Below are positions 1 to 64,000 of a DNA stretch of 64,000 bases, one piece after another. The position numbers were made by a program, and so were the translations under genes. Numbering within the stretch: position 1 is the stretch's first letter; every line of letters starts with the position of its first letter. This DNA is from Sphingomonas sp. (GTDB lineage Bacteria; Pseudomonadota; Alphaproteobacteria; Sphingomonadales; Sphingomonadaceae). The notes beneath the pieces are model-generated. The model ran no database searches. It had not been told where the DNA came from and saw only the letters and a list, made by a program, of their open reading frames with translations. The DNA lies in contig NZ_JAIERS010000015.1 of assembly GCF_019746665.1 (NCBI RefSeq), positions 1 to 64,000 of the forward strand. The letters run 5' to 3'.

Positions 1-2
1 GG

Positions 3-608
3 GGCGAAAAACGCTTGCCCAGCGAGCAAAATCAGGCGATCTTGAAGTCAAGCGGCAGGCCACTTGGAGAATGTCGGCTCAAAGCCTTTGCCGCGATCGA
101 GACTTTCGAGGGCCGGTCGAAGCTTTCGACCTGGCTTACCCGCATCGTCATCAACGAGGCCCTGGCCCGGCTGCGCTCGGCGCGGCGCCATGCGGCGCGC
201 GCGGAGCAAATGGCAGCGGCGGCGCGCCACATTGACACGCTCTTTGGCACAACGCCGCCGCCGACCCCGGACCAATTTGCCGAGCAAGCCGAACTGCGCG
301 TGTTGCTGGAACAGGCGATCGCGCGGCTGCCGGTTACCTACCGCATCGCGTTTGTTCTCCGAGAGATCGAGGGGATGACGGTGGATGAAGTCGCCGCCGC
401 GCTCAATGTTCTTCCCGCAACGGTGAAGATCCGGCATTTTCGGGCGCGGCGCATGCTACAGGCTGATCTCGCGCCGGTCGCGCGCGACGTGCTCGATGGG
501 TCGCTGCTGTTTGGCGGCGCGATCTGCGTGGCGCTTACCGAGCGGGTGAACGCGCTGATCGCCGCGCACCGCGACGCGGCGCCGGGCCGCGCGACGCTGT
601 CGGGTTAA
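3..608 (+). CDS. ECF-type RNA polymerase sigma factor, partial at the window edge
   Basis: The frame is open to the left edge, so the true start lies outside the window or is lost. The visible protein has the end of sigma region 2 (LKAFAAIETFEGRSKLSTWL followed by TRIVINEAL) and a full region 4 with its helix-turn-helix (LPVTYRIAFVLREIEG, then TVDEVAAALNVLPATVKIRHFRARRML). Such factors direct RNA polymerase to a small regulon, often envelope or redox stress. The residues before LKAFAA read AILKSSGRPLGECR, where the family normally has an acidic AEDVxQE core-binding block. This block looks shortened or scrambled, so the gene may be damaged. A gap of 296 bases separates it from the exported redox genes that follow; control of those genes is only an inference. 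No anti-sigma gene is visible. Confidence 0.75.
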   Translation, partial: GEKRLPSEQNQAILKSSGRPLGECRLKAFAAIETFEGRSKLSTWLTRIVINEALARLRSARRHAARAEQMAAAARHIDTLFGTTPPPTPDQFAEQAELRVLLEQAIARLPVTYRIAFVLREIEGMTVDEVAAALNVLPATVKIRHFRARRMLQADLAPVARDVLDGSLLFGGAICVALTERVNALIAAHRDAAPGRATLSG

Positions 609-904
609 ACGAAGCAGGGCAAGCGCGCCGCGTTTCTTCGCGCGATGCTGAAACGCCAAAGGGCGCTTGGGCATCTAAGCGCCATGCTCCCTGGATTTGC
701 CCCCCGTGATCCGTCTTTGGCCCTGTGTTTCACCCGCTATAGCGCCGCCCGATTTCAGCTCGGGCGCCAGCGCAAGGCGGCTCGAAAATCGCAGCCCTTT
801 AGAAACGCGCCGCCGCGTCCCGGTGTAATCGCCCGCTTCGCCGGGCTGGCGCGCCTATGCGGCAGATCGTGACCATCGCCTCTTGAGAAATAAGGAACCC
901 CAGG

Positions 905-1639
905 ATGACCGATCGAGACGGGCTTGCGGCAAGAGCGATGATCGCCAATAGGCGTCATTTCATGCTGGCCGGGGGCAGCGCGCTTGCCGGGATCGGCGCG
1001 CTCGGTTTCTCAGCCGACGCTGCCGCCGCCGCTGCCGCGCCAGCCGCCGCGGCGGGGGGCGTCAACCGGATCGGCTTTGCGGGCGGCGCGGGCGGGGAGT
1101 GGCGGGTAAGAAGCCAGACCACCCTGACCGGGGAGTCCTTGCCAAAGGTTGCCGGCTTGACCGTCCAGCTCAATGCGGTCCCCGCCGTGCCCGGGGCGGT
1201 GTGGACGCTCGACGGTGTGATCAGCAATTTGCGCTACACGACAAACCAAGAAGTCGCCGAGTTGCGACGCGCGCAGGCGCCCCTCGCGCGGCCCGAGGCG
1301 ATCTATGCATCGCTTATTCCCATCCGCAAGAAACAGGCCTGGTGGGATCTGCCCCAGGACGATCGGCGCGCGATATTCGAGGAGCGCTCGGGCCACACCT
1401 CGATCGGCTTGCGCTTCCTGCCGCAGATCGCCCGGCGTCTGCACCACTCGCGCGATATAGGCCAGCCGTTCGATTTCCTCACCTGGTTCGAATATGCGCC
1501 GCAGCATGAAGCACTGTTCGAGCAGTTGCTAGTGGAACTGCGCGCAAGTGAAGAATGGACCTATGTCGACCGAGAGATTGACATTCGGCTGGTCCGCAGT
1601 GCGCCGGCGCAAGCGGTCGGCGCTAAAACCGATCTATAG
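905..1639 (+). CDS. Tat-exported chlorite dismutase-family heme protein
   Basis: The 244-residue product opens with a twin-arginine signal (NRRHFMLAGGSALAGIGALGF, residues 15-35) and an alanine-rich linker, so it should be folded with cofactor and moved to the periplasm. Residues 130-230 match the chlorite dismutase/HemQ family: SLIPIRKKQAWWDLPQDDRR, then IARRLHH with H181 where the family has its proximal heme-ligand histidine, then FDFLTWFEYAP. Family members decompose chlorite, decarboxylate coproheme, or have other heme-peroxide chemistry. I cannot tell which applies, and the distal arginine needed for chlorite turnover is not evident to me. The ATG at 905 is preceded by AAGGA eight bases upstream. 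A paralogue lacking the signal sits at 20756-21316. Ferritin-like and cytochrome c genes follow. Confidence 0.8.
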   Translation: MTDRDGLAARAMIANRRHFMLAGGSALAGIGALGFSADAAAAAAAPAAAAGGVNRIGFAGGAGGEWRVRSQTTLTGESLPKVAGLTVQLNAVPAVPGAVWTLDGVISNLRYTTNQEVAELRRAQAPLARPEAIYASLIPIRKKQAWWDLPQDDRRAIFEERSGHTSIGLRFLPQIARRLHHSRDIGQPFDFLTWFEYAPQHEALFEQLLVELRASEEWTYVDREIDIRLVRSAPAQAVGAKTDL

Positions 1640-2290
1640 GCGCGACATCACCGGGGTCGGCGGGGCGAGACACCTCTGCTCGCCGGCATCCCGACAAGAA
1701 CTCCATGCGCCAGCTTTCGTGAATATTCTCGTTTAATTCCGTTATAAAACCCCCATCCGTGATCCATTATCTTACAAAGAACCCTTAATTGCCGCACTAT
1801 TATTTGTGGAAATGTCGGCGTTATATCGTTATAATCGCCAAAAATATAGCGCGCGTCCGCAACTTCAATCGACAGAGAACTTTTCTGTTCTTTGCATTAT
1901 TGTCCAAAATTGCTGCGATGGTTCGATGTCATCGGTAACGCAGGCGCCCGAGCGGTATCTAATAGCAAACAAGCCGTCGGAAGGCGAACCCGTGAGCCTG
2001 ATTACGGCACCCACCTCAGCCGCTGCGCTGCCCGCCAGCCTAGCCGGCCAAGCCTGTTGATGACCGCGATCCCGATCCCCCAGCGCGTTTAAATGGGGCC
2101 GGTCCGCCGCCCAAAACTTCCGTACCGCGTAATCAAATCGCCGATTTATCGCCGGAACATCGTTCCCCATGCCGTTTTTTCGTGGATCACGGAACCGGCA
2201 AGCGCCTGCGTTCCAAAATAGATCGGCGACTTCAACCATTTCCTTAGGCGCGAGCAACCCTGAAGCAATCGCGCCCCGAGCAGAGGGAGA
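1640..2290 (+). other. Intergenic region with an AT-rich island, no supported gene
   Basis: These 651 bases hold no reading frame with a recognisable protein or a convincing ribosome site. Bases from about 1735 to 1905 are clearly richer in A and T than the rest of the window and include several TATAAT-like strings near 1825-1860, so promoters are possible but cannot be assigned. Short open frames on both strands have no family features. The part from 2265 on carries the purine-rich ribosome site of the next gene. Confidence 0.5.
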
Positions 2291-2902
2291 ATGACGATGA
2301 TTGAAAAGAACCGGCTGAAAACGGCTGAACGCGCGACCGATCGGCGGAATTTCATGCTCGGCGGGGGTGCCGCTATCGCCGGGATCAGCGCGCTCAACTT
2401 TCTGAGTGGCCCCGCCACCGCCGCCGCGGTCAAGCGGCAGCTCAAGACGGCGGGTGAGGGTGATGTCGGCATTCTACAGGGCGCGCTCGCGCTCGAAATG
2501 GAGGGGATCGCCGCCTATACCATCGCTGGCGGCAGCGGCTTGTTGACTCCCGGCACGCTCAAAGTGGCGCTGGTGTTTCTGGGCCACCACAAGGCGCACC
2601 GAGACTCGCTCGCCAATCTGATCATCAAGGCGGGCGGCAAGCCGGTCGAACCCAAGACCGATGCCGAATATACCGCCAATCTCAACCTTGGCGCGCTGAA
2701 ATCGGAGGGCGATGTGGTGAAGCTCGCCGCAGCGCTCGAGCAGGGCGCCGCCAACGCCTATGTCGGTCAGGTCGCCGCCTTGCAGGACCGGTCGATCGGC
2801 CATTTGTTCGCGCAGCTCTCGACCGACGAAGCGGTTCATTGGGCGGTACTGAGCGGTGCGCTGGGCAACAGCGTTCCAGCCGAACCCTATCTGTTCGGGT
2901 GA
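2291..2902 (+). CDS. Tat-exported ferritin-like (four-helix) protein
   Basis: The 203-residue protein starts with a twin-arginine signal (DRRNFMLGGGAAIAGISALNF, residues 17-37) closely resembling that of the gene at 905, ending in an alanine-rich cleavage region. The mature part is a ferritin-like four-helix bundle with spaced acidic and histidine residues: E69/E71 (ALEMEG), H99-H103 (GHHKAHR), E150 (AALEQGAANAY) and D179/E180/H183 (TDEAVHW). This pattern suits a di-iron site. Family members are poorly characterised extracytoplasmic proteins; a role in metal or peroxide handling is inference. The start ATG has GAGGGAG just upstream. It lies six bases before the cytochrome c gene, so the two are probably co-transcribed. 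Confidence 0.8.
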   Translation: MTMIEKNRLKTAERATDRRNFMLGGGAAIAGISALNFLSGPATAAAVKRQLKTAGEGDVGILQGALALEMEGIAAYTIAGGSGLLTPGTLKVALVFLGHHKAHRDSLANLIIKAGGKPVEPKTDAEYTANLNLGALKSEGDVVKLAAALEQGAANAYVGQVAALQDRSIGHLFAQLSTDEAVHWAVLSGALGNSVPAEPYLFG

Positions 2903-2908
2903 TCAACG

Positions 2909-3286
2909 ATGCGCCCTTCTTCAATCATCGTGGCGATGGCGGTTCTGATGACCGCCACGCCCGCCGCGGCGCAATCGCCGGCGGATGGCCAGGCGCTGTA
3001 TCAGGCAAAATGCGGCGGCTGCCATTCGCTGGACGCCAACCGCATCGGCCCGGCGCATCGCGGCGTCGTCGGCCGGAAGATCGCGACCGCACCGGGCTAT
3101 CCCTATTCCAGCGCGATCAAAAAGCTCGCCGGTGTCTGGACCCCGGCCCGGCTCGACGTGTGGCTGCAAGGTCCGCAGAAGCTGGCGCCAGGATCGAAAA
3201 TGTTCCTCACCATTCCCGATCCAACCCAAAGAGCCGCGATCATCGCCTATCTTGTCGCGAACTCGACAGCTTCGACCGGGCGGTAG
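2909..3286 (+). CDS. Small class I c-type cytochrome, periplasmic
   Basis: This 125-residue protein has a Sec signal peptide (residues 1-21, MTATPAAAQ cleavage region) and one heme-binding CGGCH motif (C35, C38, H39), with M98 in GSKMFL as the likely second axial ligand. Length and motif order fit the cytochrome c550/c2 type (IGPAHRGVVGRKIATAPGYPYSSAIK is the usual middle section). It should carry single electrons in the periplasm. It follows the ferritin-like gene by six bases. Together with the exported chlorite-dismutase-family protein this makes a set of three extracytoplasmic metal or heme proteins; which enzyme it serves is unknown. Confidence 0.92.
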   Translation: MRPSSIIVAMAVLMTATPAAAQSPADGQALYQAKCGGCHSLDANRIGPAHRGVVGRKIATAPGYPYSSAIKKLAGVWTPARLDVWLQGPQKLAPGSKMFLTIPDPTQRAAIIAYLVANSTASTGR

Positions 3287-3539
3287 GGCGTTAACATCTA
3301 TTCCTGATTATTGTGGATCAGGTGCATAGGATACGCTGTGGTAATGAAAGATTGATCTGGTGGCGGCGGTGTTCCAAGCGAGCCTGCGCGAACACGGTCG
3401 CCACCCCCAAATCTTCGGTAGAAGAGCCAAAAGACGCCGCTGATTTTGGGATCACGAACGGCCGCCCTGAACGGCCGAAAGAGTGGCGCGTAGCGGCCAG
3501 TGGCTCCCAAAGTCTGCTTAATGGCGCCATCGGCTACCC

Positions 3540-5561
3540 TCAGAAACCTCCCTCGATCTGTAGCGCGAACAGCCGCCGCGACATTCGTCGGCGCGATTCG
3601 ATCACCGAGAAGGGAACCTCGCCCCGCACCCCGGCATAGCGGAACAGGTCGCGGTCGACCGCCTGGTCGAACAAGCGGTTCACTTCGAGCGAAAGTTTCA
3701 ACCCCTTGCGCACCACGAATTCGCCGAAGACCGAAACCGCCGGTCCGGGGCGGTAATCGCTGAACAGCGCGCTGCGGAAAGTGCGGCTGGGCGGCTCATA
3801 GGTGAAACGTGCGCCATAGGTGATGTCGCGCGAGGCGACGTGGCGGAAGCTGATGGTGCTGGGGTCGAACTCGCTGTTCTGGAAGGGGCGGGTCTGCCTG
3901 TTGAACGGATCGGTCACCATCGTGCGCCGCCAGGCGGCGTTCACCGTCAACTCGGCGCCGCGCAGCAGGAAATCGAGCGGCAGCGTCGCCAGCAGATCGA
4001 CGCCATAGGCGGTGCCGCTCGGGATGTTGCCGATGCCCTGGCCGCCCGCCACCGGGATCACGTCGACGATATTGCGCGCGCGCTCACCGACCAGCGTGAC
4101 CGCCACGCTGCCGCGCTTGCCCCAGCGGCGCTCGATCGTCAGCCGCGCGGCGTCGGTCTGCGGCGGTTGCAGCGCGGCGTTGGTCTGGGTCGCCGATCCG
4201 TCGGACACTTGCTGCGCGCCGACGAAATCGCCGAAATCGAGCTGGCCGACCAGACGTTCGAGCCGCAGGTTCACCGATGTGCGCGCGCCCGCCGCCCAGT
4301 TGAGCACCAGCCGGGGCTTCAGGAAGCGATAGGTGTTCGCACCGCGAAACGGCGCGGCGAGCTCGATCCGCGAGATTTCGCCGGCGAGCGCGGCTTCGAT
4401 GCTCAACTGCTTGATGCCGCTATAGGTGGCGGAAATCGCCGCCGATCCACGCCATTCGCCGACATCGGTGGTCCCTTGGTCCAGCAGGGATTGTCCCGCC
4501 GGGCTGGTGCCGAAGAAAGCGGTGGCGGCGCCCAGCGTCGTCCGCACGCCCTCCACCGCAATCTCGCCCGAAAGCTTGGACCAGCGCGGCGCCCAGCCCG
4601 CGCGGAGGATCGTTTCCGATCGAGTCTGCTTCGATTCGAACCGCGAAGCAGCGAAGTCTTCATCGGGAAAGCGGGATTCGATGCCCGAAAGGAAGCGCGA
4701 TCCCGACCAGGTTTGCAGCACGATCGCCTTGGCTTCGCCCCGCCCGATCGGGCACTTCAGCTCCAGCGAAAGCTCGGCGCTGCGATCGCGACTGGTATCG
4801 CTTTCCAGATCGAGGCGCGTCAGCTCGGGCTGGCCGATGGTGAACACGTCGAACTGGGACCGCCGGGTGAATTCGGAGGTGCGCAGCGCGGTGGACAAAG
4901 TGGTCGTCACGCCGGCGATTTTCCCGGCGATGCTGAACGACCCGGCGACCGCCTGATTGCGCCGGTTATCGACCAGCGGACCATCCTCCACGATTGCGCC
5001 GCCCGCGTTGATCAGCCGTTCGCGCCCTTCAAGCCGCATCAGCGTGTCGACCCCGCCGTCAACGCTTGCCGAAACGCTCGCCCCGGCGATAGCACCTTTC
5101 CAGGAAAGGGCGCCTGTGGGGGCGACGCGACTGTCGCCCACCGTTTCGCCGCGCAGGCGCCAGCTGCCGCCACCGCTCGCCTTCAGCACGATGTTCGCGA
5201 TCAGCCGGCTGCCGCCGCCCTGCAGCCCCGCCGAGGCGCCGTCGAGCAGCTCGATCCGGTCGACCGTGGCGGCGGGAATGCGCTTGAGATACTCGGCGAG
5301 CGCGACATCCTTGGTCACCGGGCGCGCGCCGTTTATCAGCACATTGCCCGCGGCATCGCCAAAGCCCCGCGCGCCATTCCCCTCCACCAAGGTAAAGCCG
5401 GGCACGCGGATCAGCATATCCAGCGCATTTTGCGGCTGCACATCGGCAAAGAAGGCGGCGGGATAGCTGGCCTTGGCGGTCGCGCCCTCGGCGGCGGCGG
5501 CGCGCGCTGAAACGATGCCGGCGCACAGCACGGCGAGCAGACTGACCGATCCCAGCTTCAT
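3540..5561 (-). CDS. TonB-dependent outer-membrane receptor
   Basis: The 673-residue protein has a signal peptide (MKLGSVSLLAVLCAG, cut after ARAAAAE), then a plug domain (NALDMLIRVPGFTLVEGNG, LINGARPV, IPAATVDRIELLDGASAGLQGG) and a beta-barrel ending in phenylalanine, as outer-membrane barrels do. It lacks an N-terminal signalling domain, so it is not a classic sigma-regulator receptor. I chose the start at 5561 because GGGGAGGATCA lies directly before that ATG; an upstream in-frame start would add 38 residues of non-signal sequence. The substrate is not evident. It lies 110 bases downstream of the histidine kinase gene on the same strand and may belong to its regulon. Confidence 0.85.
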   Translation of the reverse strand: MKLGSVSLLAVLCAGIVSARAAAAEGATAKASYPAAFFADVQPQNALDMLIRVPGFTLVEGNGARGFGDAAGNVLINGARPVTKDVALAEYLKRIPAATVDRIELLDGASAGLQGGGSRLIANIVLKASGGGSWRLRGETVGDSRVAPTGALSWKGAIAGASVSASVDGGVDTLMRLEGRERLINAGGAIVEDGPLVDNRRNQAVAGSFSIAGKIAGVTTTLSTALRTSEFTRRSQFDVFTIGQPELTRLDLESDTSRDRSAELSLELKCPIGRGEAKAIVLQTWSGSRFLSGIESRFPDEDFAASRFESKQTRSETILRAGWAPRWSKLSGEIAVEGVRTTLGAATAFFGTSPAGQSLLDQGTTDVGEWRGSAAISATYSGIKQLSIEAALAGEISRIELAAPFRGANTYRFLKPRLVLNWAAGARTSVNLRLERLVGQLDFGDFVGAQQVSDGSATQTNAALQPPQTDAARLTIERRWGKRGSVAVTLVGERARNIVDVIPVAGGQGIGNIPSGTAYGVDLLATLPLDFLLRGAELTVNAAWRRTMVTDPFNRQTRPFQNSEFDPSTISFRHVASRDITYGARFTYEPPSRTFRSALFSDYRPGPAVSVFGEFVVRKGLKLSLEVNRLFDQAVDRDLFRYAGVRGEVPFSVIESRRRMSRRLFALQIEGGF

Positions 5562-5671
5562 TGATCCTCCCCAGCTTCCATCGTGCTGGGTCGCATGTGC
5601 CTGGTGCGGGCTGGTTGGCGGTTGCTTGCCGGATTGTTGCGATCGACCAAGCGGTGGCGGTGCCGCGCGGC

Positions 5672-6808
5672 TCAATCCGCCGGCAGGATCATCTCGGCGC
5701 GCGCGCCGCGCGGCTGGTTGGCGCTGAGCTGCAATTCGCCGCCATGCGCGCGCGCCACCGCCTCGACGATTGCAAGGCCCAGCCCCGATCCGCCCGATTG
5801 GCGCGAGCGCGACTCGTCGCCGCGCACGAAAGCGCCCGCCAGCGCCTGCGGATCGGCGACCGGCCAGCCGGGGCCGGTGTCGCTGACCGCCAGCACGATC
5901 CTGCCCCCGCTGCTGCCGACCGAGAGGCGGATGGTGCTACCGGGCGCATAACGGATCGCGTTGCTCACCAGATTGAGCAGCGCCCGCTCGATCCGGGCGG
6001 GATCGGCACGGGTAGTGATCGCGGCAACCTCGGGGATCAGCGTCGCGCCGCCCGCCTCGGCTTCCGGACGCAACGCCTCGATCACGGCACGGGCGGTCTG
6101 GTCGAGCCGCACGTCCTCGATCTCCAGCCGCAGCTCGCCCTGCTGGCGTGCCGCGAGCAGGTTGAGGTCCGCCACCAGTTGATCGACTAGCGTGATCTGT
6201 CGCAATAGGCTTTCGAGCATTGCCGCGTCGAACGCGAAGACGCCGGCTTGGGCGCCGATCAGCCGCCCGCGCATCACCGCGAGCGGGGTGCGCAGCTCAT
6301 GCGCGATCGCTGCCGAGCGCAGGCGGACATCGTTATCGGCGGCATCGAGTGCTGCGACCATCGTCGTGAAATCGCGGTGGAGCGTCGCGATCTCGCGCGG
6401 GGCGCTGCTGCTGAGCGGCGGCGGCGGTTCGCGGCCGCCGAGCGCCACCGCGCGCGCGCAATCGGCAAGCGCGGCGATCGGCCGGGCAATGCGCTGGGCC
6501 GAGCCGATGGCGAGCGCGCCGCAGATGGCCGCCGTCAGCGCGATCAGCGCGCCGAGCGCCCAATTATAGTTCAGCCGCCACGGCGCAAAGCCATGCGCCA
6601 GCTTGAAATTTTGCACCTGCGGCGAACATTGGCCGTGATCGGCGAGCAAACGCGAAAGCGTCTGCTGATCGGGCGCCGACAGGCTCGCCAGGAACAGCTT
6701 GTCGCGAATGAGGTAGATGTAATCGGGCACGAAGGCTGCGACCAGGGCCGCGACCACGCTGATCACGATCGCGCTCAGCGCGATGCGCGTGCCAAGGCTC
6801 GTCGTCAT
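5672..6808 (-). CDS. Sensor histidine kinase, membrane-bound
   Basis: The 378-residue protein has two membrane segments (residues about 10-28 and 84-103) around a short periplasmic sensor of about 55 residues, then a HAMP-like stretch, the phosphoacceptor box (AIAHELRTPLAVMRGRL, H170) and an ATP-binding domain with N (NLVSNAIRYAPG), G1 (DTGPGW) and G2 (GGSGLGLAIVEAVARAHGG) boxes. It should phosphorylate the regulator encoded immediately upstream, whose stop codon overlaps this start by four bases. The small sensor domain has no recognisable ligand fold. The layout secreted protein - regulator - kinase - receptor suggests sensing of an extracellular compound or envelope state. Confidence 0.92.
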   Translation of the reverse strand: MTTSLGTRIALSAIVISVVAALVAAFVPDYIYLIRDKLFLASLSAPDQQTLSRLLADHGQCSPQVQNFKLAHGFAPWRLNYNWALGALIALTAAICGALAIGSAQRIARPIAALADCARAVALGGREPPPPLSSSAPREIATLHRDFTTMVAALDAADNDVRLRSAAIAHELRTPLAVMRGRLIGAQAGVFAFDAAMLESLLRQITLVDQLVADLNLLAARQQGELRLEIEDVRLDQTARAVIEALRPEAEAGGATLIPEVAAITTRADPARIERALLNLVSNAIRYAPGSTIRLSVGSSGGRIVLAVSDTGPGWPVADPQALAGAFVRGDESRSRQSGGSGLGLAIVEAVARAHGGELQLSANQPRGARAEMILPAD

Positions 6809-7521
6809 GCCACCAGATCCAGGCGATAGCCCTCGCCGCGGATGCTGGTGAGCCGCACGCCCGCTCCCGCGCTTTCCAGCTTCTGGCGCAACCGGCTGAT
6901 GTGCGGATCGACCGAGCGATCATATGCATCCCCCGCCAGCGCATGATCGACGATCTGTGCGCGGCTCACCAGCCGGCCGCCGCGCTCGACGAACAGGCGG
7001 AGCAGGCGGAACTCGACCGGGGTGAGCGTGAGCGGCACGCCATCGGCAAAGGCCCGGAACGCCTCCAGATCGACCCGCAGCTTGCCGAAGCCGAGCGTGC
7101 GATGCTCCGGCTGCCGCGCCGCGCGCCCGAGCAGCACCTTGGCGCGCGCGATCAGTTCGAGCGGGTTGAACGGCTTCACCAGATAATCGTCGCACCCCAG
7201 CCGGAAGCCGGTGAGCTTGTCGATATCATCGCCCAGCGCGCTGACGATCAGCACGCCCGTCGCCTTGCCGGTCGAGCGCAGCTCGGCGAGCACCGATAGC
7301 CCGTCGCGCCCCGGCAGGCGAATGTCGAGCACCAGCAGATCGGGGCACCACCACCGCGCGGCGTCGATGGCGTCGGTACCGCTGGTCGCGATCAGGCACT
7401 GCGCCTCCTCCTTCTTGAAGAAGGCCTCGACGATTTCGGCGATTTCGGGTTCGTCCTCGGCGATCAGCACCTTCACGCCGCGCAGCGCGTTGTCGATCGT
7501 GCGGCTGGCTTCCTCGATCAC
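6805..7521 (-). CDS. OmpR-family response regulator
   Basis: The protein has a receiver domain (VKVLIAEDEPEIAEIV with the acidic pair, phosphoacceptor aspartate in LLVLDIRLPGRDG, lysine in DDYLVKPFNP) and a winged-helix DNA-binding domain (LTLTPVEFRLLRLFVERGGRLVSRAQI, then RSVDPHISRLRQKL and IRGEGYRL). It is the partner of the kinase whose start overlaps its stop. I prefer a GTG start at 7521, ten bases after the upstream gene ends and preceded by a G-rich ribosome site, giving 238 residues. An ATG at 7563 would overlap the upstream gene by 32 bases and has no clear ribosome site. Confidence 0.9.
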   Translation of the reverse strand: MIEEASRTIDNALRGVKVLIAEDEPEIAEIVEAFFKKEEAQCLIATSGTDAIDAARWWCPDLLVLDIRLPGRDGLSVLAELRSTGKATGVLIVSALGDDIDKLTGFRLGCDDYLVKPFNPLELIARAKVLLGRAARQPEHRTLGFGKLRVDLEAFRAFADGVPLTLTPVEFRLLRLFVERGGRLVSRAQIVDHALAGDAYDRSVDPHISRLRQKLESAGAGVRLTSIRGEGYRLDLVA

Positions 7522-7531
7522 ATCACCCCCG

Positions 7532-8098
7532 TCATTCGCGCGCCTGTTCGAGCGAAACATCATCTATAACCAGCGTGCCGCTTTCCTCGAACACCGAGAT
7601 GCCGATCGCGATACGCTTCGTGCCCGCCGGCACCACCGCGCGCAGCCGGCGTTCGTTCCAGGCGGCATCGCGCCAGGGCGCGTCATAATCATTGAGATAG
7701 CCGAGCCGTTTGCCGGCTGCATCGACGAACGCCAGCCACAGGCCCGCCTTGCTCTTCGGGTTGCCCCGGTGGAGCCAGGCGGAGAGGATGATGGGGCGGC
7801 CCTCCAGCCCCTCCGCCGCTATCCCCTGGATGATCCCGGCATAGCCGGCGCTGCTCGTCTGCTTGTCGAAAGTGATCGCCACTGCATTGGCGCCGCCATG
7901 CACCTGCGCGGTTGTGAGGGCGTAGCCCGCCTCGGCACGGTCCGGGCGCCAGCTCTCGGGCAGATCGGGTGCTGTCGGCGCGGCGCCTTCGAAGCCCCCG
8001 TTCTTCAGCAGGTTTGGCGCCTGGGCATCCACCGGCTGGGTCCAAGACACCAGAGCAACGAGCGCTAACAAGATGTGACGAAGAGATATAGCGCGCAT
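7532..8098 (-). CDS. Secreted protein with a carbohydrate-binding-like beta-sandwich
   Basis: This 188-residue product has a signal peptide (MRAISLRHILLALVALVSW, cut after PVDAQA). The mature part starts with NLLKNGGFEG and ends with GTLVIDDVSLEQ, the usual first and last strands of CBM4/9-like jelly-roll domains that bind sugars or pack against enzyme domains. No catalytic domain is present, so it is a free-standing binding module. The ATG at 8098 has GGGGA five bases upstream; upstream in-frame codons give no signal peptide. It is the first gene of the run leading to the two-component pair, so it may act as an extracytoplasmic sensing partner. That role is inference. Confidence 0.65.
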   Translation of the reverse strand: MRAISLRHILLALVALVSWTQPVDAQAPNLLKNGGFEGAAPTAPDLPESWRPDRAEAGYALTTAQVHGGANAVAITFDKQTSSAGYAGIIQGIAAEGLEGRPIILSAWLHRGNPKSKAGLWLAFVDAAGKRLGYLNDYDAPWRDAAWNERRLRAVVPAGTKRIAIGISVFEESGTLVIDDVSLEQARE

Positions 8099-8519
8099 CG
8101 TTTCCCCGCGAGTATTGGGTAAGGCGCGCTCGCGGGTGCGGGCGTCGCGACATCGAGTGGTGGCAATAGCGAACGTCGACAGCTGCTCGGGCTGGTCGAT
8201 GCCACGCCGTTGTTTCCCCGGCATTGTCAGATTGTTGCGACACTGTTGCGCCGGGTGCCAAGGGCTCGCGGCCAGACGCAATTCATGCGGCCGCAGGCGC
8301 AGTTATCCGCCGTTTTTCGCCGCTGAACGTCGCACACCGTAAGAAACGGTTGCGAATCCTCTCTCATCAACCGTTTTCCGCCGTTTCACGGTGTAGAACG
8401 GCAGAATTCCTAGCTTCCCCACCACACAATCACTTCCTGATGTGCGTCATTCGTACGTTGCGGTGCTGCTCAGGCTGGGCGGCGAGAGCAGCTATGCGTT
8501 TGCGTTCTGACGGATAACG
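8099..8519 (+). other. Non-coding stretch at the edge of an eroded integrated element
   Basis: No gene is supported in these 421 bases. The left part should contain the promoter of the minus-strand two-component run starting at 8098. The right part contains a cluster of inverted repeats (8344-8402). The base composition of 8330-8450 is more AT-rich than that of the surrounding genes, consistent with foreign DNA. Confidence 0.5.
8344..8402. repeat. Two adjacent inverted repeats with a shared AACGG core
   Basis: The first repeat has perfect nine-base arms AAACGGTTG (8344-8352) and CAACCGTTT (8368-8376). The second has six-base arms GCCGTT (8380-8385) and AACGGC (8397-8402). The same core, GCCGTTT, occurs again near 8310. 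Neither pair is followed by a T-run. The block lies between the minus-strand promoter at 8098 and the decayed element, so it could be a protein-binding array or element-end sequence; the function is unknown. Confidence 0.5.
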
Positions 8520-8735
8520 CACTTGTGGTTTTCTGGCCAATGACGAAACCGTGCTCGCCCACCAGCAGTATCAAGCCTTTTTTCGGGCGGCACACCCGGC
8601 CGCTGACCCGGTGCGTGACCGCTGCTCAACTGGCAGAAGGCGGACCGGTGCGGGATCAAGGTGATCAGTCACAGCCGGCAAGGCTGCGACCATTACTTCC
8701 AGGCGCTTGGCTAGGATTGGGGCGCTGCCTTTCAT
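8520..8735 (+). pseudogene. Frame-shifted fragment of an unidentified gene
   Basis: Reading one frame gives FLANDETVLAHQQYQAFFRAAHP and on to ADPVRDR; shifting frame near 8625 continues as LLNWQKADRCGIKVISHSRQ and then GCDHYFQALG before a stop. Joined, these look like one ordinary soluble protein segment, whereas each frame alone is soon closed or turns arginine-rich. I do not recognise the family. No start or ribosome site is visible. It lies beside the broken integrase and is probably another remnant of the same element. This call rests only on frame continuity and is tentative. Confidence 0.3.
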
Positions 8736-8738
8736 GAA

Positions 8739-10573
8739 TCAGGCCTTCGAATATTTTCTTGGGCCCGTCCCCTCGCGCGCATGACCCAGGATGTCGTCAA
8801 CGATAAGTTGCTTGGCATCCGACGCATCCGAAGCGCTGCCTCCGGTCGTTCGAAGGGAGTGAAGGTCGGCGCGCTTGCCCTCCGATGTCCCCGGTAGCGG
8901 GAGAAAACCGTCAACATAATCGAGAGGGTACCGGCCCGCCGATGCGTAGAACCGCTTCCCGCCGACATTTACGAGATTCTTTTGATACAGCTCATGAAAT
9001 GCCTCGACATGCCCCTCGGTCTCAATGGCCTTGGCATAATCTCGTAGACCAAGCCGCAACAGCTCCGGATGGAGAGGGACCATGCGACGTCGCGAAGGAC
9101 GCTTTAAGCCTGGCGGCCGCTCGCCATCTTTGCTTTTTGTCATGTTTTCGGCGATCGTCAAAAACAGTGTGTCAACGTCGATGGCGAAATCTTCGCATTC
9201 CAATCCGCATAATTGCTCTTGTGAAATAATACTGGAATTGAGAAGGAGAGGCGCCCAATATGCCGCATCGTGCCAGATCATTGGTTATTGGTGATCTTGA
9301 AGCGCCGACCGCATCCACCGCCGCCGGTATAGATCGGCGATGAGAAAAACTGACGCAAATGTTTATCCGTCCAAGGCATTCTATCGGGATCGTCGGGATT
9401 ATCAATCGGGCTGGCGCTTGTTAAGGCCGTGAAGTCGAGCACGGGATCCTTGCCATAGCGAGGCTTCCACGCGGTCTTCCTCAACTCTCGGCCGAGTCTG
9501 CTGAGCGTGGTTAGGTCACGGTTAACCGTTCGAATATCGCGCTTCTTACCGGCTTTCTTCGAGACCTCGGTTATCACCTCATCAAACGGGCAGCTCATGT
9601 TGCCCTTCTCGACGGTGCCCCATTAAAAATCTGTCGGTAGTTGTCGAAGCGTGGCGGCAAAGTGCTGTGCCTCGCCTGGCCGATAGTCGCACAGCCGCTT
9701 GTTACCTGTGATCCAAGCGAAACCGCGGATGACGCGCACGCGTTGCGCCACGTCTTCGTTCCAATCCCCCGATGCTTGGATATCGGCGACGATGTCGTCG
9801 ATGACATTCGAGAGGCGGCGCGTGTCGTTCGTCAGGAACGGCGTTGGGATTGGTGCCTCGACAGGCGCGGGCGCCGCTCGTGCTGTCTCGCTCACATCGA
9901 CCCGAAGCTGCATGACCAAGTTGTCGTCGAGCAGAATCGACATCCGATTACCGCCGGTTGCAACTTCAGCGCGATCAAGAAGCTGTGCCCTGGTCTGAGC
10001 TTCGGCTTTGGCCGGCAAGATTTGTGCCTTGGCGTCTCGGCTTGTGGCGGTGTTGATCGGGGCCTCGATCGACGCGAGGCATGCGCGCGCACTTGCTGTG
10101 GCCGCCCGGTGCGGTGCCAACGCCTTGAGCATCAGCACGACCGCATGGCGGTCAGCGTCTAAGAACCCCTCCGTCAAGCTATTCAAAAGCTCGATCGATA
10201 TCGTGTCCGCATCTGGGGCGAGGCGGGCGGCGATGCGATAAGTCGCCTCAAGCACTTGAGCGGCGCGTGGATCGCTCCGCCCATCTCCGTCGAGCCGCGC
10301 GGCGGTTGCCAGACCGAGCTCCTCGTCGAGGCCGCGTTTAAACGGAGCAACGGCCTCACTTGCGGTCATAAGGCCGCGCTCGATCCGCTCGTTCATCATC
10401 ATCGTCATCGCATCCCACCGGACCGACAGCCGGCAGACGAGGCGGCGTGCCTCGACGGGGTCGGCGGTCTTCAACGGAACGGTTATAGGACGGTTTACGA
10501 ATTTCCGCCGGTAGAGCCTGCGGCGATAATGGTAACGTGCGCCACGCCGCGTGAGATACGATATCGTCGCCAC
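8739..10573 (-). pseudogene. Tyrosine-recombinase integrase, broken by a stop codon and a frameshift
   Basis: Three consecutive pieces make one phage/island integrase of roughly 610 residues. Piece 1 (10573-9623) holds the N-terminal part (SYLTRRGARYHYRRRLYRRK). It ends at an in-frame TAA after RQLPTDF, and the same frame carries on as WGTVEKGNMSCPFDEVITEV (9598-9278). Near 9285 a one-base loss shifts the frame to MIWHDAAYWAPLLLNSSIIS (9281-8739). The last piece keeps HSLR, ILGH and the terminal KYSK tyrosine, but where the first catalytic arginine is expected (normally GAR before EEICGL) the sequence reads IISQEQLCGL. The gene is therefore doubly interrupted and catalytically suspect. The intact N-terminus faces the 3' end of tRNA-Gly, the usual attachment geometry. 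Confidence 0.88.
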
Positions 10574-10717
10574 TTCCGAGCCTCGCTCCGGTCGGCGGCA
10601 CCGGCTCTTTTCGCAGGCGGACGGTGTGGCGTGTGCGCAGCTTGGTGCACAGACGCGTGTCCCGCAGAGCTGGTTCCGACGCCGGAATGGCGGATTTCTG
10701 CGGGTTCAGCGCGGATG

Positions 10718-10791
10718 TGGAGCGGGTGAAGGGAATCGAACCCTCGTCGTAAGCTTGGGAAGCTTCTGCTCTACCATTGAGCTACACCCGC
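10718..10791 (-). tRNA. tRNA-Gly (anticodon CCC)
   Basis: On the minus strand 74 bases fold as a tRNA: acceptor GCGGGTG paired with CACCCGC, D-arm GCTCAATGGTAGAGC, anticodon loop TTCCCAA, T-arm GAGGGTTCGATTCCCTT, and an encoded CCA end. The loop gives anticodon CCC, reading GGG. The 3' end points at the broken integrase 145 bases away, so this gene is the probable attachment site of the eroded element. I found no second copy of its 3' end within the window. Confidence 0.97.
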
Positions 10792-11033
10792 GAGCTGATG
10801 GCCCCTTGGCACAGTCGCGGGCGAGGCGTCAACCGGCGGCTAGCGCAACTTCCCGAAAGCTTCGTTCACCAACCTTGGCAATCGTCACCGAACCGAAACC
10901 GCGTTACGAGTGGCATAGCTACATGAAGATGAACGTCGACCAGCCCTGTTGCCGCCGCCTCCCCCTTGTAACGGCCATACGCTTCGCCGCGAACCCAAAG
11001 CAGAACATCGCGCACTGACGGGAGGCCAACCAC

Positions 11034-11942
11034 ATGGAAATGCAACAGGTCCGCTATTTTCTCGCGGTGGCGGAGACGCTCAATTTCACCCGTGCGGCGG
11101 CGCAGTGCCAGGTGAGCCAGCCCGCGCTGACGCGCGGTATCAAGCTGCTCGAGGCTGAGCTCGGCGATGAGCTGATCCGCCGCGAGGGGCGACTTACCCA
11201 TCTGACCGAACTGGGCGCGCGGCTGCTCCCGATCCTGCGCCAATGCTATGACAGCGCGGTCTCGGCCAAGGCGGTGGCGGCGGCGGTGACGGCGGGGGAG
11301 GCGACGACGCTGCGGTTGGCGATTACCCCGGTGCTCGATCTACAGCTGATCATGCCGATGCTGCGCGAGCTGCGTCGGGTCTATCCCGGGCTGCGGCTGA
11401 AGCTGCGCCGCGCCGCCCCGGACGGGATCGCGACAATGTTGAAGCGCGGCGAGGCGGATCTGGCGATCTGCGCGCTGCTCGAGGATGAGTGGGATCGGTT
11501 CGAGGCGCGGCCGATCTTTACCGAGGGTTTCGACCTGCTGTTCCCCGCCGACCATCCGCTGGCGGCCGAGGCCGGCGTCGTGCCGGTGGCGGCGGCGGCG
11601 AAGGCGGGCGAGACTTTTGTGCTGCACCGCGGGGCGGGGCTGATTGGTGGTGCGGTCGCGGCGCTGGAAGCCGCGGGAGTCGATTCCGGCCGCGCGCACG
11701 AGGTCGATCGCTGCGATGACATGATCGCGCTGGTCGAGGCCGGGGTGGGGGTGGGCGTTGTGCCGGCCAGCGGCCTGGCAGTTACCCAGCTGCGGCGTCG
11801 GCGCGGCGTTGGTCTTCCGCTTTCGCGCACGATCGCGATTTATGCGGTGACCGGCCGACCGCAGCCGCGCGAGGCGGCGGCGCTCGTCAACCTGCTGCGG
11901 GCGGCGGACTGGTCGGCGGTGGCGGCCCCGGCGGCGGCATGA
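11034..11942 (+). CDS. LysR-family transcriptional regulator
   Basis: The 302-residue protein has an N-terminal winged helix-turn-helix (MEMQQVRYFLAVAETLNFTR followed by AAAQCQVSQPALTRGIKLLE) and a LysR substrate-binding domain (residues about 90-290, RLAITPVLDLQLIMPMLREL, then a second lobe with VEAGVGVGVVPAS). GGGAGG lies before the ATG. It is convergent with the peroxiredoxin-like gene and the two coding ends overlap by 56 bases. The sensing of peroxide cannot be concluded, because no OxyR-type cysteine pair is obvious. Its targets are unknown; no divergent partner gene is present, since tRNA-Gly lies upstream. Confidence 0.92.
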   Translation: MEMQQVRYFLAVAETLNFTRAAAQCQVSQPALTRGIKLLEAELGDELIRREGRLTHLTELGARLLPILRQCYDSAVSAKAVAAAVTAGEATTLRLAITPVLDLQLIMPMLRELRRVYPGLRLKLRRAAPDGIATMLKRGEADLAICALLEDEWDRFEARPIFTEGFDLLFPADHPLAAEAGVVPVAAAAKAGETFVLHRGAGLIGGAVAALEAAGVDSGRAHEVDRCDDMIALVEAGVGVGVVPASGLAVTQLRRRRGVGLPLSRTIAIYAVTGRPQPREAAALVNLLRAADWSAVAAPAAA

Positions 11943-12612
11943 GCGTGGCGAGCGCCGCGCGCAGATCGAGCCGCCGGCGATAGTCCGGATCGACATGGGC
12001 GAGGCGGATCACGCCGTCCCGGTCGACGACGAACACCGCCGGAATCGGCACGATCCACCCGGCGCCGTTCTGGTAACTCGGCACATCGATTCCTGCCGCC
12101 TCGATCTGTCGCGCGACCGACGGATCGATCCAAACCGCGAGGCCCAGCGATAGCAGATAGCCCGCACCGACATCGCATAGGAACACCGCGTCGTCGCCAA
12201 TTTTCTGGCGTAGCGCGGCGGCGGGGCCATGGGTTTCGGCGGAAATGAACACGAGCCGCGCCGCGCCCGCCGCCGACGCGAGATCGGCGACCTGAACCCG
12301 GCAATAATGGCACCAATGGCCGCGTACGACAACGATCGCGACCGGCCCCTGATCGAGCAACTCGGCGAGCGAGACCAGCCGATGCGCATGATCCGGCAAG
12401 CGGAACGCCGGCATGAGCTGCCCCGCGCGAGGTGTCTGAAGTCCGGCGCCCGCGCGTTCCAGGCGTGTGATAAGCTGTTCAATTGCCCGCGCAAATCGGG
12501 GGCTTGCGCTGAGCAGGCCTTGGGTGACGACCGCCAGTTTTTCAGCGAGCGGCGCGTCGAGAGCGATTGCCGAATCGGCCACTCTATCGAGTTCTCGAAC
12601 GACGTCGTTCAA
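11887..12612 (-). CDS. AhpC/TSA-family peroxiredoxin-like protein with CxxC
   Basis: This 241-residue protein has an N-terminal helical extension (residues 1-60) and a thioredoxin-fold domain (PRAGQLMPAFRLPDHAHRLV, then VAIVVVRGHWCHYCRVQVAD) with C101 and C104. The CHYC spacing resembles alkyl hydroperoxide reductase-like 'peroxiredoxin-like' proteins that reduce peroxides or disulfides in the cytosol. The end is a proline-rich tail (PPPGPPPPTSPPPAAG) lying inside the overlap with the LysR gene; it may be an accident of the shared DNA. The start is TTG at 12612 behind GGAAAGG; other starts would truncate the helical region. It is divergent from the AraC gene at 12786. Confidence 0.8.
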   Translation of the reverse strand: MNDVVRELDRVADSAIALDAPLAEKLAVVTQGLLSASPRFARAIEQLITRLERAGAGLQTPRAGQLMPAFRLPDHAHRLVSLAELLDQGPVAIVVVRGHWCHYCRVQVADLASAAGAARLVFISAETHGPAAALRQKIGDDAVFLCDVGAGYLLSLGLAVWIDPSVARQIEAAGIDVPSYQNGAGWIVPIPAVFVVDRDGVIRLAHVDPDYRRRLDLRAALATLMPPPGPPPPTSPPPAAG

Positions 12613-12785
12613 GTTCTTGGCCTTTCCGTGCTAGCCCTGATGGTACGGAGCGTGCCTTTATGCATCACTGGTGTACGCTGCGCCACGCATCGAAACGATA
12701 CACCCCGCCGTGCCGGCTTGGGGTTAGTCTGGAAACCAGTGGCAGCAATCGGCGCGAGGGCACGCGCGATCAAAGGGATAGTTTG

Positions 12786-13733
12786 GTGACCGTCGCCAAT
12801 CGCCTATCGCTGGGAACACCCCCACCGCCGCATGCCGCGGGCGGCTCGCGTCGTCAGCGCCGGCTGCGCGGGCGTGATTGGCTGCCGCCCAATGCCTGGG
12901 CCGAGTGGGCCGAGGGGCGGCCGCCTGTCGCGGTATGCAATCATCTGTCAGGCGCTTTGATCCAGCGCTGGTCGAGCACGGCGCCCGCGATGATGCAGCC
13001 GCCCCTCGATCATCACCTGCTCGTGCTGCACCTTGGCGGCCCGAAACGGATCGTCCGTTCTGGCGGCCTGAGCACGGCGCATGTCGATATCGGCAGCGGC
13101 GCCTTCACGATGGTGCCGGCGGGCAGCAGCTATCGATGGCTCACCGCCGGGCCGATCGATTTCGCGCACCTGTTCCTCCACCCCGATCGCTTCGCGCGCG
13201 ATATCGCCGAGACCTATGGCGTCGCGGCGGATCAGGTCCGCTTCGCCGACCAGCTCGGGCGTAGCGATGCGATAGTGCGGGCGTTGTTCGAACTATTGCT
13301 CGCCGATAGCGGCACCGATCCGCTCGCGGCGGAGGCGCGACTCACGCGGCTCAACCTGCGGCTGGCGACGCTTACCGGGGCGACGCTGCGGGCGCTGGGC
13401 GATGCACCCTTGCCGCCGGCACGGGTCGCGCGGGTGCGCGATTATGTCCGCGCGCATCTCGCCACGCCGATCACGCTCGATGCGCTCGCCAGTGAGGGTG
13501 GGATGAGCCGCTATCACTTCATCCGCGCGTTTCGCGCGGCGACGGGCCTCACCCCTTATGCCTTTGTGATCGCCGAGCGGGTGGCGGCGGCGGTGGATGC
13601 GCTGCGCGCGGGCGAGCGTACCATCGCGGAGATCGCGGTCGAGACCGGCTTTTCGAGCCCCGCGCGGTTCAGCGAGCGCTTCCGCGCCCTGATTGGCCAT
13701 ACTCCGGCCGAGTTCCGCCGCGCCTGTCGATAA
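12786..13733 (+). CDS. AraC-family transcriptional regulator
   Basis: The 315-residue product carries a cupin-like N-terminal half (LDHHLLVLHLGGPKRIVRSG, GAFTMVPAGSSYRW) and a C-terminal AraC domain with two helix-turn-helix units (ARVRDYVRAHLATPITLDAL, then ASEGGMSRYHFIRAFRAATG and AEIAVETGFSSPARFSERFR). The start is uncertain: GTG at 12786 follows AAAGGGATAG. ATG codons at 12660 or 12567 would lengthen it but run into the divergent peroxiredoxin promoter. It could regulate that gene or the outer-membrane protein downstream on the other strand; neither is shown. Confidence 0.88.
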   Translation: MTVANRLSLGTPPPPHAAGGSRRQRRLRGRDWLPPNAWAEWAEGRPPVAVCNHLSGALIQRWSSTAPAMMQPPLDHHLLVLHLGGPKRIVRSGGLSTAHVDIGSGAFTMVPAGSSYRWLTAGPIDFAHLFLHPDRFARDIAETYGVAADQVRFADQLGRSDAIVRALFELLLADSGTDPLAAEARLTRLNLRLATLTGATLRALGDAPLPPARVARVRDYVRAHLATPITLDALASEGGMSRYHFIRAFRAATGLTPYAFVIAERVAAAVDALRAGERTIAEIAVETGFSSPARFSERFRALIGHTPAEFRRACR

Positions 13734-13751
13734 GGCGCGGCGGCGGCGGGG

Positions 13752-14678
13752 TTAAAAGCCCTGCACGATCTGGACGATGAACCGTTCACGGAACGAGTTG
13801 CGATAGGGCGTTACCGGGAAAGTCACGCCGCCGAGCAGGAACAGATTGCCGCCAAGATGGGTACGCAGGCCCGGCGTGATGCTGACGAAGCTGGGCGCGT
13901 TGCGCGTCACCGGTTCGGACCAATTGGCGGCGACATACCATGTAAGATCGCCGAACGGCGTCTTCGAGTGCGGGGTCACCGTCTGGCCGATCGTCGCGTT
14001 GACCACCACCGCATCGGGATCGGTCCGATCGCCGATCTGATAGCCGACGCGTCCGCGCAGCGAGAAGCCGTGGCCGATGTCGGTGAAGACGTTGACCTGC
14101 GGCGTAGGCGAGAAGCGGTTGTTGCCTAGCAGCACCGATCCGGTCGGCAACCGCCAGCCGACCCCGGCGTTGATCGACAGGTTGCGCGTTTCGGCGAGCA
14201 TCACGAGCGTCGACAGGGTGATGTCGCCGAAATTGTCGCGGCCATTGGTCAAGCGCTGATAAAAGGGCACTTCGAGCCCGGCCCAGAAGCGGCGCGACAG
14301 GGGATAGTTGAAGCGCACCAGCACTTCATGCGCATCGGGTCCACGGCTGTCGGTGTAATCATAGGCCAGGTGGAATTCGCGGGTGAAGAAGCCGTCCGCG
14401 GTCGCCAGCCAGCCCTGGCGCGGCGCGCCGCTGGTGCCATTGGGCACCGGAATCCAGCGCTCGGTGAATTCCTTGCCGAAATTGCCGAACTTCAGCGGAG
14501 TCCATTCGCGCGGCGCTGGCGCCGGGTCCACTTGAGCTAGCGCGATCGCCGGTTCGGCGGTGGCCGGCTCGGCTGGGGCAGCGGCGGCGGAGTCGATCGG
14601 ATCGGCGTGGCAGATTGCAGGTGATGCAAGCAATGCGATAGATAAGGCGAAGAAACCGCCTTTGACGTTAACAGCCAT
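13752..14678 (-). CDS. Outer-membrane beta-barrel protein, phenol-MetA-like family
   Basis: A signal peptide (GFFALSIALLASPAICHADP) is followed by a proline/alanine-rich linker and about 250 residues of alternating barrel strands (FHLAYDYTDSRG, VLVRFNYPLSRRFWAGLEVP, SINAGVGWRLPTGSVL, GFSLRGRVGYQIGD), ending in phenylalanine (IVQGF). This is the pattern of the outer-membrane 'MetA pathway of phenol degradation' type proteins, whose substrates are mostly unknown. AAAGGGC precedes the ATG at 14678. It is the only non-regulatory gene between two AraC regulators, both of which could control it. Confidence 0.7.
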   Translation of the reverse strand: MAVNVKGGFFALSIALLASPAICHADPIDSAAAAPAEPATAEPAIALAQVDPAPAPREWTPLKFGNFGKEFTERWIPVPNGTSGAPRQGWLATADGFFTREFHLAYDYTDSRGPDAHEVLVRFNYPLSRRFWAGLEVPFYQRLTNGRDNFGDITLSTLVMLAETRNLSINAGVGWRLPTGSVLLGNNRFSPTPQVNVFTDIGHGFSLRGRVGYQIGDRTDPDAVVVNATIGQTVTPHSKTPFGDLTWYVAANWSEPVTRNAPSFVSITPGLRTHLGGNLFLLGGVTFPVTPYRNSFRERFIVQIVQGF

Positions 14679-14772
14679 AGTTGAGCCCTTTTATAATCGG
14701 CTCATGCTAAATATGGCTGTGGGCGCGAAGAATATTCTCTGTTTCGGATGTCTATTGCGGATCTCTGCGCTG

Positions 14773-15681
14773 TTATCGTATATAATCCCGGCGATAGCGC
14801 CCTGGCGAGGTGCCCAGCGCCTTGCTGAAGACCGAGGTGAAGTGCGACTGGCTGGCGAAGCCGCATTCGAGCGCGATCTGCACCAGCGGCAACTGGCTGT
14901 CGCTCAGCAGCTGCTGCGCGCGCGCCAGGCGGCGCAGGCTCACATAATGATAGGGGCTTTCCCCCGTCGCCAGCTTGAAGGTGCGCGAGAAATGGAAGGG
15001 AGAGAGGCCCGCCACCGCCGCCAGCGCGCTCAGGCTGATGTCGCTATCCAGATTGGCCTCGATATAAGCGAGCACCCGGCTGAGCTTGGCGGGTGACAGG
15101 TGCACCCGCTCGCGCGGGCTCGGGTCGTTGCTGCGCACCAGCACGGCGGCGATCGCACGCATCAACCCTTCCACCAGCTGGTCGGACGCGAAGCTGGGGG
15201 CGCGCATTTCCTGCTCGATCATCATCACCAGCTGCGCGAGCCGCTGATGCGGCTCCATATAGAACGCCGGCGGCACTTCGGCACCCAACTCGCGGATCAG
15301 CTCCGCCAGATAATCCCGGGGGATGGCGACGATCAGCGCGCCATTGCCAGCGGGACATTCGAGATCGGCTTCGATGCCGGGCGGCATGAAGCTGACATGG
15401 TGCCGCAGCAGCGGCTTATCGATTTGCTCGGCGCCGATCTGGCCGCGGCAGCGCCCTTGGGACCCCAGGTTGACGATCAGCGCGGCGTTGGCCCCGTCGC
15501 GGCTGCGAACGCGCACCGGCCCGTCGCCGCGCGCGCCGAGGTGGCGCACCACGCTCAGCCGATCCTGGTGGAAATAGACCAACTCGGCGATCGGCGGCAG
15601 CGAGAACTGGATAGCATCATAGGCGGCGCTGCCGGTGGCGCCGTGGTACATCAGGTCGTTCGGCCTAAGCGCGTTGCACAT
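14773..15681 (-). CDS. AraC-family transcriptional regulator
   Basis: The 302-residue protein has a cupin-like sensor part (FQ..SLPPIAELVYFHQDRLSV) and an AraC DNA-binding domain at the end (LSRVLAYIEANLDSDISLSA, LAAVAGLSPFHFSRTFKLAT, QIALECGFASQSHFTSVFSK, GTSPGRYRRDY). The start at 15681 is preceded by CAGGGAG at good spacing. Open frame continues upstream by about 109 codons but without family sequence. It is the second AraC regulator flanking the outer-membrane barrel gene and is in the same direction, 94 bases upstream of it. Confidence 0.9.
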   Translation of the reverse strand: MCNALRPNDLMYHGATGSAAYDAIQFSLPPIAELVYFHQDRLSVVRHLGARGDGPVRVRSRDGANAALIVNLGSQGRCRGQIGAEQIDKPLLRHHVSFMPPGIEADLECPAGNGALIVAIPRDYLAELIRELGAEVPPAFYMEPHQRLAQLVMMIEQEMRAPSFASDQLVEGLMRAIAAVLVRSNDPSPRERVHLSPAKLSRVLAYIEANLDSDISLSALAAVAGLSPFHFSRTFKLATGESPYHYVSLRRLARAQQLLSDSQLPLVQIALECGFASQSHFTSVFSKALGTSPGRYRRDYIR

Positions 15682-16053
15682 CGGTAGACTCCCTGGTCGC
15701 CGGGTATCGGCAGCACATTGCTGCTTCATTGCTGCCAACCCGTGGGTGCTAGCTCGGTCGATCGTGACACAGGCGCAAGGGGTCGGGCGGAAGAACCGCA
15801 ATAAAGCGGAAGTGCCGGAAAACAGCCAACCAGCCGCCAAGGTGAGGTAGGCAACCGATTGTCGCCGTGAAATTTTGTGAGTCAGATGCCTCTTGTCGGT
15901 TTTCGAACATAATCGTCGAGCGCCACCCTCGACCGGGCAAGCATCCACAAAAGCGACCGCGAACCTGAAAGCGTGCCTGCTCGATTCACGGCATTTCGGC
16001 GCCGCCACGCAATAGATGCGCGATGAGCGGAAGTCGCTGAACAGGAGAAACCG
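15682..16053 (+). other. Divergent intergenic region without a supported gene
   Basis: These 372 bases separate an AraC regulator from the secreted protein gene at 16054. They should contain both promoters, but I see no motif clear enough to place one. Open frames here are extensions of the regulator frame with no family similarity. An AGGAG ribosome site for the following gene lies at about 16041. Confidence 0.5.
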
Positions 16054-17268
16054 ATGTTGTCGAAAGCCATCACGAAGAAGGCCGCGATCCTGGCCGGCAT
16101 CCTACTGACCGGAACCGCGACAAGCGCTTTCGCAGGGGAAGTCGTTGTGCGCGGCAAAGAGGGCAAGCCCCTCGACGAGGTGCGCCGCGCTCCGGCCTCG
16201 ATTTATCAAGATCAGCGCACGATCGTCGCGCAACCTTCACCCTCGGAGGTGAAGCCTGAATTTCTTGGGCCGGTGCTGTTGATGAAATCAGCCCATGTCG
16301 ATCTCGAGAAGGGCACCGCGACGCTGCCGCTGCGCAAGGGCAAGCTGAAGGATGGCCGCCCGGTTTGGTTCATAATTACCGACACCACCGATGAGAACCT
16401 CGCCAATTTGAGCGGCGTCAACTACTCGCCGAAAATGGCCTATGGCCTCACGGGCGCCGCCACCCGCCACGCGACGATCGAGAAGGACGGCACCTTCACC
16501 TTCAATGCCGGCTCGGTGGACTTCAAGCCGGCGCTGTCGATCGTTCCAGGCCCGGCCAATGCGCCGTTCCCGCCCAAGAGCTTCCAGCCGGGCGCGGTGG
16601 GTGACGCTGCCTATACGCCGATGGTCTATATCGACAATTCGGCCAAATCGGTGATCTTCAACGCCCCCGTCGTCTCGATGGCGAGCGAGGCCGAGCTCAA
16701 CACGATGTGCGACGGCAACGCCGATTACAGCAAGGTGCATGACAAGGTTGTCGCGATCTGCCCGCGTGACGAAACCGTCACGCTCAAGCTGACGCTGGGC
16801 TATACCTTCGACAAGCCGATCCAGTATCTCTCTACCGAGGCGAACGATCCGTTGGTCGCGACGCTTGAAAACGCCATCTACGCGCCGGCGCTCAAGGATC
16901 TGCCGTTCGCGCTCGAGGATGCCTCGCCGGGCGAATCAGCCGAGCGTATCGTTGTCGTGGTGAACGGCGCGACCGGCAAGGACAATCCGCACCGCCAGGG
17001 CTTGGTGAGCGCGCTGAGCGGCGAGGGCGGCCCGCTGAATGTGCTTGGGGGCATCCCCACGATCAATCTGGACTATTCGCCGATGTGGCGCATCTTCCCG
17101 CTGGTTTGGACCGACGAGGCGATCCAGAAGGGCTATCGCTATCGCATCACCAGCGCGCTGCAGGCCGCCGAAATGGATACGCGCGGCTTCCTGAAGAGCC
17201 TGGACGGTGGGCCGTTCCGCGCGGTGGGGTTCGTGGTCAACTGCCCGGTGGTCTATCGCATCAACTAA
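16054..17268 (+). CDS. Secreted protein of unknown function, paired with a TonB receptor
   Basis: The 404-residue protein has a Sec signal peptide (KKAAILAGILLTGTATSAFA, cut before GEVVV). The mature part is beta-rich with no recognised catalytic motif. Notable segments are KDGRPVWFIITDTTDENLAN, GVNYSPKMAYG and NAPVVSMASEAE; it has four cysteines at most (MCDGN, ICPRD, NCPVV), which could form disulfides. The ATG follows AGGAG. The TonB-dependent receptor gene begins 22 bases downstream, so the pair is probably one operon. A role in binding or processing the receptor's ligand is inference. It resembles conserved exported proteins of proteobacteria with an uncharacterised domain. Confidence 0.7.
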   Translation: MLSKAITKKAAILAGILLTGTATSAFAGEVVVRGKEGKPLDEVRRAPASIYQDQRTIVAQPSPSEVKPEFLGPVLLMKSAHVDLEKGTATLPLRKGKLKDGRPVWFIITDTTDENLANLSGVNYSPKMAYGLTGAATRHATIEKDGTFTFNAGSVDFKPALSIVPGPANAPFPPKSFQPGAVGDAAYTPMVYIDNSAKSVIFNAPVVSMASEAELNTMCDGNADYSKVHDKVVAICPRDETVTLKLTLGYTFDKPIQYLSTEANDPLVATLENAIYAPALKDLPFALEDASPGESAERIVVVVNGATGKDNPHRQGLVSALSGEGGPLNVLGGIPTINLDYSPMWRIFPLVWTDEAIQKGYRYRITSALQAAEMDTRGFLKSLDGGPFRAVGFVVNCPVVYRIN

Positions 17269-17290
17269 ACCCAACCGTGTCCCGAGCCGG

Positions 17291-19465
17291 GTGACCAGCC
17301 TGTCCCCTATCCAACTGGCCACCCTGAGCGCGGCGCTGGCGATTGCCGGCGCCGCCGGTGCCGGGGCGGACGCGCAGACAACCGCCGACCCGACTGCGTC
17401 GTCCGCCCTGGCACAACACTCCCCGTCACCACCCGACATGCCCGCGATCGAGGGCATGACGCCCACCGAGGTGACACGGATGGCGCCGATGGCGGCGCTG
17501 CCTCCCGACATCGTCGTCACCGGCGCGCGGGTGCGCCGCCAGACCAGCCTGGTCGCGAGCGGCGCGGTGCTTTCGGGCGAGGAACTGGCCGCGCGCGCCC
17601 GCTCGACGATCGGCGAGACGCTCGCCCACCAGCCCGGCATCAGCTCTACCGCCTTCGGCCCCAGCGCTTCGCGCCCGGTGCTGCGCGGCTTCCAGGGTGA
17701 GCGCGGGCGGCTGCTGATCGACGGGGTGGGGACGCTCGACGTATCGAACACCAGTCCCGATCACGCGGTCGCGCTCAACCCGCTGGTCGCCGACCGGATC
17801 GAACTGCTGCGCGGACCGGCGGCGCTGCTCTATGCTTCGGGATCGAACGGCGGGGTGGTGAACACCGTCAGCGGGCGCATCCCGCGCCGCGCGCCGGCTG
17901 GGATCGAGGCGACGACGCAGCTCGGCTATGGCAGCGCCGCGACCGAGGCGAGCTTCGGCGCGCGCGTCGATGCGCCGCTCGGCGGCCTCTGGGTCGCGCA
18001 TTTCGACAGCCAGTATCTGCGCGGCGATTCGGTCGAGACCGGCGGGTTCATCCTCGCGCCGATCGAGCGCGCCGTCGCCGCCGCCGCGCCCGATCCGGCG
18101 ATCGCGCGGCTGGCACGGCTGCGCGGGCCGCTCCCCAATACCGGGTTCCAGACCTGGGAAGTGGGCGGGGGCTTGAGCGCGGTATTCGGCGGCGGCCATG
18201 CGGGCTTTTCGCTCTCGAACTACGGCAATCAATATGGCCTGCCGACGCGGCTGTCGCTCGATCCGGCGACGCCGCAGCCCGACACCTATATCGCGCTCAA
18301 CCAGCTGCGCATCGACGGCCGGTTCGAGGTCGATCTGCCCGCCGGGCCGTTGAGCACGCTGCGCGGCCGCTTCGCCTGGGCCGATTACCGCCATTTCGAG
18401 ATCGTGCGCGGCGGCCCGATTTCGGCGGCGTTCCGTAATCTGGGCTATGAAAGCCGGGTGGAAGCGGTGTTCGGCCGTCACGCCTGGCGCGCGACGCTCG
18501 GCGCGTCCTATGCCGATCGCGATTTCAAGGTGCTGGGCGCGGCGCCGCTGCTGCCGCCCAACCGCACCCGACAATATGCGCTGTTCGCGCTGCACGATCT
18601 CGATCTCGGCCGGCTGAAGCTGGAGGGCGCGGTGCGGTTCGACCAGAGCGACGTGCGCGCGGTGGTCGATCCCATCCTGCGCAACCCGCCGCTCGGGCGC
18701 GGCTTTGGCGTCTGGGCGATTTCGGGCGGCGCCAATTATGCGCTGGTGCCCCAATGGAAGCTCGCGCTCAACGCCAGCTATCTGGAGCGCGCGCCGGTGG
18801 TCGAGGAATTGCTGACCCAGGGCATAGACCCCGGAACGCAGGGCCAGTTGATCGGCAACCCCGCGCTTCCGATCGAGCGCAGCTGGGGCATCGAGGCGGT
18901 GCTGCGCGGGCAGGGACGCTGGGGCAGCGCGACGATCGCCGCGCATTACACCGATTTTTCGAGCTATATTTTTCCCGCCGAGACCGGTGCGTTGGTGCAG
19001 GGGCTACCGGTGTTCGCCTTCACTGTCGCCCCCGCGCGTTATTGGGGGATCGAGGCGCAGGGCCGGGTGCCCATCGCGCGCTGGCACGGGGTTGCCATCG
19101 CGGGTGACGCGCTGGTCGATTATACCGAGGCGACGCTCGCCGGCGGCGCGCCGGTTCCCCGCATCCCGCCGCTACGACTGCTGGCGGGGATGAGCGCCAC
19201 CGCCTCCCGGCTGGACGGGCGCGCCGAGATTGAGTGGACCACGCCGCAAAGCCGCGTCGCCGCGTTCGAAACGCCGACGCGCGGCTTTGTGATGGTGAAC
19301 CTGAGTCTCGCCTGGAAGCCGCTGCCGCGCCTTAGCCGGTTGCAACTACGCCTCGTCGCGAACAACCTGTTCGATGCCGAGGCGCGCCGCCATGCGAGCT
19401 TCCTGAAGGACTTCGCGCCGCTCGCGGGGCGCGACGTGCGGCTGAGCGCTCGGTTGGGGTTTTAG
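17291..19465 (+). CDS. TonB-dependent receptor, ZnuD/OprC-like (metal type)
   Basis: About 724 residues from a GTG start at 17291 with a signal peptide (SLSPIQLATLSAALAIAGAA, cut after GADAQ). A spacer rich in H, M and P follows, then a TonB box-like PDIVVTG, a plug domain (ETLAHQPGISSTAFGPSASR, VLRGFQGERGRLLIDGVGT, RIELLRGPAALLYASGSNGG) and a barrel. The ending NLFDAEARRHASFLKDFAPL with GRDVRLSARLGF is the signature end seen in ZnuD/OprC-like zinc or copper receptors. Metal import is therefore likely but not proven. The start lacks a strong ribosome site, suggesting coupling to the upstream secreted-protein gene. Confidence 0.85.
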   Translation: MTSLSPIQLATLSAALAIAGAAGAGADAQTTADPTASSALAQHSPSPPDMPAIEGMTPTEVTRMAPMAALPPDIVVTGARVRRQTSLVASGAVLSGEELAARARSTIGETLAHQPGISSTAFGPSASRPVLRGFQGERGRLLIDGVGTLDVSNTSPDHAVALNPLVADRIELLRGPAALLYASGSNGGVVNTVSGRIPRRAPAGIEATTQLGYGSAATEASFGARVDAPLGGLWVAHFDSQYLRGDSVETGGFILAPIERAVAAAAPDPAIARLARLRGPLPNTGFQTWEVGGGLSAVFGGGHAGFSLSNYGNQYGLPTRLSLDPATPQPDTYIALNQLRIDGRFEVDLPAGPLSTLRGRFAWADYRHFEIVRGGPISAAFRNLGYESRVEAVFGRHAWRATLGASYADRDFKVLGAAPLLPPNRTRQYALFALHDLDLGRLKLEGAVRFDQSDVRAVVDPILRNPPLGRGFGVWAISGGANYALVPQWKLALNASYLERAPVVEELLTQGIDPGTQGQLIGNPALPIERSWGIEAVLRGQGRWGSATIAAHYTDFSSYIFPAETGALVQGLPVFAFTVAPARYWGIEAQGRVPIARWHGVAIAGDALVDYTEATLAGGAPVPRIPPLRLLAGMSATASRLDGRAEIEWTTPQSRVAAFETPTRGFVMVNLSLAWKPLPRLSRLQLRLVANNLFDAEARRHASFLKDFAPLAGRDVRLSARLGF

Positions 19466-19625
19466 GGGGGCGCCATCCCAAAAATGACGTGCACCCATAG
19501 ATACCAAAGTCACCCCCGACGTTATCCGCGGTCCCACTTCTTCTCCTGTCGCCAGGTAGCGGGATCGCGGCTCATGGCCGGGGTAACGGGCAGTTCATTG
19601 GGGGGACGCTGACCCGCCCGCCGCC

Positions 19626-20747
19626 TCAAAGACCCTCGGGCTTCGGCCCGCGCCGGACGGTGTCGAGCGTCGCGCAGTGAAACGCGCCGCCGAACGGACC
19701 GTAAGCGATGAAGTCGCACGGGATCGGCTCATAGCCCCAGTCCTTGAACGCCTTGATCAGGCTCGGCTGGCGCTCTTCCACGATCACGCGCTTCTCGTCG
19801 ATCGAGAGCACGTTGATGCTCGTCCACGGGCTGCACATGGAGATTTTCTCCATGATGTCGTCGACCGGATCAGGGCGCGGCGCGATCAGCAGCTCCCAGT
19901 CCTTCAGCACCGGGGGCAGCGCGTCCATGTCCAGATAATCGGGGTTCACCAGCGCGCGCTTGGGGCCGAGGATCAGGAAGGTGGAATCGATGTGCATCGG
20001 GTTGCGGCACTTGCTCGGCATCCGGTGGATGCGGAACCGGTCACCCAGATGGCGTTCGAGCCAGGTGATGCCCATTTCGTTCGTCACGTTCGAGCGGGTG
20101 ACGAAAATGTCGCGCCCGGCGCGCGCGAAGTCGGCGGCGTCGAACACCGGCTCGAACTCGGTCGTCAGGAAGCGCAGCGGCTCGCCATATTTGGGAATGG
20201 TATAGTTATAGTCGAAAATCTCGTCGGTCAGCTGCGGGCGCGGGGCCGAGGTCCAGCGCGCGCCGCGCCGAAAATAATCCTTGAACAGCCGGCGATAGGC
20301 GTCGCCCTCGAAATAGCGCGAACGCCACGCCATCGGGGTTTCGATGATCTCATCGCCGATCACCAGATAGCCGTCGCGCGGGCAGGCGACGCAGAAGCCC
20401 TTGCTCGACCATAGCGGCGAGCCGAAGCTGCGATGGTGCGGTACCTGGTCCGGGCGGACGACCTTGACGTTCGCCTGTTCGAGCACGCGGATCAGGTTGT
20501 CGAGCGCCGCCTGGCCGCGCTTGACCATCCATTTGGGATAGCGGCGTCCCGCGACCAGCCGGTGCAGCCGGCCGGTGAAGCTCGGGACGTTGAGCGTCAC
20601 CGAGACGTGATAGGGCGGGATCGTCGCGCCTTCCAACCGGCCGACGATGACTTCCTCAAGCGGATCCCACTCGTTCCACGACCACACCGCGGGCAGCGCG
20701 GCCTCCGGCGTGCCGCTGTGCGAAGGCGCATCCTGTTCAAGCAACAT
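19626..20747 (-). CDS. Glycine amidinotransferase-like enzyme (AGAT family)
   Basis: The 373-residue protein aligns with L-arginine:glycine amidinotransferase over its length. The catalytic triad is readable: aspartate D206 in FDAADFARAGRDIF, histidine H252 in NPMHIDSTF and the nucleophilic cysteine C358 in GPFGGAFHCATLDTVRRG. Spacing matches the mammalian enzyme (D254, H303, C407). Such enzymes move an amidino group from arginine to an amine, giving guanidinoacetate or related products in creatine-like compounds and some natural-product pathways. The acceptor here is unknown. The gene follows the chlorite-dismutase-family gene by eight bases and may be the last gene of the run beginning at GH42. 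Confidence 0.9.
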   Translation of the reverse strand: MLLEQDAPSHSGTPEAALPAVWSWNEWDPLEEVIVGRLEGATIPPYHVSVTLNVPSFTGRLHRLVAGRRYPKWMVKRGQAALDNLIRVLEQANVKVVRPDQVPHHRSFGSPLWSSKGFCVACPRDGYLVIGDEIIETPMAWRSRYFEGDAYRRLFKDYFRRGARWTSAPRPQLTDEIFDYNYTIPKYGEPLRFLTTEFEPVFDAADFARAGRDIFVTRSNVTNEMGITWLERHLGDRFRIHRMPSKCRNPMHIDSTFLILGPKRALVNPDYLDMDALPPVLKDWELLIAPRPDPVDDIMEKISMCSPWTSINVLSIDEKRVIVEERQPSLIKAFKDWGYEPIPCDFIAYGPFGGAFHCATLDTVRRGPKPEGL

Positions 20748-20755
20748 CTAGCGAC

Positions 20756-21316
20756 TCATTCCCCTGGCTTCGGCGCCTCCGCATCCGGCAACCGGACCAG
20801 GCGCACTTCCACTTCGCGCGCGACATGGCGCCATTCCTCGGTCTCGCGCAACCTTTTAAGTAGTTTATCGAAGGCGCCCTCATGCTCGGGGGCGAACTCG
20901 AACCAGGTCAGGAAATCGAACTCGCCGCCCAAGTCCCGGCAATGATAGAGTTTTCGGGCGACCTCCGGCAGATACTCGTGCCCGATCGAGAAATGGCCGC
21001 TGCGCGCGTAGATCGCGCGGCGCTCGTCCTGCGCCAGTGCCCACCAGGCGCTGCTCTTGCTGATCGGAATCAGCACGCCGTGAAGCGCCTCCCGCCGGTC
21101 GAGCGGGGCGGAGACCGGCTGCAGCGCGTCGCGTTCGTCGGCGGTGGTGTAGCGCAGATTGCTGGCGATGCCGCTCAATTGCCAGGCGCCGCGCCCCGGC
21201 GGGCCGACCGCGAGCCGTTCGGCCGGGGGCAGGGTGCCGCCGATGATCGGCTCGATCGAGGTGATCTGCCAGCGACCTGTGGTGCCGGCGGTGAAGTGGG
21301 TGGGCTGAGCGAACAT
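20756..21316 (-). CDS. Chlorite dismutase-family protein without export signal
   Basis: This 186-residue protein is a paralogue of the product at 905-1639 (shared GVLIPISKSSAWWALAQDER, RSGHFSIGHEYLPEVARKLY, then HCRDLGG and FDFLTWFEFAPEHE). H125 sits at the proximal heme-ligand position. Unlike that protein it has no twin-arginine signal and should be cytosolic. It is only eight bases upstream of the amidinotransferase gene and 36 bases downstream of the GH42 gene, on the same strand. The ribosome site before 21316 is weak. Its reaction is unknown; heme-dependent chemistry on a guanidino compound is a speculation from position only. Confidence 0.8.
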   Translation of the reverse strand: MFAQPTHFTAGTTGRWQITSIEPIIGGTLPPAERLAVGPPGRGAWQLSGIASNLRYTTADERDALQPVSAPLDRREALHGVLIPISKSSAWWALAQDERRAIYARSGHFSIGHEYLPEVARKLYHCRDLGGEFDFLTWFEFAPEHEGAFDKLLKRLRETEEWRHVAREVEVRLVRLPDAEAPKPGE

Positions 21317-21352
21317 GGCGTCGTTGTGCGCGTTGGTCTGGCGCCGGTCTTT

Positions 21353-23293
21353 TCAACCATTGCGCCCCCGTATCGGCCACGCCGCGACACCGGCGGGCGG
21401 GAGCGGGTCGGCGCCGATCATGGGCGCGCCGAACTCCAACGGGGTGAGCGGCACCGCTTCGGGGCCATAGTTAAACGCGAAGCACCAGCGATCGGTGCGG
21501 CGCACGCGAAGGTCGGCGGGCAGGGGGGTGAGCTTTAGGTCGGCCTCCAGCGCCATGCGTCGCATCAGCCGGTCGAGCAAGGCAGCGTCGGGCCAGGCGC
21601 CGAGGTAGCGCAGTTGCCCCGAGCCGAACACGATACCGCGTCCGTCGGCGAGCTCTTCCTCGGGGGCCAGGTCGCTCTCGACATGCTCGAGCCAGCGGGT
21701 CACCGCGAAGCCGTCGCCGTGCTCGGCCAAGCCCTCGCGCAGGCTTTCGACGCGCACGACTTTTAGCGGCAAATGCTCCTGGAGCGGGCCGGGCGGCAGC
21801 TCGGGCGGGGTCTGGAAGCTTTCGGTGCGGCTGCCGGTGCGCGGGCCGAACAGCACGGGGACGCCGAGCGCCGCGATCCTGTCCGCCGTCGCTGTGTCGA
21901 GCATCGGCAGGCTGGGCGCGACGATCATCCGGTAGGCCGCCAGATCGGCCTCGGGCGGCACGATGTCGACGTCCAAGCCCAGCCGGCGCAACGCCGTGTA
22001 CCATTCGTGGGCGAGCTGCAGATAGCGGAAGCTCTTGCCCTGGGGCTGGGTCTCGATCGCCCAACTCGCGGGATAGCTGAACAGCAGCGCGACCGGGGCT
22101 TGCGGCGTGCCGACCTCCCCCAGCGCCGCCAGATCGTGCGCGGCGGCGCGCGCCTCGATCGCGCCCTGATCCTCGGCGCTGTCGGGGCGGAGCAGCCCGG
22201 CGTGATGCGCCTCCTGCCCGAACGGCGCCTGGCGCCAGCGGAAATAGCTGGTCAGCTCGGCACCATGCGCCGCGGCCTCCAGCGTCCACAGCCGCACCAT
22301 GCCGGGAAGCGGGGCGGGGTTGTGCGCGGACCAGTTCACCGGCCCCGGCTGCTGCTCCATCACCCACCAGCGCCCGCGCCCGGCGCCGCGATAGAGATCA
22401 TGGTGGAAGGCGGCGATGTCCGGATGGCCTTGCCGGGCGTAACGCAGCTTATCCTCGCGGCTGAACCAGAAGCTGTCGAGGAAGCCGATCGGATAGCTGT
22501 CCCACGTCGCTACATCGAGATCGGCGCTGACGTCATGGTGATCGAACTGGGTGAAGAAGCCCATGAAGTTATGGACGATGTCGCGCCCCGGCGAGTCCGC
22601 GCGCAGGATCGCGACTTGCGCCGCGTTGAAGGCGCGCACCTGATCGGAGGAAAAGCGCCGCCAGTCCATCACATGCGCCGGGTGCGGCTCGGTGACGGTG
22701 AGGTTGGGCGGGTCGATCTCGGCGAAGTCGCGATATTCCATCGACCAGAAGACGGTGCCCCAGGCGGCGTTGAGCGCCGCGACATCGCCATAGCGCGCGC
22801 CGAGCCACGCCCGGAACCCCTCGGCGGCGGCTGGCGAATGGCTGATCGCGGTATCGTGGCAGCCATATTCATTGTCGGTCTGCCACGCGACGATGGCGGG
22901 ATGATCGCCGTACCGTTCGGCCAGCGCGCGGGTGATGCGCTCGGCCTCGGCGCGGTAGCCGGGGTGCGAGAAGCAATAATGGCGCCGCGAGCCGAAACGG
23001 CGCGGGCGACCCTGGGCGTCGAGCGCGATCATGTCGGGCATTTGATCGACCAGCCATTTGGGCGGGGTCGCGGTCGGCGTGCCGAGGATGATGCCAAGGC
23101 CCTCGGCCGCCAGCGTCGCGATCGCGCGATCGAGCCAGCCCCAGTCGAACCGACCCGGTTCGGGCTCGATCCGGCTCCAGGCGAATTCGCCGATGCGGAC
23201 CCGGCTGAGCCCGAGCGCGGCCATCCGCCGCGCATCCTCGGCCCACCAAGCCTCGGGCCAATGTTCGGGGTAATAGCAGCAGCCCAGACGCAT
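21353..23293 (-). CDS. Beta-galactosidase, glycoside hydrolase family 42
   Basis: The 646-residue protein begins GCCYYPEHWPEAWWAEDARR, typical of GH42, and has the acid/base glutamate E142 (AWQTDNEYGC) and nucleophile E313 (VMEQQPGPVNW). It also has the trimerisation/glutamine-amidotransferase-like middle domain (VALLFSYPASWAIETQP) and a small beta C-terminal domain (WCFAFNYGPEAV). It hydrolyses terminal beta-galactosides; no signal peptide is present, so it should act in the cytosol on imported sugars. AAGGGAG precedes the ATG; a longer GTG form would overlap the divergent promoter. The SSS symporter gene is divergent 87 bases away, suggesting shared control of uptake and hydrolysis. Confidence 0.93.
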   Translation of the reverse strand: MRLGCCYYPEHWPEAWWAEDARRMAALGLSRVRIGEFAWSRIEPEPGRFDWGWLDRAIATLAAEGLGIILGTPTATPPKWLVDQMPDMIALDAQGRPRRFGSRRHYCFSHPGYRAEAERITRALAERYGDHPAIVAWQTDNEYGCHDTAISHSPAAAEGFRAWLGARYGDVAALNAAWGTVFWSMEYRDFAEIDPPNLTVTEPHPAHVMDWRRFSSDQVRAFNAAQVAILRADSPGRDIVHNFMGFFTQFDHHDVSADLDVATWDSYPIGFLDSFWFSREDKLRYARQGHPDIAAFHHDLYRGAGRGRWWVMEQQPGPVNWSAHNPAPLPGMVRLWTLEAAAHGAELTSYFRWRQAPFGQEAHHAGLLRPDSAEDQGAIEARAAAHDLAALGEVGTPQAPVALLFSYPASWAIETQPQGKSFRYLQLAHEWYTALRRLGLDVDIVPPEADLAAYRMIVAPSLPMLDTATADRIAALGVPVLFGPRTGSRTESFQTPPELPPGPLQEHLPLKVVRVESLREGLAEHGDGFAVTRWLEHVESDLAPEEELADGRGIVFGSGQLRYLGAWPDAALLDRLMRRMALEADLKLTPLPADLRVRRTDRWCFAFNYGPEAVPLTPLEFGAPMIGADPLPPAGVAAWPIRGRNG

Positions 23294-23380
23294 TACGATC
23301 TCCCTTGGCGGCCGGCATAGCCTGCCGGCTTGCGCGCGCGAAAGCACCTTCTATGCTCTTTGAAAAACAGGGGAGTGGAG

Positions 23381-24817
23381 ATGAACGGCGTTCAGATCGC
23401 GGTCGCGCTGGGGATACTCGCGCTGATCGCGCTCGCCACCTGGGCCAAGGTGCGCACCACCCGCCACGACGGATCGGAGCGCGACGTCTATCTCGCCGGT
23501 GGCGGGCTCAGCTGGCTGTACGTCGCGGGTGCGATCACGCTCACCAATCTCTCGACCGATCAGCTGGTCGGCATGAACGGCAACCAGATGTTGCTGCTCG
23601 CCTGGTGGGAGATTTCGGGCTTTTTCGGGTTGCTGATCCTCGCCTTCGTGTTCGTGCCCATTTACTATCGCAACGGCTGCACCACCGTCACCCAGTTGCT
23701 CGAACGCCGCTACGCGGGCGAAACGGCGGAGGTGCGGTTGCTGATCTCCGCGCTGTTCCTGTTCGGCAATGTGCTGATCTATGTCCCCGCCGGGCTCTAC
23801 AGCGGGGCGCTGTTCCTGAACGCGCTGTTTGGCGGCGGCATCCCGCTGATCGCGCTCGCGGCGTTCCTGGCGGCGGTGAGTGCCGCCTATACGATCCTCG
23901 GCGGGCTGCGCGCGGTCGCGGTGATGGACACTTATTCGGGCTTTGGCGTGCTTGGCGTCGCGCTGCTGATCGTGCTGCTCGCACTGTCGGCGATCGGCTG
24001 GGACTTGAGCGGGGTTCCCGCGGAGCGGCTCACCTTCATCGGCGACGCCAACTCGCCGATCCCGTTCCACACGCTGTTCACGGGCATGGTGTTCATCCAG
24101 ATTTACTATTGGTCCACCAACCAGAACATCACCCAGAAGGCGATGATCGCGCCCAATGTGCGGGAAGCGCAGAAGGGGGTGCTGGCGGCGGCGGTGGTGC
24201 GTATCCTGATCATCCCGGTGATCGTCACGCTGCCGGGCGTCGTCGCCTACAAGCTGCTCGGCCCGGTGGGGGACAAGGCGTACGGCCTGCTCGTCGCGCG
24301 CATCCTGCCGGCCTGGCTCGCCGGCGCGTTCGCGGCGATGATCGCGGCGGCAGTGATCGCGCACACCGCCGCCATCCTGAACGCGACCGTCGCGCTCTAC
24401 GCGGTCGATTTCCACCCGCGCATCGTCGGCGAGGTGCGCGACCAATGGCGGCTTTCCGGAGTGGCGACGCTGGTGGTGACGGCGATCGCGCTGGTGCTGG
24501 TGCCCGTTTACGCGGGAGCGAACAGCATCATCAACCTGTTGCAGCAATTGAACGGTTTGTCCTCGATGCCGATCCTGTCGGCGTTCATCGTCGGCTTGGT
24601 GTTTCGTGGGGTGTCGGGGCGGGCGGCGATGGTGGGGGTGATCTGGGGGGTGCTGCTGTACGCCCTGTTCCAATTCGTGCTCGCGCCCGGGGGCTGGGTG
24701 ACGCTGCATTACATCGATTTCATGGTCGTGGTGCTCGCGAGCTCGGTCGCCGCCGCGTTGATCGCCAACCGAATAGGCGGCGGCGAACGCGGTATCGATG
24801 CCGGCATATTTACGTGA
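23381..24817 (+). CDS. Sodium:solute symporter (SSS family), probable sugar transporter
   Basis: The 478-residue protein has about 13 hydrophobic segments and SSS-family signatures: VYLAGGGLSWLYVAGAITLT with NLSTDQLVGMNG at the first helices, AAYTILGGLRAVAVMDTYSG, and IYYWSTNQNITQKAMIAPNV in the loop typical of SGLT-like sugar carriers. It should couple sodium entry to uptake of a small solute. GGGGAGTGGAG stands directly before the ATG at 23381. Divergence from the GH42 gene points to a galactoside or its product as substrate, an inference from context. Confidence 0.9.
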   Translation: MNGVQIAVALGILALIALATWAKVRTTRHDGSERDVYLAGGGLSWLYVAGAITLTNLSTDQLVGMNGNQMLLLAWWEISGFFGLLILAFVFVPIYYRNGCTTVTQLLERRYAGETAEVRLLISALFLFGNVLIYVPAGLYSGALFLNALFGGGIPLIALAAFLAAVSAAYTILGGLRAVAVMDTYSGFGVLGVALLIVLLALSAIGWDLSGVPAERLTFIGDANSPIPFHTLFTGMVFIQIYYWSTNQNITQKAMIAPNVREAQKGVLAAAVVRILIIPVIVTLPGVVAYKLLGPVGDKAYGLLVARILPAWLAGAFAAMIAAAVIAHTAAILNATVALYAVDFHPRIVGEVRDQWRLSGVATLVVTAIALVLVPVYAGANSIINLLQQLNGLSSMPILSAFIVGLVFRGVSGRAAMVGVIWGVLLYALFQFVLAPGGWVTLHYIDFMVVVLASSVAAALIANRIGGGERGIDAGIFT

Positions 24818-25067
24818 CTCAGCCGGCGATTCCTAACCTTGATCAAGGGCGCGGCACGGCCCATGGCCCCTCTTGCCCAAAGCGGGCAACGCTTTGCAAA
24901 ATTAGGTCGTTACGATCTTGAAAGAAGATTGGACAAACACGACTTCCGTGGGAGTCAAGCTGGATAAATCGTGAATAGACGCGGTGCGGCGATCGGCCGC
25001 ATTGCGCAGTGTGGGCCGCGTTCCTCTTTGGCCGATCCCTGGTAAAAGCTGGCGCCGGAGACAAGCC

Positions 25068-25673
25068 GTGCACGTCTATATCGTTGACGACGAACCCGAA
25101 TTGCTTACCTCGCTCGCGATCCTGCTGCGTCGCGCCGGGCACGAGGTGGCCGGTTTCGCCACCGCCAACGCCTTCCTGTCGGTCGCGGATGATCTGCCGC
25201 TTGGTTGCGTGCTGCTCGATCTGCATTTGCCGGATTTGAGCGGGCTGCAAGTGCAAACCCGACTGAACGAGGCCGAATGCGGGCATCCGGTCGTTTTGCT
25301 CACCGGCGCGGGCGACGTGCCCGACGCGGTGGCGGCGATGCGCGCCGGCGCGCTCGATTTCATTCGCAAGCCATATCGCGCGGCGGAGCTGCACGAGGCG
25401 TTGGAACGCGCCGATGCCGCGCTCGAACTCGCCCGCGAACGCCGCCGCCGAGCCAAGCGGCTGGTCGCGCTCGAGCGCTTGTCGCTGCGCGAGCGTGAGG
25501 TGCTGGCCGCGCTCGCGCATGGCGGGCCGAGCAAGACGGTGGCCTATGATCTTGGCATCAGCGTGCGCACCGTGGAGATGCACCGGGCCAACATTCTGAA
25601 AAAGCTCGACGTTCCCAATATCGGCGCCGCGTTGTTGATGGCGCAGGCGGGCAACATGCTCAATCTGCAATAA
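25068..25673 (+). CDS. FixJ/NarL-type response regulator
   Basis: The 201-residue protein has a receiver domain (VYIVDDEPELLTSLAILLRR, phosphoacceptor D51 in CVLLDLHLPDLSG, K101 in FIRKPYR) and a C-terminal LuxR-type helix-turn-helix (LSLREREVLAALAHGGPSKT, VAYDLGISVRTVEMHRANIL and KKLDV). The linker is rich in arginine and leucine. The GTG start at 25068 has GGAG nine bases upstream. The hybrid kinase at 25688-28753 is convergent, its end 14 bases away, and is the likely partner. Their arrangement resembles FixJ/FixL-like pairs, but no heme PAS histidine is obvious. A 12-base perfect palindrome lies upstream at 24837-24848. Confidence 0.9.
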   Translation: MHVYIVDDEPELLTSLAILLRRAGHEVAGFATANAFLSVADDLPLGCVLLDLHLPDLSGLQVQTRLNEAECGHPVVLLTGAGDVPDAVAAMRAGALDFIRKPYRAAELHEALERADAALELARERRRRAKRLVALERLSLREREVLAALAHGGPSKTVAYDLGISVRTVEMHRANILKKLDVPNIGAALLMAQAGNMLNLQ

Positions 25674-25687
25674 CGCGCGCGATTAGG

Positions 25688-28600
25688 TTACGCCTCGACC
25701 CGCGCCGCCGCATCGAGCGCCGCGCGCACCTGTGCCGCCAATTCGGCGCGACGATAGGGCTTTTGCACCAATCGCACCGGACGGCGCGGATCACCGCCGT
25801 CGAGCGAGCGATCCTCGGCATAGCCAGTGGTGAACAACAGCTTCAGCCCCCGCCGTAGGTCTTGCGCGAGCGTTGCGAGCGCGCTGCCGTCGAGCCCGCC
25901 CGGCATCACGATATCGGTGAACAGCAGATCGACCGGCGAGTCACTCTGCAGCACCCGCAGCGCCTCGCGTCCATCGGCCGCGGCGAGCACGGTATAGCCC
26001 AGCCCACGAAGCAGCGCGCAGGCATGGTTGCGCACCAGCGCGTCGTCCTCCACCACCAATATGGTCTCGGTTCCCGTGGGAATATCGGGCGCCGGTCGCG
26101 CGCGCGGCGCGGTCGCGACCTGGCCCGGCGCGCGCGGCAGGTAGATGGTGACCGTGGTGCCGCGGCCCAATGTGGTGTCGATCGTCACCGTTCCGCCCGA
26201 CTGGCGGGCGAAGCCATAGACCATCGACAGTCCCAGGCCGCTGCCCTTGCCGACTTCCTTGGTGGTGAAGAACGGGTCGAAAGCGCGTTGCAGCACCTCG
26301 CGGCTCATCCCGGTGCCGGTATCGGTGACCGAGATCGCGACATATTGGCCGGGCGGGATGCCATCGGCCTGCTCGCCGATCGCGCTATCCTGGGTGATGT
26401 TGGCGGTGCCGATCGTCAGCGTGCCGCCGCTGGGCATCGCGTCGCGCGCGTTGAGCGCCAGATTCAGCAGCGCGATCTCCACCTGGCCGGGGTCGGCGCG
26501 CGCCGGCCAAATCTGCGCGGCGGGCTGAAGCTCGATCTGCACCGTTTCCGGCAGCGTACGGCGCAGCAGCGCGCTCATGCCCTGCATCAGCTGGTTGCTG
26601 TCCAGATCGCGCGGCGCGAGCGCCTGGCGACGGCCAAAGGCAAGCAGACGGTTGGTGAGTTCGGCGCCCCGTTCGGCCGCGCTCATCGTCATCTTGGCCA
26701 AGACGTGCAAATCGGGGTCGTCGCTCGCGATTTGCGCCATCGCCTCGGCATTGCCGAGGATGACGGTGAGCAGATTGTTGAAATCATGCGCCAGCCCACC
26801 CGTCAGCTGGCCCACCGCTTCAAGCTTCTGCGCCTGGCGCAGCTGCTCGTCGAGCTCGCGCTGTTCGCTCACGTCCACCATTGATCCGATCGCGCGGATC
26901 GGCCGGCTCATCTCGTCGCGCAGCACGAAGCCCCGGTCGAGGATATGCGCGATCGAGCCATCGGCGCGCTTCAGTCGATAGTCGGCGCGCCACACCGTTT
27001 CCTGCCCCGCGAGCGCCCCCTCGAAGCTAGCCCGCACCCGCTCGCGATCCTCGGGAACGATCAGATTCTCCCAGCCCTCGACGCTGGGATCGAACGTGGC
27101 GGGATCATAGCCCAGCAGGTTGCGCAGATTTTCGTTCCACCAAATCCGGCCGTGGTGGATGTCATAATCCCAGATCACATCGCTGGTGGCGCGGGTGATC
27201 AGCCGCAGGCGTTCGGTATTGAGCCGCAACTGCGCCTCCACCCGTCGCTGTTCGCTCACCGGGCGTTGAATAACGAGCCAACTCGCCACCTCGCCTTCAT
27301 TGCCACGGATGATCGACGCATCGGTTTCGACCAGGATTTCCTGCCCGTTCTTGCAGCGCATCCACAGATCGCAGCGCACCGCCTGGTTGCGCGACGCCGC
27401 CACCTGGATCTGCTCGATCAGCGCGGGATCGTTGCGGCTGTCGTAAAGCACCAGCGGTGTCTGGCCGATAACGTCTTCCGCCGCGAAGCCGGTCGCGTTC
27501 AGATAGGTTTGGTTGGCATAGAGGATGCGCCGCCCGCCCTGCGCGTCATCGAAGTCACGGCTTAGGATGAATACGAAGTCGTTCGCGCGATCGACCGCGG
27601 TCTGCAGCAGGCGCATCTGCTCTTCTTTTTCGCGCTGCTCGGTGATGTCGTGCAGATGCAGCAGCATCCCATGCCCGGTCGGGTACAGGTTGAACCGGTA
27701 CCAGCGCTGGACATGCGGCAGATGCAGCTCGACCGAGACGGCGCAGCGCTCACGCACGGCGTTGCGCGCCGTGTGGGTCGATGTGCTTTCGTCGGGGAAG
27801 GGGCAGATATCCCAGAAATACTGGCCGGTCATCAGTTCCGGCGGGCGGCCGATCAGATCGGTCGCCGATTGGTTGCAGAAGGTGAGCCGGCCGGAGGTGT
27901 CGAGGATGCAGAACGGATCGTTGATGCTGTTGATCACCGCGAACAGCTGCTCGCCGCGCCGCGCGCTTTCCTCGCGCGCGGTGAAAAGCTCGGTCACGTC
28001 CTGCGTCGCGCCGAGGCAGTGGCGGATGCGCCCCTCGGCATCGCGCTCCACCTCACCGATGACATGAACCCAGATCCGCCCGCGATCGTCGGTGTCGAGC
28101 TGGCACACGGTATCGAAGGCGATGCCCTGTTCCAGACAGCGGCGGAACGCCTCGCGGATACGTTCGCGGTGTTGCGGCGCGACCCGCTCGAACCCCCGTG
28201 CCAGATCCGGCGCCGTTTCGGCGGTGAACCCGAAGATGCGGGCCGCCTCCGGCGTCCAGGTCACGTCTCCTTCGGGCGAGACGGTCCACCCGCCGAGCCG
28301 TGCCATCTTGCCCGCGATCTCGTTGATCCGCGCGAGGCGGCGCGTCTCGGTCTCCTGCCGACGGTCCTCGGTCACGTCGCGCACCACCGCGATCACGCAG
28401 GCGCGATCGTTGACTTCGGTGGCATAGGTGCGGACGAACGCGTCGAACGTGCTGCCGTCCTTGCGGCGGTGCACGGCGTAGAAGGTTTGCTGCGCGCCCG
28501 AGCCCGGCTCGCTGAACACCCGTTCGCGCGTTACGCGTAATTGCTCGACGCTCATCCCCCGCAGTTCGTCCAGGCTATAGCCATAGATGCGGGTGGCAGC

Positions 28601-28753
28601 CGCGTTCGCGTCGATCAGCGTATCGGTTTCGACGTCGAAAATCCCCATCGGGTCGGGGTGATTCTCGAAAAACAGTCGAGCCAGATCGGATGTGGTTGTC
28701 GTTATCGTCGCCAGCACACCGAGCCCGCCTTCCATCACCAGGGCCGGCGTCAT
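25688..28753 (-). CDS. Soluble hybrid histidine kinase with about five PAS domains
   Basis: The 1021-residue protein has no membrane segment. PAS domains are visible at about 20-130 ([20 protein letters not shown]), 145-255, 265-375, 385-500 ([22 protein letters not shown]) and 515-635 ([20 protein letters not shown]). Then come the phosphoacceptor H656 ([17 protein letters not shown]), an ATPase domain ([31 protein letters not shown]) and a receiver domain at about 897-1012 (ILVVEDD, D947 in [12 protein letters not shown]998). It should sense a cytosolic signal and phosphorylate its own receiver or the convergent FixJ-like regulator. The fourth PAS ends with [15 protein letters not shown], a phototropin/LOV-like arrangement, but no NCRFLQ cysteine motif is present. 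Confidence 0.92.
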
Positions 28754-28947
28754 CCGCGGCCGCTTCCGTCAGCCGGACATAGCATAGTTTTCATGCGAAA
28801 CGGACCGTTCTCCATACCCCGCAAATTTACGGCGGTGACTTTCCCGCCCGGTTCGGTAACCTCATCGAAACCAGGCGCGCGCTATTGCTGACGTTGCACT
28901 AAGCGCTTGACAGTCAACGACTTTGTTCTGCGCGCAGGAGACGATCG

Positions 28948-29550
28948 GTGACCCGCCAACCCATGCTCAGAACAATGGGGCAGCATCCCGCGCGCCGGGA
29001 AGAGCGGCACGAGCAGGAGGGCCGCAGCATCCAGCTGCTCACCAACAGCGTGGTGCATCGCTTCGATCTGCACAATCTTTCGGGCTTCGGTGCATCGGGC
29101 GCGGCCGAAGTCGCCCTCGCGCCCGGCGCCACGATCGAGCTGCTGTTCGAAAATGGTCACCGGATCGGTGGCCGGGTGCGCTGGCATCGTGACGCACTGA
29201 TCGGGATCGAGTTCTTCAACCGGCTGCCGCTCGACGTGCTGCACGGGCGCGGGCAGAGCGAGCGGGTGGCGCGCGCGCCGCGCTACCGCGTTGCCCGGGT
29301 CGCGACGATCGCTGTCAACGGTATCAGCCGGGCGGCGACGATCCGTAACGTGTCGCGCGGTGGCATGATGATCGAGACCGCGCTGCCGTTGCTGCCGGGA
29401 CAACGGATCGAGATCAGCACCGGGGAGCTCGGCGGCCTCTGCGCGCAGGTGCGCTGGTCGCGCAACGGCCGCGCCGGCGTGCAACTGACCCAGGCGCTGT
29501 CGATCGACGAGTTCGATGCGGCGAGCGCGCGGGGCGCCTCGGCGGCCTGA
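28948..29550 (+). CDS. PilZ-domain protein with two tandem PilZ-like halves
   Basis: The 200-residue product has an N-terminal PilZ-like half (residues about 20-100; NLSGFGASGAAEV, GGRVRWHRDALIGIEFFN) and a second, clearer PilZ domain (residues about 105-185). The second reads RAPRYRVARVATIAVNG, ATIRNVSRGGMMIET and ISTGELGGLCAQVRWSRNGR. The R..R before and (D/N)xSxxG within are the cyclic-di-GMP contact motifs; in the second half NVSRGG fits, in the first NLSGFG fits. Such proteins respond to cyclic di-GMP, but which half binds is unclear. The GTG start at 28948 has AGGAG upstream. It is divergent from the hybrid kinase gene. Confidence 0.85.
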   Translation: MTRQPMLRTMGQHPARREERHEQEGRSIQLLTNSVVHRFDLHNLSGFGASGAAEVALAPGATIELLFENGHRIGGRVRWHRDALIGIEFFNRLPLDVLHGRGQSERVARAPRYRVARVATIAVNGISRAATIRNVSRGGMMIETALPLLPGQRIEISTGELGGLCAQVRWSRNGRAGVQLTQALSIDEFDAASARGASAA

Positions 29551-29564
29551 GCCGGGTGCGACGC

Positions 29565-29861
29565 TCACGGCCGTTTGGCCCGGCGCGGGCGCACACTCGC
29601 CGCACGTAGCGCGATCGCCTTGCTCGCCGGCTTCGCGGCGATGCGCCGGCGATCGATCATCGCCCAATAGAGCATCGCGCTGACCGCCTGCACGAACAGC
29701 GGCAGCGAAGCCACAGGCGCGGTGCGTCCGCGCCATTCAAGCTGCGCGTGCCGGGGACCCCACATGCTGTGCCGCACGGCGACGAGCGGCCCGGAGAGGG
29801 CCTCGGCCCGGCGCGGGGAAGGGGCGGATGACGGCGTCGGACAAGGGGAGTAACGGGTCAT
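29565..29861 (-). CDS. Small protein of unknown function overlapping the MraZ-like gene
   Basis: The 98-residue product begins MTRYSPCPTPSS. It contains an internal moderately hydrophobic stretch (APVASLPLFVQAVSAMLYWA) and a basic end (RAASVRPRRAKRP). I do not recognise the family. The strongest evidence is the ribosome site GCAGGAGGACGATA directly before the ATG. It overlaps the last 125 bases of the MraZ-like frame in another frame, so both cannot be equally constrained there. It ends 14 bases after the convergent PilZ gene end at 29550. Confidence 0.5.
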   Translation of the reverse strand: MTRYSPCPTPSSAPSPRRAEALSGPLVAVRHSMWGPRHAQLEWRGRTAPVASLPLFVQAVSAMLYWAMIDRRRIAAKPASKAIALRAASVRPRRAKRP

Positions 29862-30300
29862 TATCGTCCTCCTGCGGAAGAGAAAGCCGGCGGTGGAGCT
29901 GCGCGAGCGCGGCCACCGTGCCGCAGCCGCGCGTCGCGGCGATATCGGGGTCCCAAACTTCGAGCCGGTCACCGGCGCCGATCAACAGCGCGTCGGCGCC
30001 CAGCCAGCCGCCGGCCCGGGCGATCGCCGGCAGTTGCAGCCGACCGCTGGAAAAGAACGGCGCAGGCTCGAAAAAGCCGAAATTGCGCTGCGCTCGCCGC
30101 GCTCCGCCGGCCTGCTCCAACCGCTCGGCCAGGGCCCGCTCATCGAACAGGCATAGACAGGGCGCGTCCGGATCCGGCCCCGCGAACAGCAGCCAGTTGG
30201 GCGATCGCTCGCTCGCCAATTGAAGAAGAAACGGCGGCAGTTCGATCGATCCGTCGGGATCGACCTGGCATAGCCGGGCACCGACATAAGGCTTGTTCAT
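29737..30300 (-). CDS. MraZ-like AbrB-fold protein, orphan
   Basis: The 187-residue protein has two swapped-hairpin AbrB/MraZ-like repeats. The first is VGARLCQVDPDGSIELPPFL followed by LLFAGPDPDAPCLCLFDERA; the second is FSSGRLQLPAIARAGGWLGA followed by LLIGAGDRLEVWDPDIAA. The last matches the IGxGDRLEIWD signature of MraZ, the regulator and DNA-binding protein of the division/cell-wall cluster. No mraW, fts or mur genes are nearby, so this is not the canonical mraZ locus. The part after about residue 145 is a poorly conserved arginine-rich tail, where the gene overlaps the small gene at 29565. The ATG at 30300 is preceded by a G-rich site; TTG at 30309 is possible. Confidence 0.75.
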   Translation of the reverse strand: MNKPYVGARLCQVDPDGSIELPPFLLQLASERSPNWLLFAGPDPDAPCLCLFDERALAERLEQAGGARRAQRNFGFFEPAPFFSSGRLQLPAIARAGGWLGADALLIGAGDRLEVWDPDIAATRGCGTVAALAQLHRRLSLPQEDDNDPLLPLSDAVIRPFPAPGRGPLRAARRRAAQHVGSPARAA

Positions 30301-30542
30301 TACCACCAACCCCCGCTGGCAACGCTGTCACTATCCGCCCACCACGAAATCGTTCCAGCTGTCGATTCTACGGCGGGTTAACCACGAATTAGCGAGTTAA
30401 GTTGTTGGCCTAGAATAAGTATCTTCCGCAAAACCGCCTCGATCGTACATCTACCATGGCTTTTGGCCGCACCCTGCCAATAGCTCAGCGCCCATGATTA
30501 TTGCGCGGTAAGTGGCGATATTGGTGATGACGACCATCCGGG

Positions 30543-30989
30543 GTGACGGCGCCCCCGCCATCTGCTAGCGCGACCAACCACATGAGGGGCTTGCGCGCAT
30601 TTTGTGGCCGACATCGGGCCGCCGCGGCGACGCTGATCGCGTTCGCGCTGCTGATCCGCGCGCTGGTGCCCGGCGGGCTGATGCCACACTTCGGCGACCA
30701 TGGCCTGCGGTTGGTGGTGTGCAGCGGCGCGGCGACCGGCGTGACGATCGACGTGCCGCTGGGTGGCCCGCAGGATCACCAAGACTCTCCCGCGGGTGAC
30801 TCGCATAAGCTGGCGCCGTGCGGGTTTGCGGGGCTGGCCGCGCCGGTGCTCGGCGGGCCGCCGCCGCTCCTGCTCGCCCTCGCGATCCTGGCGGCGTTCG
30901 GCGCGGTGCTGCGTCGCCGTGATGCCCCATCTCTCCCCGCGAGCGCGGCGCTGCGCCCGCCGCTGCGCGGTCCTCCCGCCTTGGCCTGA
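30543..30989 (+). CDS. DUF2946-family small membrane protein, metal-uptake operon
   Basis: The 148-residue product has two hydrophobic segments (residues about 25-45 and 103-122), a cysteine/histidine region between them (LRLVVCSGA, DHQDSPAGDSHKLAPCGFAG), and the end ALRPPLRGPPA, as in the DUF2946 family. Members are commonly next to copper- or iron-type TonB receptors and PepSY proteins, exactly the order here. The function is not established; metal sensing or binding in the envelope is an inference. The start is uncertain: GTG at 30543 or ATG at 30582. The receptor gene follows after 74 bases. Confidence 0.75.
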   Translation: MTAPPPSASATNHMRGLRAFCGRHRAAAATLIAFALLIRALVPGGLMPHFGDHGLRLVVCSGAATGVTIDVPLGGPQDHQDSPAGDSHKLAPCGFAGLAAPVLGGPPPLLLALAILAAFGAVLRRRDAPSLPASAALRPPLRGPPALA

Positions 30990-31063
30990 CGTTCCCGCCG
31001 CTCGCCAACGCGAGCGATACCGCGCGCGCCATCGCCGCGCGAAACTTACGCCAAGGTATTGTT

Positions 31064-33292
31064 ATGTCTCGCTTCATCAGCGGTGCCGCGCTTGGCGCGG
31101 CGTTGCTCCCCTGTGCCGCCCATGCGGCACCAGCCAATGGCCCCGCCGCCCTGGCCGACGAAGTAACCGTGATCGCCCGGGCACTGCCCGCGACCGAGGT
31201 GACCAAGGGCCAGGCCGCGACCCGGATCGACGAGTCGGCGGTGCGGACCACCCCCGCGACCAATGTGGCGGACTTTCTCCGCCTCGTCCCCGGCGTCGCG
31301 GTAATCCAGGGCAATGGCCCGCGCGACGTTGGCGTCTCGATCCGCGGGTCCAACGCGCGCAACAGCTTCGGCGCGCGCAATATCCAAGTGTTCGAGGATG
31401 ACTTTCCGGTCACCCAGCCCGATGGTCTCGCCCGGTTCGATCTCGCCGATCCGCATGCTTATGCCGCGATCGAGGTGCTGCGCGGACCTTCCTCGGCGCG
31501 CTACGGCAATTACGCGCTGGGCGGCGCGGTCAATTTTCGCACCCGGCGCGGGTTGAACGGGGGCGTGTTCGGCAGCGACCTGGGGGCCGATGGTTTCGGC
31601 AACGTTTATGCAACAATCGGCGATAGCGGGCCGCGTCACGACGCCGCGATTTTCGCCAGTTTCGCCGGCGCGGACGGCGCGACCGCCCATAACGACTACC
31701 GAACCTTCACCCTGAACGCCTATGCCACCGCCGATCTGGGTGCCCGCGATCGCGTGGCGGTGAAGTTCATCGCGAATCAGGGGCTGTTCCGCCTTTCGAC
31801 CCGTCTGTCGTTCGATCAGTATCGCGCCAATCCCTATCAGCAGGGATGTGAGGTGGCGGCGCGCGCTGCGGCGGGATGCGGCGCCATCGCCGTGTTCGCC
31901 AATGGCACCAATGGCGCGCGGGTAAGCGAAAGCGCCGCCGAGGCCGATCTCGCCCGCGACGACCGCCGCCTGATCCTGGGGCTGCGCCATGAGCATGACT
32001 TGAGCGCCGGACTCAGCTGGCGCACGCAAGTCACTCTCGACAATCGCGACGCCTTCCAGCCGACCAACGCGACGCCGTTCCGCGGCACGCTCAACAGCCT
32101 GAACCTGACGAGCGAACTTACCCGCCACGGCCGCCTGTTCGGCCTGAGTTCGACCAGCTTTGTCGGTTTCTTCTACAACATCCTCGATAACCAGAGCTTC
32201 ACCTTTACCAAGGCGCCGGGCGGCCGCGAGCGGCTGGGCGCGCTCGCACAGACCGTTACCGGCGATGTGCGCAACTGGGGTCTGCGCGCGCGGCAGGAAC
32301 TGGCGATCACCTCGCGCCTGCACCTGATCGCCGGGCTCGGCGCCGAGCGCTCGACGATCGTGATGACGCAGACGGTGTTCAGCTATCCGCTCGGCGCGCC
32401 GCCGCGCAGCCAGGCGATCCCGGCTGACCGGCGCTTCTGGAACGTCGCGCCCGAAGCGGCGCTGGCATGGCAGGCGACCCAGGATATCAACCTCCACGCA
32501 CGGGTCGCGACCGGCTATGGCATTCCGCAGTCGGGCAATTTGTTCGTCACGCCGCAGGGGGTGTTCGGCAACAACCTGGCGCTGAAGGCGCAGAGCAATA
32601 TCGGCGCCGAGCTTGGCGCGGAGCTGACGATGCACGCGCTCAGCTTCTCGCTCGCGCTCTATCAGGAATGGTTCCGCAACGAGCTGATCACCCAGTCGGC
32701 GGGGGTCAATCTGTTGAGCTATACCGCCAACGCGCCGCGCTCCGTGCATCGCGGAATCGACCTCGCGATCGGCTGGCGCCCGCCCGCGCTGCCGGGGACG
32801 AAAGTCGACCTAAGTTATGGCTATACCGATCAATTCTACACCGATTTCTCCGAAAGGCTGAGCAACGGCCAGCAATCGCTGCTGTTTTCCCGTGGTGGCA
32901 ACGCCATTCCCGGCGTCATCCCGCATTTCCTCAACCTGCGCGCGGGCTTTGACCAGCCGAGCGGTCGCCGGCAAGGGCTGGGGGGCTTCGCCGAGGTCAC
33001 CTGGCGCGGCGGCTATTTCATCGACAATGGCAACCAGCTGCGCATCCCCGGCTACGCGCTGCTCAACCTCAACCTGCATTATGATCCGCCGGCGGGTGGG
33101 GGGCGGTTCAGCCTGTATCTGTCGGTCCAGAACGCGCTCGGCGCCACTTATGTCGGTTCGGCGTCGGTGATCGCCAACAGCCTGGGCGCGACCGGCGCGC
33201 AGAACGGGGCGAGCGTGCTGCGCGGGGTGACGGGAAGCATCTACGCCGGCCAGCCGCGAACGCTGTTCGGCGGCGTGAAGACGAGGTTCTGA
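31064..33292 (+). CDS. TonB-dependent receptor, siderophore/metal type
   Basis: This 742-residue receptor has a signal peptide (SGAALGAALLPCAAHA), a plug domain (NVADFLRLVPGVAVIQGNGP, then RDVGVSIRGSNARNSFGARN, VLRGPSSARYGNYALGGAVN) and a long barrel ending in phenylalanine (GGVKTRF). It resembles FecA/PfeA-like ferric-chelate receptors. Its last base is shared with the first base of the PepSY gene (TGATG), so translation is probably coupled. The neighbours (DUF2946 upstream, PepSY downstream) fit iron or copper chelate uptake. No Fur box could be assigned with confidence. Confidence 0.92.
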   Translation: MSRFISGAALGAALLPCAAHAAPANGPAALADEVTVIARALPATEVTKGQAATRIDESAVRTTPATNVADFLRLVPGVAVIQGNGPRDVGVSIRGSNARNSFGARNIQVFEDDFPVTQPDGLARFDLADPHAYAAIEVLRGPSSARYGNYALGGAVNFRTRRGLNGGVFGSDLGADGFGNVYATIGDSGPRHDAAIFASFAGADGATAHNDYRTFTLNAYATADLGARDRVAVKFIANQGLFRLSTRLSFDQYRANPYQQGCEVAARAAAGCGAIAVFANGTNGARVSESAAEADLARDDRRLILGLRHEHDLSAGLSWRTQVTLDNRDAFQPTNATPFRGTLNSLNLTSELTRHGRLFGLSSTSFVGFFYNILDNQSFTFTKAPGGRERLGALAQTVTGDVRNWGLRARQELAITSRLHLIAGLGAERSTIVMTQTVFSYPLGAPPRSQAIPADRRFWNVAPEAALAWQATQDINLHARVATGYGIPQSGNLFVTPQGVFGNNLALKAQSNIGAELGAELTMHALSFSLALYQEWFRNELITQSAGVNLLSYTANAPRSVHRGIDLAIGWRPPALPGTKVDLSYGYTDQFYTDFSERLSNGQQSLLFSRGGNAIPGVIPHFLNLRAGFDQPSGRRQGLGGFAEVTWRGGYFIDNGNQLRIPGYALLNLNLHYDPPAGGGRFSLYLSVQNALGATYVGSASVIANSLGATGAQNGASVLRGVTGSIYAGQPRTLFGGVKTRF

Positions 33293-34665
33293 TGGCGAGC
33301 GAACGTTCCTGGCCGCGGCGGCCCGCCTTGTGGCGCTGGCATTTCTACGCCGGCCTGTTCTGTGTGCCGTTCGTGCTGTGGCTGTCGGTCACGGGTGGCA
33401 TCTATCTGTTCCGGCCGCAGGTGGAGGCATGGCTCGACGCGCCTTATCGCGGGCTTGCCCGGACCGGACCAGCGGCCGCGCCCTCGGTGCAGGTGGCGGC
33501 GGCGGTGGCGGCGGTGCCGGGGGCGGTGTTCCACCGCTATCAGCTGCCCGAGGCGCCAGGTGACGCCGCGCAGGTCATTGTCGGGCACGGGCGAGCGGAG
33601 ACGCGCGTCTATGTCCACCCGCAAAGCCTCGCGATCCTGGCGCGTGTCGATGAGGATAGCCGGCCGATGCGGATCGTCTTCCGCTTGCACGGCGAACTGC
33701 TCGCCGGCGACGCCGGATCGTATCTGGTCGAACTCGCCGCGAGCTGGGCGATCATCATGCTGGTGAGCGGGCTGCTGCTGTGGTGGCCGCACGGGGGCGG
33801 GCTCGCGGGCGTCGTCTATCCCCGGCTGGGGCGCGGACGGCGAGCGATGTGGCGCGATCTTCATGCCGTCACCGGCTTTTGGGTGTCGGCGATGGCGCTG
33901 TTCCTGCTGCTCTCCGGGCTGCCCTGGGCGAAGAGCTGGGGCGGGTATCTGAAAGCCGTGCGCAGCGTCGCGGAAGGGCCGGCGAAGCAGGATTGGTCAA
34001 GCGGCCAGGCCGCGATGCTCGCCGAACGGGCGGCTTTCGATGCCGGGACGCGCGCGATGATGAACGACCATGCCGAGCATCAGGGAATGACGATGGCGCA
34101 CCCGCCCGGCGACGAGCATCCGCTCGATCGGCTGGTGCCGGTCGTCGCCGCGCAGCGCCTGGCGCCGCCGGTGCTGATCGCGCCGCCCACCGCGCCGGGC
34201 CAGCCCTGGACGGCGAAGTCGGATGCGGCCAACCGCCCGCTGCGCAGCGATCTGACGCTCACCGCCGATGGCCGCATCCTCGGGCGCCGCGATTTCGCGG
34301 GCCGCAAGCTGGTTGATCGGCTGGTCGGCTGGGGGGTGGCGATCCATGAGGGCCAGGCGTTCGGTTGGGCGAACCAGCTGCTCAACCTGCTGACCGCCTT
34401 GGGGCTGATGTTGCTTTCGGTGAGCAGCGTCGTGCTGTGGCTGCGGCGGCGACCGGCGGGACGGCTGGGCGCGCCACCGCCACGCCCGCGCCCGGGTTTC
34501 GCGCGCGGGTTTGGCGTGCTGCTCGTGCTGCTCGGGGTGCTGCTGCCGCTGTTCGGGCTGTCGCTGCTCGCGGTGCTGCTGGTCGAGCGGCTGGTGCTGC
34601 GCCGCTGGCCAGCCGCGCGCATCTGGCTTGGCCTGCCGCCACCGGGGATTGTTTCGCCGGCATGA
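33292..34665 (+). CDS. PepSY-associated inner-membrane protein
   Basis: The 457-residue protein starts LWRWHFYAGLFCVPFVLWLS and TGGIYLF, the signature first helix of PepSY-TM proteins. It has further membrane segments near 155-175, 195-215, 360-385 and 405-430, and a periplasmic part with two PepSY-like units (VIVGHGRAETRVYVHPQSLA; DLTLTADGRILGRRDFAG). Members, such as FoxB or PiuB, sit with siderophore receptors and are implicated in reducing or importing ferric chelates. The first base overlaps the receptor stop codon. The HAEHQGMTMAH histidine/methionine-rich loop around residue 265 could bind metal. Confidence 0.9.
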   Translation: MASERSWPRRPALWRWHFYAGLFCVPFVLWLSVTGGIYLFRPQVEAWLDAPYRGLARTGPAAAPSVQVAAAVAAVPGAVFHRYQLPEAPGDAAQVIVGHGRAETRVYVHPQSLAILARVDEDSRPMRIVFRLHGELLAGDAGSYLVELAASWAIIMLVSGLLLWWPHGGGLAGVVYPRLGRGRRAMWRDLHAVTGFWVSAMALFLLLSGLPWAKSWGGYLKAVRSVAEGPAKQDWSSGQAAMLAERAAFDAGTRAMMNDHAEHQGMTMAHPPGDEHPLDRLVPVVAAQRLAPPVLIAPPTAPGQPWTAKSDAANRPLRSDLTLTADGRILGRRDFAGRKLVDRLVGWGVAIHEGQAFGWANQLLNLLTALGLMLLSVSSVVLWLRRRPAGRLGAPPPRPRPGFARGFGVLLVLLGVLLPLFGLSLLAVLLVERLVLRRWPAARIWLGLPPPGIVSPA

Positions 34666-34702
34666 TCGGTTAGCCTTCCTCCACGCGCGAGGGGGAGAGG
34701 GC

Positions 34703-35965
34703 ATGGCACGACCGAGCACCGGCACGATGGTCCGCGCGGTGGGATTTTGGGGACTGGCGGCGCTGGTGTTCAACGGCATCGTCGGCGCCGGCATCTTCGC
34801 GCTGCCGGGCGGCGCGGCGCGCTTCGCGGGTGGCATGGCGCCGCTCATCGTGATCGCGGTGTGCCTCGCGCTGATGCCGATCGTGCTGCTGATGGCGCGA
34901 TTGAGCGCGCTTTATGACGAGACCGGCGGCCCGATCTGCTATGCGCGCGACGCCTTTGGCCGGTCGACCGCGTTCCAGCTCGGCTGGATGCAATCGCTGT
35001 CCAGCGCGACCTCGGCGGCGGCGAACAGCAATTTGTGCGCCGATTATGTCGCCCGGCTGCTGCCCGCGCCGCTCGCCGGGCCGCTCGGCCATGCGTTGCT
35101 CGTCTTGCTGTTGCTGGGAGTCGTCGGCGCGATCGCCTATGCTCCGGTCGCGCGCGGCGATGCGGTGCTGCGCGCCGCCTCGCTCGCCAAGCTCGCGCCG
35201 CTGATCCTGCTCCTCGTGCTGGCGGTGCCCGCCGCGCTGGTGGCGCAGGGCGCGGTGCCGCAGGCAGCCGAGCCGTCGCTGCCCCGCGCGGTATCCCTCG
35301 CCGCGTTCGCATTGGTCGGTTTCGAATCCGCCCTGACGAGCGCCGGCGAAGCGCGATCACCGCGGCGCGATTTTCCCCGGGCGTTGCTGCTGGTGTTCCC
35401 GGCCGTCGGGCTGCTCTATGCCGGGCTGTGCAGCGCCTATGGCCTGCTTGCCTTCGATCCGGCGGTGAAAGACGGTGCGCCGCTCGCGACGCTCGCCGCG
35501 CGCCTGGTCGGCATGGGGGGCACGGTGTTGATCGTGGTGGCCGCGGTCGCCTCGATCCTCGGCAACGCCACGACCAATGCGATGGTGGTGCCGCGCCGGC
35601 TCGTCGCGCTGTCGGCGATGGGGCAGTTGCCGACATGGTTCGGCCGGATCGACGCGCGCGGCGTGCCGACCAACGGCACATTGTTCACCATGGCGGTGCT
35701 GGTCACGCTCGCGCTGAGCGGCGGTTTCGCGGTGCTTGCGATGATGACGGTCGCCTCGCGGCTGATCGTCTACGCGGTGTGCATCGCCGCCTTGCCCCGG
35801 ATCGATCGGGGGCGGGGGGCTTCGACCTTGGCGGTGCTCGGCGGCGTGGTCTGCGCGGCGTTGGTGGCGATGAGCGAGCCCGCGTCGTGGCTGGCGGTCG
35901 CGGTGGCGGCGGTCATCGGGGTCGCGCTCCAGGCGCTCGCGCGCGCGGCCCCGCGCCCGGCTTAG
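34703..35965 (+). CDS. APC-family amino acid/polyamine permease
   Basis: This 420-residue protein has about 12 hydrophobic segments and opens with GLAALVFNGIVGAGIFALPG, the APC-family first-helix glycine-rich signature, followed by DETGGPICYARDAFGRSTAF. It should exchange or import an amino acid or amine across the inner membrane. The ATG at 34703 lies after GAGGGGGAGAGG and follows the PepSY gene by 37 bases; it may be read from the same transcript but is not clearly related in function. The specific substrate cannot be told from sequence. Confidence 0.88.
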   Translation: MARPSTGTMVRAVGFWGLAALVFNGIVGAGIFALPGGAARFAGGMAPLIVIAVCLALMPIVLLMARLSALYDETGGPICYARDAFGRSTAFQLGWMQSLSSATSAAANSNLCADYVARLLPAPLAGPLGHALLVLLLLGVVGAIAYAPVARGDAVLRAASLAKLAPLILLLVLAVPAALVAQGAVPQAAEPSLPRAVSLAAFALVGFESALTSAGEARSPRRDFPRALLLVFPAVGLLYAGLCSAYGLLAFDPAVKDGAPLATLAARLVGMGGTVLIVVAAVASILGNATTNAMVVPRRLVALSAMGQLPTWFGRIDARGVPTNGTLFTMAVLVTLALSGGFAVLAMMTVASRLIVYAVCIAALPRIDRGRGASTLAVLGGVVCAALVAMSEPASWLAVAVAAVIGVALQALARAAPRPA

Positions 35966-35966
35966 C

Positions 35967-36626
35967 TCACTCGGCCGCCGCGTCGTCGAGCAGCGCCGCC
36001 TGCAGCCGCCACTGGTGCCGCGCGATATAGCCGGCGGGCAGCTCGAGCCGGATCTCCAGCGCGATCTCGTCCTCGCCGCTCAGCGTCTCGATGTCGCGCA
36101 GCGTACGGATGCCGTGGCGCTCCAGATCGCCGGCGAGCGCCGGGGTCATGCCGCGCAGCCGGGTAAGCGGCGGCGAGGGGGCGAGGCCAGGCGCTGGTGC
36201 GTCGGTCGGCGCGGCGGGAGGGATGAAGGTGACGACCGGCTCGGTCGCGGGGTCTGGATCGACAACGGGTGCCGGCACAGCGACCGGCTCGGCCTGCATG
36301 ACCGGCTCCGCCGCGACCACGATGGCGGGCTCGGGCGCGGGGGGCTCGGGCGGGGGCGGGGCGATCACCGCCGCCGGGAGCGGCACGTCCGCGTCACCGC
36401 GCGCCGCGGCGAGTTCACCCTCCAGTCGCGCGATGCGGCGAAGCTTTTCGGCGAGCAGCGTCTCGCTCTGGTCGCGATAGGCGGCGTAATAGTCGCGCTC
36501 GACGATGAACCGCCGGCGCCAGACGCGACCGCTGAGATTGGCGGCATAGCCCGCCGCCAGCCCGCCCAGAAAGGCGGCCGCGACGATCGCGAACAGCAGC
36601 AGCGGTGACAGCGTCATCTCGTTCAC
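35967..36626 (-). CDS. Membrane-anchored protein with a helix-hairpin-helix-like C-terminus
   Basis: The 219-residue product has one N-terminal membrane segment (LLLFAIVAAAFLGGLAAGYA), a predicted coiled coil (RDQSETLLAEKLRRIARLEG and onward), a long proline/alanine/valine-rich linker (residues about 80-155), and a compact C-terminal domain. That domain reads LTRLRGMTPALAGDLERHGI, RTLRDIETLSGEDE and so on, resembling the helix-hairpin-helix repeats of DUF4332/radixin-like 'predicted 5' DNA nuclease' proteins. It is convergent with the APC permease (one base apart) and 75 bases downstream of tadC. Its role is unknown. The linker could span periplasm or cytosol. Confidence 0.65.
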   Translation of the reverse strand: MNEMTLSPLLLFAIVAAAFLGGLAAGYAANLSGRVWRRRFIVERDYYAAYRDQSETLLAEKLRRIARLEGELAAARGDADVPLPAAVIAPPPPEPPAPEPAIVVAAEPVMQAEPVAVPAPVVDPDPATEPVVTFIPPAAPTDAPAPGLAPSPPLTRLRGMTPALAGDLERHGIRTLRDIETLSGEDEIALEIRLELPAGYIARHQWRLQAALLDDAAAE

Positions 36627-36701
36627 CCGGGCCTAACCATGCGACTCGTTGTGATCCGCGCGCTTGCCGCAATCAAGCGCGCGTTTGGGCCGTTTTCCCG
36701 C

Positions 36702-37718
36702 TTAATTCCCATGACTGAACGCATCGGCGATCGAACAGGCCGCCGGACCCAGAATGACGACGAACAGCGTCGGCAAGATGAACAGGATCAGCGGCACCGT
36801 CATGATCGCCGGCAGGCGCGCGGCCTTTTCTTCGGCGCGCATCATCCGTTCGTTGCGGAATTCGGCCGACAACACGCGCAACGCGCTGGCGAGGGGGGTG
36901 CCGTATTTCTCGGTCTGGATCATCGTCGTCACGACGCCCTTCACCGCGTCGAGCTTCACGCGCCCCGCCAGATTCTCGAACGCCTGGCGACGATCGGTGA
37001 GGAAGCCCAGCTCGATCGAGGTGAGCGTGAACTCCTCGCCCAGCTCGGGATAGGCCTTGCCCAGCTCACGCGCGACGCGGGCGAAGGCGGCGTCCACCGT
37101 CAGGCCCGCCTCGGCGCAGATCACCAGCAGGTCGAGCGCGTCGGGCAGCCCCTTGCGGATCGCGTGGCTGCGCTTCTGGATGAGATTGTCGAGATAGATG
37201 TCGGGCGCCTTGTAAGAAAGGATGAAGGTGCCCGCGACGACGCCATAGGCCTTGAGCGGGCTCCAATCGGCGAACATGCTGGTGCCGTAGACTACGTATA
37301 GCGACAGGCAGCCGAACACGATCGGCAGCACCAGCCGGCCGAAGATCACCGCGACGCCATATTCCTTCGATCGGATGCCCGCCTGGACCAGCTTCTGCTG
37401 CGCGGTCTTAACCTGCTCGTCCTGCAGCACCTTCATCGACTGCAGCATCGCGCGGATGACGTCGGTCGTCTGGTTCTGGCGGATCAGGCTGGCGCGGCGC
37501 TTGGAGGTGGAGGCGGTGATGCCGGCCTTCAGCTGCTCGCGGCGATCGTTCAGCGCCTTCAGCCGGCGCTCCATCGGATCGTGGAGCAAGCGCCGCAGAT
37601 AGAAGCCGAACGGGACCGCGAGCGCGCACGCGCCCAGCGTCATCGTCGCAAGCGTATAGACATCGGCCCCCATGAAAGTGGGCGAGGCGGCGGTGCCGAG
37701 GGCAAGGGTCGCAAGCAT
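36702..37718 (-). CDS. tadC: Tad pilus inner-membrane platform protein TadC
   Basis: The 338-residue protein carries the type II secretion F domain (residues about 185-310; GLPDALDLLVICAEAGLTVD, AAFARVARELGKAYPELGEE) with membrane segments near the start, at about 125-170 and at the end. TadC pairs with TadB as the platform that, driven by the CpaF ATPase, assembles Flp pilins. It begins three bases after tadB ends. It is the last gene of the cluster; a tadD-type TPR gene, common downstream in other genomes, is absent. Confidence 0.9.
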   Translation of the reverse strand: MLATLALGTAASPTFMGADVYTLATMTLGACALAVPFGFYLRRLLHDPMERRLKALNDRREQLKAGITASTSKRRASLIRQNQTTDVIRAMLQSMKVLQDEQVKTAQQKLVQAGIRSKEYGVAVIFGRLVLPIVFGCLSLYVVYGTSMFADWSPLKAYGVVAGTFILSYKAPDIYLDNLIQKRSHAIRKGLPDALDLLVICAEAGLTVDAAFARVARELGKAYPELGEEFTLTSIELGFLTDRRQAFENLAGRVKLDAVKGVVTTMIQTEKYGTPLASALRVLSAEFRNERMMRAEEKAARLPAIMTVPLILFILPTLFVVILGPAACSIADAFSHGN

Positions 37719-37721
37719 CGG

Positions 37722-38699
37722 CTAAATCTCGAAACTGACCATCTTGGCCATGATGAACCCCCCCAAACCCATCCAGATCATGCCGCCAACGCCCGCCACC
37801 ATCAGTCGCGGATCGGTGAAGAAGTGCATCAGGTAATCGCGGTTCACCATCCAGACGAGGCTGAAGACGATGAACGGCAACGAGCCGACGATATAGGCCG
37901 AAGCCTTCGATTCCGACGACATCGCCTTGATCTTCAACTTCATTTGCGCGCGGCCGCGCAGCACTGTGGCGAGGTTGGACAGCGTTTCGGCCAGATTGCC
38001 GCCGGTCTCGCGCTGGATCGCGATGGTGATGCAGAAGAACTGGAATTCGGGCGTCCCCAGCCGCTCCGCGGTTTCCTGCAGCGCCACGTCCATCGTGCGG
38101 CCGATCTTCATCTTGTCGGTGATCGCGCGGAATTCGACGCCGACCGGGCCGGGCACTTCGGTGCCGACCACCTGCATCGTCTCCGCGATCGGCAGGCCCG
38201 AGCGCAGGCCGCGCACGAGCAGTTCGATCGCATCGGGAAATTTCGCCGTGAACTTCTTGATCCGGCGGCTGATCGCCATCCCCACCGCCAGGTGCGGCAC
38301 GCCGCCACCGACGAACAACCCGATCAGCGCGGCGAGCAGCAGCGGCAGCCCGAGCACGAGCATCACCACCGTGACCGACGCGAACAGGCCTGCGGCGACC
38401 AAGCCATATTGGCCGACGGTCCAGCTCTCGCCGGTCATCGACAGGCGCTTCTGCAGCTTCGCCGGGTTGGGCAGGAAACTGTAGAACGCCTTGTCGATCC
38501 GCGAGGCTTCATTGGTCTTGATCCGGCGCAGCTGCGCTTCCACCGAAGCGGCGGCGGTCATGGCGTGGCGCTGGGTGAGCGCCTTCAGCCGCCGCGTCTT
38601 CGCGCGGCCCGGACTGTCGCCACGCATCATCAGCAGGACGCCGCCGCCGATGACGAGCAGCCCCAGCACCACCGCGGCGATGATCATCATCGGCGACAT
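37722..38699 (-). CDS. tadB: Tad pilus inner-membrane platform protein TadB
   Basis: The 325-residue product has an N-terminal membrane segment (MMIIAAVVLGLLVIGGGVLL), two further segments at about 127-165 and a type II secretion F domain (FPDAIELLVRGLRSGLPIAE, TVMQ-like region, RETGGNLAETLSNLATVLRG), with final membrane helices. TadB forms the inner-membrane platform with TadC. It starts 34 bases after cpaE ends. In most cpa/tad loci the cpaF (tadA) ATPase gene is found in that position; here there is only a short spacer. Confidence 0.92.
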   Translation of the reverse strand: MSPMMIIAAVVLGLLVIGGGVLLMMRGDSPGRAKTRRLKALTQRHAMTAAASVEAQLRRIKTNEASRIDKAFYSFLPNPAKLQKRLSMTGESWTVGQYGLVAAGLFASVTVVMLVLGLPLLLAALIGLFVGGGVPHLAVGMAISRRIKKFTAKFPDAIELLVRGLRSGLPIAETMQVVGTEVPGPVGVEFRAITDKMKIGRTMDVALQETAERLGTPEFQFFCITIAIQRETGGNLAETLSNLATVLRGRAQMKLKIKAMSSESKASAYIVGSLPFIVFSLVWMVNRDYLMHFFTDPRLMVAGVGGMIWMGLGGFIMAKMVSFEI

Positions 38700-38733
38700 C
38701 AGTACCTCGTGCGCGGCTGGCGGATCATGGTGG

Positions 38734-40017
38734 TCAGGCGTCCTTGGACTTGCGCGACATCAGCCCGCCCAGCAGCGATCCACCCGATTTGCCGCCATCG
38801 CCCTTGTCCTTCTTGCCGCCCTTGCCCTTGGCGGGCGCGGCGTCCTCGCCGTCGGTCACGGCCAGCAGCTGCGCGGCGAAGGCGGGGAGCGGCGCGATCG
38901 TCTTGCTGCCCTTGCCCGCCTCGACGAAGGGTTTGCCGACCTTGGCGGCCTGCGCGGCGAGTTTCTGGTCGAACGGGATCACCAGATCAGCCTTGCGCTC
39001 GATCGAATTCTCGAAATCCTTGCGGCTGATCTCGACCAGGCCATTGGCATGGACCTTGTTCGCCACCACGAAAGGCTGCGCCTGCGGGGCGTTCTGCTTC
39101 AGCCAGGCGAGGACGCGGATGGTGTCGCGCGCGGCGGCGAGGGTCAGCTCGGTCACCACCACCGCCACCTGCACCTCGCTCATCAGATGCGGGTGATTGA
39201 CGAGCATCGCGCGCGGCAGATCGGTGATCGTGCATTCGAACGCGGCGCGCATCTCCTCCTGCAACTGATAGAAGGCCGAGCCGTCGCTGATCAGCGGCGC
39301 GTTGATCGGCGCCTCGGCTGACAGGATCGCGAGCCGTTCGGTCGCGCGCACCATCGCGCGTTCGATGAACAGCCCGTCGATGCGGCTGGGATTCTCGATC
39401 GCGTCGGTCAGGCCGCGGCCAGGCTCGAGATCGAGCGCGAGCGCGGCGGTGCCGAAATGCACGTCGAGATCGAGCAGCGCCGTGGTGCGCGAGTGCTTCT
39501 CGCTCAGCAGCCAGGCGAGCGACGCGGAGACGCTCGATGCGCCGACCCCGCCGCGCGTGCCGATCACGGCGATCCCGCAATGCGGGCGCTCGACCCCGGC
39601 ATCGACCGGCTTGGGCGCGTTGAGCAGCGCCTGCGCGGTGGCGAACGCCTCGCGCAGCAGATCGGGGCTCAGGGGCTTCAGCAGATAATCCTGGATGCCG
39701 CTCGCGACCAGATCGCGGTACAGCCGCACGTCGTTCATCTGCCCGGCGGCGATCACCACCGTGCCGGGCTCGCACACCTCGGCGAGCGCGTTGATGTCGT
39801 TGAGCGGGTCGCCGCTTTCCGACAGATCGACGAACAGGATCTGCGGGCTCGACGAGACGGAGAGCGACTGCACGGCGTTGCGCAGCCCGCCCTTGTTCAC
39901 CTTTTCGGGTGCCCAGCCGAGCTCGCCCGCGATGGTGCGGATCGTCTCGGCGGTCGCCTCGTCGCAGACGAAGCCGATAAAGGGTTCACGCGTGGTAGGA
40001 CGCCAAGGTGCATTCAT
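38734..40017 (-). CDS. cpaE: Tad pilus localisation ATPase CpaE/TadZ
   Basis: The 427-residue protein has an N-terminal receiver-like domain (IGFVCDEATAETIRTIAGEL; DLSESGDPLNDINALAE; LVASGIQDYLLKPLSPDLLR) and a MinD/ParA-type ATPase domain beginning AVIGTRGGVGASSVSASLAW. The P-loop lacks the usual lysine before T/S (GGVGASS), an atypical Walker A also seen in other TadZ/CpaE proteins. It positions the pilus machine at the pole. The C-terminus is a lysine/glycine-rich tail (GGKKDKGDGGKSGG). cpaD ends one base before this gene starts. Confidence 0.92.
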   Translation of the reverse strand: MNAPWRPTTREPFIGFVCDEATAETIRTIAGELGWAPEKVNKGGLRNAVQSLSVSSSPQILFVDLSESGDPLNDINALAEVCEPGTVVIAAGQMNDVRLYRDLVASGIQDYLLKPLSPDLLREAFATAQALLNAPKPVDAGVERPHCGIAVIGTRGGVGASSVSASLAWLLSEKHSRTTALLDLDVHFGTAALALDLEPGRGLTDAIENPSRIDGLFIERAMVRATERLAILSAEAPINAPLISDGSAFYQLQEEMRAAFECTITDLPRAMLVNHPHLMSEVQVAVVVTELTLAAARDTIRVLAWLKQNAPQAQPFVVANKVHANGLVEISRKDFENSIERKADLVIPFDQKLAAQAAKVGKPFVEAGKGSKTIAPLPAFAAQLLAVTDGEDAAPAKGKGGKKDKGDGGKSGGSLLGGLMSRKSKDA

Positions 40018-40018
40018 C

Positions 40019-40666
40019 TCAATTCCCCCCTCGCGCGCTTTCGGCCTTCACCTGATTGCCCTTGCCGGTGGGCACGGCGCTGCGCAGCGTCTGCACCGCC
40101 CGCGCGCCGGTGACCGGATCGGTCGTGGGGCTGCCCGCCTGGCCGAGCACGAGGTCTTCGGGCCGGGCGACCATCGCCGCCAGATTGGTGTTGATCGCGC
40201 AGCCATGGTTCGAGTTCGTATTGCCCTCGAACTCGGGATATTGGACGCGGCTGAAATCAGGGCAGTTCGGCACCCGCGCGACCGAGCGGGTGACGATGAC
40301 GCGAACCGTGCCGGGAGCCGTCGCCGCCTGGGTGATCGGCGTGGCGTCGCCCAGGATCAGGCCATAGGGCGCGATGATCGCCGCCACCTGCGCGCGCGTA
40401 CCGCTGGTCGCCGCTTCGTCGATCGAGACGCGATCGCCATAGCTCAGCCGCAGCGAGGCGAACCAGCCGGCGAGGCGCTGCGCCTCCCCGGGAGCGAGGC
40501 CACTCGCGCCGGCGTTCACGTCGAACGTGTAATCGGTGCGCGAGACGACCGGCTGATGGATCGATTCGAGCCCGCGATTCTGGGTACCTGTGCAGGCGGC
40601 GAGCAGCGCCGGCACGGCAAGGGCGAGCAGCGGACGCAGTTTCATCGGGCGCATTCTCCGGATCAT
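40019..40666 (-). CDS. cpaD: Tad pilus lipoprotein CpaD
   Basis: The 215-residue product has a lipoprotein signal (LALAVPALLAACTGTQNRGL, lipobox LLAAC) and the CpaD domain (YTFDVNAGASGLAPGEAQRL, AGWFASLRLSYGDRVSIDE, then CPDFSRVQYPEFEGNTNSNH and GCAINTNLAAMVARPEDLVL). The NHGCAIN and MVARPEDL segments are its most recognisable motifs. CpaD is an outer-membrane lipoprotein that helps the CpaC secretin. Its start overlaps the cpaC stop by four bases. Confidence 0.93.
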   Translation of the reverse strand: MIRRMRPMKLRPLLALAVPALLAACTGTQNRGLESIHQPVVSRTDYTFDVNAGASGLAPGEAQRLAGWFASLRLSYGDRVSIDEAATSGTRAQVAAIIAPYGLILGDATPITQAATAPGTVRVIVTRSVARVPNCPDFSRVQYPEFEGNTNSNHGCAINTNLAAMVARPEDLVLGQAGSPTTDPVTGARAVQTLRSAVPTGKGNQVKAESARGGN

Positions 40667-42354
40667 TGCAGGCTGAAGCCCGGCGCGGCGCCGGACGATT
40701 TACGCGGATCGGCGGGCAGGGCCTTTTCCTCGCGCCCCGCCCGTGCCGGCTGGGCCGGGGCAGGGGTCGGAGCCGGCGGCGTCCCGAGCGCGCCCACCGA
40801 GGGGGCGGCGCCTTCGGGCACGGCGATGCTCGGTTTCGGCCGGGTGCCGCCATTGGTGCCCTTGCCGAGTTCGCCCAGGAACACGCGGCCGAGATCGGTC
40901 GGCGCCTTGTAGCCATCGGTCGGCAGCGCGATGTCGCCGGCGTTCACCGGCTTCACCAGATAGGGCGTGATCACGATCACCAGCTCGGTTTCGTTGCGCT
41001 GGAACGAATTGGAGCGGAACAGCGCGCCGAGCACCGGCATGTCGCCCAGGCCCGGCGCCTGATCGATCGAGTTGTTGTGGTTGTTCTGCAGCAGCCCCGC
41101 GAGCATGAAGCTCTGGCCCGAGCCAAGCTCCAGCGTCGTCTCCGCCCGGCGGGTGGAAAGCGCGGGAATGGTCGTGCCGTTGATCTGCACCGCGCCATTG
41201 CCGGTCAGCTGCGACACTTCCGGGCGCACGCGCAGGCTGATCCGGCCATCGGCGAGCACCGTCGGCGTGTAGGACAGGCTGATGCCATATTGCTTATATT
41301 CGACCGACACCGCGCCCAGCCCCTGGCTGATCGGGATCGGAATTTCGCCGCCCGCCAGGAAGCTGCCGGTTTCGCCCGACAGCACCGTGAGGTTGGGCTC
41401 GGCGAGCGTCGTCACCTGGCCGTTGCGTTCGGCGAGATCGAGCGAGCTGAGGAAGTCCATCCCCAGGAAGCGGCCGGCCGCGCCCAGCGTGGTGCCGTTG
41501 GCGACCGCGCTGGGGAAGTTGAAGAAATTCTGCCCCGGCACGCGGCCATTCGTGTCCACCGGCGCGCCGACCTGGCCGGGCACGCCGGGAACCGTGCCGA
41601 TGGTGCCTGGGCGCCCTTGCGACAGGCCGAAGGTGAAGCCATTGCCGTTGTCGCGGTTCTGCAGGTTGACGCCGATATTCTTGACGAAGCTGCGGCTCAC
41701 CTCGGCGAATTTCACCTGCAGGTTGACTTGCAGCGGCGTCGCCGTCTTCAGCCGGTTGATCACCGCGAATTTCAGCTGCGCGCCGGGGGCGTTGGGATCG
41801 ACCCCCGGGTTGAGCGCGGCGACTACCAGCGCTTGCGCTTGGGCGATATCGTCGGGCGAGGCGACGGTGCCGTTCAGCACCGCGAGCTGGCCGGCGGTGG
41901 TGACGGTGATGTTCGCCCCCGGCAGCGCCGCGCGCAGCATCTGATCGAGCGCGGTGATGTTCTGCGCGACGCGCACCCGCGTCGAATAGATCACCTGGCC
42001 GCTCTTGTCGGTCGCGAACACGGTCGCTTCGCCAAGGGCGATACCGAACAGGTTGATGTGGCGCGGATCGCGGACATAGACATCGGCGATGTTCGGCGCC
42101 GACACCCAGACATCGGCGACCGCCGCGGGCAGGGTGATGAGCTCGCCCTCGCCGATCGAAAGCAGCACTTCCCGGGTCGGCCGTTCAGCGCCCGCGGGCA
42201 GCGGCGCGATGCGCGCCTGGCGGGCGGCGGCGGTGCGGGCCGCGGCGGCGCGCAGGCGCCCCTTTTGCGCGGCGAGCGGCGCCGGCGCGCCGGTCACCAG
42301 CGCCACCGCGACGGTCGCGCCCAGCGCGCGCCGCAGGCTGGTCGGATTAGCCAT
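40663..42354 (-). CDS. cpaC: Tad pilus secretin CpaC/RcpA
   Basis: The 563-residue protein has a signal peptide (ALGATVAVALVTGAPAPLAA), an N-terminal pilus-associated domain (LLSIGEGELITLPAAVADVW), a BON-like segment (ITVTTAGQLAVLNGTVASPD) and the secretin domain. The latter reads LQVNLQVKFAEVSRSFVKNI, TLAEPNLTVLSGETGSFLAG, IPIPISQGLGAVSVEYKQYG and GDMPVLGALFRSNSFQRNET. It forms the outer-membrane channel for Flp pili. A proline/alanine-rich tail follows the secretin. The start shares a base with the cpaB stop region, showing tight coupling. Confidence 0.95.
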   Translation of the reverse strand: MANPTSLRRALGATVAVALVTGAPAPLAAQKGRLRAAAARTAAARQARIAPLPAGAERPTREVLLSIGEGELITLPAAVADVWVSAPNIADVYVRDPRHINLFGIALGEATVFATDKSGQVIYSTRVRVAQNITALDQMLRAALPGANITVTTAGQLAVLNGTVASPDDIAQAQALVVAALNPGVDPNAPGAQLKFAVINRLKTATPLQVNLQVKFAEVSRSFVKNIGVNLQNRDNGNGFTFGLSQGRPGTIGTVPGVPGQVGAPVDTNGRVPGQNFFNFPSAVANGTTLGAAGRFLGMDFLSSLDLAERNGQVTTLAEPNLTVLSGETGSFLAGGEIPIPISQGLGAVSVEYKQYGISLSYTPTVLADGRISLRVRPEVSQLTGNGAVQINGTTIPALSTRRAETTLELGSGQSFMLAGLLQNNHNNSIDQAPGLGDMPVLGALFRSNSFQRNETELVIVITPYLVKPVNAGDIALPTDGYKAPTDLGRVFLGELGKGTNGGTRPKPSIAVPEGAAPSVGALGTPPAPTPAPAQPARAGREEKALPADPRKSSGAAPGFSLQ

Positions 42355-43391
42355 TAGTTCTTCCCCCCCACCGGAACTTCGCTGACACTGTTGCCGCGCG
42401 CGACGCGAACCACGGGTCCGCGCGAGGCGCCCGGATAGCCTCCCGCCGGGCCGACGGCGCCCGCCGCGGCTTGATCGGCGACCTTGCCGGGCACCGTCGC
42501 GCGCTGGAAGCGCGAGACATCGGCGCCGGTGACATAGCTGCTCTTGGCGGCGACGGGCTCGCCGGCGGCGCGCTTCATCATCGCCTGTTCGGCCTTCGCA
42601 TCCATCCCTTCGGGCACGTCGAGCGCGCCCGAGGCGATCCTTTCTTCGAGCTCGCTCGCATTGTCGGCGATCGAGCGCAGCGCGACCGAGAGCGAGCCGC
42701 CCAGATTTTGGATGGCGACGATCTTCTCGGCGAGCTTGGGCGTCGCTTCCACGGTCACGCTGTTATAGGGGCGCACCAGGGTGTTGCCCTTGTCGTCCTG
42801 GGCCTGATCGGTGTGCGAATCGGTCGCGAGGACGCGCAAGTTGCGCATCACCGTCTCGGTCACGTTGAGCGGCGGACCATCGCCGCCACCCACGACGCGC
42901 TGGTTGAGGATCAGGTCGATCCGGTCGCCCGGGAAGATGAACCCGGCCACCTGCTGCGACTGGCCCTGCAGCGGCACCGTCACCGCGCGCATCCCCGGCC
43001 CCAGCGCGGCGGCCAGGAAGCCGCGGTCGCCGGGCTTCACCAGCGCGCCCTGCGTCACCGGCTGGCCCGCGGTGATCGCGTTGCGCACGACGGTACCGAG
43101 CAGGTTCTTGATGTTCGATTCCGGCCGATCCTTCAGGAAATAGGCCTTGTCGATCAGCTCCTTCGGCCACGGCTTGAACGTGACCGAGGTCTGATCGAGG
43201 ATGGTGCCCACGGGCAGCGCGCGGGTCGCGACCAACACTTCCGGGCCGTTCGGCACGGTTGGGGCGACGACCGCGGGCACGGCGGCCGCCGTCGGCGCCG
43301 CCTGGCCGAACACGAAGGTACGTGCGACAAAGGCGGCAATCGCGGCGATGATGAGCGCCCCGATGAGCAAAATGATCTTGCGAACATCCAT
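42354..43391 (-). CDS. cpaB: Tad pilus assembly protein CpaB/RcpC
   Basis: The 345-residue product has one N-terminal membrane segment (KIILLIGALIIAAIAAFVAR) followed by a SAF domain (VLVATRALPVGTILDQTSVT, NAITAGQPVTQGALVKPG) and the RcpC region (MRAVTVPLQGQSQQVAGFIF, PGDRIDLILNQRV). CpaB/RcpC is a periplasmic protein of the Tad apparatus that supports the secretin. It is 46 bases downstream of the prepilin peptidase gene. The tail is less conserved. Confidence 0.92.
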   Translation of the reverse strand: MDVRKIILLIGALIIAAIAAFVARTFVFGQAAPTAAAVPAVVAPTVPNGPEVLVATRALPVGTILDQTSVTFKPWPKELIDKAYFLKDRPESNIKNLLGTVVRNAITAGQPVTQGALVKPGDRGFLAAALGPGMRAVTVPLQGQSQQVAGFIFPGDRIDLILNQRVVGGGDGPPLNVTETVMRNLRVLATDSHTDQAQDDKGNTLVRPYNSVTVEATPKLAEKIVAIQNLGGSLSVALRSIADNASELEERIASGALDVPEGMDAKAEQAMMKRAAGEPVAAKSSYVTGADVSRFQRATVPGKVADQAAAGAVGPAGGYPGASRGPVVRVARGNSVSEVPVGGKN

Positions 43392-43437
43392 GCGAAACTT
43401 ACCCCCTCTGGCCCAAACCCCAGGGCTCCACGCTCAC

Positions 43438-43914
43438 TCATCCGGTAAATTGGTAAAAAAGCGGTTCACGAAGCATGATTAAGCCCGCGACCGCGATCGC
43501 GACCCCATAGGGCGTCTCGGTCCGCCCCGGGCGGCGGCGCCAGCGATGCTCGATCGCGGCGACGATCGTGATCGCCGCGCCGACGATTGCCATCAGCATC
43601 AGCAGCTGCATCAGCGGCACCGGCGGCAGCCACAGCGCCATCGCGCCGATCAGCTTCACGTCGCCGCCACCCATCTGCCCCAGCGCGAAGATGCCGACGA
43701 ACAGCGCGAACACGCCGACCGCGACCCCCAGGTGCAGCGCGAGATCGGGCCACAATGCCCAGCCCTGGCTCCACCACCACAGCGGCGCGAGCAGCGCGAT
43801 CACCGCGTTCTTCCAGTTGGCGATCGTGCGCTGGCGCATGTCCTCGATCGCGCACGCCACCAGCAGCACAGCGAGCAGCGCGAGCAGCGTTAACGAGAGG
43901 CTGGTGCCATTCAT
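43438..43914 (-). CDS. cpaA: Tad prepilin peptidase CpaA/TadV
   Basis: The 158-residue membrane protein has about five hydrophobic segments and the two aspartates of type IV prepilin peptidases: the first in AIEDMRQRTIANWKN and the second in the GxGD motif (QMGGGDVKLIGAMALW). It cleaves and thereby matures the Flp pilin and TadE/F pseudopilins. It is the first gene of the visible pilus run. No flp pilin gene or TadE/F-type pseudopilin is found before it; the divergent hydrolase gene starts 49 bases away. Confidence 0.92.
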   Translation of the reverse strand: MNGTSLSLTLLALLAVLLVACAIEDMRQRTIANWKNAVIALLAPLWWWSQGWALWPDLALHLGVAVGVFALFVGIFALGQMGGGDVKLIGAMALWLPPVPLMQLLMLMAIVGAAITIVAAIEHRWRRRPGRTETPYGVAIAVAGLIMLREPLFYQFTG

Positions 43915-43963
43915 GGCGTTAACCGCTAGACGAGAGGGCTTGCCAAAACGTAACCAGTGCCGC

Positions 43964-44902
43964 GTGACCTCCGCTTCCCTTTATCGCCGCGCGATTCCCG
44001 CCGCCGCCCGCATCAGCCAGTGGCACGCCGCCGATGGCTGGCCCATGCGCCGTTTCGATTGGCCGGGGGCGGGGCGGGGGCGCATCCTGTGGCAGGGTGG
44101 GCGCGGCGATATTTTCGAGAAATATCTGGAGCTTTTCGCGCATTGGCACGCTGCCGGCTGGAGCGTGACGAGCCTCGATTGGCGCGGGCAGGGCGGCTCC
44201 GGGCGCACGTCGAACGATCCGCATGTCGGCGACATCGGCGATTTCGCCCATTATATCGCCGATCTGCGCGATTTCTGGCGCGCCTGGTCGGCCGAGGCCA
44301 CGGGGCCGCGCGTGCTGATGGGCCATTCGATGGGCGGCCATCTGGTGCTGCGCGGCGTGGTGGAGGGGGCGGCGGCGCCCGACGCGCTGGTCCTTTCCGC
44401 GCCGATGCTGGGCCTCAAAAGCCCGTTCGGCTGGACCTGGGGCGAGCGGATCGCGCACCAAATCGCGCGGTTCGGTGATCCGGCGCGCGCGGCGTGGCGC
44501 GGCAACGAAAAACCGGCGACGATGAAAAGCCGGCAGGAACTGCTGACCTTCGATCCGGAACGCTATGCCGACGAACTCTGGTGGCAGGCGGCCAAGCCCG
44601 AACTCGTGCTCGGCCCGCCGAGCTGGCGCTGGGTGGCGCAAGCCTTCACCTCCACCCGCCAGCTGCGCCGCGACCCGCGTTTGCCCGAGCTGGCGGTGCC
44701 GGTGCTGCTGATCGTGCCGCTCGCCGATCAGCTGGTCGATCCACGCGCCGCGCTCGGCATCGCCGAACGGCTCCCCGACGCGCGGCTGCTGACTTTTGGC
44801 AAGGAAGCCGCGCACGAAATTCTGCGCGAGGCGGACCCCTCGCGCGCGCGCGCCGTCGCGGAGATCGACGCTTTCCTGAGCGAGCGGGTGCCGGCGGCGT
44901 GA
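43964..44902 (+). CDS. Alpha/beta hydrolase, monoglyceride lipase-like
   Basis: The 312-residue protein has an alpha/beta-hydrolase fold with nucleophile serine in VLMGHSMGGHLVLRG, an aspartate in LIVPLADQLVDP and the late histidine in FGKEAAHEIL. The VTSLDWRGQGGSGR strand and the lid region suit the lysophospholipase/monoacylglycerol lipase (PldB-like) group. No signal peptide is present. The GTG start at 43964 was chosen because the frame upstream is antisense to cpaA and has no family sequence. Its stop overlaps the next gene by four bases (GTGA). Confidence 0.88.
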   Translation: MTSASLYRRAIPAAARISQWHAADGWPMRRFDWPGAGRGRILWQGGRGDIFEKYLELFAHWHAAGWSVTSLDWRGQGGSGRTSNDPHVGDIGDFAHYIADLRDFWRAWSAEATGPRVLMGHSMGGHLVLRGVVEGAAAPDALVLSAPMLGLKSPFGWTWGERIAHQIARFGDPARAAWRGNEKPATMKSRQELLTFDPERYADELWWQAAKPELVLGPPSWRWVAQAFTSTRQLRRDPRLPELAVPVLLIVPLADQLVDPRAALGIAERLPDARLLTFGKEAAHEILREADPSRARAVAEIDAFLSERVPAA

Positions 44903-45987
44903 TCCAGGCCGATATCGCGATCATCGGCGCCGGCATGGCGGGGGCGAGCCTTGCCGCCGAACTCGCCGCGCAGGCGCGGGTGGTGCTGATCGAGGCCGAG
45001 GATATGCCCGGCTATCACGCCACCGGGCGATCGGCGGCGTTCTGGTCCGAAACCTATGGCGGGCCGGGGGTGCAGCCGCTCACCTCCGCCTCGGGCGATT
45101 ATCTGCGCGACGGGAGCTTCCTGGCGCCGCTCGGCTCGCTGCATGTCGGGCGCGAGGCGGACCGCGCCGCCGCCGATGCGTTCCTGGCGGCGTTCGCGGG
45201 TACCGGCGTTTCGCTGGAGGCGGTCGATCCCGCCGCGTTGCTCCCCGGCTTGCGGGCCGATTGGGTGGTGGGGGTCGCCGAGCCGAGCTGCGCCTATATC
45301 GATGTCGCCGGGCTCCACGCGCATTACCTGGCGCACGCCAGGGCGGCGGGCGCGACATTGCTCACCCGCGCCGAGCTGATCGCCGCCGAGCGGAGCGACG
45401 GCGCCTGGCGGATCGAGACCCGCGCCGGTCCGGTCACCGCCGAAACGCTGGTTAACGCATCGGGCGCCTGGGGGGACGTGGTCGCCGCCCGCGCCGGGGT
45501 CGCCCCGATCGGCCTCAGCCCCTATCGCCGGACGATGGTGCAACTGCGGACCGAACCGGCGGTGCCCGAGGGGCTGCCGCACGTCTCTCACCTGGGCGGC
45601 AGCTTCTATTTCAAGCCGGAAGGGCAGGGCCGGCTGTGGCTGAGCCCGCATGACGAGATTCCCGACTTGCCGGGGGATGTCGCGCCCGAGGAGATCGACG
45701 TCGCCATCGCGATCGATCGGTTCGAGCATCTGGTCGATTGGCGCGTGGCGGCGGTCGAGCGGCGCTGGGCGGGGCTGCGCACCTTCGCGCCCGATCGCCT
45801 GCCGGTGTTCGGCTGGTCGTCCACCATGCCGGGCTTCTTCTGGTGCGTGGGGCAGGGCGGGTTCGGCATCCAGACCGCACCCGCCGCCGCGATGCTCGCC
45901 GCCGCGCTACTCATGCGCACGGGGCTCCCCGCGCCGGTCGACCTGATCGACGCCGAACGCTATGCCCCGGCACGGTTTGGAGCTTAA
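44899..45987 (+). CDS. FAD-dependent oxidoreductase, D-arginine dehydrogenase-like
   Basis: The 362-residue protein starts with a dinucleotide-binding motif (ADIAIIGAGMAGASLAAELA), has the substrate-loop motif GYHATGRSAAFWSETYG typical of DauA-like D-amino-acid dehydrogenases, and a DAO-family C-terminus (RLPVFGWSSTMPGFFWCVGQ, GGFGIQTAPAAAMLAAALL). It likely oxidises a D- or secondary amino acid in the cytosol or at the membrane face. Substrate choice cannot be read from the sequence. The GTG start overlaps the hydrolase stop, so translation is likely coupled. Confidence 0.85.
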   Translation: MIQADIAIIGAGMAGASLAAELAAQARVVLIEAEDMPGYHATGRSAAFWSETYGGPGVQPLTSASGDYLRDGSFLAPLGSLHVGREADRAAADAFLAAFAGTGVSLEAVDPAALLPGLRADWVVGVAEPSCAYIDVAGLHAHYLAHARAAGATLLTRAELIAAERSDGAWRIETRAGPVTAETLVNASGAWGDVVAARAGVAPIGLSPYRRTMVQLRTEPAVPEGLPHVSHLGGSFYFKPEGQGRLWLSPHDEIPDLPGDVAPEEIDVAIAIDRFEHLVDWRVAAVERRWAGLRTFAPDRLPVFGWSSTMPGFFWCVGQGGFGIQTAPAAAMLAAALLMRTGLPAPVDLIDAERYAPARFGA

Positions 45988-45990
45988 GGC

Positions 45991-46164
45991 CTAATCGGTC
46001 TCGACCACTTCGGCCGCGCCCGAATTCTTCACGTTTTCGATGCACTTGAGCGCCGACGCCTTAGAAGCATAGCCTTCCGAGGTGGTCGCCAGGATATTGC
46101 CGTTGCTATGCTTCAGCCGCCAGCGCCATTCACCGGCCTTGTCGGTATAAAGTTCGAACTTCAT
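45991..46164 (-). CDS. YegP-like DUF1508 small protein
   Basis: The 57-residue protein is a single DUF1508 unit: FELYTDKAGEWRWRLKHSNG, NILATTSEGYASKASALKCI and ENVKNSG, where the family motif (W.L...NG..I..S.GY..K....I..V) is complete. Members are small alpha-beta proteins, often in tandem pairs; here it is a single copy. The function is not established. GGGAGAG sits before the ATG at 46164. It is convergent with the FAD-oxidoreductase gene, four bases from its end. Confidence 0.88.
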   Translation of the reverse strand: MKFELYTDKAGEWRWRLKHSNGNILATTSEGYASKASALKCIENVKNSGAAEVVETD

Positions 46165-46262
46165 CGCGACTCTCCCGCTCATTGCGCTCGCGATCGTTGC
46201 GTTTGTGGCATGGTGGCGCAAGCGGTTTCGCGGGCGCCCCGTCTGCGCTAGAGTCCGCCACC

Positions 46263-47471
46263 ATGGCGCAGAGCGGCTATCTTGGCTGGGTCGGTGGCGG
46301 CTGGTGGCAAGGGCTGGCGCGGCTGTTCGCCCGGCGCGTGCGGGGCGGCGCCGCCGCCCCCGGCTGGCGCGGCATCTTCGGGCACGAGCATGAGGAGTCG
46401 ATCGTCGCACCCGTGATCCGCGCGGCGCCCGTCGCCCAGCCGATCGCCCCCGCGACGCGTCCTGCCTTCCAGGCGCCACCGCCGGTCGCGATCGAGGCGC
46501 GGGTCAAGCGGCTGAAGCGCCGCGCCGCGATCGACATGTTCGATCAGGTCGGCCTCGCGCCGATCCCCGGGCAGCTGTGGCGCTTCGTCGATGGCGAGGC
46601 CGATCCGTTCAACGGGGTGAGCGCGTTCCTGCGCGCGCTCGGGCTCGATCCGGCGGCGGTGCGGCGGCGCGACAGCGGCGAGATCGCCCGCGCCAATGCG
46701 GTGCTCGAACTGCTCTACACGATCGATCATGTGTTCGATCGGGTCGCGCCGTCGGTCGCCGCGGCGCTGGAGGCACGACTTTGCTCGGGCGATTACAAGG
46801 CGGTGCGCGGCGCGGCGGAAGTGGCGCAGACGTTCGAGCGGATCGCCCGGCTCGAAGCGCGCTGGCCGGCGTCGCACCGGCTCGCGGTGCTTGGCGCGTT
46901 TCTGGACGATGTGCGCGGCGGGCTCGCCGATCCGCTCGGGGTGCCGGCGCACGTCGCCGCGCACGCGCAGGAGGTGGCGGACGAATTGGGCCGGCAAATG
47001 GGCGCGCTCGATACCGAGCTGCGCGATGGCGCCACGCTCCACCAGGCGCTGTTGCGGCGCTGGCCCTCGATCTGGGATAACGGTCCGCAGCACGCCAAGC
47101 GCGCGCGGGCCGAGGCGGAGACCGCCGACGCGCACCGCCAGTTGCTGACCAATTCCGGGCTGCGGCATGTCGAGGTCGAGGCGCAGATTGGCCGCATCCG
47201 CGCGGCCAATGACGTGCTCTCGCAACTGCTTGGCTTGCTCGACGGCGAAGCGCCGACGCGCGCCAAGAGCGAGGCCGAGCGCGCGCTGAGCTTCTTCGGC
47301 TTTCCGCCCTTCGCGCGGCCCGATCTGGCGACGCTCGCCGCGCGGTTTCGGATATTGGCGCGCGCCAACCATCCCGATCTCGCCCCGGCCGATCCCGAAG
47401 CCCGCGCCGCCGCACACCAGCGCTTCGTCGAGCTCAACGCCCATTACGAGGTGCTGAAGGCGCTGGTTTAG
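46263..47471 (+). CDS. Protein with a C-terminal J domain
   Basis: The 402-residue product starts with an aromatic/glycine-rich segment (SGYLGWVGGGWWQGLARLFA) and a proline/alanine linker (residues about 35-80), then a long helical region, and ends in a J domain (ARPDLATLAARFRILARANH followed by PDLAPADPEARAAAHQRFVE and LNAHYEVLKALV). The HPD tripeptide (about 370-372), which stimulates Hsp70 ATPase, is present. J domains are usually N-terminal, so this is a specialised co-chaperone that may bring DnaK to one client. No glycine/phenylalanine or zinc-finger regions are present. A strong stem-loop follows the stop codon. Confidence 0.8.
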   Translation: MAQSGYLGWVGGGWWQGLARLFARRVRGGAAAPGWRGIFGHEHEESIVAPVIRAAPVAQPIAPATRPAFQAPPPVAIEARVKRLKRRAAIDMFDQVGLAPIPGQLWRFVDGEADPFNGVSAFLRALGLDPAAVRRRDSGEIARANAVLELLYTIDHVFDRVAPSVAAALEARLCSGDYKAVRGAAEVAQTFERIARLEARWPASHRLAVLGAFLDDVRGGLADPLGVPAHVAAHAQEVADELGRQMGALDTELRDGATLHQALLRRWPSIWDNGPQHAKRARAEAETADAHRQLLTNSGLRHVEVEAQIGRIRAANDVLSQLLGLLDGEAPTRAKSEAERALSFFGFPPFARPDLATLAARFRILARANHPDLAPADPEARAAAHQRFVELNAHYEVLKALV

Positions 47472-47517
47472 AGCGATTTCGGGGCAGGTGGCATCACCTG
47501 CCGGCTCGGAAATCGCT
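47472..47517 (+). terminator. Nested stem-loop after the J-domain gene
   Basis: Outer arms AGCGATTTC (47472-47480) and GAAATCGCT (47509-47517) pair perfectly over nine bases. Inside them GGCAGGTG (47483-47490) pairs with CACCTGCC (47495-47502) around a GCAT loop. It sits just between two convergent genes and has no T-run, so it could be a Rho-independent-like terminator for both directions, or one copy of an interspersed palindromic repeat. Confidence 0.6.
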
Positions 47518-47539
47518 TCAAATGAGAAACTTGCAGCGG

Positions 47540-48154
47540 TTATTCCCGCCGGCGCCGCAGCCTTACTTCGATCCGGCGGCGCCCGGCATCGGCGCGCGCC
47601 TCGCCGCCTGCGATCGTCTTATCATCGGGCTGGAGGAAGGGGCCGGCCGACAGGGGCACGATGGTGAAATCGGCCAGCCCAGCCAGCCGCAGGAAACGCG
47701 CGACCGATACCGCGCGTGCCATGCCAAGCCCGGCATTGTCCGACGCCTGGGGTTCCGCGGTCGCCTGGCCGAGATAGAGCGGCACCAGCGTGCGATCGAG
47801 ATTGCTTGGCAGCCGCCCGCCGCCTTGGCGGGGGGTCTCGTCGGTATGGCCGATCACCTCGATCACGCTCGCGTCATAGGCTTTGCCGATCGCGCGCAGC
47901 CGAGGGACGACCTGGCGCGCGAGCCGCGCCTCGAACGCCGGCGACAGCGCGGCCGACCCGGCGGGAAAGCTGAACCCGCCCGCCTCGGGCAGCACGATGA
48001 TCGGCGGTTCCTCGCGCGGGGTGGGGCGGTTGGCGAGCGCGACCAGATAGCCGCCAAGCAGGATCGCGCTGAACAAGGCGACCGCGAGCAGCAGGTAGAT
48101 CGTCTCCTGCCCCATTTGCAGCGCGAGACTGGATCGCGTCGGTTGCCGGCTCAT
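47540..48154 (-). CDS. MotB/OmpA-like membrane protein
   Basis: The 204-residue protein has one N-terminal membrane segment (ETIYLLLAVALFSAILLGGY) and a periplasmic OmpA/MotB-like domain: FSFPAGSAALSPAFEARLAR, VIEVIGHTDETPRQGG, SNLDRTL, LGMARAVSVARFLRLAGL and RRRIEVRLRRR. The D..GHTD..P, L...RA..V..FL and RR.E.R motifs are those of the peptidoglycan-binding OmpA domain. Unlike MotB, the membrane segment has no internal aspartate, though E15-like acid lies just before it. Its ATGA start overlaps the upstream gene stop, so it is made with that protein. The pair resembles stator units (MotAB, ZorAB) in shape. Confidence 0.7.
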   Translation of the reverse strand: MSRQPTRSSLALQMGQETIYLLLAVALFSAILLGGYLVALANRPTPREEPPIIVLPEAGGFSFPAGSAALSPAFEARLARQVVPRLRAIGKAYDASVIEVIGHTDETPRQGGGRLPSNLDRTLVPLYLGQATAEPQASDNAGLGMARAVSVARFLRLAGLADFTIVPLSAGPFLQPDDKTIAGGEARADAGRRRIEVRLRRRRE

Positions 48155-48948
48155 GCCGGCTCCGCGGGCTTCACGAAGCGTTCGACCGAGTCGATCAGGT
48201 CGCCCAGCGTGGTCAGCAGCGCGCTGGTATCGCCGGCGGCCTGGTTGAGCCGCGCCGCCTCGCCCGCGAGCCGGGCGACCTCGTCGCCGCTGCGCTCGGC
48301 GGCGGTGGACAGCGCGGTGAGCTTGGCTTCGCTGCGCTCGACCATCAGCACCAGCTTGGCGGCCTCGGTCTGCATCGCCTGGCCGAGCTGCTGGCTGGTC
48401 GCGGCGGCAAGGGCCAGCTGCTCGCGCAGTTCGCGCAGCACGCGCACCGTACCGCGCAATTCGGTGCCGAGATCCTGGGTCGCGATCGTGAGGTCGGTCA
48501 TCTCGGCGCCGGGCTCGGTGCTGCCCGCCTCATGCGCCTCGATCCGCAGCAGGACCGCGAAGAACGGCGCGAGCCCCGCCGTCGCGAGCCCTTCGAGGAA
48601 CGGAATGGCGAGCCCGGCGAGCGCCGCCAGACTGTCGACGCGCAGCGTGGCGGTGCCCAGGAACAGCGGGATCACCGCGGTGCTGATCCCCAGGATCAGC
48701 GAGAGCACGCCGAACGCGACGATCATCTCGGCGGCGATCACCGCGTCGAAATCGGCGCGCTGGCGCAGCAACAGGCTCGCCTGCCAGCGCAGGAACACCA
48801 GCGCCGCCAGATTGCCGAGGAACAGCAACGGGAAAGTGGTCTGGGTGAGCAGCTGCACCAGATGCAGCCCCAGGCTGCCGCTCAGCACGAACAGGCCCAT
48901 GCGGCTGAACGCACTCGCGCGAAGGCGCCCCCGACGTTGCACGACCAT
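48151..48948 (-). CDS. Four-helix membrane protein with a coiled-coil tail (MotA/ExbB-like topology)
   Basis: The 265-residue product has about four hydrophobic segments (residues about 15-35, 38-55, 70-95 and 105-130; the last reads GLAIPFLEGLATAGLAPFFA) followed by a long helical, heptad-like cytoplasmic region (residues about 150-250; RGTVRVLRELREQLALAAAT and onward). This plan (four helices, then a coiled-coil tail, with a downstream partner bearing one helix and an OmpA domain) is that of MotA-type and ZorA-type stator proteins, but I see no diagnostic family motif. GGGGAGAAAG precedes the ATG. rnhA lies 44 bases upstream on the same strand. Confidence 0.65.
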   Translation of the reverse strand: MVVQRRGRLRASAFSRMGLFVLSGSLGLHLVQLLTQTTFPLLFLGNLAALVFLRWQASLLLRQRADFDAVIAAEMIVAFGVLSLILGISTAVIPLFLGTATLRVDSLAALAGLAIPFLEGLATAGLAPFFAVLLRIEAHEAGSTEPGAEMTDLTIATQDLGTELRGTVRVLRELREQLALAAATSQQLGQAMQTEAAKLVLMVERSEAKLTALSTAAERSGDEVARLAGEAARLNQAAGDTSALLTTLGDLIDSVERFVKPAEPA

Positions 48949-48992
48949 CAGCTTTCTCCCCAGAGCGCTATCGCCGATTTGCGTGAGCGAGG

Positions 48993-49448
48993 CTAGGGGC
49001 GCGGCTGGCCCTGCGCCTTGGCGGCGTCGCTCGCCAGCTTGTCCACCCGTTCATTTTCGGGATGGCCGGCATGGCCCTTCACCCAGCGCCAGTCGATCCG
49101 GTGCGGGCGGGCGGCGGCGAGCAGTTCCTGCCACAGATCGGCGTTCTTCACCGGCTTCTTGTCGGCGGTTTTCCAGCCATTCTTCTGCCAGCCGTGAATC
49201 CATTTTGTGAGGCCGTCCATCACATAGCGGCTGTCGGTGTAGAGCGTCACCCGGCAGGGGCGGGTGAGGGCGTTCAGCCCCTGGAGCGCGGCGGTCAGCT
49301 CCATGCGGTTGTTGGTGGTGTTCGGCTCGCCGCCCGCAAGCTCCTTCTCGTGCGCGCCCATGCGCAGCAGCGCGCCCCAGCCGCCGGGGCCGGGATTGCC
49401 CTTGCACGCGCCGTCGGTGAAGATTTCGACCTGGGGAAGCTCGCTCAT
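48993..49448 (-). CDS. rnhA: Ribonuclease HI
   Basis: The 151-residue enzyme shows all RNase HI signatures: [20 protein letters not shown] with the first aspartate, [13 protein letters not shown] with the glutamate, [14 protein letters not shown] with the second aspartate, and the late [18 protein letters not shown] with the histidine and fourth acid. It cuts RNA in RNA-DNA hybrids. The ATG at 49448 overlaps the thrB stop by four bases, a common rnhA-thrB arrangement in alphaproteobacteria. Length is standard for the family. Confidence 0.97.
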
Positions 49449-50413
49449 CGCAGCGTCGGCAGCTGGCGGGCGAGATCGGGCGCGTAGGTGGCGATCCGCC
49501 GCCAATAAGCGAGTGGGTCCTTGCGCGTGACGAGCGCGTCGGCGGGCGTATTCAGCCAATCCCAGGTGCGCGACAGCGTGAAGCGGATGCACGCGCCCAC
49601 GCACAGATTGGCGAAGGCCACATCGTCGGCGTCGCTCGGCGCGAAGTGCCGCGCATAACCGCGCTTCAGCGCCGCGGCGATCGCCGGATCATAGCGCGTG
49701 CCGCCCGCGTCGAACGCCCAGCTCGTGTCCATCACCGCCAGATCGTAGAGCCGGATGTCGGTGCAGGCGAAGTAGAAATCGATCACCCCGGTCACCCGGT
49801 CGCCCAGCATCAGCAGATTATCGGGGAACAGATCGGCATGGATCACCCCGCGATCGAGGCCATCGCGATCCCAGCTCGTCGCGAGCTGGCCGATCGCTTC
49901 GCCAAGGTCGTGGTGCAGGCCGGGCGCGATGGTCTCCAGGCTGGCGCCGCAGCGCTCATAAAGCGCCTGCCAGCTCGGCTGGCCCATCGCGTTGGGCCGC
50001 GACAGCGAAAAATCGGCGAGCGCGCGGTGCATCGCGCCGAGCACGTCGCCCGCCGCCTCGGCCTGCGCGGGCGTCGGGTGCGACAGCGCGACCCCGGGCA
50101 GGAAGGTAATGAGGCACGCCGCGCGCCCGCACAGCTGCTGGATCGCTTCGCCCTTCCGATCCCGGATCGCGGGCGGCACCGGCAGACCCTTGGCGGCGAG
50201 GTGATCGGTAAGCGCGAGGAAGAAGGGCAGCTCCTCCGCCCGCACCCGCTTTTCATAGAGCGTCAGGATGAAGCGGCCCTGCGTGGTCTCGACCAGATAA
50301 TTGCTGTTCTCCACCCCTTCCGCGATGCCCTTGGCCGACACGAGCGTGCCCACGTCATAGCCGGCGAGGAAGGTGGCGAGGGCTTCGGCGGAAACCTGGG
50401 TGTAGACGGCCAT
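49445..50413 (-). CDS. thrB: Homoserine kinase (aminoglycoside-phosphotransferase type)
   Basis: The 322-residue kinase has the APH/ThrB fold: [20 protein letters not shown] at the N-lobe, catalytic loop [17 protein letters not shown], and metal-binding [19 protein letters not shown]. It phosphorylates homoserine in threonine synthesis. Full-length for the ThrB group found in alphaproteobacteria. It is upstream of and overlapping rnhA. Two GC-rich palindromic repeats lie between it and ispH, so it is probably transcribed from its own promoter. Confidence 0.95.
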
Positions 50414-50437
50414 TGAGCGCCCTTCCCTCGATCAAAG

Positions 50438-50538
50438 CCTGAACGGCGTCGCCCCGGCCATCGAGCCGGGGCTCGGCTGCCTTGCGAGGGTAGAAGAAGA
50501 AGCCCGGCCCCGGCTCAAGGCCGGGGCGGCGTTCAGGG
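50438..50538. repeat. Inverted pair of GC-rich palindromic repeats
   Basis: Copy 1 (about 50438-50475) has a hairpin with arms GCCCCGGC (50451-50458) and GCCGGGGC (50465-50472). Copy 2 (about 50503-50538) is the same element reversed, with arms at 50507-50514 and 50520-50527. Both carry a flanking CTGAACG-type sequence on the outer side, so the two copies face each other. This lies in the spacer between ispH and thrB, where either hairpin could also terminate ispH transcription. Confidence 0.7.
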
Positions 50539-50564
50539 TGTAGCGCCCGGCCAACAACCCTGGC

Positions 50565-51524
50565 TCAGGCCGCCGCCGTTTCCAGCCCGCGCGGCAGCTT
50601 GAACGCGATCGTCTCGCGGGTCGTTTCCACCTCGCGCTCGGTGGTGTGGAAATGGGTGCCGAGCAGATCGAGCAGCTCGCGCACCAGCAGCTCGGGCGCG
50701 GAGGCGCCGGCGGTGATGCCGAGCGTCTTCACGCCATCGAGCCAGCTGAGATCGAGGTCCGCGGCACGCTGGATCAGCCGCGCCGGCGTGCCGCATTTCT
50801 CCGCGACCTCGACCAGGCGCAGCGAGTTGGACGAATTGGTCGCGCCGATCACCAGGATGAAATCGGCCTGCGGCGCGATCGCCTTCACCGCCGCCTGGCG
50901 ATTCGAGGTGGCGTAGCAAATGTCGTCGGCGCGCGGCGCCTTGATCTGCGGGAAGCGGCGCGTGAGCACGGTGACGATGTCGGCGGTATCGTCCACCGAC
51001 AATGTGGTCTGCGTCAGGAAGGCGAGGTTGGTCGGGTCGCTGGGGGCGAAGGCCTCGGCATCCTCCACGGTCTCGATCAAGGTCATCGCGCCATCGGGCA
51101 CCTGGCCGAACGTGCCGATCACTTCCGGATGGCCAGCGTGGCCGACAAAGACGATGTGCTTGCCCTGATCGACCAGCCGCTCCGCCTGGCGATGAACCTT
51201 GGAGACGAGCGGGCAGGTCGCGTCGAGATAGGAAAGCCCGCGCTGGCTCGCCTCGGCGGGCACGGACTTCGGCACGCCGTGCGCGGAGAACACCACCGGC
51301 ACGCCGTCCGGCACTTCCTCCAGCTCCTCGACGAACACCGCGCCCTTGGCGCGCAGCGAGTCGACGACGAACTTGTTGTGGACGATTTCGTGCCGGACAT
51401 AGACCGGCGCGCCATATTTCTCGATCGCGAGTTCGACGATGTGGATGGCGCGGTCGACACCGGCGCAAAAGCCGCGAGGGGCCGCGATCAGCAGGTCGAG
51501 CGGCCGTGGGGTCGTGTTGAGCAT
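50565..51524 (-). CDS. ispH: 4-hydroxy-3-methylbut-2-enyl diphosphate reductase
   Basis: The 319-residue enzyme has the three iron-sulfur cysteines in their family contexts: C20 ([13 protein letters not shown]), C104 ([11 protein letters not shown]) and C203 ([13 protein letters not shown]), and the conserved FSAHGVP and [13 protein letters not shown] segments. It performs the last step of the MEP pathway, giving isopentenyl and dimethylallyl diphosphate. I choose the ATG at 51524 because GAGG lies at the right distance; an ATG two codons upstream is too close to it. The neighbouring lipoprotein gene is divergent. Confidence 0.96.
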
Positions 51525-51652
51525 GGCCATGCCTCTACGCGATTGCTTGCGCGGGCGAAAGCCGGTTCCTATGGTGCGCGCCGCAATCGCCGTGCCCGGG
51601 AGAGGCACGCCGATCCAGTCGCCGTTCCATCTTTGGCCAAGGGGTGCCTTTG

Positions 51653-52288
51653 TTGATCCGCCGAATTGCTCTGCTCGCGCTGCCCCTCGCCGCCACCGCC
51701 TGTGCCCCCAAGACGGGCGAGTTCACGCTGGAAGGCATCACCGCCGTCCGCACCGCCTGCCCGAATGTCGCGGTGCCGGCGGGGACGGGGGACATCACCC
51801 TGTTCAACCCGGCGTCGAGCACGGACCTTGCCGCGCTCGACGTGACCGCGACCATCACCAATGTGCGCGACAGCTGCTCGGACGTGGGCGAATATGTCCA
51901 GTCGGCGGTCACCTTCGACGTGATCGCCCGCCGCAGCGAAGCGGGCGCGGCGCGCGACGTGGTGCTGCCCTATTTCATCACCGTGGTGCAGGGGGGCACG
52001 GCGGTCGTCTCCAAGCGGATCAGCCGGGTGAACGTCCATTTCGACGCCGGCCAGCTGCGCGCGCAGACGTCCGGCCAGGCGAGCGCGAGCGTGCTGCGCT
52101 CGGCGGCGACGCTGCCGCCCCAGCTGCGCCGCGAGATCACCCGCCCGCGCAAGGCCGGCCGCGAGGAGGCGGCGACCGATCCGCTTTCCCGCCCCAATAT
52201 CCGCGCCGCGATCGCGCGGGCGACCTTCGAGGCGCTGATCGGCTTCCAGCTTACCGACGATCAGCTGAAATATAACGCCACCCGCTGA
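51653..52288 (+). CDS. Lipoprotein of unknown function
   Basis: The 211-residue product starts with a lipoprotein signal ([20 protein letters not shown], lipobox AATAC), so it is anchored in the envelope. The mature part is beta-rich ([40 protein letters not shown]) with a helical end ([20 protein letters not shown]). I do not recognise the family. It starts with TTG at 51653 behind AAGGGG; GTG three codons earlier is possible. It stands alone before the glycine riboswitch. Confidence 0.75.
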
Positions 52289-52356
52289 GTGCGGCGTTGA
52301 CACATCCGGACGCGCGCGGCACAGGCTCGCGTGCGTCGGCTTTCAGCCAGCCCCAG

Positions 52357-52534
52357 CCGCGGGAGAGCGCGGGACTCGTCCCGCCGCCGAAGGAGCAACC
52401 GCCCCGGAATCTCTCAGGCCAAACGGACCGCCTGGGGCAAGACGACTCTGGAAAGCGACCCCGATCATGGGGTCCACCGAAGGGGTAAGCCGGCGTGCCC
52501 GGCGAAAGCTCTCAGGTTTCCGTGACAGAGGGGG
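52357..52534 (+). ncRNA. Tandem glycine riboswitch
   Basis: Two glycine aptamers are readable. Aptamer 1 (about 52359-52435) has GGGAGAGC, the core GCCGAAGGAGCAA and the closing GAATCTCTCAGGC. Aptamer 2 (about 52441-52534) has ACTCTGGAAAGCGACC, CACCGAAGGGGTAAGC and GAAAGCTCTCAGGTTTCCGT followed by GACAGAGGGG. These blocks are the invariant parts of the gcvT element. It precedes gcvT by 49 bases and should switch on the glycine cleavage operon when glycine is abundant. Confidence 0.95.
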
Positions 52535-52583
52535 CGCGGCGGGTTTCGGGATGAAGCGTCGCCGCGCGACCAATGGAGCGGGC

Positions 52584-53723
52584 ATGAGCGACGACGAACT
52601 GATTGACGTGCCGATCGAATCCCTGCCGCTCGACGGCTGGCACCGCGCGCGTGGCGCCCGGATGGTCGAGTTCGCCGGCTATTACATGCCGATCCAATAT
52701 GAAGGCATCATGGCCGAACATCTCTGGACGCGGGAAAGCGCCGGGCTGTTCGACGTGAGCCATATGGGGCAATTGCTCTTCTCGTCGGACAGCGTCGATG
52801 TCGCCGCCGCGCTGGAGAGCGTGCTGCCCGGCGATGTGAGGGGCCTGGCGCCGGGCCGGATGCGCTATTCGCTGCTGCTGAATGGCGAGGGCGGGATTCT
52901 CGACGATCTGATGGTCACCCGCCTGCCCGAGGGCAGCGCGTTCGACGCGGCGTTCTACATGGTGGTGAACGGCGCGACCAAATGGGATGACATCGCCCAT
53001 ATCCTCGAAACCCTGCCCGAGGAAGTGACGATCAACCATCTCGGCGAGCAGGCGCTACTCGCGCTGCAGGGGCCGAAGGCGGTCGACGCGCTCGATCGGC
53101 TGGTGCCGGGCGTCTCGGCGCTGCGCTTCATGCAGGCAGCCGGCTTCGAGCGCGACGGCGTGCCGCTGTGGATCAGCCGCTCGGGCTATACCGGCGAGGA
53201 CGGGTTCGAGATTTCGCTGCCCGCCGAGGATGCGGAAGGCTTCGCCACTGCGCTGCTCGACCAGGGCGAAGTCAAACCCATCGGCCTTGGCGCGCGCGAC
53301 TCGCTGCGGTTGGAGGCGGGGCTGCCGCTTTACGGGCATGATCTGGACGAAGCGACCACGCCGGTCATGGCCGATCTCGGTTTCGCCATTGCCAAGCGGC
53401 GGCGCGAGGCGGGGGATTTCCCCGGCGCCGAACGGATCGCGATCGAACGCGCGCACGGCGCTGCCCGGCAGCGCGTGGGGCTGGTTATCGAGGGCCGCCA
53501 ACCGGTTCGGGAGGGCGCGGCGGTGCTCGACACGGGCGCGGGCGAGGTCGGGCGCGTCACTTCGGGCGGTTTCGCGCCGAGCGTGGGGGCGCCGATCGCA
53601 ATGGCCTATGTGCCGCTCGCGCTCGCCGCGCCCGGCACGCGCATCCAACTTGCCCAGCGCGGCAAGGTCCATTGGGGCACGGTGACGCCGATGCCCTTCG
53701 TCCCCCACCGCTATGTCCGCTGA
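52584..53723 (+). CDS. gcvT: Aminomethyltransferase (glycine cleavage T protein)
   Basis: The 379-residue enzyme has the GcvT folate-binding domain (RMVEFAGYYMPIQYEGIMAE, FDVSHMGQLLFSS, RYSLLLNGEGGILDDLMVTR) and its C-terminal beta-barrel (RVGLVIEGRQPVREGAAV; GEVGRVTSGGFAPSVGAP). It moves the aminomethyl group from the lipoyl H protein to tetrahydrofolate. The ATG at 52584 follows GGAG; upstream in-frame codons overlap the riboswitch and lack family sequence. First gene of the riboswitch-controlled operon. Confidence 0.96.
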   Translation: MSDDELIDVPIESLPLDGWHRARGARMVEFAGYYMPIQYEGIMAEHLWTRESAGLFDVSHMGQLLFSSDSVDVAAALESVLPGDVRGLAPGRMRYSLLLNGEGGILDDLMVTRLPEGSAFDAAFYMVVNGATKWDDIAHILETLPEEVTINHLGEQALLALQGPKAVDALDRLVPGVSALRFMQAAGFERDGVPLWISRSGYTGEDGFEISLPAEDAEGFATALLDQGEVKPIGLGARDSLRLEAGLPLYGHDLDEATTPVMADLGFAIAKRRREAGDFPGAERIAIERAHGAARQRVGLVIEGRQPVREGAAVLDTGAGEVGRVTSGGFAPSVGAPIAMAYVPLALAAPGTRIQLAQRGKVHWGTVTPMPFVPHRYVR

Positions 53724-53735
53724 AGGGAGCCAGCC

Positions 53736-54107
53736 ATGAGCCGCTATTACACCGAAGACCATGAATGGATCGAACTCGACGGCGAGATCGGGACGGTCGG
53801 GATCACCGATTATGCCCAGGGCCAGCTGGGCGACATCGTGTTCGTCGAGGTGCCCGACGAGGGTAAGTCCTTGAGCAAAGGCGACGAAGCCGCCGTGGTC
53901 GAAAGCGTGAAGGCGGCGTCGGACGTTTACTCGCCGGTGTCCGGCACGGTGGTGGAAGGCAATGCCGCGCTCGCCGACCAACCCGCGCTGGTGAACGAAG
54001 ACCCCGAAGGTGAGGGCTGGTTCTTCAAGCTAACGCTTTCCGACACCGGCGAGCTGGAAGGGCTGATGGACGAAGCGGCTTACGAGGCGTTCGTCAGCAA
54101 GTTGTGA
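53736..54107 (+). CDS. gcvH: Glycine cleavage H protein
   Basis: The 123-residue carrier has the lipoyl domain with the attachment lysine K59 in [17 protein letters not shown], and the usual [20 protein letters not shown] opening. It shuttles the aminomethyl group between the P, T and L proteins. It starts 12 bases after gcvT. A pair of inverted GC-rich repeats lies between it and gcvPA. Confidence 0.98.
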
Positions 54108-54117
54108 ACCTTAATCC

Positions 54118-54226
54118 CTCCCACAAGTGGGAGGGGGCAGGGGTGGGCAACCCCTTGGAATAACAAGCAACCCGGCGCGCTTCTCGCCCATGGCGCGCCC
54201 ACCCCCGCCCGCACGCGGGCAGGGGA
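54118..54226. repeat. Inverted pair of GC-rich repeats between gcvH and gcvPA
   Basis: Copy 1 contains the hairpin CTCCCAC (54118-54124) / GTGGGAG (54127-54133) followed by a GGGGGCAGGGGTGGGC run. Copy 2 (about 54197-54226) is the same pattern reversed, with hairpin arms GCCCGC (54207-54212) and GCGGGC (54215-54220) and the run ACCCCCG on its left. The last bases, AGGGGAG, lie close to the ribosome-site position of gcvPA. The pair could attenuate transcription within the operon. Confidence 0.65.
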
Positions 54227-54240
54227 GATGAAAGTAACCG

Positions 54241-55599
54241 ATGCGCTACTTGCCCCTCACCGATACCGACCGCCAGGCGATGCTCGCCGCCATCGGCGCG
54301 GGGTCGATCGACGATCTGTTCGTCGACGTGCCCGCCGAAGCGCGGCTCTCCGGCCCGATCGCCGGCTTGCCCAACCACGCCAGCGAAATGGCGGTCGAGC
54401 GCCACATGAAGGCGCTGGCGGCGCAGAATCTGGTCGCGGGCGAGGTGCCCTTTTTCCTCGGCTGCGGGGCCTATCGCCATCATGTGCCGGCGAGCGTCGA
54501 TCACCTGATCCAGCGCGGCGAGTATTTGACGGCCTACACGCCCTATCAGCCTGAAATCGCCCAGGGCACGCTGCAGATGCTGTTCGAGTTCCAGACGCAG
54601 GTCGCCCGCCTGCTTGGCACCGATGTCGCGAACGCCAGCATGTATGACGGCTCGACTGCCTGCTGGGAGGCGATCGGCATGGCGCGGCGGATCACGAAGC
54701 GCGGCAAGGCGATCCTCTCGGCTGGGCTGCACCCGCATTATGTCTCGGTCGCGCGGACGATGGCGAAATACACCGGCGACCAGCTCGAAACGTCGCTGCC
54801 CGCGCTCGAAGCGGCGACCGATGCCGAGGCGCTGATCGCCGCGATCGATGACGATACATCGTGCGTCGTCGTCCAATATCCCGATATTCTGGGGCGCATC
54901 ACCGATCTGCGGCCCATCGCGGCGGCGGCGCACGCCAAGAAGGCGCTGCTGATCGCGGTCGTCACCGAGCCGGTCGCGCTCGGCGCGATCATGAGCCCGG
55001 GCGAGATGGACGCGGACATTGTGGTGGGAGAAGGCCAGTCGCTCGGCGTCGGGCTGCAATTCGGTGGGCCCTATGTCGGGCTGTTCGGCGCGAAGGAAAA
55101 ATATCTCCGCCAGATGCCGGGCCGGCTGTGCGGCGAAACGGTGGATGCCAATGGAAAACGCGGCTTCGTGCTGACGCTTTCGACCCGCGAGCAGCATATC
55201 CGCCGCGAAAAGGCGACCTCGAACATCTGCACCAACAGCGGGCTGTGCGCGCTGGCTTTCTCGATCCACCTGACACTGATGGGTGAGGCTGGCTTGCGCA
55301 AGCTCGCCGCGATCAACCACGCCAAGGCGGTGCAGGCCGCCGAGCGGCTGGCGCGGGTGCCCGGCGTGAGCCTCGTGAACGACGCCTTCTTCAACGAATT
55401 CACCCTGCGCCTGCCCAAGCCGGCGCGCCCGGTGGTGCGCCAGCTCGCCGACCGGCGCGTGCTCGCCGGCGTTTCGCTCGGCCGGCTCTATCCGGGCGAG
55501 GCTGCGTTGGAGCACGGCCTGGTGGTCGCCGTTACCGAGACGGCGGCGCCCGAAGACATCGAAACCATGGCGACCGCGCTTGAGGAGGTGCTCGCATGA
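54241..55599 (+). CDS. gcvPA: Glycine decarboxylase subunit 1 (split P protein)
   Basis: The 452-residue protein is the N-terminal half of the P protein (RYLPLTDTDRQAMLAAIGAG, HYLPASVDHLIQRGEYLTAY-like opening, YDGSTACWEAIGMARRITKR). The family's SLGVGLQFGGPYVGLF and RLCGETVDANGKRGFVLTLS segments are present. With GcvPB it decarboxylates glycine using PLP and passes the aminomethyl group to GcvH. Its stop overlaps the gcvPB start by four bases. The split form is normal in this bacterial group. Confidence 0.96.
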   Translation: MRYLPLTDTDRQAMLAAIGAGSIDDLFVDVPAEARLSGPIAGLPNHASEMAVERHMKALAAQNLVAGEVPFFLGCGAYRHHVPASVDHLIQRGEYLTAYTPYQPEIAQGTLQMLFEFQTQVARLLGTDVANASMYDGSTACWEAIGMARRITKRGKAILSAGLHPHYVSVARTMAKYTGDQLETSLPALEAATDAEALIAAIDDDTSCVVVQYPDILGRITDLRPIAAAAHAKKALLIAVVTEPVALGAIMSPGEMDADIVVGEGQSLGVGLQFGGPYVGLFGAKEKYLRQMPGRLCGETVDANGKRGFVLTLSTREQHIRREKATSNICTNSGLCALAFSIHLTLMGEAGLRKLAAINHAKAVQAAERLARVPGVSLVNDAFFNEFTLRLPKPARPVVRQLADRRVLAGVSLGRLYPGEAALEHGLVVAVTETAAPEDIETMATALEEVLA

Positions 55600-57164
55600 C
55601 CCTGAACCCGTCCGGCTGGCGCCCCGAGCGCCCGGCGACTCCCGCCGACTTCGCCGCCACCACCACCGGCAACCGCGCGCTGATGCTGGAGGAAGCGCTG
55701 ATCTTCGAGATTGGCAGCATCGAGACCTGCGGCGTCGATCTGGAGGAGGCTCCCGACACCCCTTCAAAGCTCGGCGGGCTTGAGCGCCGCGCCCCGATCG
55801 GTCTGCCGGGCCTCTCCGAGCCCGAGACGGTGCGGCACTATACCCGCCTCTCGCGCCAGAATTACGCGATCGACCTGGGGCTCTTTCCGCTCGGCAGCTG
55901 CACGATGAAGCATAATCCGCGCCTCAACGAGAAGATGGCGCGGCTCCCCGGTTTCGCTGATATCCACCCGCTCCAGCCGGTCGATAGCGTGCAGGGTGCG
56001 CTTGGAGTGATCAACGAACTGGCGGTTTGGCTGATCGAGCTTACCGGGATGCACGGTGTCGCGATGAGCCCGAAGGCAGGCGCGCATGGCGAACTGTGCG
56101 GCATTCTGTGCATCCGCGCGGCGCTCGAAGCGCGGGGCGAGGGGCATCGCAAGGTGATCCTGGTGCCCGAATCGGCGCACGGCACCAACCCCGCCACCGC
56201 CGCCTTCGCCGGTTATAGCGTGGAAGACATTCCGGCGACGCCCGAGGGCCGGGTCGATACCGCCGCGCTCAAGGCGCGATTGGGGCCGGACGTGGCGGCG
56301 GTGATGATCACCAACCCCAATACCTGCGGCCTGTTCGAGCGCGACCTGAAGGAGATTTCAGACGCGGTCCATGCCGCCGGCGGCTACGTCTATTGCGATG
56401 GCGCTAACTTCAACGCGATCGTCGGGCGGGTGCGCCCGGGCGATCTCGGCGTCGACGCGATGCACATCAACCTCCATAAAACCTTCTCCACCCCGCATGG
56501 CGGCGGTGGGCCGGGTTCGGGGCCGGTGGTGCTGTCGGAAGCCCTGTCGCCTTTCGGCCCGCTGCCTTTCACCGAGCGCTATGCCGATGGCCATATCACG
56601 CTGGTCGAAGAGGAAAGCGTGGGGGACCGCCATCCGCACAGCTTTGGGCGCATGACCGCGTTCCACGGGCAAATGGGCATGTTCACCCGCGCCTTGACCT
56701 ACATTCTCAGCCACGGCGCGGATGGCCTGCGCCAGGTGGCGGAGGACGCGGTGCTCAACGCCAATTATGTGCTGCGGAACCTTGAGGGTGTGCTCGACGC
56801 GCCGTTCGCCGCTTCAGGCCCCTGTATGCACGAAGCGCTGTTCAGCGACGACGGCTTCCCGGAAGGCTTTTCGACGCTCGATGTCGCCAAGGGGCTGATT
56901 GACGAGGGTTTCCACCCGATGACGGTCTATTTCCCGCTCGTCGTTCACGGCGCGATGCTGGTCGAGCCGACCGAGACCGAGAGCAAGGCGGCGCTCGATC
57001 AGTTCATTGGGGCTTTGCGCTCGGTCGCCGAGCGGGCGAAGGCGGGCGACCCGACGCTCAAGAGCGCACCGCACTTCGCCCCGCGCGCGCGGCTTGACGA
57101 GACGCTCGCGGCGCGCAAGCCGGTGCTGGTGTGGAAGGAAGCGGTCGCGCAAGCGGCGGAGTAG
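55596..57164 (+). CDS. gcvPB: Glycine decarboxylase subunit 2 (split P protein)
   Basis: The 522-residue subunit carries the PLP lysine K295 in HINLHKTFSTPHGGGGPGSG. Other conserved blocks are YAIDLGLFPLGSCTMKHNPR, AHGTNPATAAFAGYS and GANFNAIVGRVRPGDLGVDA. It forms the active decarboxylase with GcvPA. Length is normal. The operon ends here: the patatin gene is convergent, with its end four bases after this stop. The GcvL (dihydrolipoyl dehydrogenase) gene is not in the cluster, as usual. Confidence 0.97.
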   Translation: MTLNPSGWRPERPATPADFAATTTGNRALMLEEALIFEIGSIETCGVDLEEAPDTPSKLGGLERRAPIGLPGLSEPETVRHYTRLSRQNYAIDLGLFPLGSCTMKHNPRLNEKMARLPGFADIHPLQPVDSVQGALGVINELAVWLIELTGMHGVAMSPKAGAHGELCGILCIRAALEARGEGHRKVILVPESAHGTNPATAAFAGYSVEDIPATPEGRVDTAALKARLGPDVAAVMITNPNTCGLFERDLKEISDAVHAAGGYVYCDGANFNAIVGRVRPGDLGVDAMHINLHKTFSTPHGGGGPGSGPVVLSEALSPFGPLPFTERYADGHITLVEEESVGDRHPHSFGRMTAFHGQMGMFTRALTYILSHGADGLRQVAEDAVLNANYVLRNLEGVLDAPFAASGPCMHEALFSDDGFPEGFSTLDVAKGLIDEGFHPMTVYFPLVVHGAMLVEPTETESKAALDQFIGALRSVAERAKAGDPTLKSAPHFAPRARLDETLAARKPVLVWKEAVAQAAE

Positions 57165-57168
57165 GCGC

Positions 57169-59463
57169 TCAGCCGATTTCCGCCCGCAACTGTTCGATCA
57201 GTGGCTGCACGCTCGTCAGCCGCTCAACTTCCTCGTCGAGGATGGCGTGGAACGCCGCGCGCTTGATCTGCGCGATCCGACCGGGCTTCATCCGCATCCC
57301 GCCTGGTAGCGCGGAGACGATGATGTCGATCAGCCGCTCGGCGCCGTGGAGGCGACCCCAGAGATAATCATTCTCGCGGTAAGCGCGGCTGAAGAATGCG
57401 CCGAACGCGCCGAACTGAATGCCTTTCAGCGTTGCCTCGGCGCCACCGGCGCGAATGGAGGTAGCGTCGTCGGGCGCGATGCGATCGACCTTGATTGGGT
57501 CGAACTCGTCGAGCCCCTCGCCCTGGAGCAGCGGCAGCGTCGCCACGTCGAAGAACGGGAAGCCGAGATAAGTGAGCAGCAGCGCGCGTCGCGCCTCCTT
57601 GTTCGCGCTCGCGAGCGCGACCGACAGGCGGATCTCGGTTTCGTCGTCGAGCGTCTTGAGGTTGAGCGAACGCGCCAGCTGCTGGAGCAGCACGCTGGCA
57701 TCGCCACGCAAAGCGCGCACGTCGCGGCGCAGATGCGCGTGCGGCTCGGTGCGCTTGGCGTCGAGATAAGTGGCGAGCGAGGCGTAAACCGCCTCGCGCA
57801 GCGGGGCGAGCGTCGCCTCGTCATGCTGCGCCTCCAGCTCGGTCAGCCGGCGCGCGAGCAGGCGCAGGCGGCGGATGCGAAAACCGAGATCGTAGTTCCG
57901 CAGGAAGGCGATCATCTCCGCGCTCGTGCCGCCGGTGAAGCTGGGGCGGTTCTCCGCCATGCCGAGCGCATCGACCGCGCGCTGGATCGCGGCATGAATG
58001 TCGTGCCAGCGCTGCTGGCTCGCCTCGCCGCCGACCGTGAACAGCATGTGGGTGAGCGTCTCGATCACCCCGGCGAGCTTCAGATGACCATAAGCGGCAT
58101 AACCATAGCCCGCCTTGCTGGCCGCCGCTGTCTGCGCGCGGCGGCGCCAATTGGCGAGGCGCTGGACGGTCGGGTGATCGAGGAACAGCGTGTAGCCGAA
58201 CAACCCCTCCACCTGCCGCTCCACCTCGGGGCGGATGTGCGCGATGATTTCGGCGAGCCGCTCGATCCGGCGGCTGCGCGTGGCGATCGACTCCAGATTG
58301 TCACGGATCGGCTGCTGGCGCGGCAGTTCGGAAATCGCGCCGATGATCGTCTGGAAAAAGCCGGGCAATTGCTCCGGCCCCGGCGCGCGGCCCATTTTGC
58401 CGCCGGGATAGGGTTCGATATAGACGAAGCGGCGGTCAACCTGGCGCCGCGCCGGGCGTTCACGCAGGGCGCTGATCGCGGGGCCGAAGGGGGCGTTGAC
58501 CAACACCGACCCATCGATCAACGGGGTGTGCTCGGCGGCACCCGCCGCGCTTTGCCGGGGAAGTGCCTCGGTGATGAAGGCACCGCGTTCGGGCCAGCTA
58601 TGGTCGCGCGCCTTTAGCACGCGGTCGAGCTCGGCGACCGTCGCCGCCGGAAAGGCGCCGGGAAAGCTCGATGTAGCCCGCGCGGCGAAGGCGAGCTCGG
58701 GGATCGGTGCCAGCGTTGGCCGCGCCTCGCCGTGATCGCTGAACGAGAAGATCAGCCGGTGCTCGGTCTCCATCACCTCGCATGGCGAGTTTAGCGCCAG
58801 GCGCTCGGGATGACCGTGAAAATCAGTGACGGTCACGAACAGGTCGAGCGGTTGCCCCTCGGGCAAGAGCCGCGCCTCGACCGGGGCGGCGGCCATCGCC
58901 TCGAACGCATCGAGCACGAGATTGAGGAACCGCTCGCCGCCAAAGGGGGGCTCGAACCAGCGCGAGCGGACGAATTTGCTGAGCTTCGCGCGCACCTCGT
59001 TACGCGTCGCAGGCTCGACCAGGCTGTCGACCGGATCACCCGCGCGCCGCTGCGCCGCCCAGGCGATCGGGAGCGCCCACATTTTCGAGAGGGCGCTGGC
59101 CGGCGCCTGCGCCGGATCGAGCAGCTCCTCGACATCGGCTGAATCGAACCAGAGCTGGGTCAGCGGCTCGAGCGACTGGCCGGTGGTGATGGCCTGCGCC
59201 AGGAAGACGCCGTTGATCCCGCCCGCGCTCGCTCCCGCGATGATGTCGACCAGCACGCGCAGCTTCAGCTGGTGCTCGTCCTCGATCTCCTGGAGCAGCG
59301 CGCGGTACACGCCTTGGCTGCCCTTGGCGGGGGTTGTACCTTCGAGAAACGCCTTGCTGGCGCGCGCCAAGCGCCAGATTTCCTTGGTGATGCCGTGCAT
59401 ATAGACGGCAAGGCTGATGCCGCCGTAGCAGACGAGCGCGAGCCGCAATTCCTTTTCGCGCAT
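57169..59463 (-). CDS. Large patatin-like phospholipase (DUF3376 type)
   Basis: The 764-residue protein starts ELRLALVCYGGISLAVYMHG and has the patatin nucleophile elbow GASAG (S79 in IIAGASAGGINGVFLAQAIT) and catalytic aspartate motif in LIDGSVLVNAPFGPAI. The large C-terminal region (residues about 400-764) is helical, as in the patatin-related DUF3376 proteins of alphaproteobacteria and actinobacteria. It should be a cytosolic or membrane-associated lipid acyl hydrolase; its substrate is unknown. GAGAGG precedes the ATG at 59463; the frame upstream lacks family sequence. Confidence 0.9.
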   Translation of the reverse strand: MREKELRLALVCYGGISLAVYMHGITKEIWRLARASKAFLEGTTPAKGSQGVYRALLQEIEDEHQLKLRVLVDIIAGASAGGINGVFLAQAITTGQSLEPLTQLWFDSADVEELLDPAQAPASALSKMWALPIAWAAQRRAGDPVDSLVEPATRNEVRAKLSKFVRSRWFEPPFGGERFLNLVLDAFEAMAAAPVEARLLPEGQPLDLFVTVTDFHGHPERLALNSPCEVMETEHRLIFSFSDHGEARPTLAPIPELAFAARATSSFPGAFPAATVAELDRVLKARDHSWPERGAFITEALPRQSAAGAAEHTPLIDGSVLVNAPFGPAISALRERPARRQVDRRFVYIEPYPGGKMGRAPGPEQLPGFFQTIIGAISELPRQQPIRDNLESIATRSRRIERLAEIIAHIRPEVERQVEGLFGYTLFLDHPTVQRLANWRRRAQTAAASKAGYGYAAYGHLKLAGVIETLTHMLFTVGGEASQQRWHDIHAAIQRAVDALGMAENRPSFTGGTSAEMIAFLRNYDLGFRIRRLRLLARRLTELEAQHDEATLAPLREAVYASLATYLDAKRTEPHAHLRRDVRALRGDASVLLQQLARSLNLKTLDDETEIRLSVALASANKEARRALLLTYLGFPFFDVATLPLLQGEGLDEFDPIKVDRIAPDDATSIRAGGAEATLKGIQFGAFGAFFSRAYRENDYLWGRLHGAERLIDIIVSALPGGMRMKPGRIAQIKRAAFHAILDEEVERLTSVQPLIEQLRAEIG

Positions 59464-59560
59464 GGCATCCTCTCGCCGTTGCGTGGCAAGCCTAGGGCGT
59501 TGAGCGACGGGGTTCAATATTCTCGCCCAGAGGGGGCTGCGCGCCTCCATCCCCCTCCCT

Positions 59561-59660
59561 CTTCCCCGGCGCAGGCCGGGGCCGAGCATCCCGCGGTTTA
59601 TCGCGTCACGCTGGCCTAGCGGGCGTTCCGCGACTGGGCCCCGGCCTTCGCCGGGGAAGG
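59561..59660. repeat. Inverted pair of GC-rich palindromic repeats before tRNA-Thr
   Basis: Copy 1 (59561-59584) has arms CCCCGGC (59564-59570) and GCCGGGG (59575-59581) around GCAG. Copy 2 (59637-59660) is the reverse complement type, with arms CCCCGGC (59639-59645) and GCCGGGG (59650-59656) around CTTC. The shared flanks (CTTCCCC on one, GGGGAAG on the other) show that they are one element in opposite orientation. The element resembles the one between ispH and thrB. Confidence 0.7.
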
Positions 59661-59686
59661 GGTAAGTTTTAAGCGTGGCTGGGGTC

Positions 59687-59762
59687 TGGTGCCGGTTGCA
59701 GGGATCGAACCCGCGACCTTCGGTTTACAAAACCGCTGCTCTACCAGCTGAGCTAAACCGGC
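59687..59762 (-). tRNA. tRNA-Thr (anticodon TGT)
   Basis: On the minus strand 76 bases fold as a tRNA: acceptor GCCGGTT paired with AACCGGC, D-arm AGCTCAGCTGGTAGAGC, anticodon loop TTTGTAA giving TGT, T-arm CGCGGGTTCGATCCCTG and an encoded CCA. The anticodon reads ACA, so it is a threonine tRNA. It lies 17 bases before the end of the DUF429 gene. No integrase is next to it. Confidence 0.96.
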
Positions 59763-59779
59763 GTCGGGCGGCTCTTGCG

Positions 59780-60649
59780 TCAAACCACGCCGAAGGTCCA
59801 GCCCTCGGTCGCGGCGATCGCGGGGTTTAGGCCCGCAGGATGCCACAGTGCCTCGCGGCTGGCGGCCGCGCGCAGCCAGGCGGCGCTGAGCAGCGCGTCG
59901 CTGCGATGATCGTCGATCGGCCCGTGGCCAGGCACCGGCGCGCTGCCGAGCGTGGCGAGGGCGGTGTTAAGCTCGGCGAGCGAGCGCATCTTGGCGCGGT
60001 GCGGCGGGCGGCCTGCGTCGCGCGCGGCGAGCGCGGTGTAGATTTCGACCAGCGCCGAGCCGCGCTCGGGCAGCGGATCGAACGGCCAGAGTGGCAACCG
60101 TCCGCCGAGCGCGTGGAACAGCCGCATCCCGGCGAGGCTTGCCTTGCCCACCTGCGCCGCACCAACGAGGTTGAGGTTGCTATAGGGCTTCAAGCCCTGC
60201 GCTGCCTGGGCATATTCGGTCACGCGAAAGCGGCCCCGTCCGCCACCGAAAGCTTCGCCGGTACGTCCGCCATGCCGTCGAAAATGCGGTGCGGCCCCAG
60301 GGTGGTCGGCAAAGCCCGCCGCGCCGAGATCGGGTTCGCCGCCGCATAGCGTCTCGACGAGCGACCAAAGGCCCCGCGCATCGCCCGGACTGGCATCCCA
60401 GCCCGGGAAGAAAGCGCCACGGTCAGCAAAGGGCAGCGATGGGCCGAGATCGAAACCGATCAGCGCGTCGGGCGGCGCCGCGCGCAGCAGCCAGTCGAGC
60501 ACCGCCATCCGCGACCAGAGCCCGTGCGGCGGCGAGACAAGCCGCGGCGCCGCGCGCCCGATGCCACACCAGGCGAGCGCGATGCCCCGGTGCCGCGATC
60601 CCCGCGCGCCCGACCAGTCGATCGCGACGAAATGCGCGAAGCGGCTCAC
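59780..60649 (-). CDS. DUF429-family predicted RNase H-like nuclease
   Basis: The 289-residue protein begins FVAIDWSGARGSRHRGIALA, the first-strand acidic motif of DUF429 proteins, and ends with IDDHRSDALLSAAWLRAAAS, where D-H-x-x-D-A-L forms the other conserved acid set. The family has an RNase H-like fold with an unknown nucleic-acid substrate. Its ATGA start overlaps the upstream MmcQ/YjbR gene stop, so it is the end of a chain running from rarA. Confidence 0.8.
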   Translation of the reverse strand: MSRFAHFVAIDWSGARGSRHRGIALAWCGIGRAAPRLVSPPHGLWSRMAVLDWLLRAAPPDALIGFDLGPSLPFADRGAFFPGWDASPGDARGLWSLVETLCGGEPDLGAAGFADHPGAAPHFRRHGGRTGEAFGGGRGRFRVTEYAQAAQGLKPYSNLNLVGAAQVGKASLAGMRLFHALGGRLPLWPFDPLPERGSALVEIYTALAARDAGRPPHRAKMRSLAELNTALATLGSAPVPGHGPIDDHRSDALLSAAWLRAAASREALWHPAGLNPAIAATEGWTFGVV

Positions 60650-60987
60650 CGTTTGGGGCGGACCGGGCGCTTGGCGGCGGCCTGATCGCGCGCGCGTTCG
60701 ATCATCGCGGCCACGCGCTCGGGATCGTCGCTGCCATAGCGAACGAGCACCGCCCCATAGCCCGCATAATGGGGCGTCTGGAAAAAGCTATCGGGGTCGG
60801 TTTCGAGCAGCAGCGCGATCGTATCGGTATCGAGCTGGAGGCAGAAGCTTTCCGTCGCCTCATGCCCGGGCGAGAGGAAGGCCCGGCCATTGGCGCTTAC
60901 CTTCGCTGCTTCGTGCCCATAATGCCGCCCAAGCTCGACGCCGGGCAGCGCGAGGGCGAAGGCGAGGGCTTCTTGCCAGTCCTTCAC
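60646..60987 (-). CDS. MmcQ/YjbR-family small protein
   Basis: The 113-residue product (KDWQEALAFALALPGVELGR, YGHEAAKVSANGRAFLS, ALLLETDPDSFFQTPHYAGY, RVAAMIERARDQAAAKRP) is a whole MmcQ/YjbR domain with the family's 'LPGVE' and 'F.TPHY.GY...LVRY' motifs. These small alpha-beta proteins have a double-wing fold and are proposed to bind DNA; the function is not established. The GTG start at 60987 overlaps the serine hydrolase stop by four bases. Confidence 0.88.
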   Translation of the reverse strand: MKDWQEALAFALALPGVELGRHYGHEAAKVSANGRAFLSPGHEATESFCLQLDTDTIALLLETDPDSFFQTPHYAGYGAVLVRYGSDDPERVAAMIERARDQAAAKRPVRPKR

Positions 60988-62324
60988 TTCGCCTCCGCCA
61001 GCACATCGGCGGTGAACTTGCCGATATCGAAATTGCTGTTCGCCGGGTCTTCGCCGCGCCGGACGATCACGATGCCGCGGGTGGGGACGATCACGACGAA
61101 CTGTCCGCGATTGCCGTTGGCGGAGAAGGCATCGTCGGGTACCCCCGGCGTGCCGCGCATCAGCCAGAAGGTCGCGCCATAGCCGAAGCCGCTCGCCGGC
61201 TGCGGGCCGCTCGGGCGCGTCACATAGCTTCGCCAGCCTTCGGGGAGCAGCCGCGCGCCGTTCCACACGCCGTCATTCAGGTAGAGCAGGCCGAAGCGGG
61301 CGAGGTCACGCGTGGTGGTCCATATCTGGCTGGAGGAGACGTAGTTGCCGCGCCAATCCACTTCCGCGACGGTATGGCGCATCCCGAGCGGGCCGAACAA
61401 CGCGCGTTGCGGGAAATCGCGATATGCGTCCTCGCCCAGCGCGGTGCGCAGGCTGAGCATCGCGAGCAGAATGTCGTTGTTGGCATAGCGGAAGCGGGTG
61501 CCCGGCTTCACCTCCAGTGGCCATTGCGTCATCTCCTCGGTCACGCTGGTGCCGCCGAAATAGATCGCGTCGGTGCGGTTGCCGGCGGTCGCGCTGTGGA
61601 GGCCGGAGGCCATCCGGAGCAGCTGATCGAGCGTGATCGCCGAGCGCGGGTCGCCGGGAGTGCGCCATTCGGGCACTTGCGCCGGCGCGTCCACCTTCAC
61701 CGCGCCCGCTTTCACCGCGATCCCGGCGAGCGTTCCGGTGATGCTCTTCGCGACCGACCAGGTGCGATTGGCGGTGAACGGCCCGAAACCGGCTGCGTAA
61801 CGCTCGGCGATCATCCGGTTCTCGCGCAGGATCACGACGCCGGTGGTACGCCCCTGATAGCCACCAGCAAAAGCGCGCTCGACCGCCGGGATCGCTTGGA
61901 AAGCGATCTTCGGCAGCGCGTCGCCAAGCGGCCAAGGGCGCGGATCGGCGGGGGCCGGGGCGGGCGGGGTCGTGCCTACGGATGGGACTGTGGCGCCGAT
62001 CGGCAGGTTGGTGCAGCCGGTCTCGCCACGATAGGCGGCGACGCGCGGTGGCAGGTTGGGATCGAAGCGTACCGTCACCATGCCGGCGGCGCGGTTCACC
62101 TCGGCGGGGAGGGTGGGGACGATCTTGTCATATTCGGGGTAGATGCCGGTCAGCTCCAACGCTTCTACGTCTGCTTGGGCGCGACCGCCGATGAACATCG
62201 CCGAGCAGAGCACCGCCGCCTTGTACCCCGCCGCGATCGCCCGGGTGTAGGGGGCCGGGGCTTGCGCCTGTTGCGCAAGTGCCGGGGTAGCGATCAACAG
62301 CGCTGCCAGACTAATCCCGCGCAT
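60984..62324 (-). CDS. Exported serine hydrolase, beta-lactamase/class C family
   Basis: The 446-residue protein has a signal peptide (GISLAALLIATPALAQ). The beta-lactamase-like domain contains the serine-lysine motif SVAKS (WSVAKSITGTL) and the tyrosine motif YANND (RFRYANNDILLAMLSL); a later NRGQFVVIVPTRGI part ends the fold. It should act in the periplasm on an ester or amide, but family members include esterases, peptidases and transpeptidase-like proteins. The N-terminal 120 residues are specific (AYRGETGCTNLP, PAPAPADP linker). It starts within the last 14 bases of rarA. Confidence 0.88.
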   Translation of the reverse strand: MRGISLAALLIATPALAQQAQAPAPYTRAIAAGYKAAVLCSAMFIGGRAQADVEALELTGIYPEYDKIVPTLPAEVNRAAGMVTVRFDPNLPPRVAAYRGETGCTNLPIGATVPSVGTTPPAPAPADPRPWPLGDALPKIAFQAIPAVERAFAGGYQGRTTGVVILRENRMIAERYAAGFGPFTANRTWSVAKSITGTLAGIAVKAGAVKVDAPAQVPEWRTPGDPRSAITLDQLLRMASGLHSATAGNRTDAIYFGGTSVTEEMTQWPLEVKPGTRFRYANNDILLAMLSLRTALGEDAYRDFPQRALFGPLGMRHTVAEVDWRGNYVSSSQIWTTTRDLARFGLLYLNDGVWNGARLLPEGWRSYVTRPSGPQPASGFGYGATFWLMRGTPGVPDDAFSANGNRGQFVVIVPTRGIVIVRRGEDPANSNFDIGKFTADVLAEAK

Positions 62325-63615
62325 TCTTCAGCCCCTCCCAATAAGCCAGCCGCTCGGCGATCTTGCGTTCAAAGCCGCGATCGACCGGCGCGTAAAAGGT
62401 CTGCGGCGCCATGCCCTCGGGCCAGTAATCCGCCCCGGAAAAACCGGCTTGCGTGTCATGATCATAGGCATAGCCCGCGCCATAGCCGATGTCCTTCATC
62501 AGCTTGGTCGGCGCGTTGAGGATGTGCGCGGGGGGCATCAGCGAGCCCGTTTCCTTCGCCGATCGCCATGCCGCCTTCTGCGCCTCGTACGCGGCATTCG
62601 ATTTGGGCGCGGTCGCGAGGTAGAGGCACGCCTGGACGATCGCCAATTCCCCCTCGGGCGAGCCTAGGAACTCATAGGCATCCTTGGCGCCGAGGCATTG
62701 CGCCAGCGCCTGCGGATCGGCGAGGCCGATATCCTCGCTGGCGAACCGCGTCAGGCGGCGAAGGACGTAAAGCGGTTCCTCACCCGCCACCAGCATCCGC
62801 GCGAGGTAGTAGAGCGCAGCCTGCGGGTCCGATCCGCGCAGCGATTTGTGGAGCGCGGAAATGAGGTTGTAATGCCCCTCGCGGTCCTTGTCGTACACCG
62901 CCACGCGGCGCTGGAGGAACCCGCCAAGCCCGGCCGGATCGAGCGGCGCTGGTAGGTCGACCGAAAAGAGCGTCTCGGCCTGGTTGAGCAGGAAGCGGCC
63001 ATCGCCATCGGCCGCCGCGATCAGTGCCCCGCGCGCTTCGGGGGTGAGGGGCAGGGGGCGCCCGATCAGCGCCTCCGCCCGGTCGAGCACGGTGCCCAAT
63101 GCCTCGGGACCGAGCCGATGGAGGATGAGCACCTGCGCGCGGCTGAGCAAGGCGGCGTTGAGCTCGAACGAGGGGTTCTCGGTCGTCGCTCCCACCAGCG
63201 TGACGGTGCCCGCCTCGACATAGGGCAGGAAGCCGTCTTGCTGCGCGCGGTTGAAGCGGTGAATCTCGTCCACGAACAATAAGGTGCGCTGGCCGCGCCG
63301 GGCGTGCGCTTCGGCCTCGGCAAAAGCCTTTTTCAGATCGGCGACGCCGGAGAACACCGCCGAGATCGCGACGAAGCGCAGGCCAACCGCCTCGGCGAGC
63401 AGCCGCGCGATCGTCGTCTTGCCGGTGCCGGGCGGGCCCCACAGGATGATCGAAGCCAAGCGACTCGCCGCCACCATCCGCCCGATCGCGCCTTCGGGGC
63501 CAGTCAGATGCTCTTGCCCGACGACTTCATCCAGTGCCTGCGGGCGCAGCCGCTCGGCGAGCGGCGCGGTGTCGGCGGGCGGGGGTGTGGGAGGATCAGC
63601 GAAGAGGTCGGGCAT
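62311..63615 (-). CDS. rarA: Replication-associated recombination protein A (MgsA/RarA ATPase)
   Basis: The 434-residue AAA+ ATPase has a Walker A motif in LWGPPGTGKTTIARLLAEAV, Walker B LLFVDEIHRFNRAQQDGFLP, sensor GATTENPSFELNAALLSRAQ, and the characteristic second half (VAGEEPLYVLRRLTRFASED, PPAHILNAPTKLMKDIGYGA). It unwinds and remodels stalled replication forks together with SSB. Length is standard. It heads a tight downstream chain with three overlapping genes; their functional link is not evident. Confidence 0.96.
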   Translation of the reverse strand: MPDLFADPPTPPPADTAPLAERLRPQALDEVVGQEHLTGPEGAIGRMVAASRLASIILWGPPGTGKTTIARLLAEAVGLRFVAISAVFSGVADLKKAFAEAEAHARRGQRTLLFVDEIHRFNRAQQDGFLPYVEAGTVTLVGATTENPSFELNAALLSRAQVLILHRLGPEALGTVLDRAEALIGRPLPLTPEARGALIAAADGDGRFLLNQAETLFSVDLPAPLDPAGLGGFLQRRVAVYDKDREGHYNLISALHKSLRGSDPQAALYYLARMLVAGEEPLYVLRRLTRFASEDIGLADPQALAQCLGAKDAYEFLGSPEGELAIVQACLYLATAPKSNAAYEAQKAAWRSAKETGSLMPPAHILNAPTKLMKDIGYGAGYAYDHDTQAGFSGADYWPEGMAPQTFYAPVDRGFERKIAERLAYWEGLKNARD

Positions 63616-63674
63616 CGTCGCGCCAGTTTAGGCGGGATGGGCACGGTTGCCAGCCCCCAACGCCCGCGCCTGAC

Positions 63675-64000
63675 TCAGCCGCCGCGCCGCGCGATCACCT
63701 CTAGATATTTGTCGAGCACCGCTTTGTTGATCGCGTCCCAACTGAACGCGCCAGCCTTGGCTTCGCCCGCCATGCCGTGATCATCGGCGAGATCGCGGTC
63801 CAGTGCATAGGCCTGGAGCGCGTCGGCATAGCCGGCGATGTCATCGGGCGCGACGAGCCGGCCAGTGACGCCGTCCTCGACCAAACTCGACGTTCCCGTC
63901 GCGATCGCCGCCACCACCGGCACCGCGCACGCCATCGCCTCCAGCGTCACATTGCCGAACGTCTCGGTCGTGCTGGGGTTGAACAGCACGTCCATCGAGG
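63675..64000 (-). CDS. Glycosyltransferase group 1 (GT4), partial at window edge
   Basis: The visible 108 or so C-terminal residues contain the GT4 donor-binding motif: STTETFGNVTLEAMACAVPV, with the E-x7-E arrangement (E in TETF and E in LEAM) and GRLVAPDD. It would transfer a sugar from a nucleotide donor. The start and the acceptor-binding half are outside the window. A gap of 59 bases separates it from rarA downstream, so it may be in the same strand run. Confidence 0.9.
   Translation of the reverse strand, partial: SMDVLFNPSTTETFGNVTLEAMACAVPVVAAIATGTSSLVEDGVTGRLVAPDDIAGYADALQAYALDRDLADDHGMAGEAKAGAFSWDAINKAVLDKYLEVIARRGG

Follow-up and report, generated by a model that had tools for sequence, protein, structure and literature searches.

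Do an exported chlorite dismutase (Cld), a ferritin-like protein and a cytochrome c, encoded side by side after an ECF sigma factor gene, form a single periplasmic unit, as an earlier note on this DNA had proposed, and how did a Cld come to carry an export signal? The window, i.e., the whole 64,000-nucleotide stretch analysed here, covers the initial 64 kb of contig C19, itself 98,164 bases long, in a Sphingomonas genome of 3.10 Mb and 30 contigs. All three genes are real, open and on the + strand. The best overall explanation, to which we give a probability of roughly 0.6, combines a ferritin-cytochrome pair, a Cld exportable via the signal of its neighbour and an ancestral regulator split by the element ISPme1; the locus would, thus, be a periplasmic chlorite detoxification added to a dinuclear-metal/cytochrome c module. 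Three results stand out: the apparent capture of a signal by the Cld, the conservation of the ferritin-cytochrome pair and the division of the regulator gene.

A probably exported lineage-2 chlorite dismutase

The cld gene (905..1639, + strand) is an open frame coding for a lineage-2 chlorite dismutase of 244 aa with a twin-arginine signal (NRRHFMLAGG). Its product matches Pfam Chlor_dismutase with 37.1 bits (cut-off 25) and retrieves from the PDB seven clade-2-type sequences with E-values from 6e-58 to 4e-51, such as 9gtj (6e-58), 3qpi (6e-55), and 5k8z (5e-52). These best matches are clade-2-type chains of 188–193 aa, and the chains of 241–260 aa are far weaker, the longer chlorite dismutases reaching 1.5e-10 at best and the coproheme decarboxylases 0.6–0.9; the protein has the short core without the clade-1 N-terminal domain. 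We take 3qpi to be the Cld of Nitrobacter winogradskyi (NwCld) and 5k8z that of Cyanothece PCC7425, names that come in part from papers. An excerpt of PMC9751292 defines a functional Cld (PF06778) by NwCld residues K92, H114, R127, and E167. In the alignment to 3qpi, K142, H164, R177, and E217 of the window protein fall on these four positions, and they are invariant in 6/6 aligned sequences; since all four defining residues are present and invariant, the product likely has chlorite:O2 lyase activity. The assignment to the chlorite dismutase family made in the earlier note, thus, stands; its choice of H181 as the proximal histidine does not, as H164 (NwCld H114) is the proximal one and H181 corresponds to NwCld H131.

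The short core and the four key residues are common to the window Cld and to the two reference proteins, NwCld and the Cyanothece enzyme. The twin-arginine signal sets the window protein apart: clade 2 is described as cytosolic in PMC4973843, a usual but non-strict trait from which the signal predicted here departs, and an excerpt of PMC9751292 mentions a small number of periplasmic lineage 2a Clds. Judging from its key residues, the exported Cld would most likely decompose chlorite that enters the periplasm, yielding chloride and oxygen. Oxidant removal had been suggested for the whole trio; chlorite removal is our best guess for the Cld, and the idea of one trio acting as a unit is not supported, as detailed below. 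As for the origin of the chlorite, the only PF00384 protein of the assembly (95% complete) looks, by eye, like NuoG of complex I, and no nitrate reductase of the PF00384 family was found in this 95% complete assembly. Because the sole PF00384 protein reads as NuoG, chlorite production by the bacterium's own chlorate reduction, through a nitrate reductase of this family, is unlikely. Aerobes of such a kind are discussed in PMC9751292 (excerpt), and chlorite from outside the cell is a possible selective pressure on a bacterium with no detected molybdopterin-family nitrate reductase.

A second Cld paralogue, signal-less and outside the unit, lies at 20756..21316 (− strand; Chlor_dismutase 39 bits, PDB E 1e-54, and tree). 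In a tree built without the clade-1 outgroup, the window Cld pairs with the exported Cld of genome G094 with a support of 99, and the cytoplasmic Clds of G094, G193, G143, and G079 make up a separate supported group (98). An origin of the exported Cld as a recent duplicate of the adjacent cytoplasmic one is ruled out by these separate groups. Since the exported Clds stand apart from the cytoplasmic Cld of G094, the acceptor of the signal would be another lineage-2 Cld.

Origin of the export signal

The N-terminal export segment of cld (905..1075, + strand, approximate boundary) is related to the 5′ end of the ferritin-like gene. The likeness of the two twin-arginine motifs (NRRHFMLAGG and DRRNFMLGGG), which had been noticed by eye, exceeds what chance would give: over their first 75 residues, the window Cld and ferritin-like protein align with a score of 100, whereas none of 500 shuffles scored above 59, and the two signals are homologous. 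In the window, 25/63 columns of the peptides are identical and the DNA match is short. The window Cld signal is much diverged from the ferritin-like one, and the clear DNA homology is that of G094. There, the 5′ DNA of cld and of the ferritin-like gene is identical in 183 of 221 columns (82.8%), with an alignment score of 248 (at most 29 in 200 shuffles), and this homology begins 46 bases ahead of the cld start codon and continues for 172 bases past it, into the sequence of mature ferritin; at the peptide level, 41/58 columns are identical, including the mature ferritin residues KRQLK..GD.

When the Cld of G094 is compared with 20 ferritin-like N-termini, its top matches come from G094 and the window (196 and 157, the next scoring 81), and the same two lead for the window Cld (96 and 93, the next scoring 79). 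Start codons are doubtful for a few of the ferritin-like homologues (L115, L127, and L137), and a start-independent ranking gave the same top order. An in-frame RR signal is present in 19/20 ferritin-like homologues, the twentieth having its RR in another frame. Among 82 Cld frames, which a motif search picked up in 81 of 84 loci (none in L029, L042, or L087), RR followed by a hydrophobic stretch occurs in five: the window, L017, L032, L039, and L081. The extension of L081 is spurious and corresponds to upstream DNA; L032 and L039 are Acidobacteriota loci whose lineage-2 Cld has an RR signal with a sequence unlike that of the window. As RR is present in nearly all ferritin-like homologues and absent from nearly all Cld frames, the likely direction is from the ferritin-like gene to cld.

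One has to weigh here the possibility of chance neighbours, with cld as a mobile passenger beside the ferritin-cytochrome pair and the likeness of the twin-arginine signals due to convergence. Clds are heavily transferred according to an excerpt of PMC9751292, an end of ISPme1 is likewise located immediately 5′ of cld in a Roseomonas contig and on a plasmid of Paracoccus albus, and the full trio is rare. However, the best-matching signals belong to adjacent genes, and the G094 homology runs past the start codon into the upstream DNA and, at its other end, into the mature part of ferritin, which convergence would not give; convergence is contradicted for the G094 signals because the DNA homology exceeds the signal in both directions, and we consider chance neighbourhood quite improbable. 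The same reach of the G094 homology speaks for signal capture: a usually cytoplasmic Cld has apparently captured the export signal of a neighbouring gene. A partial copy of the ferritin-like gene, comprising its leader, its twin-arginine signal, and its first mature residues, would have been joined to the 5′ end of cld; the 5′ homology is in the DNA of G094, and we infer the direction of the copying. This would be a concrete case of a cytoplasmic enzyme made periplasmic via partial duplication of the leader and signal of an adjacent gene, a capture visible in the DNA of one genome.

The ferritin-like protein and its cytochrome c

The ferritin-like gene (2291..2902, + strand) is an open frame coding for 203 aa, with the twin-arginine motif DRRNFMLGGG, and belongs to PF13668. 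The description of this second protein as ferritin-like is borne out by a Pfam Ferritin_2 match of 77.5 bits (cut-off 24.7); it also has an export signal and putative metal-binding residues. Seven residues are invariant in 17/17 aligned rows, the window included: E33, E35, H64, H67, E114, E144, and H147 in alignment numbering, to which 36 is added to obtain E69, E71, H100, H103, E150, E180, and H183 of the full protein. They plausibly form a dinuclear metal site, with an HxxH motif in helix 2. The AlphaFold model (two-row alignment) had a pLDDT of 38 and was left unused; as the structure prediction is poor, the putative site and the helices are read from conservation. In a single-sequence search, no PDB sequence matched the protein at E up to 1, and the search, thus, revealed no solved ferritin or Dps related to it in sequence. 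Iron storage, proposed earlier as one possible role, received no support from any test made, and we rejected it.

The main rival to a redox enzyme is a metabolite phosphatase: the protein would belong with the desiccation-related PF13668 phosphatases that act on metabolites, such as DRB0118 or RvFeMP, and the Cld neighbourhood a generic stress cluster. Indeed, an excerpt of PMC11616004 reports ferritin-like proteins that are metal-dependent metabolite phosphatases and mentions PF13668, the family that the window protein shares with RvFeMP-1 and DRB0118; the Ferritin_2 match fits this proposal, and ligand-like residues in four inferred helices are common to these proteins. The window protein differs from RvFeMP-1 and DRB0118, however, by HxxH in place of ExxH in helix 2, by its twin-arginine signal, and by its frequent cytochrome c neighbour, which suggests electron transfer. 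In addition, RvFeMP-1 Asp135, needed for activity according to the same excerpt (PMC11616004), seems to lack an equivalent: the residue three past the helix-3 glutamate is A117 (alignment numbering), an alanine in 17/17 rows, the correspondence with Asp135 being judged by motif. The phosphatase is, in our opinion, improbable.

The cytochrome gene (2909..3286, + strand) starts after a gap of 6 bases. The CGGCH cytochrome announced in the earlier note is, indeed, there: the open frame codes for a class I mono-heme cytochrome c of 125 aa, with a Sec-type signal by eye, a Pfam Cytochrom_C match of 38.9 bits (cut-off 21.3), and a best E-value of 3e-21 to PDB cytochromes c. The ferritin-like protein was found in 5/201 genomes of the genus and 16/397 of the family (E 0.001 or better), and in 18/289 genomes of the class (E 1e-15 or better). 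A cytochrome gene adjoins the ferritin-like gene in 20 of 21 genus and family loci, the two copies of the window genome included, and in 14/23 other loci of the class (own two copies excluded); it is missing in nine of these 23, three of which stop at contig ends. Among the class loci, L184 overlaps with L199, and the end of a contig cuts off each of L179, L184, and L195. An ECF gene adjoins the ferritin-like gene in 4/21 genus and family loci (G207, G267, G350, and G488, with folE nearby in G267 and G488), these loci spanning about 1.5 kb per side so that remoter ECF genes are missed; in the class, an ECF gene is clearly upstream in 2/23 loci (L177 and L185), with weaker ECF matches in L184, L186, and L191.

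The conserved unit is, therefore, the ferritin-like gene with cytochrome c, sometimes with an ECF gene and usually without Cld, and the sequences place this pair in several families of the class. Because a cytochrome so often partners the ferritin-like gene, electron transfer is suggested: the ferritin-like protein probably acts in the periplasm as a redox enzyme with a dinuclear metal site, passing electrons to or from the cytochrome, and the pair, widespread in the class and with invariant ligand-like residues, makes a testable target. More tentatively, the ECF factor, the exported ferritin-like protein, and cytochrome c could be an undescribed periplasmic oxidant-defence system of the class, to which some Sphingomonas lineages would have added a Cld made exportable by the grafted 5′ end of the ferritin-like gene, a doubtful proposal under which a histidine-rich dinuclear-metal enzyme would reduce reactive oxygen or chlorine species with the electrons of its own cytochrome.

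Linkage of the three genes and the divided sigma factor gene

The earlier note read the trio as one oxidant-defence unit under the ECF sigma factor, which would have to be rarely sampled. An excerpt of PMC9751292 does list ECF factors and oxidative-stress genes among Cld-linked genes, and G207, G267, G350, and G488 have an ECF gene beside the ferritin-like and cytochrome genes. Moreover, G094 has on a single strand folE, the ECF gene, an FAD/NAD/2Fe-2S reductase, the cytoplasmic Cld, the exported Cld, the ferritin-like gene, cytochrome c, and a PF04143 transporter. Co-occurrence in the family sample also favours this proposal: Cld is found in 9/397 genomes, the ferritin-like protein in 16/397, and both in four, for 0.36 expected; without the window genome, three are observed for 0.30 expected (hypergeometric probability 0.002, kinship ignored), with G476 and G506 belonging to one genus.

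Against it, within the window, cld and the ferritin-like gene are divided by 651 bases (1640..2290) without a convincing gene, so that the trio is not one tight operon; the GC content of this gap is 54.5%, versus 65% for the first 9 kb. An Rfam scan of positions 1–9000 gave no match. Among the 80 named Cld loci (the best 80 of 562, with flanks of up to 9 kb, many cut by contig ends), the ferritin-cytochrome pair is near Cld in one, L017, which is G094 itself. In G193, G143, G079, G428, G476, and G506, Cld and the ferritin-like gene are on different contigs; in G193 and G143, folE, ECF, reductase, and Cld are together, with the ferritin-cytochrome pair on another contig. Cld is, thus, physically linked to the pair in two genomes only among those examined, the window genome and G094. 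The gene-neighbourhood search called for by the earlier note finds the trio again in one other genome among those examined, and not as a conserved unit, the pair being widespread without Cld. Added to the split of the ECF gene in the window genome, described below, this makes a single unit unlikely.

In the genus, Cld and the ferritin-like protein occur in the identical 5/201 genomes, a sixth Cld match (G013; query residues 3–92, 37% identity, E 5.7e-4) having been dropped. A strong phylogenetic co-occurrence could be argued from this, and was weakened, because a DNA tree of argG places all five carriers in one clade of seven rows; the tree includes 50 of the 199 matching genomes, and the clade has a support of 80/61, or 96/88 without the window genome. 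In the two other members, G050 and G122, neither Cld nor the ferritin-like protein was found, G122 being just 83% complete. Kinship may, thus, explain the co-occurrence in the genus. In the literature covered, which holds few of the subscription papers, nothing joins chlorite dismutase, a ferritin-like protein, and a sigma factor, nor any four of a ferritin-like protein, an ECF sigma factor, cytochrome c, GTP cyclohydrolase, and Sphingomonas; sixteen papers mention both chlorite dismutase and twin-arginine.

The sigma factor placed by the earlier note at the edge of the window is actually a 3′ fragment of a PRK11922-like ECF gene (78..608, + strand; Sigma70_r4_2 53 bits, partial Sigma70_r2), which scores 155.6 bits against NF008888, below the whole-protein cut-off of 204; the first part of the gene is at the end of contig C23. 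Bases 1..77 (+ strand), at the contig end, are the right end of the IS1380-like ISPme1 and share 98.7% identity, along all 77 bases, with an annotated Paracoccus albus copy, and base 78 is where the DNA match to the intact ECF gene of G193 starts. Of this intact protein, residues 60–229 match C19:72-572 and residues 3–70 match C23:158319-158522 of the window genome. The opposite end of ISPme1 is at C23:158501-158577, C23 terminating in 77 bases identical to it; CTCAA flanks the element on each side, and ISPme1 was not found in the assembly beyond the start of C19 and the end of C23. Given the division of the G193 matches over the two contigs, the two ends of ISPme1, and the CTCAA flanks, the ECF gene is split between C23 and C19, so that sigma regions 2 and 4 no longer stand in one uninterrupted gene, probably through a simple insertion of ISPme1, in an order that we infer to be C23–element–C19. 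Both contigs halt 77 bases into ISPme1, which fits an assembly break at a repeat.

A sigma factor driving the trio is, therefore, not supported in this genome, and local control cannot be assumed, since ISPme1 splits the ECF gene. The ECF factor would probably be the ancestral local regulator, and current expression would have to originate elsewhere. A promoter scan of positions 1–3600 gave a single sigma-70-like site (1807-1835), no more than expected by chance and not near ISPme1, and a GGAAY search revealed no shared ECF promoter motif. The gene directly after ECF is cld in the window and the reductase in G094, G193, and G143, and the window DNA that separates ECF from cld yielded no remnants of a reductase gene. 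Certain relatives do have an intact ECF gene next to the ferritin-like gene or Cld.

An ECF gene beside periplasmic oxidant-defence genes is also the arrangement of reactive-chlorine ECF systems, namely the RCS-sensing sigma factor with its DUF1109 anti-sigma factor (excerpt of PMC9751292), RpoE2-msrAB of Haemophilus, and BcrS of Brucella (PMC7907618 and PMC8315932). Unlike in these systems, no adjacent anti-sigma gene is seen here, the ECF factor is nearest to the PRK11922 model, and its neighbours are Cld and the ferritin-like/cytochrome c pair in place of methionine sulfoxide reductase. One caution for anyone studying this locus is the division of the adjacent sigma factor gene in the window genome. 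Searched against plasmid sequences, bases 1–90 of the window match 34 of 72,556 records.

ISPme1 ends beside cld and msr genes

An end of the insertion sequence ISPme1 lies about two dozen bases 5' of a cld gene at two other loci, one on a plasmid of Paracoccus albus (L171, 3885-3986) and one on a contig from Roseomonas (L081, 8882-8958 onward), and ISPme1 is found near cld in the window too; mobilisation of cld by this element is possible. In a Pseudomonas aeruginosa plasmid (locus L111, 2501-3588), msrB-msrA directly follow an ISPme1 end; the MsrA of this plasmid (WP_003464967.1) belongs to the Cld-linked list in PMC9751292.

Exported and signal-less chlorite dismutases

Two lineage-2 Clds from Acidobacteriota (L032 and L039) carry short RR signals that do not resemble the signal of the ferritin-like protein, so export in lineage-2 Cld may, judging from these signals, have arisen more than once. 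The window that holds the exported cld also codes for a second chlorite dismutase, signal-less, on the minus strand (20756-21316). It is flanked by genes that we named by eye, a beta-galactosidase (21353-23347) and an amidinotransferase (19626-20747); a Pfam search at 0.001 returned no match for the latter product.

A second ferritin-like/cytochrome c pair and folE

The window's own genome harbours a second ferritin-like and cytochrome c pair on another contig (G000:C23:92246-92683; 9250-10091 in the fetched locus L115). The twin-arginine signal and the mature part of this ferritin-like copy are read in different frames, and the copy may therefore be broken or misassembled. An AraC/cupin-type regulator gene, also named by eye, adjoins the pair, an arrangement found again in loci L112 and L114.

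In three Cld-bearing genomes, folE, coding for GTP cyclohydrolase I, lies directly 5' of the ECF gene (L013, 15806-16468; L014, 6898-7545; L015, 7062-7739); it is also near the ECF gene in two genomes where no Cld was found (L135 and L139).
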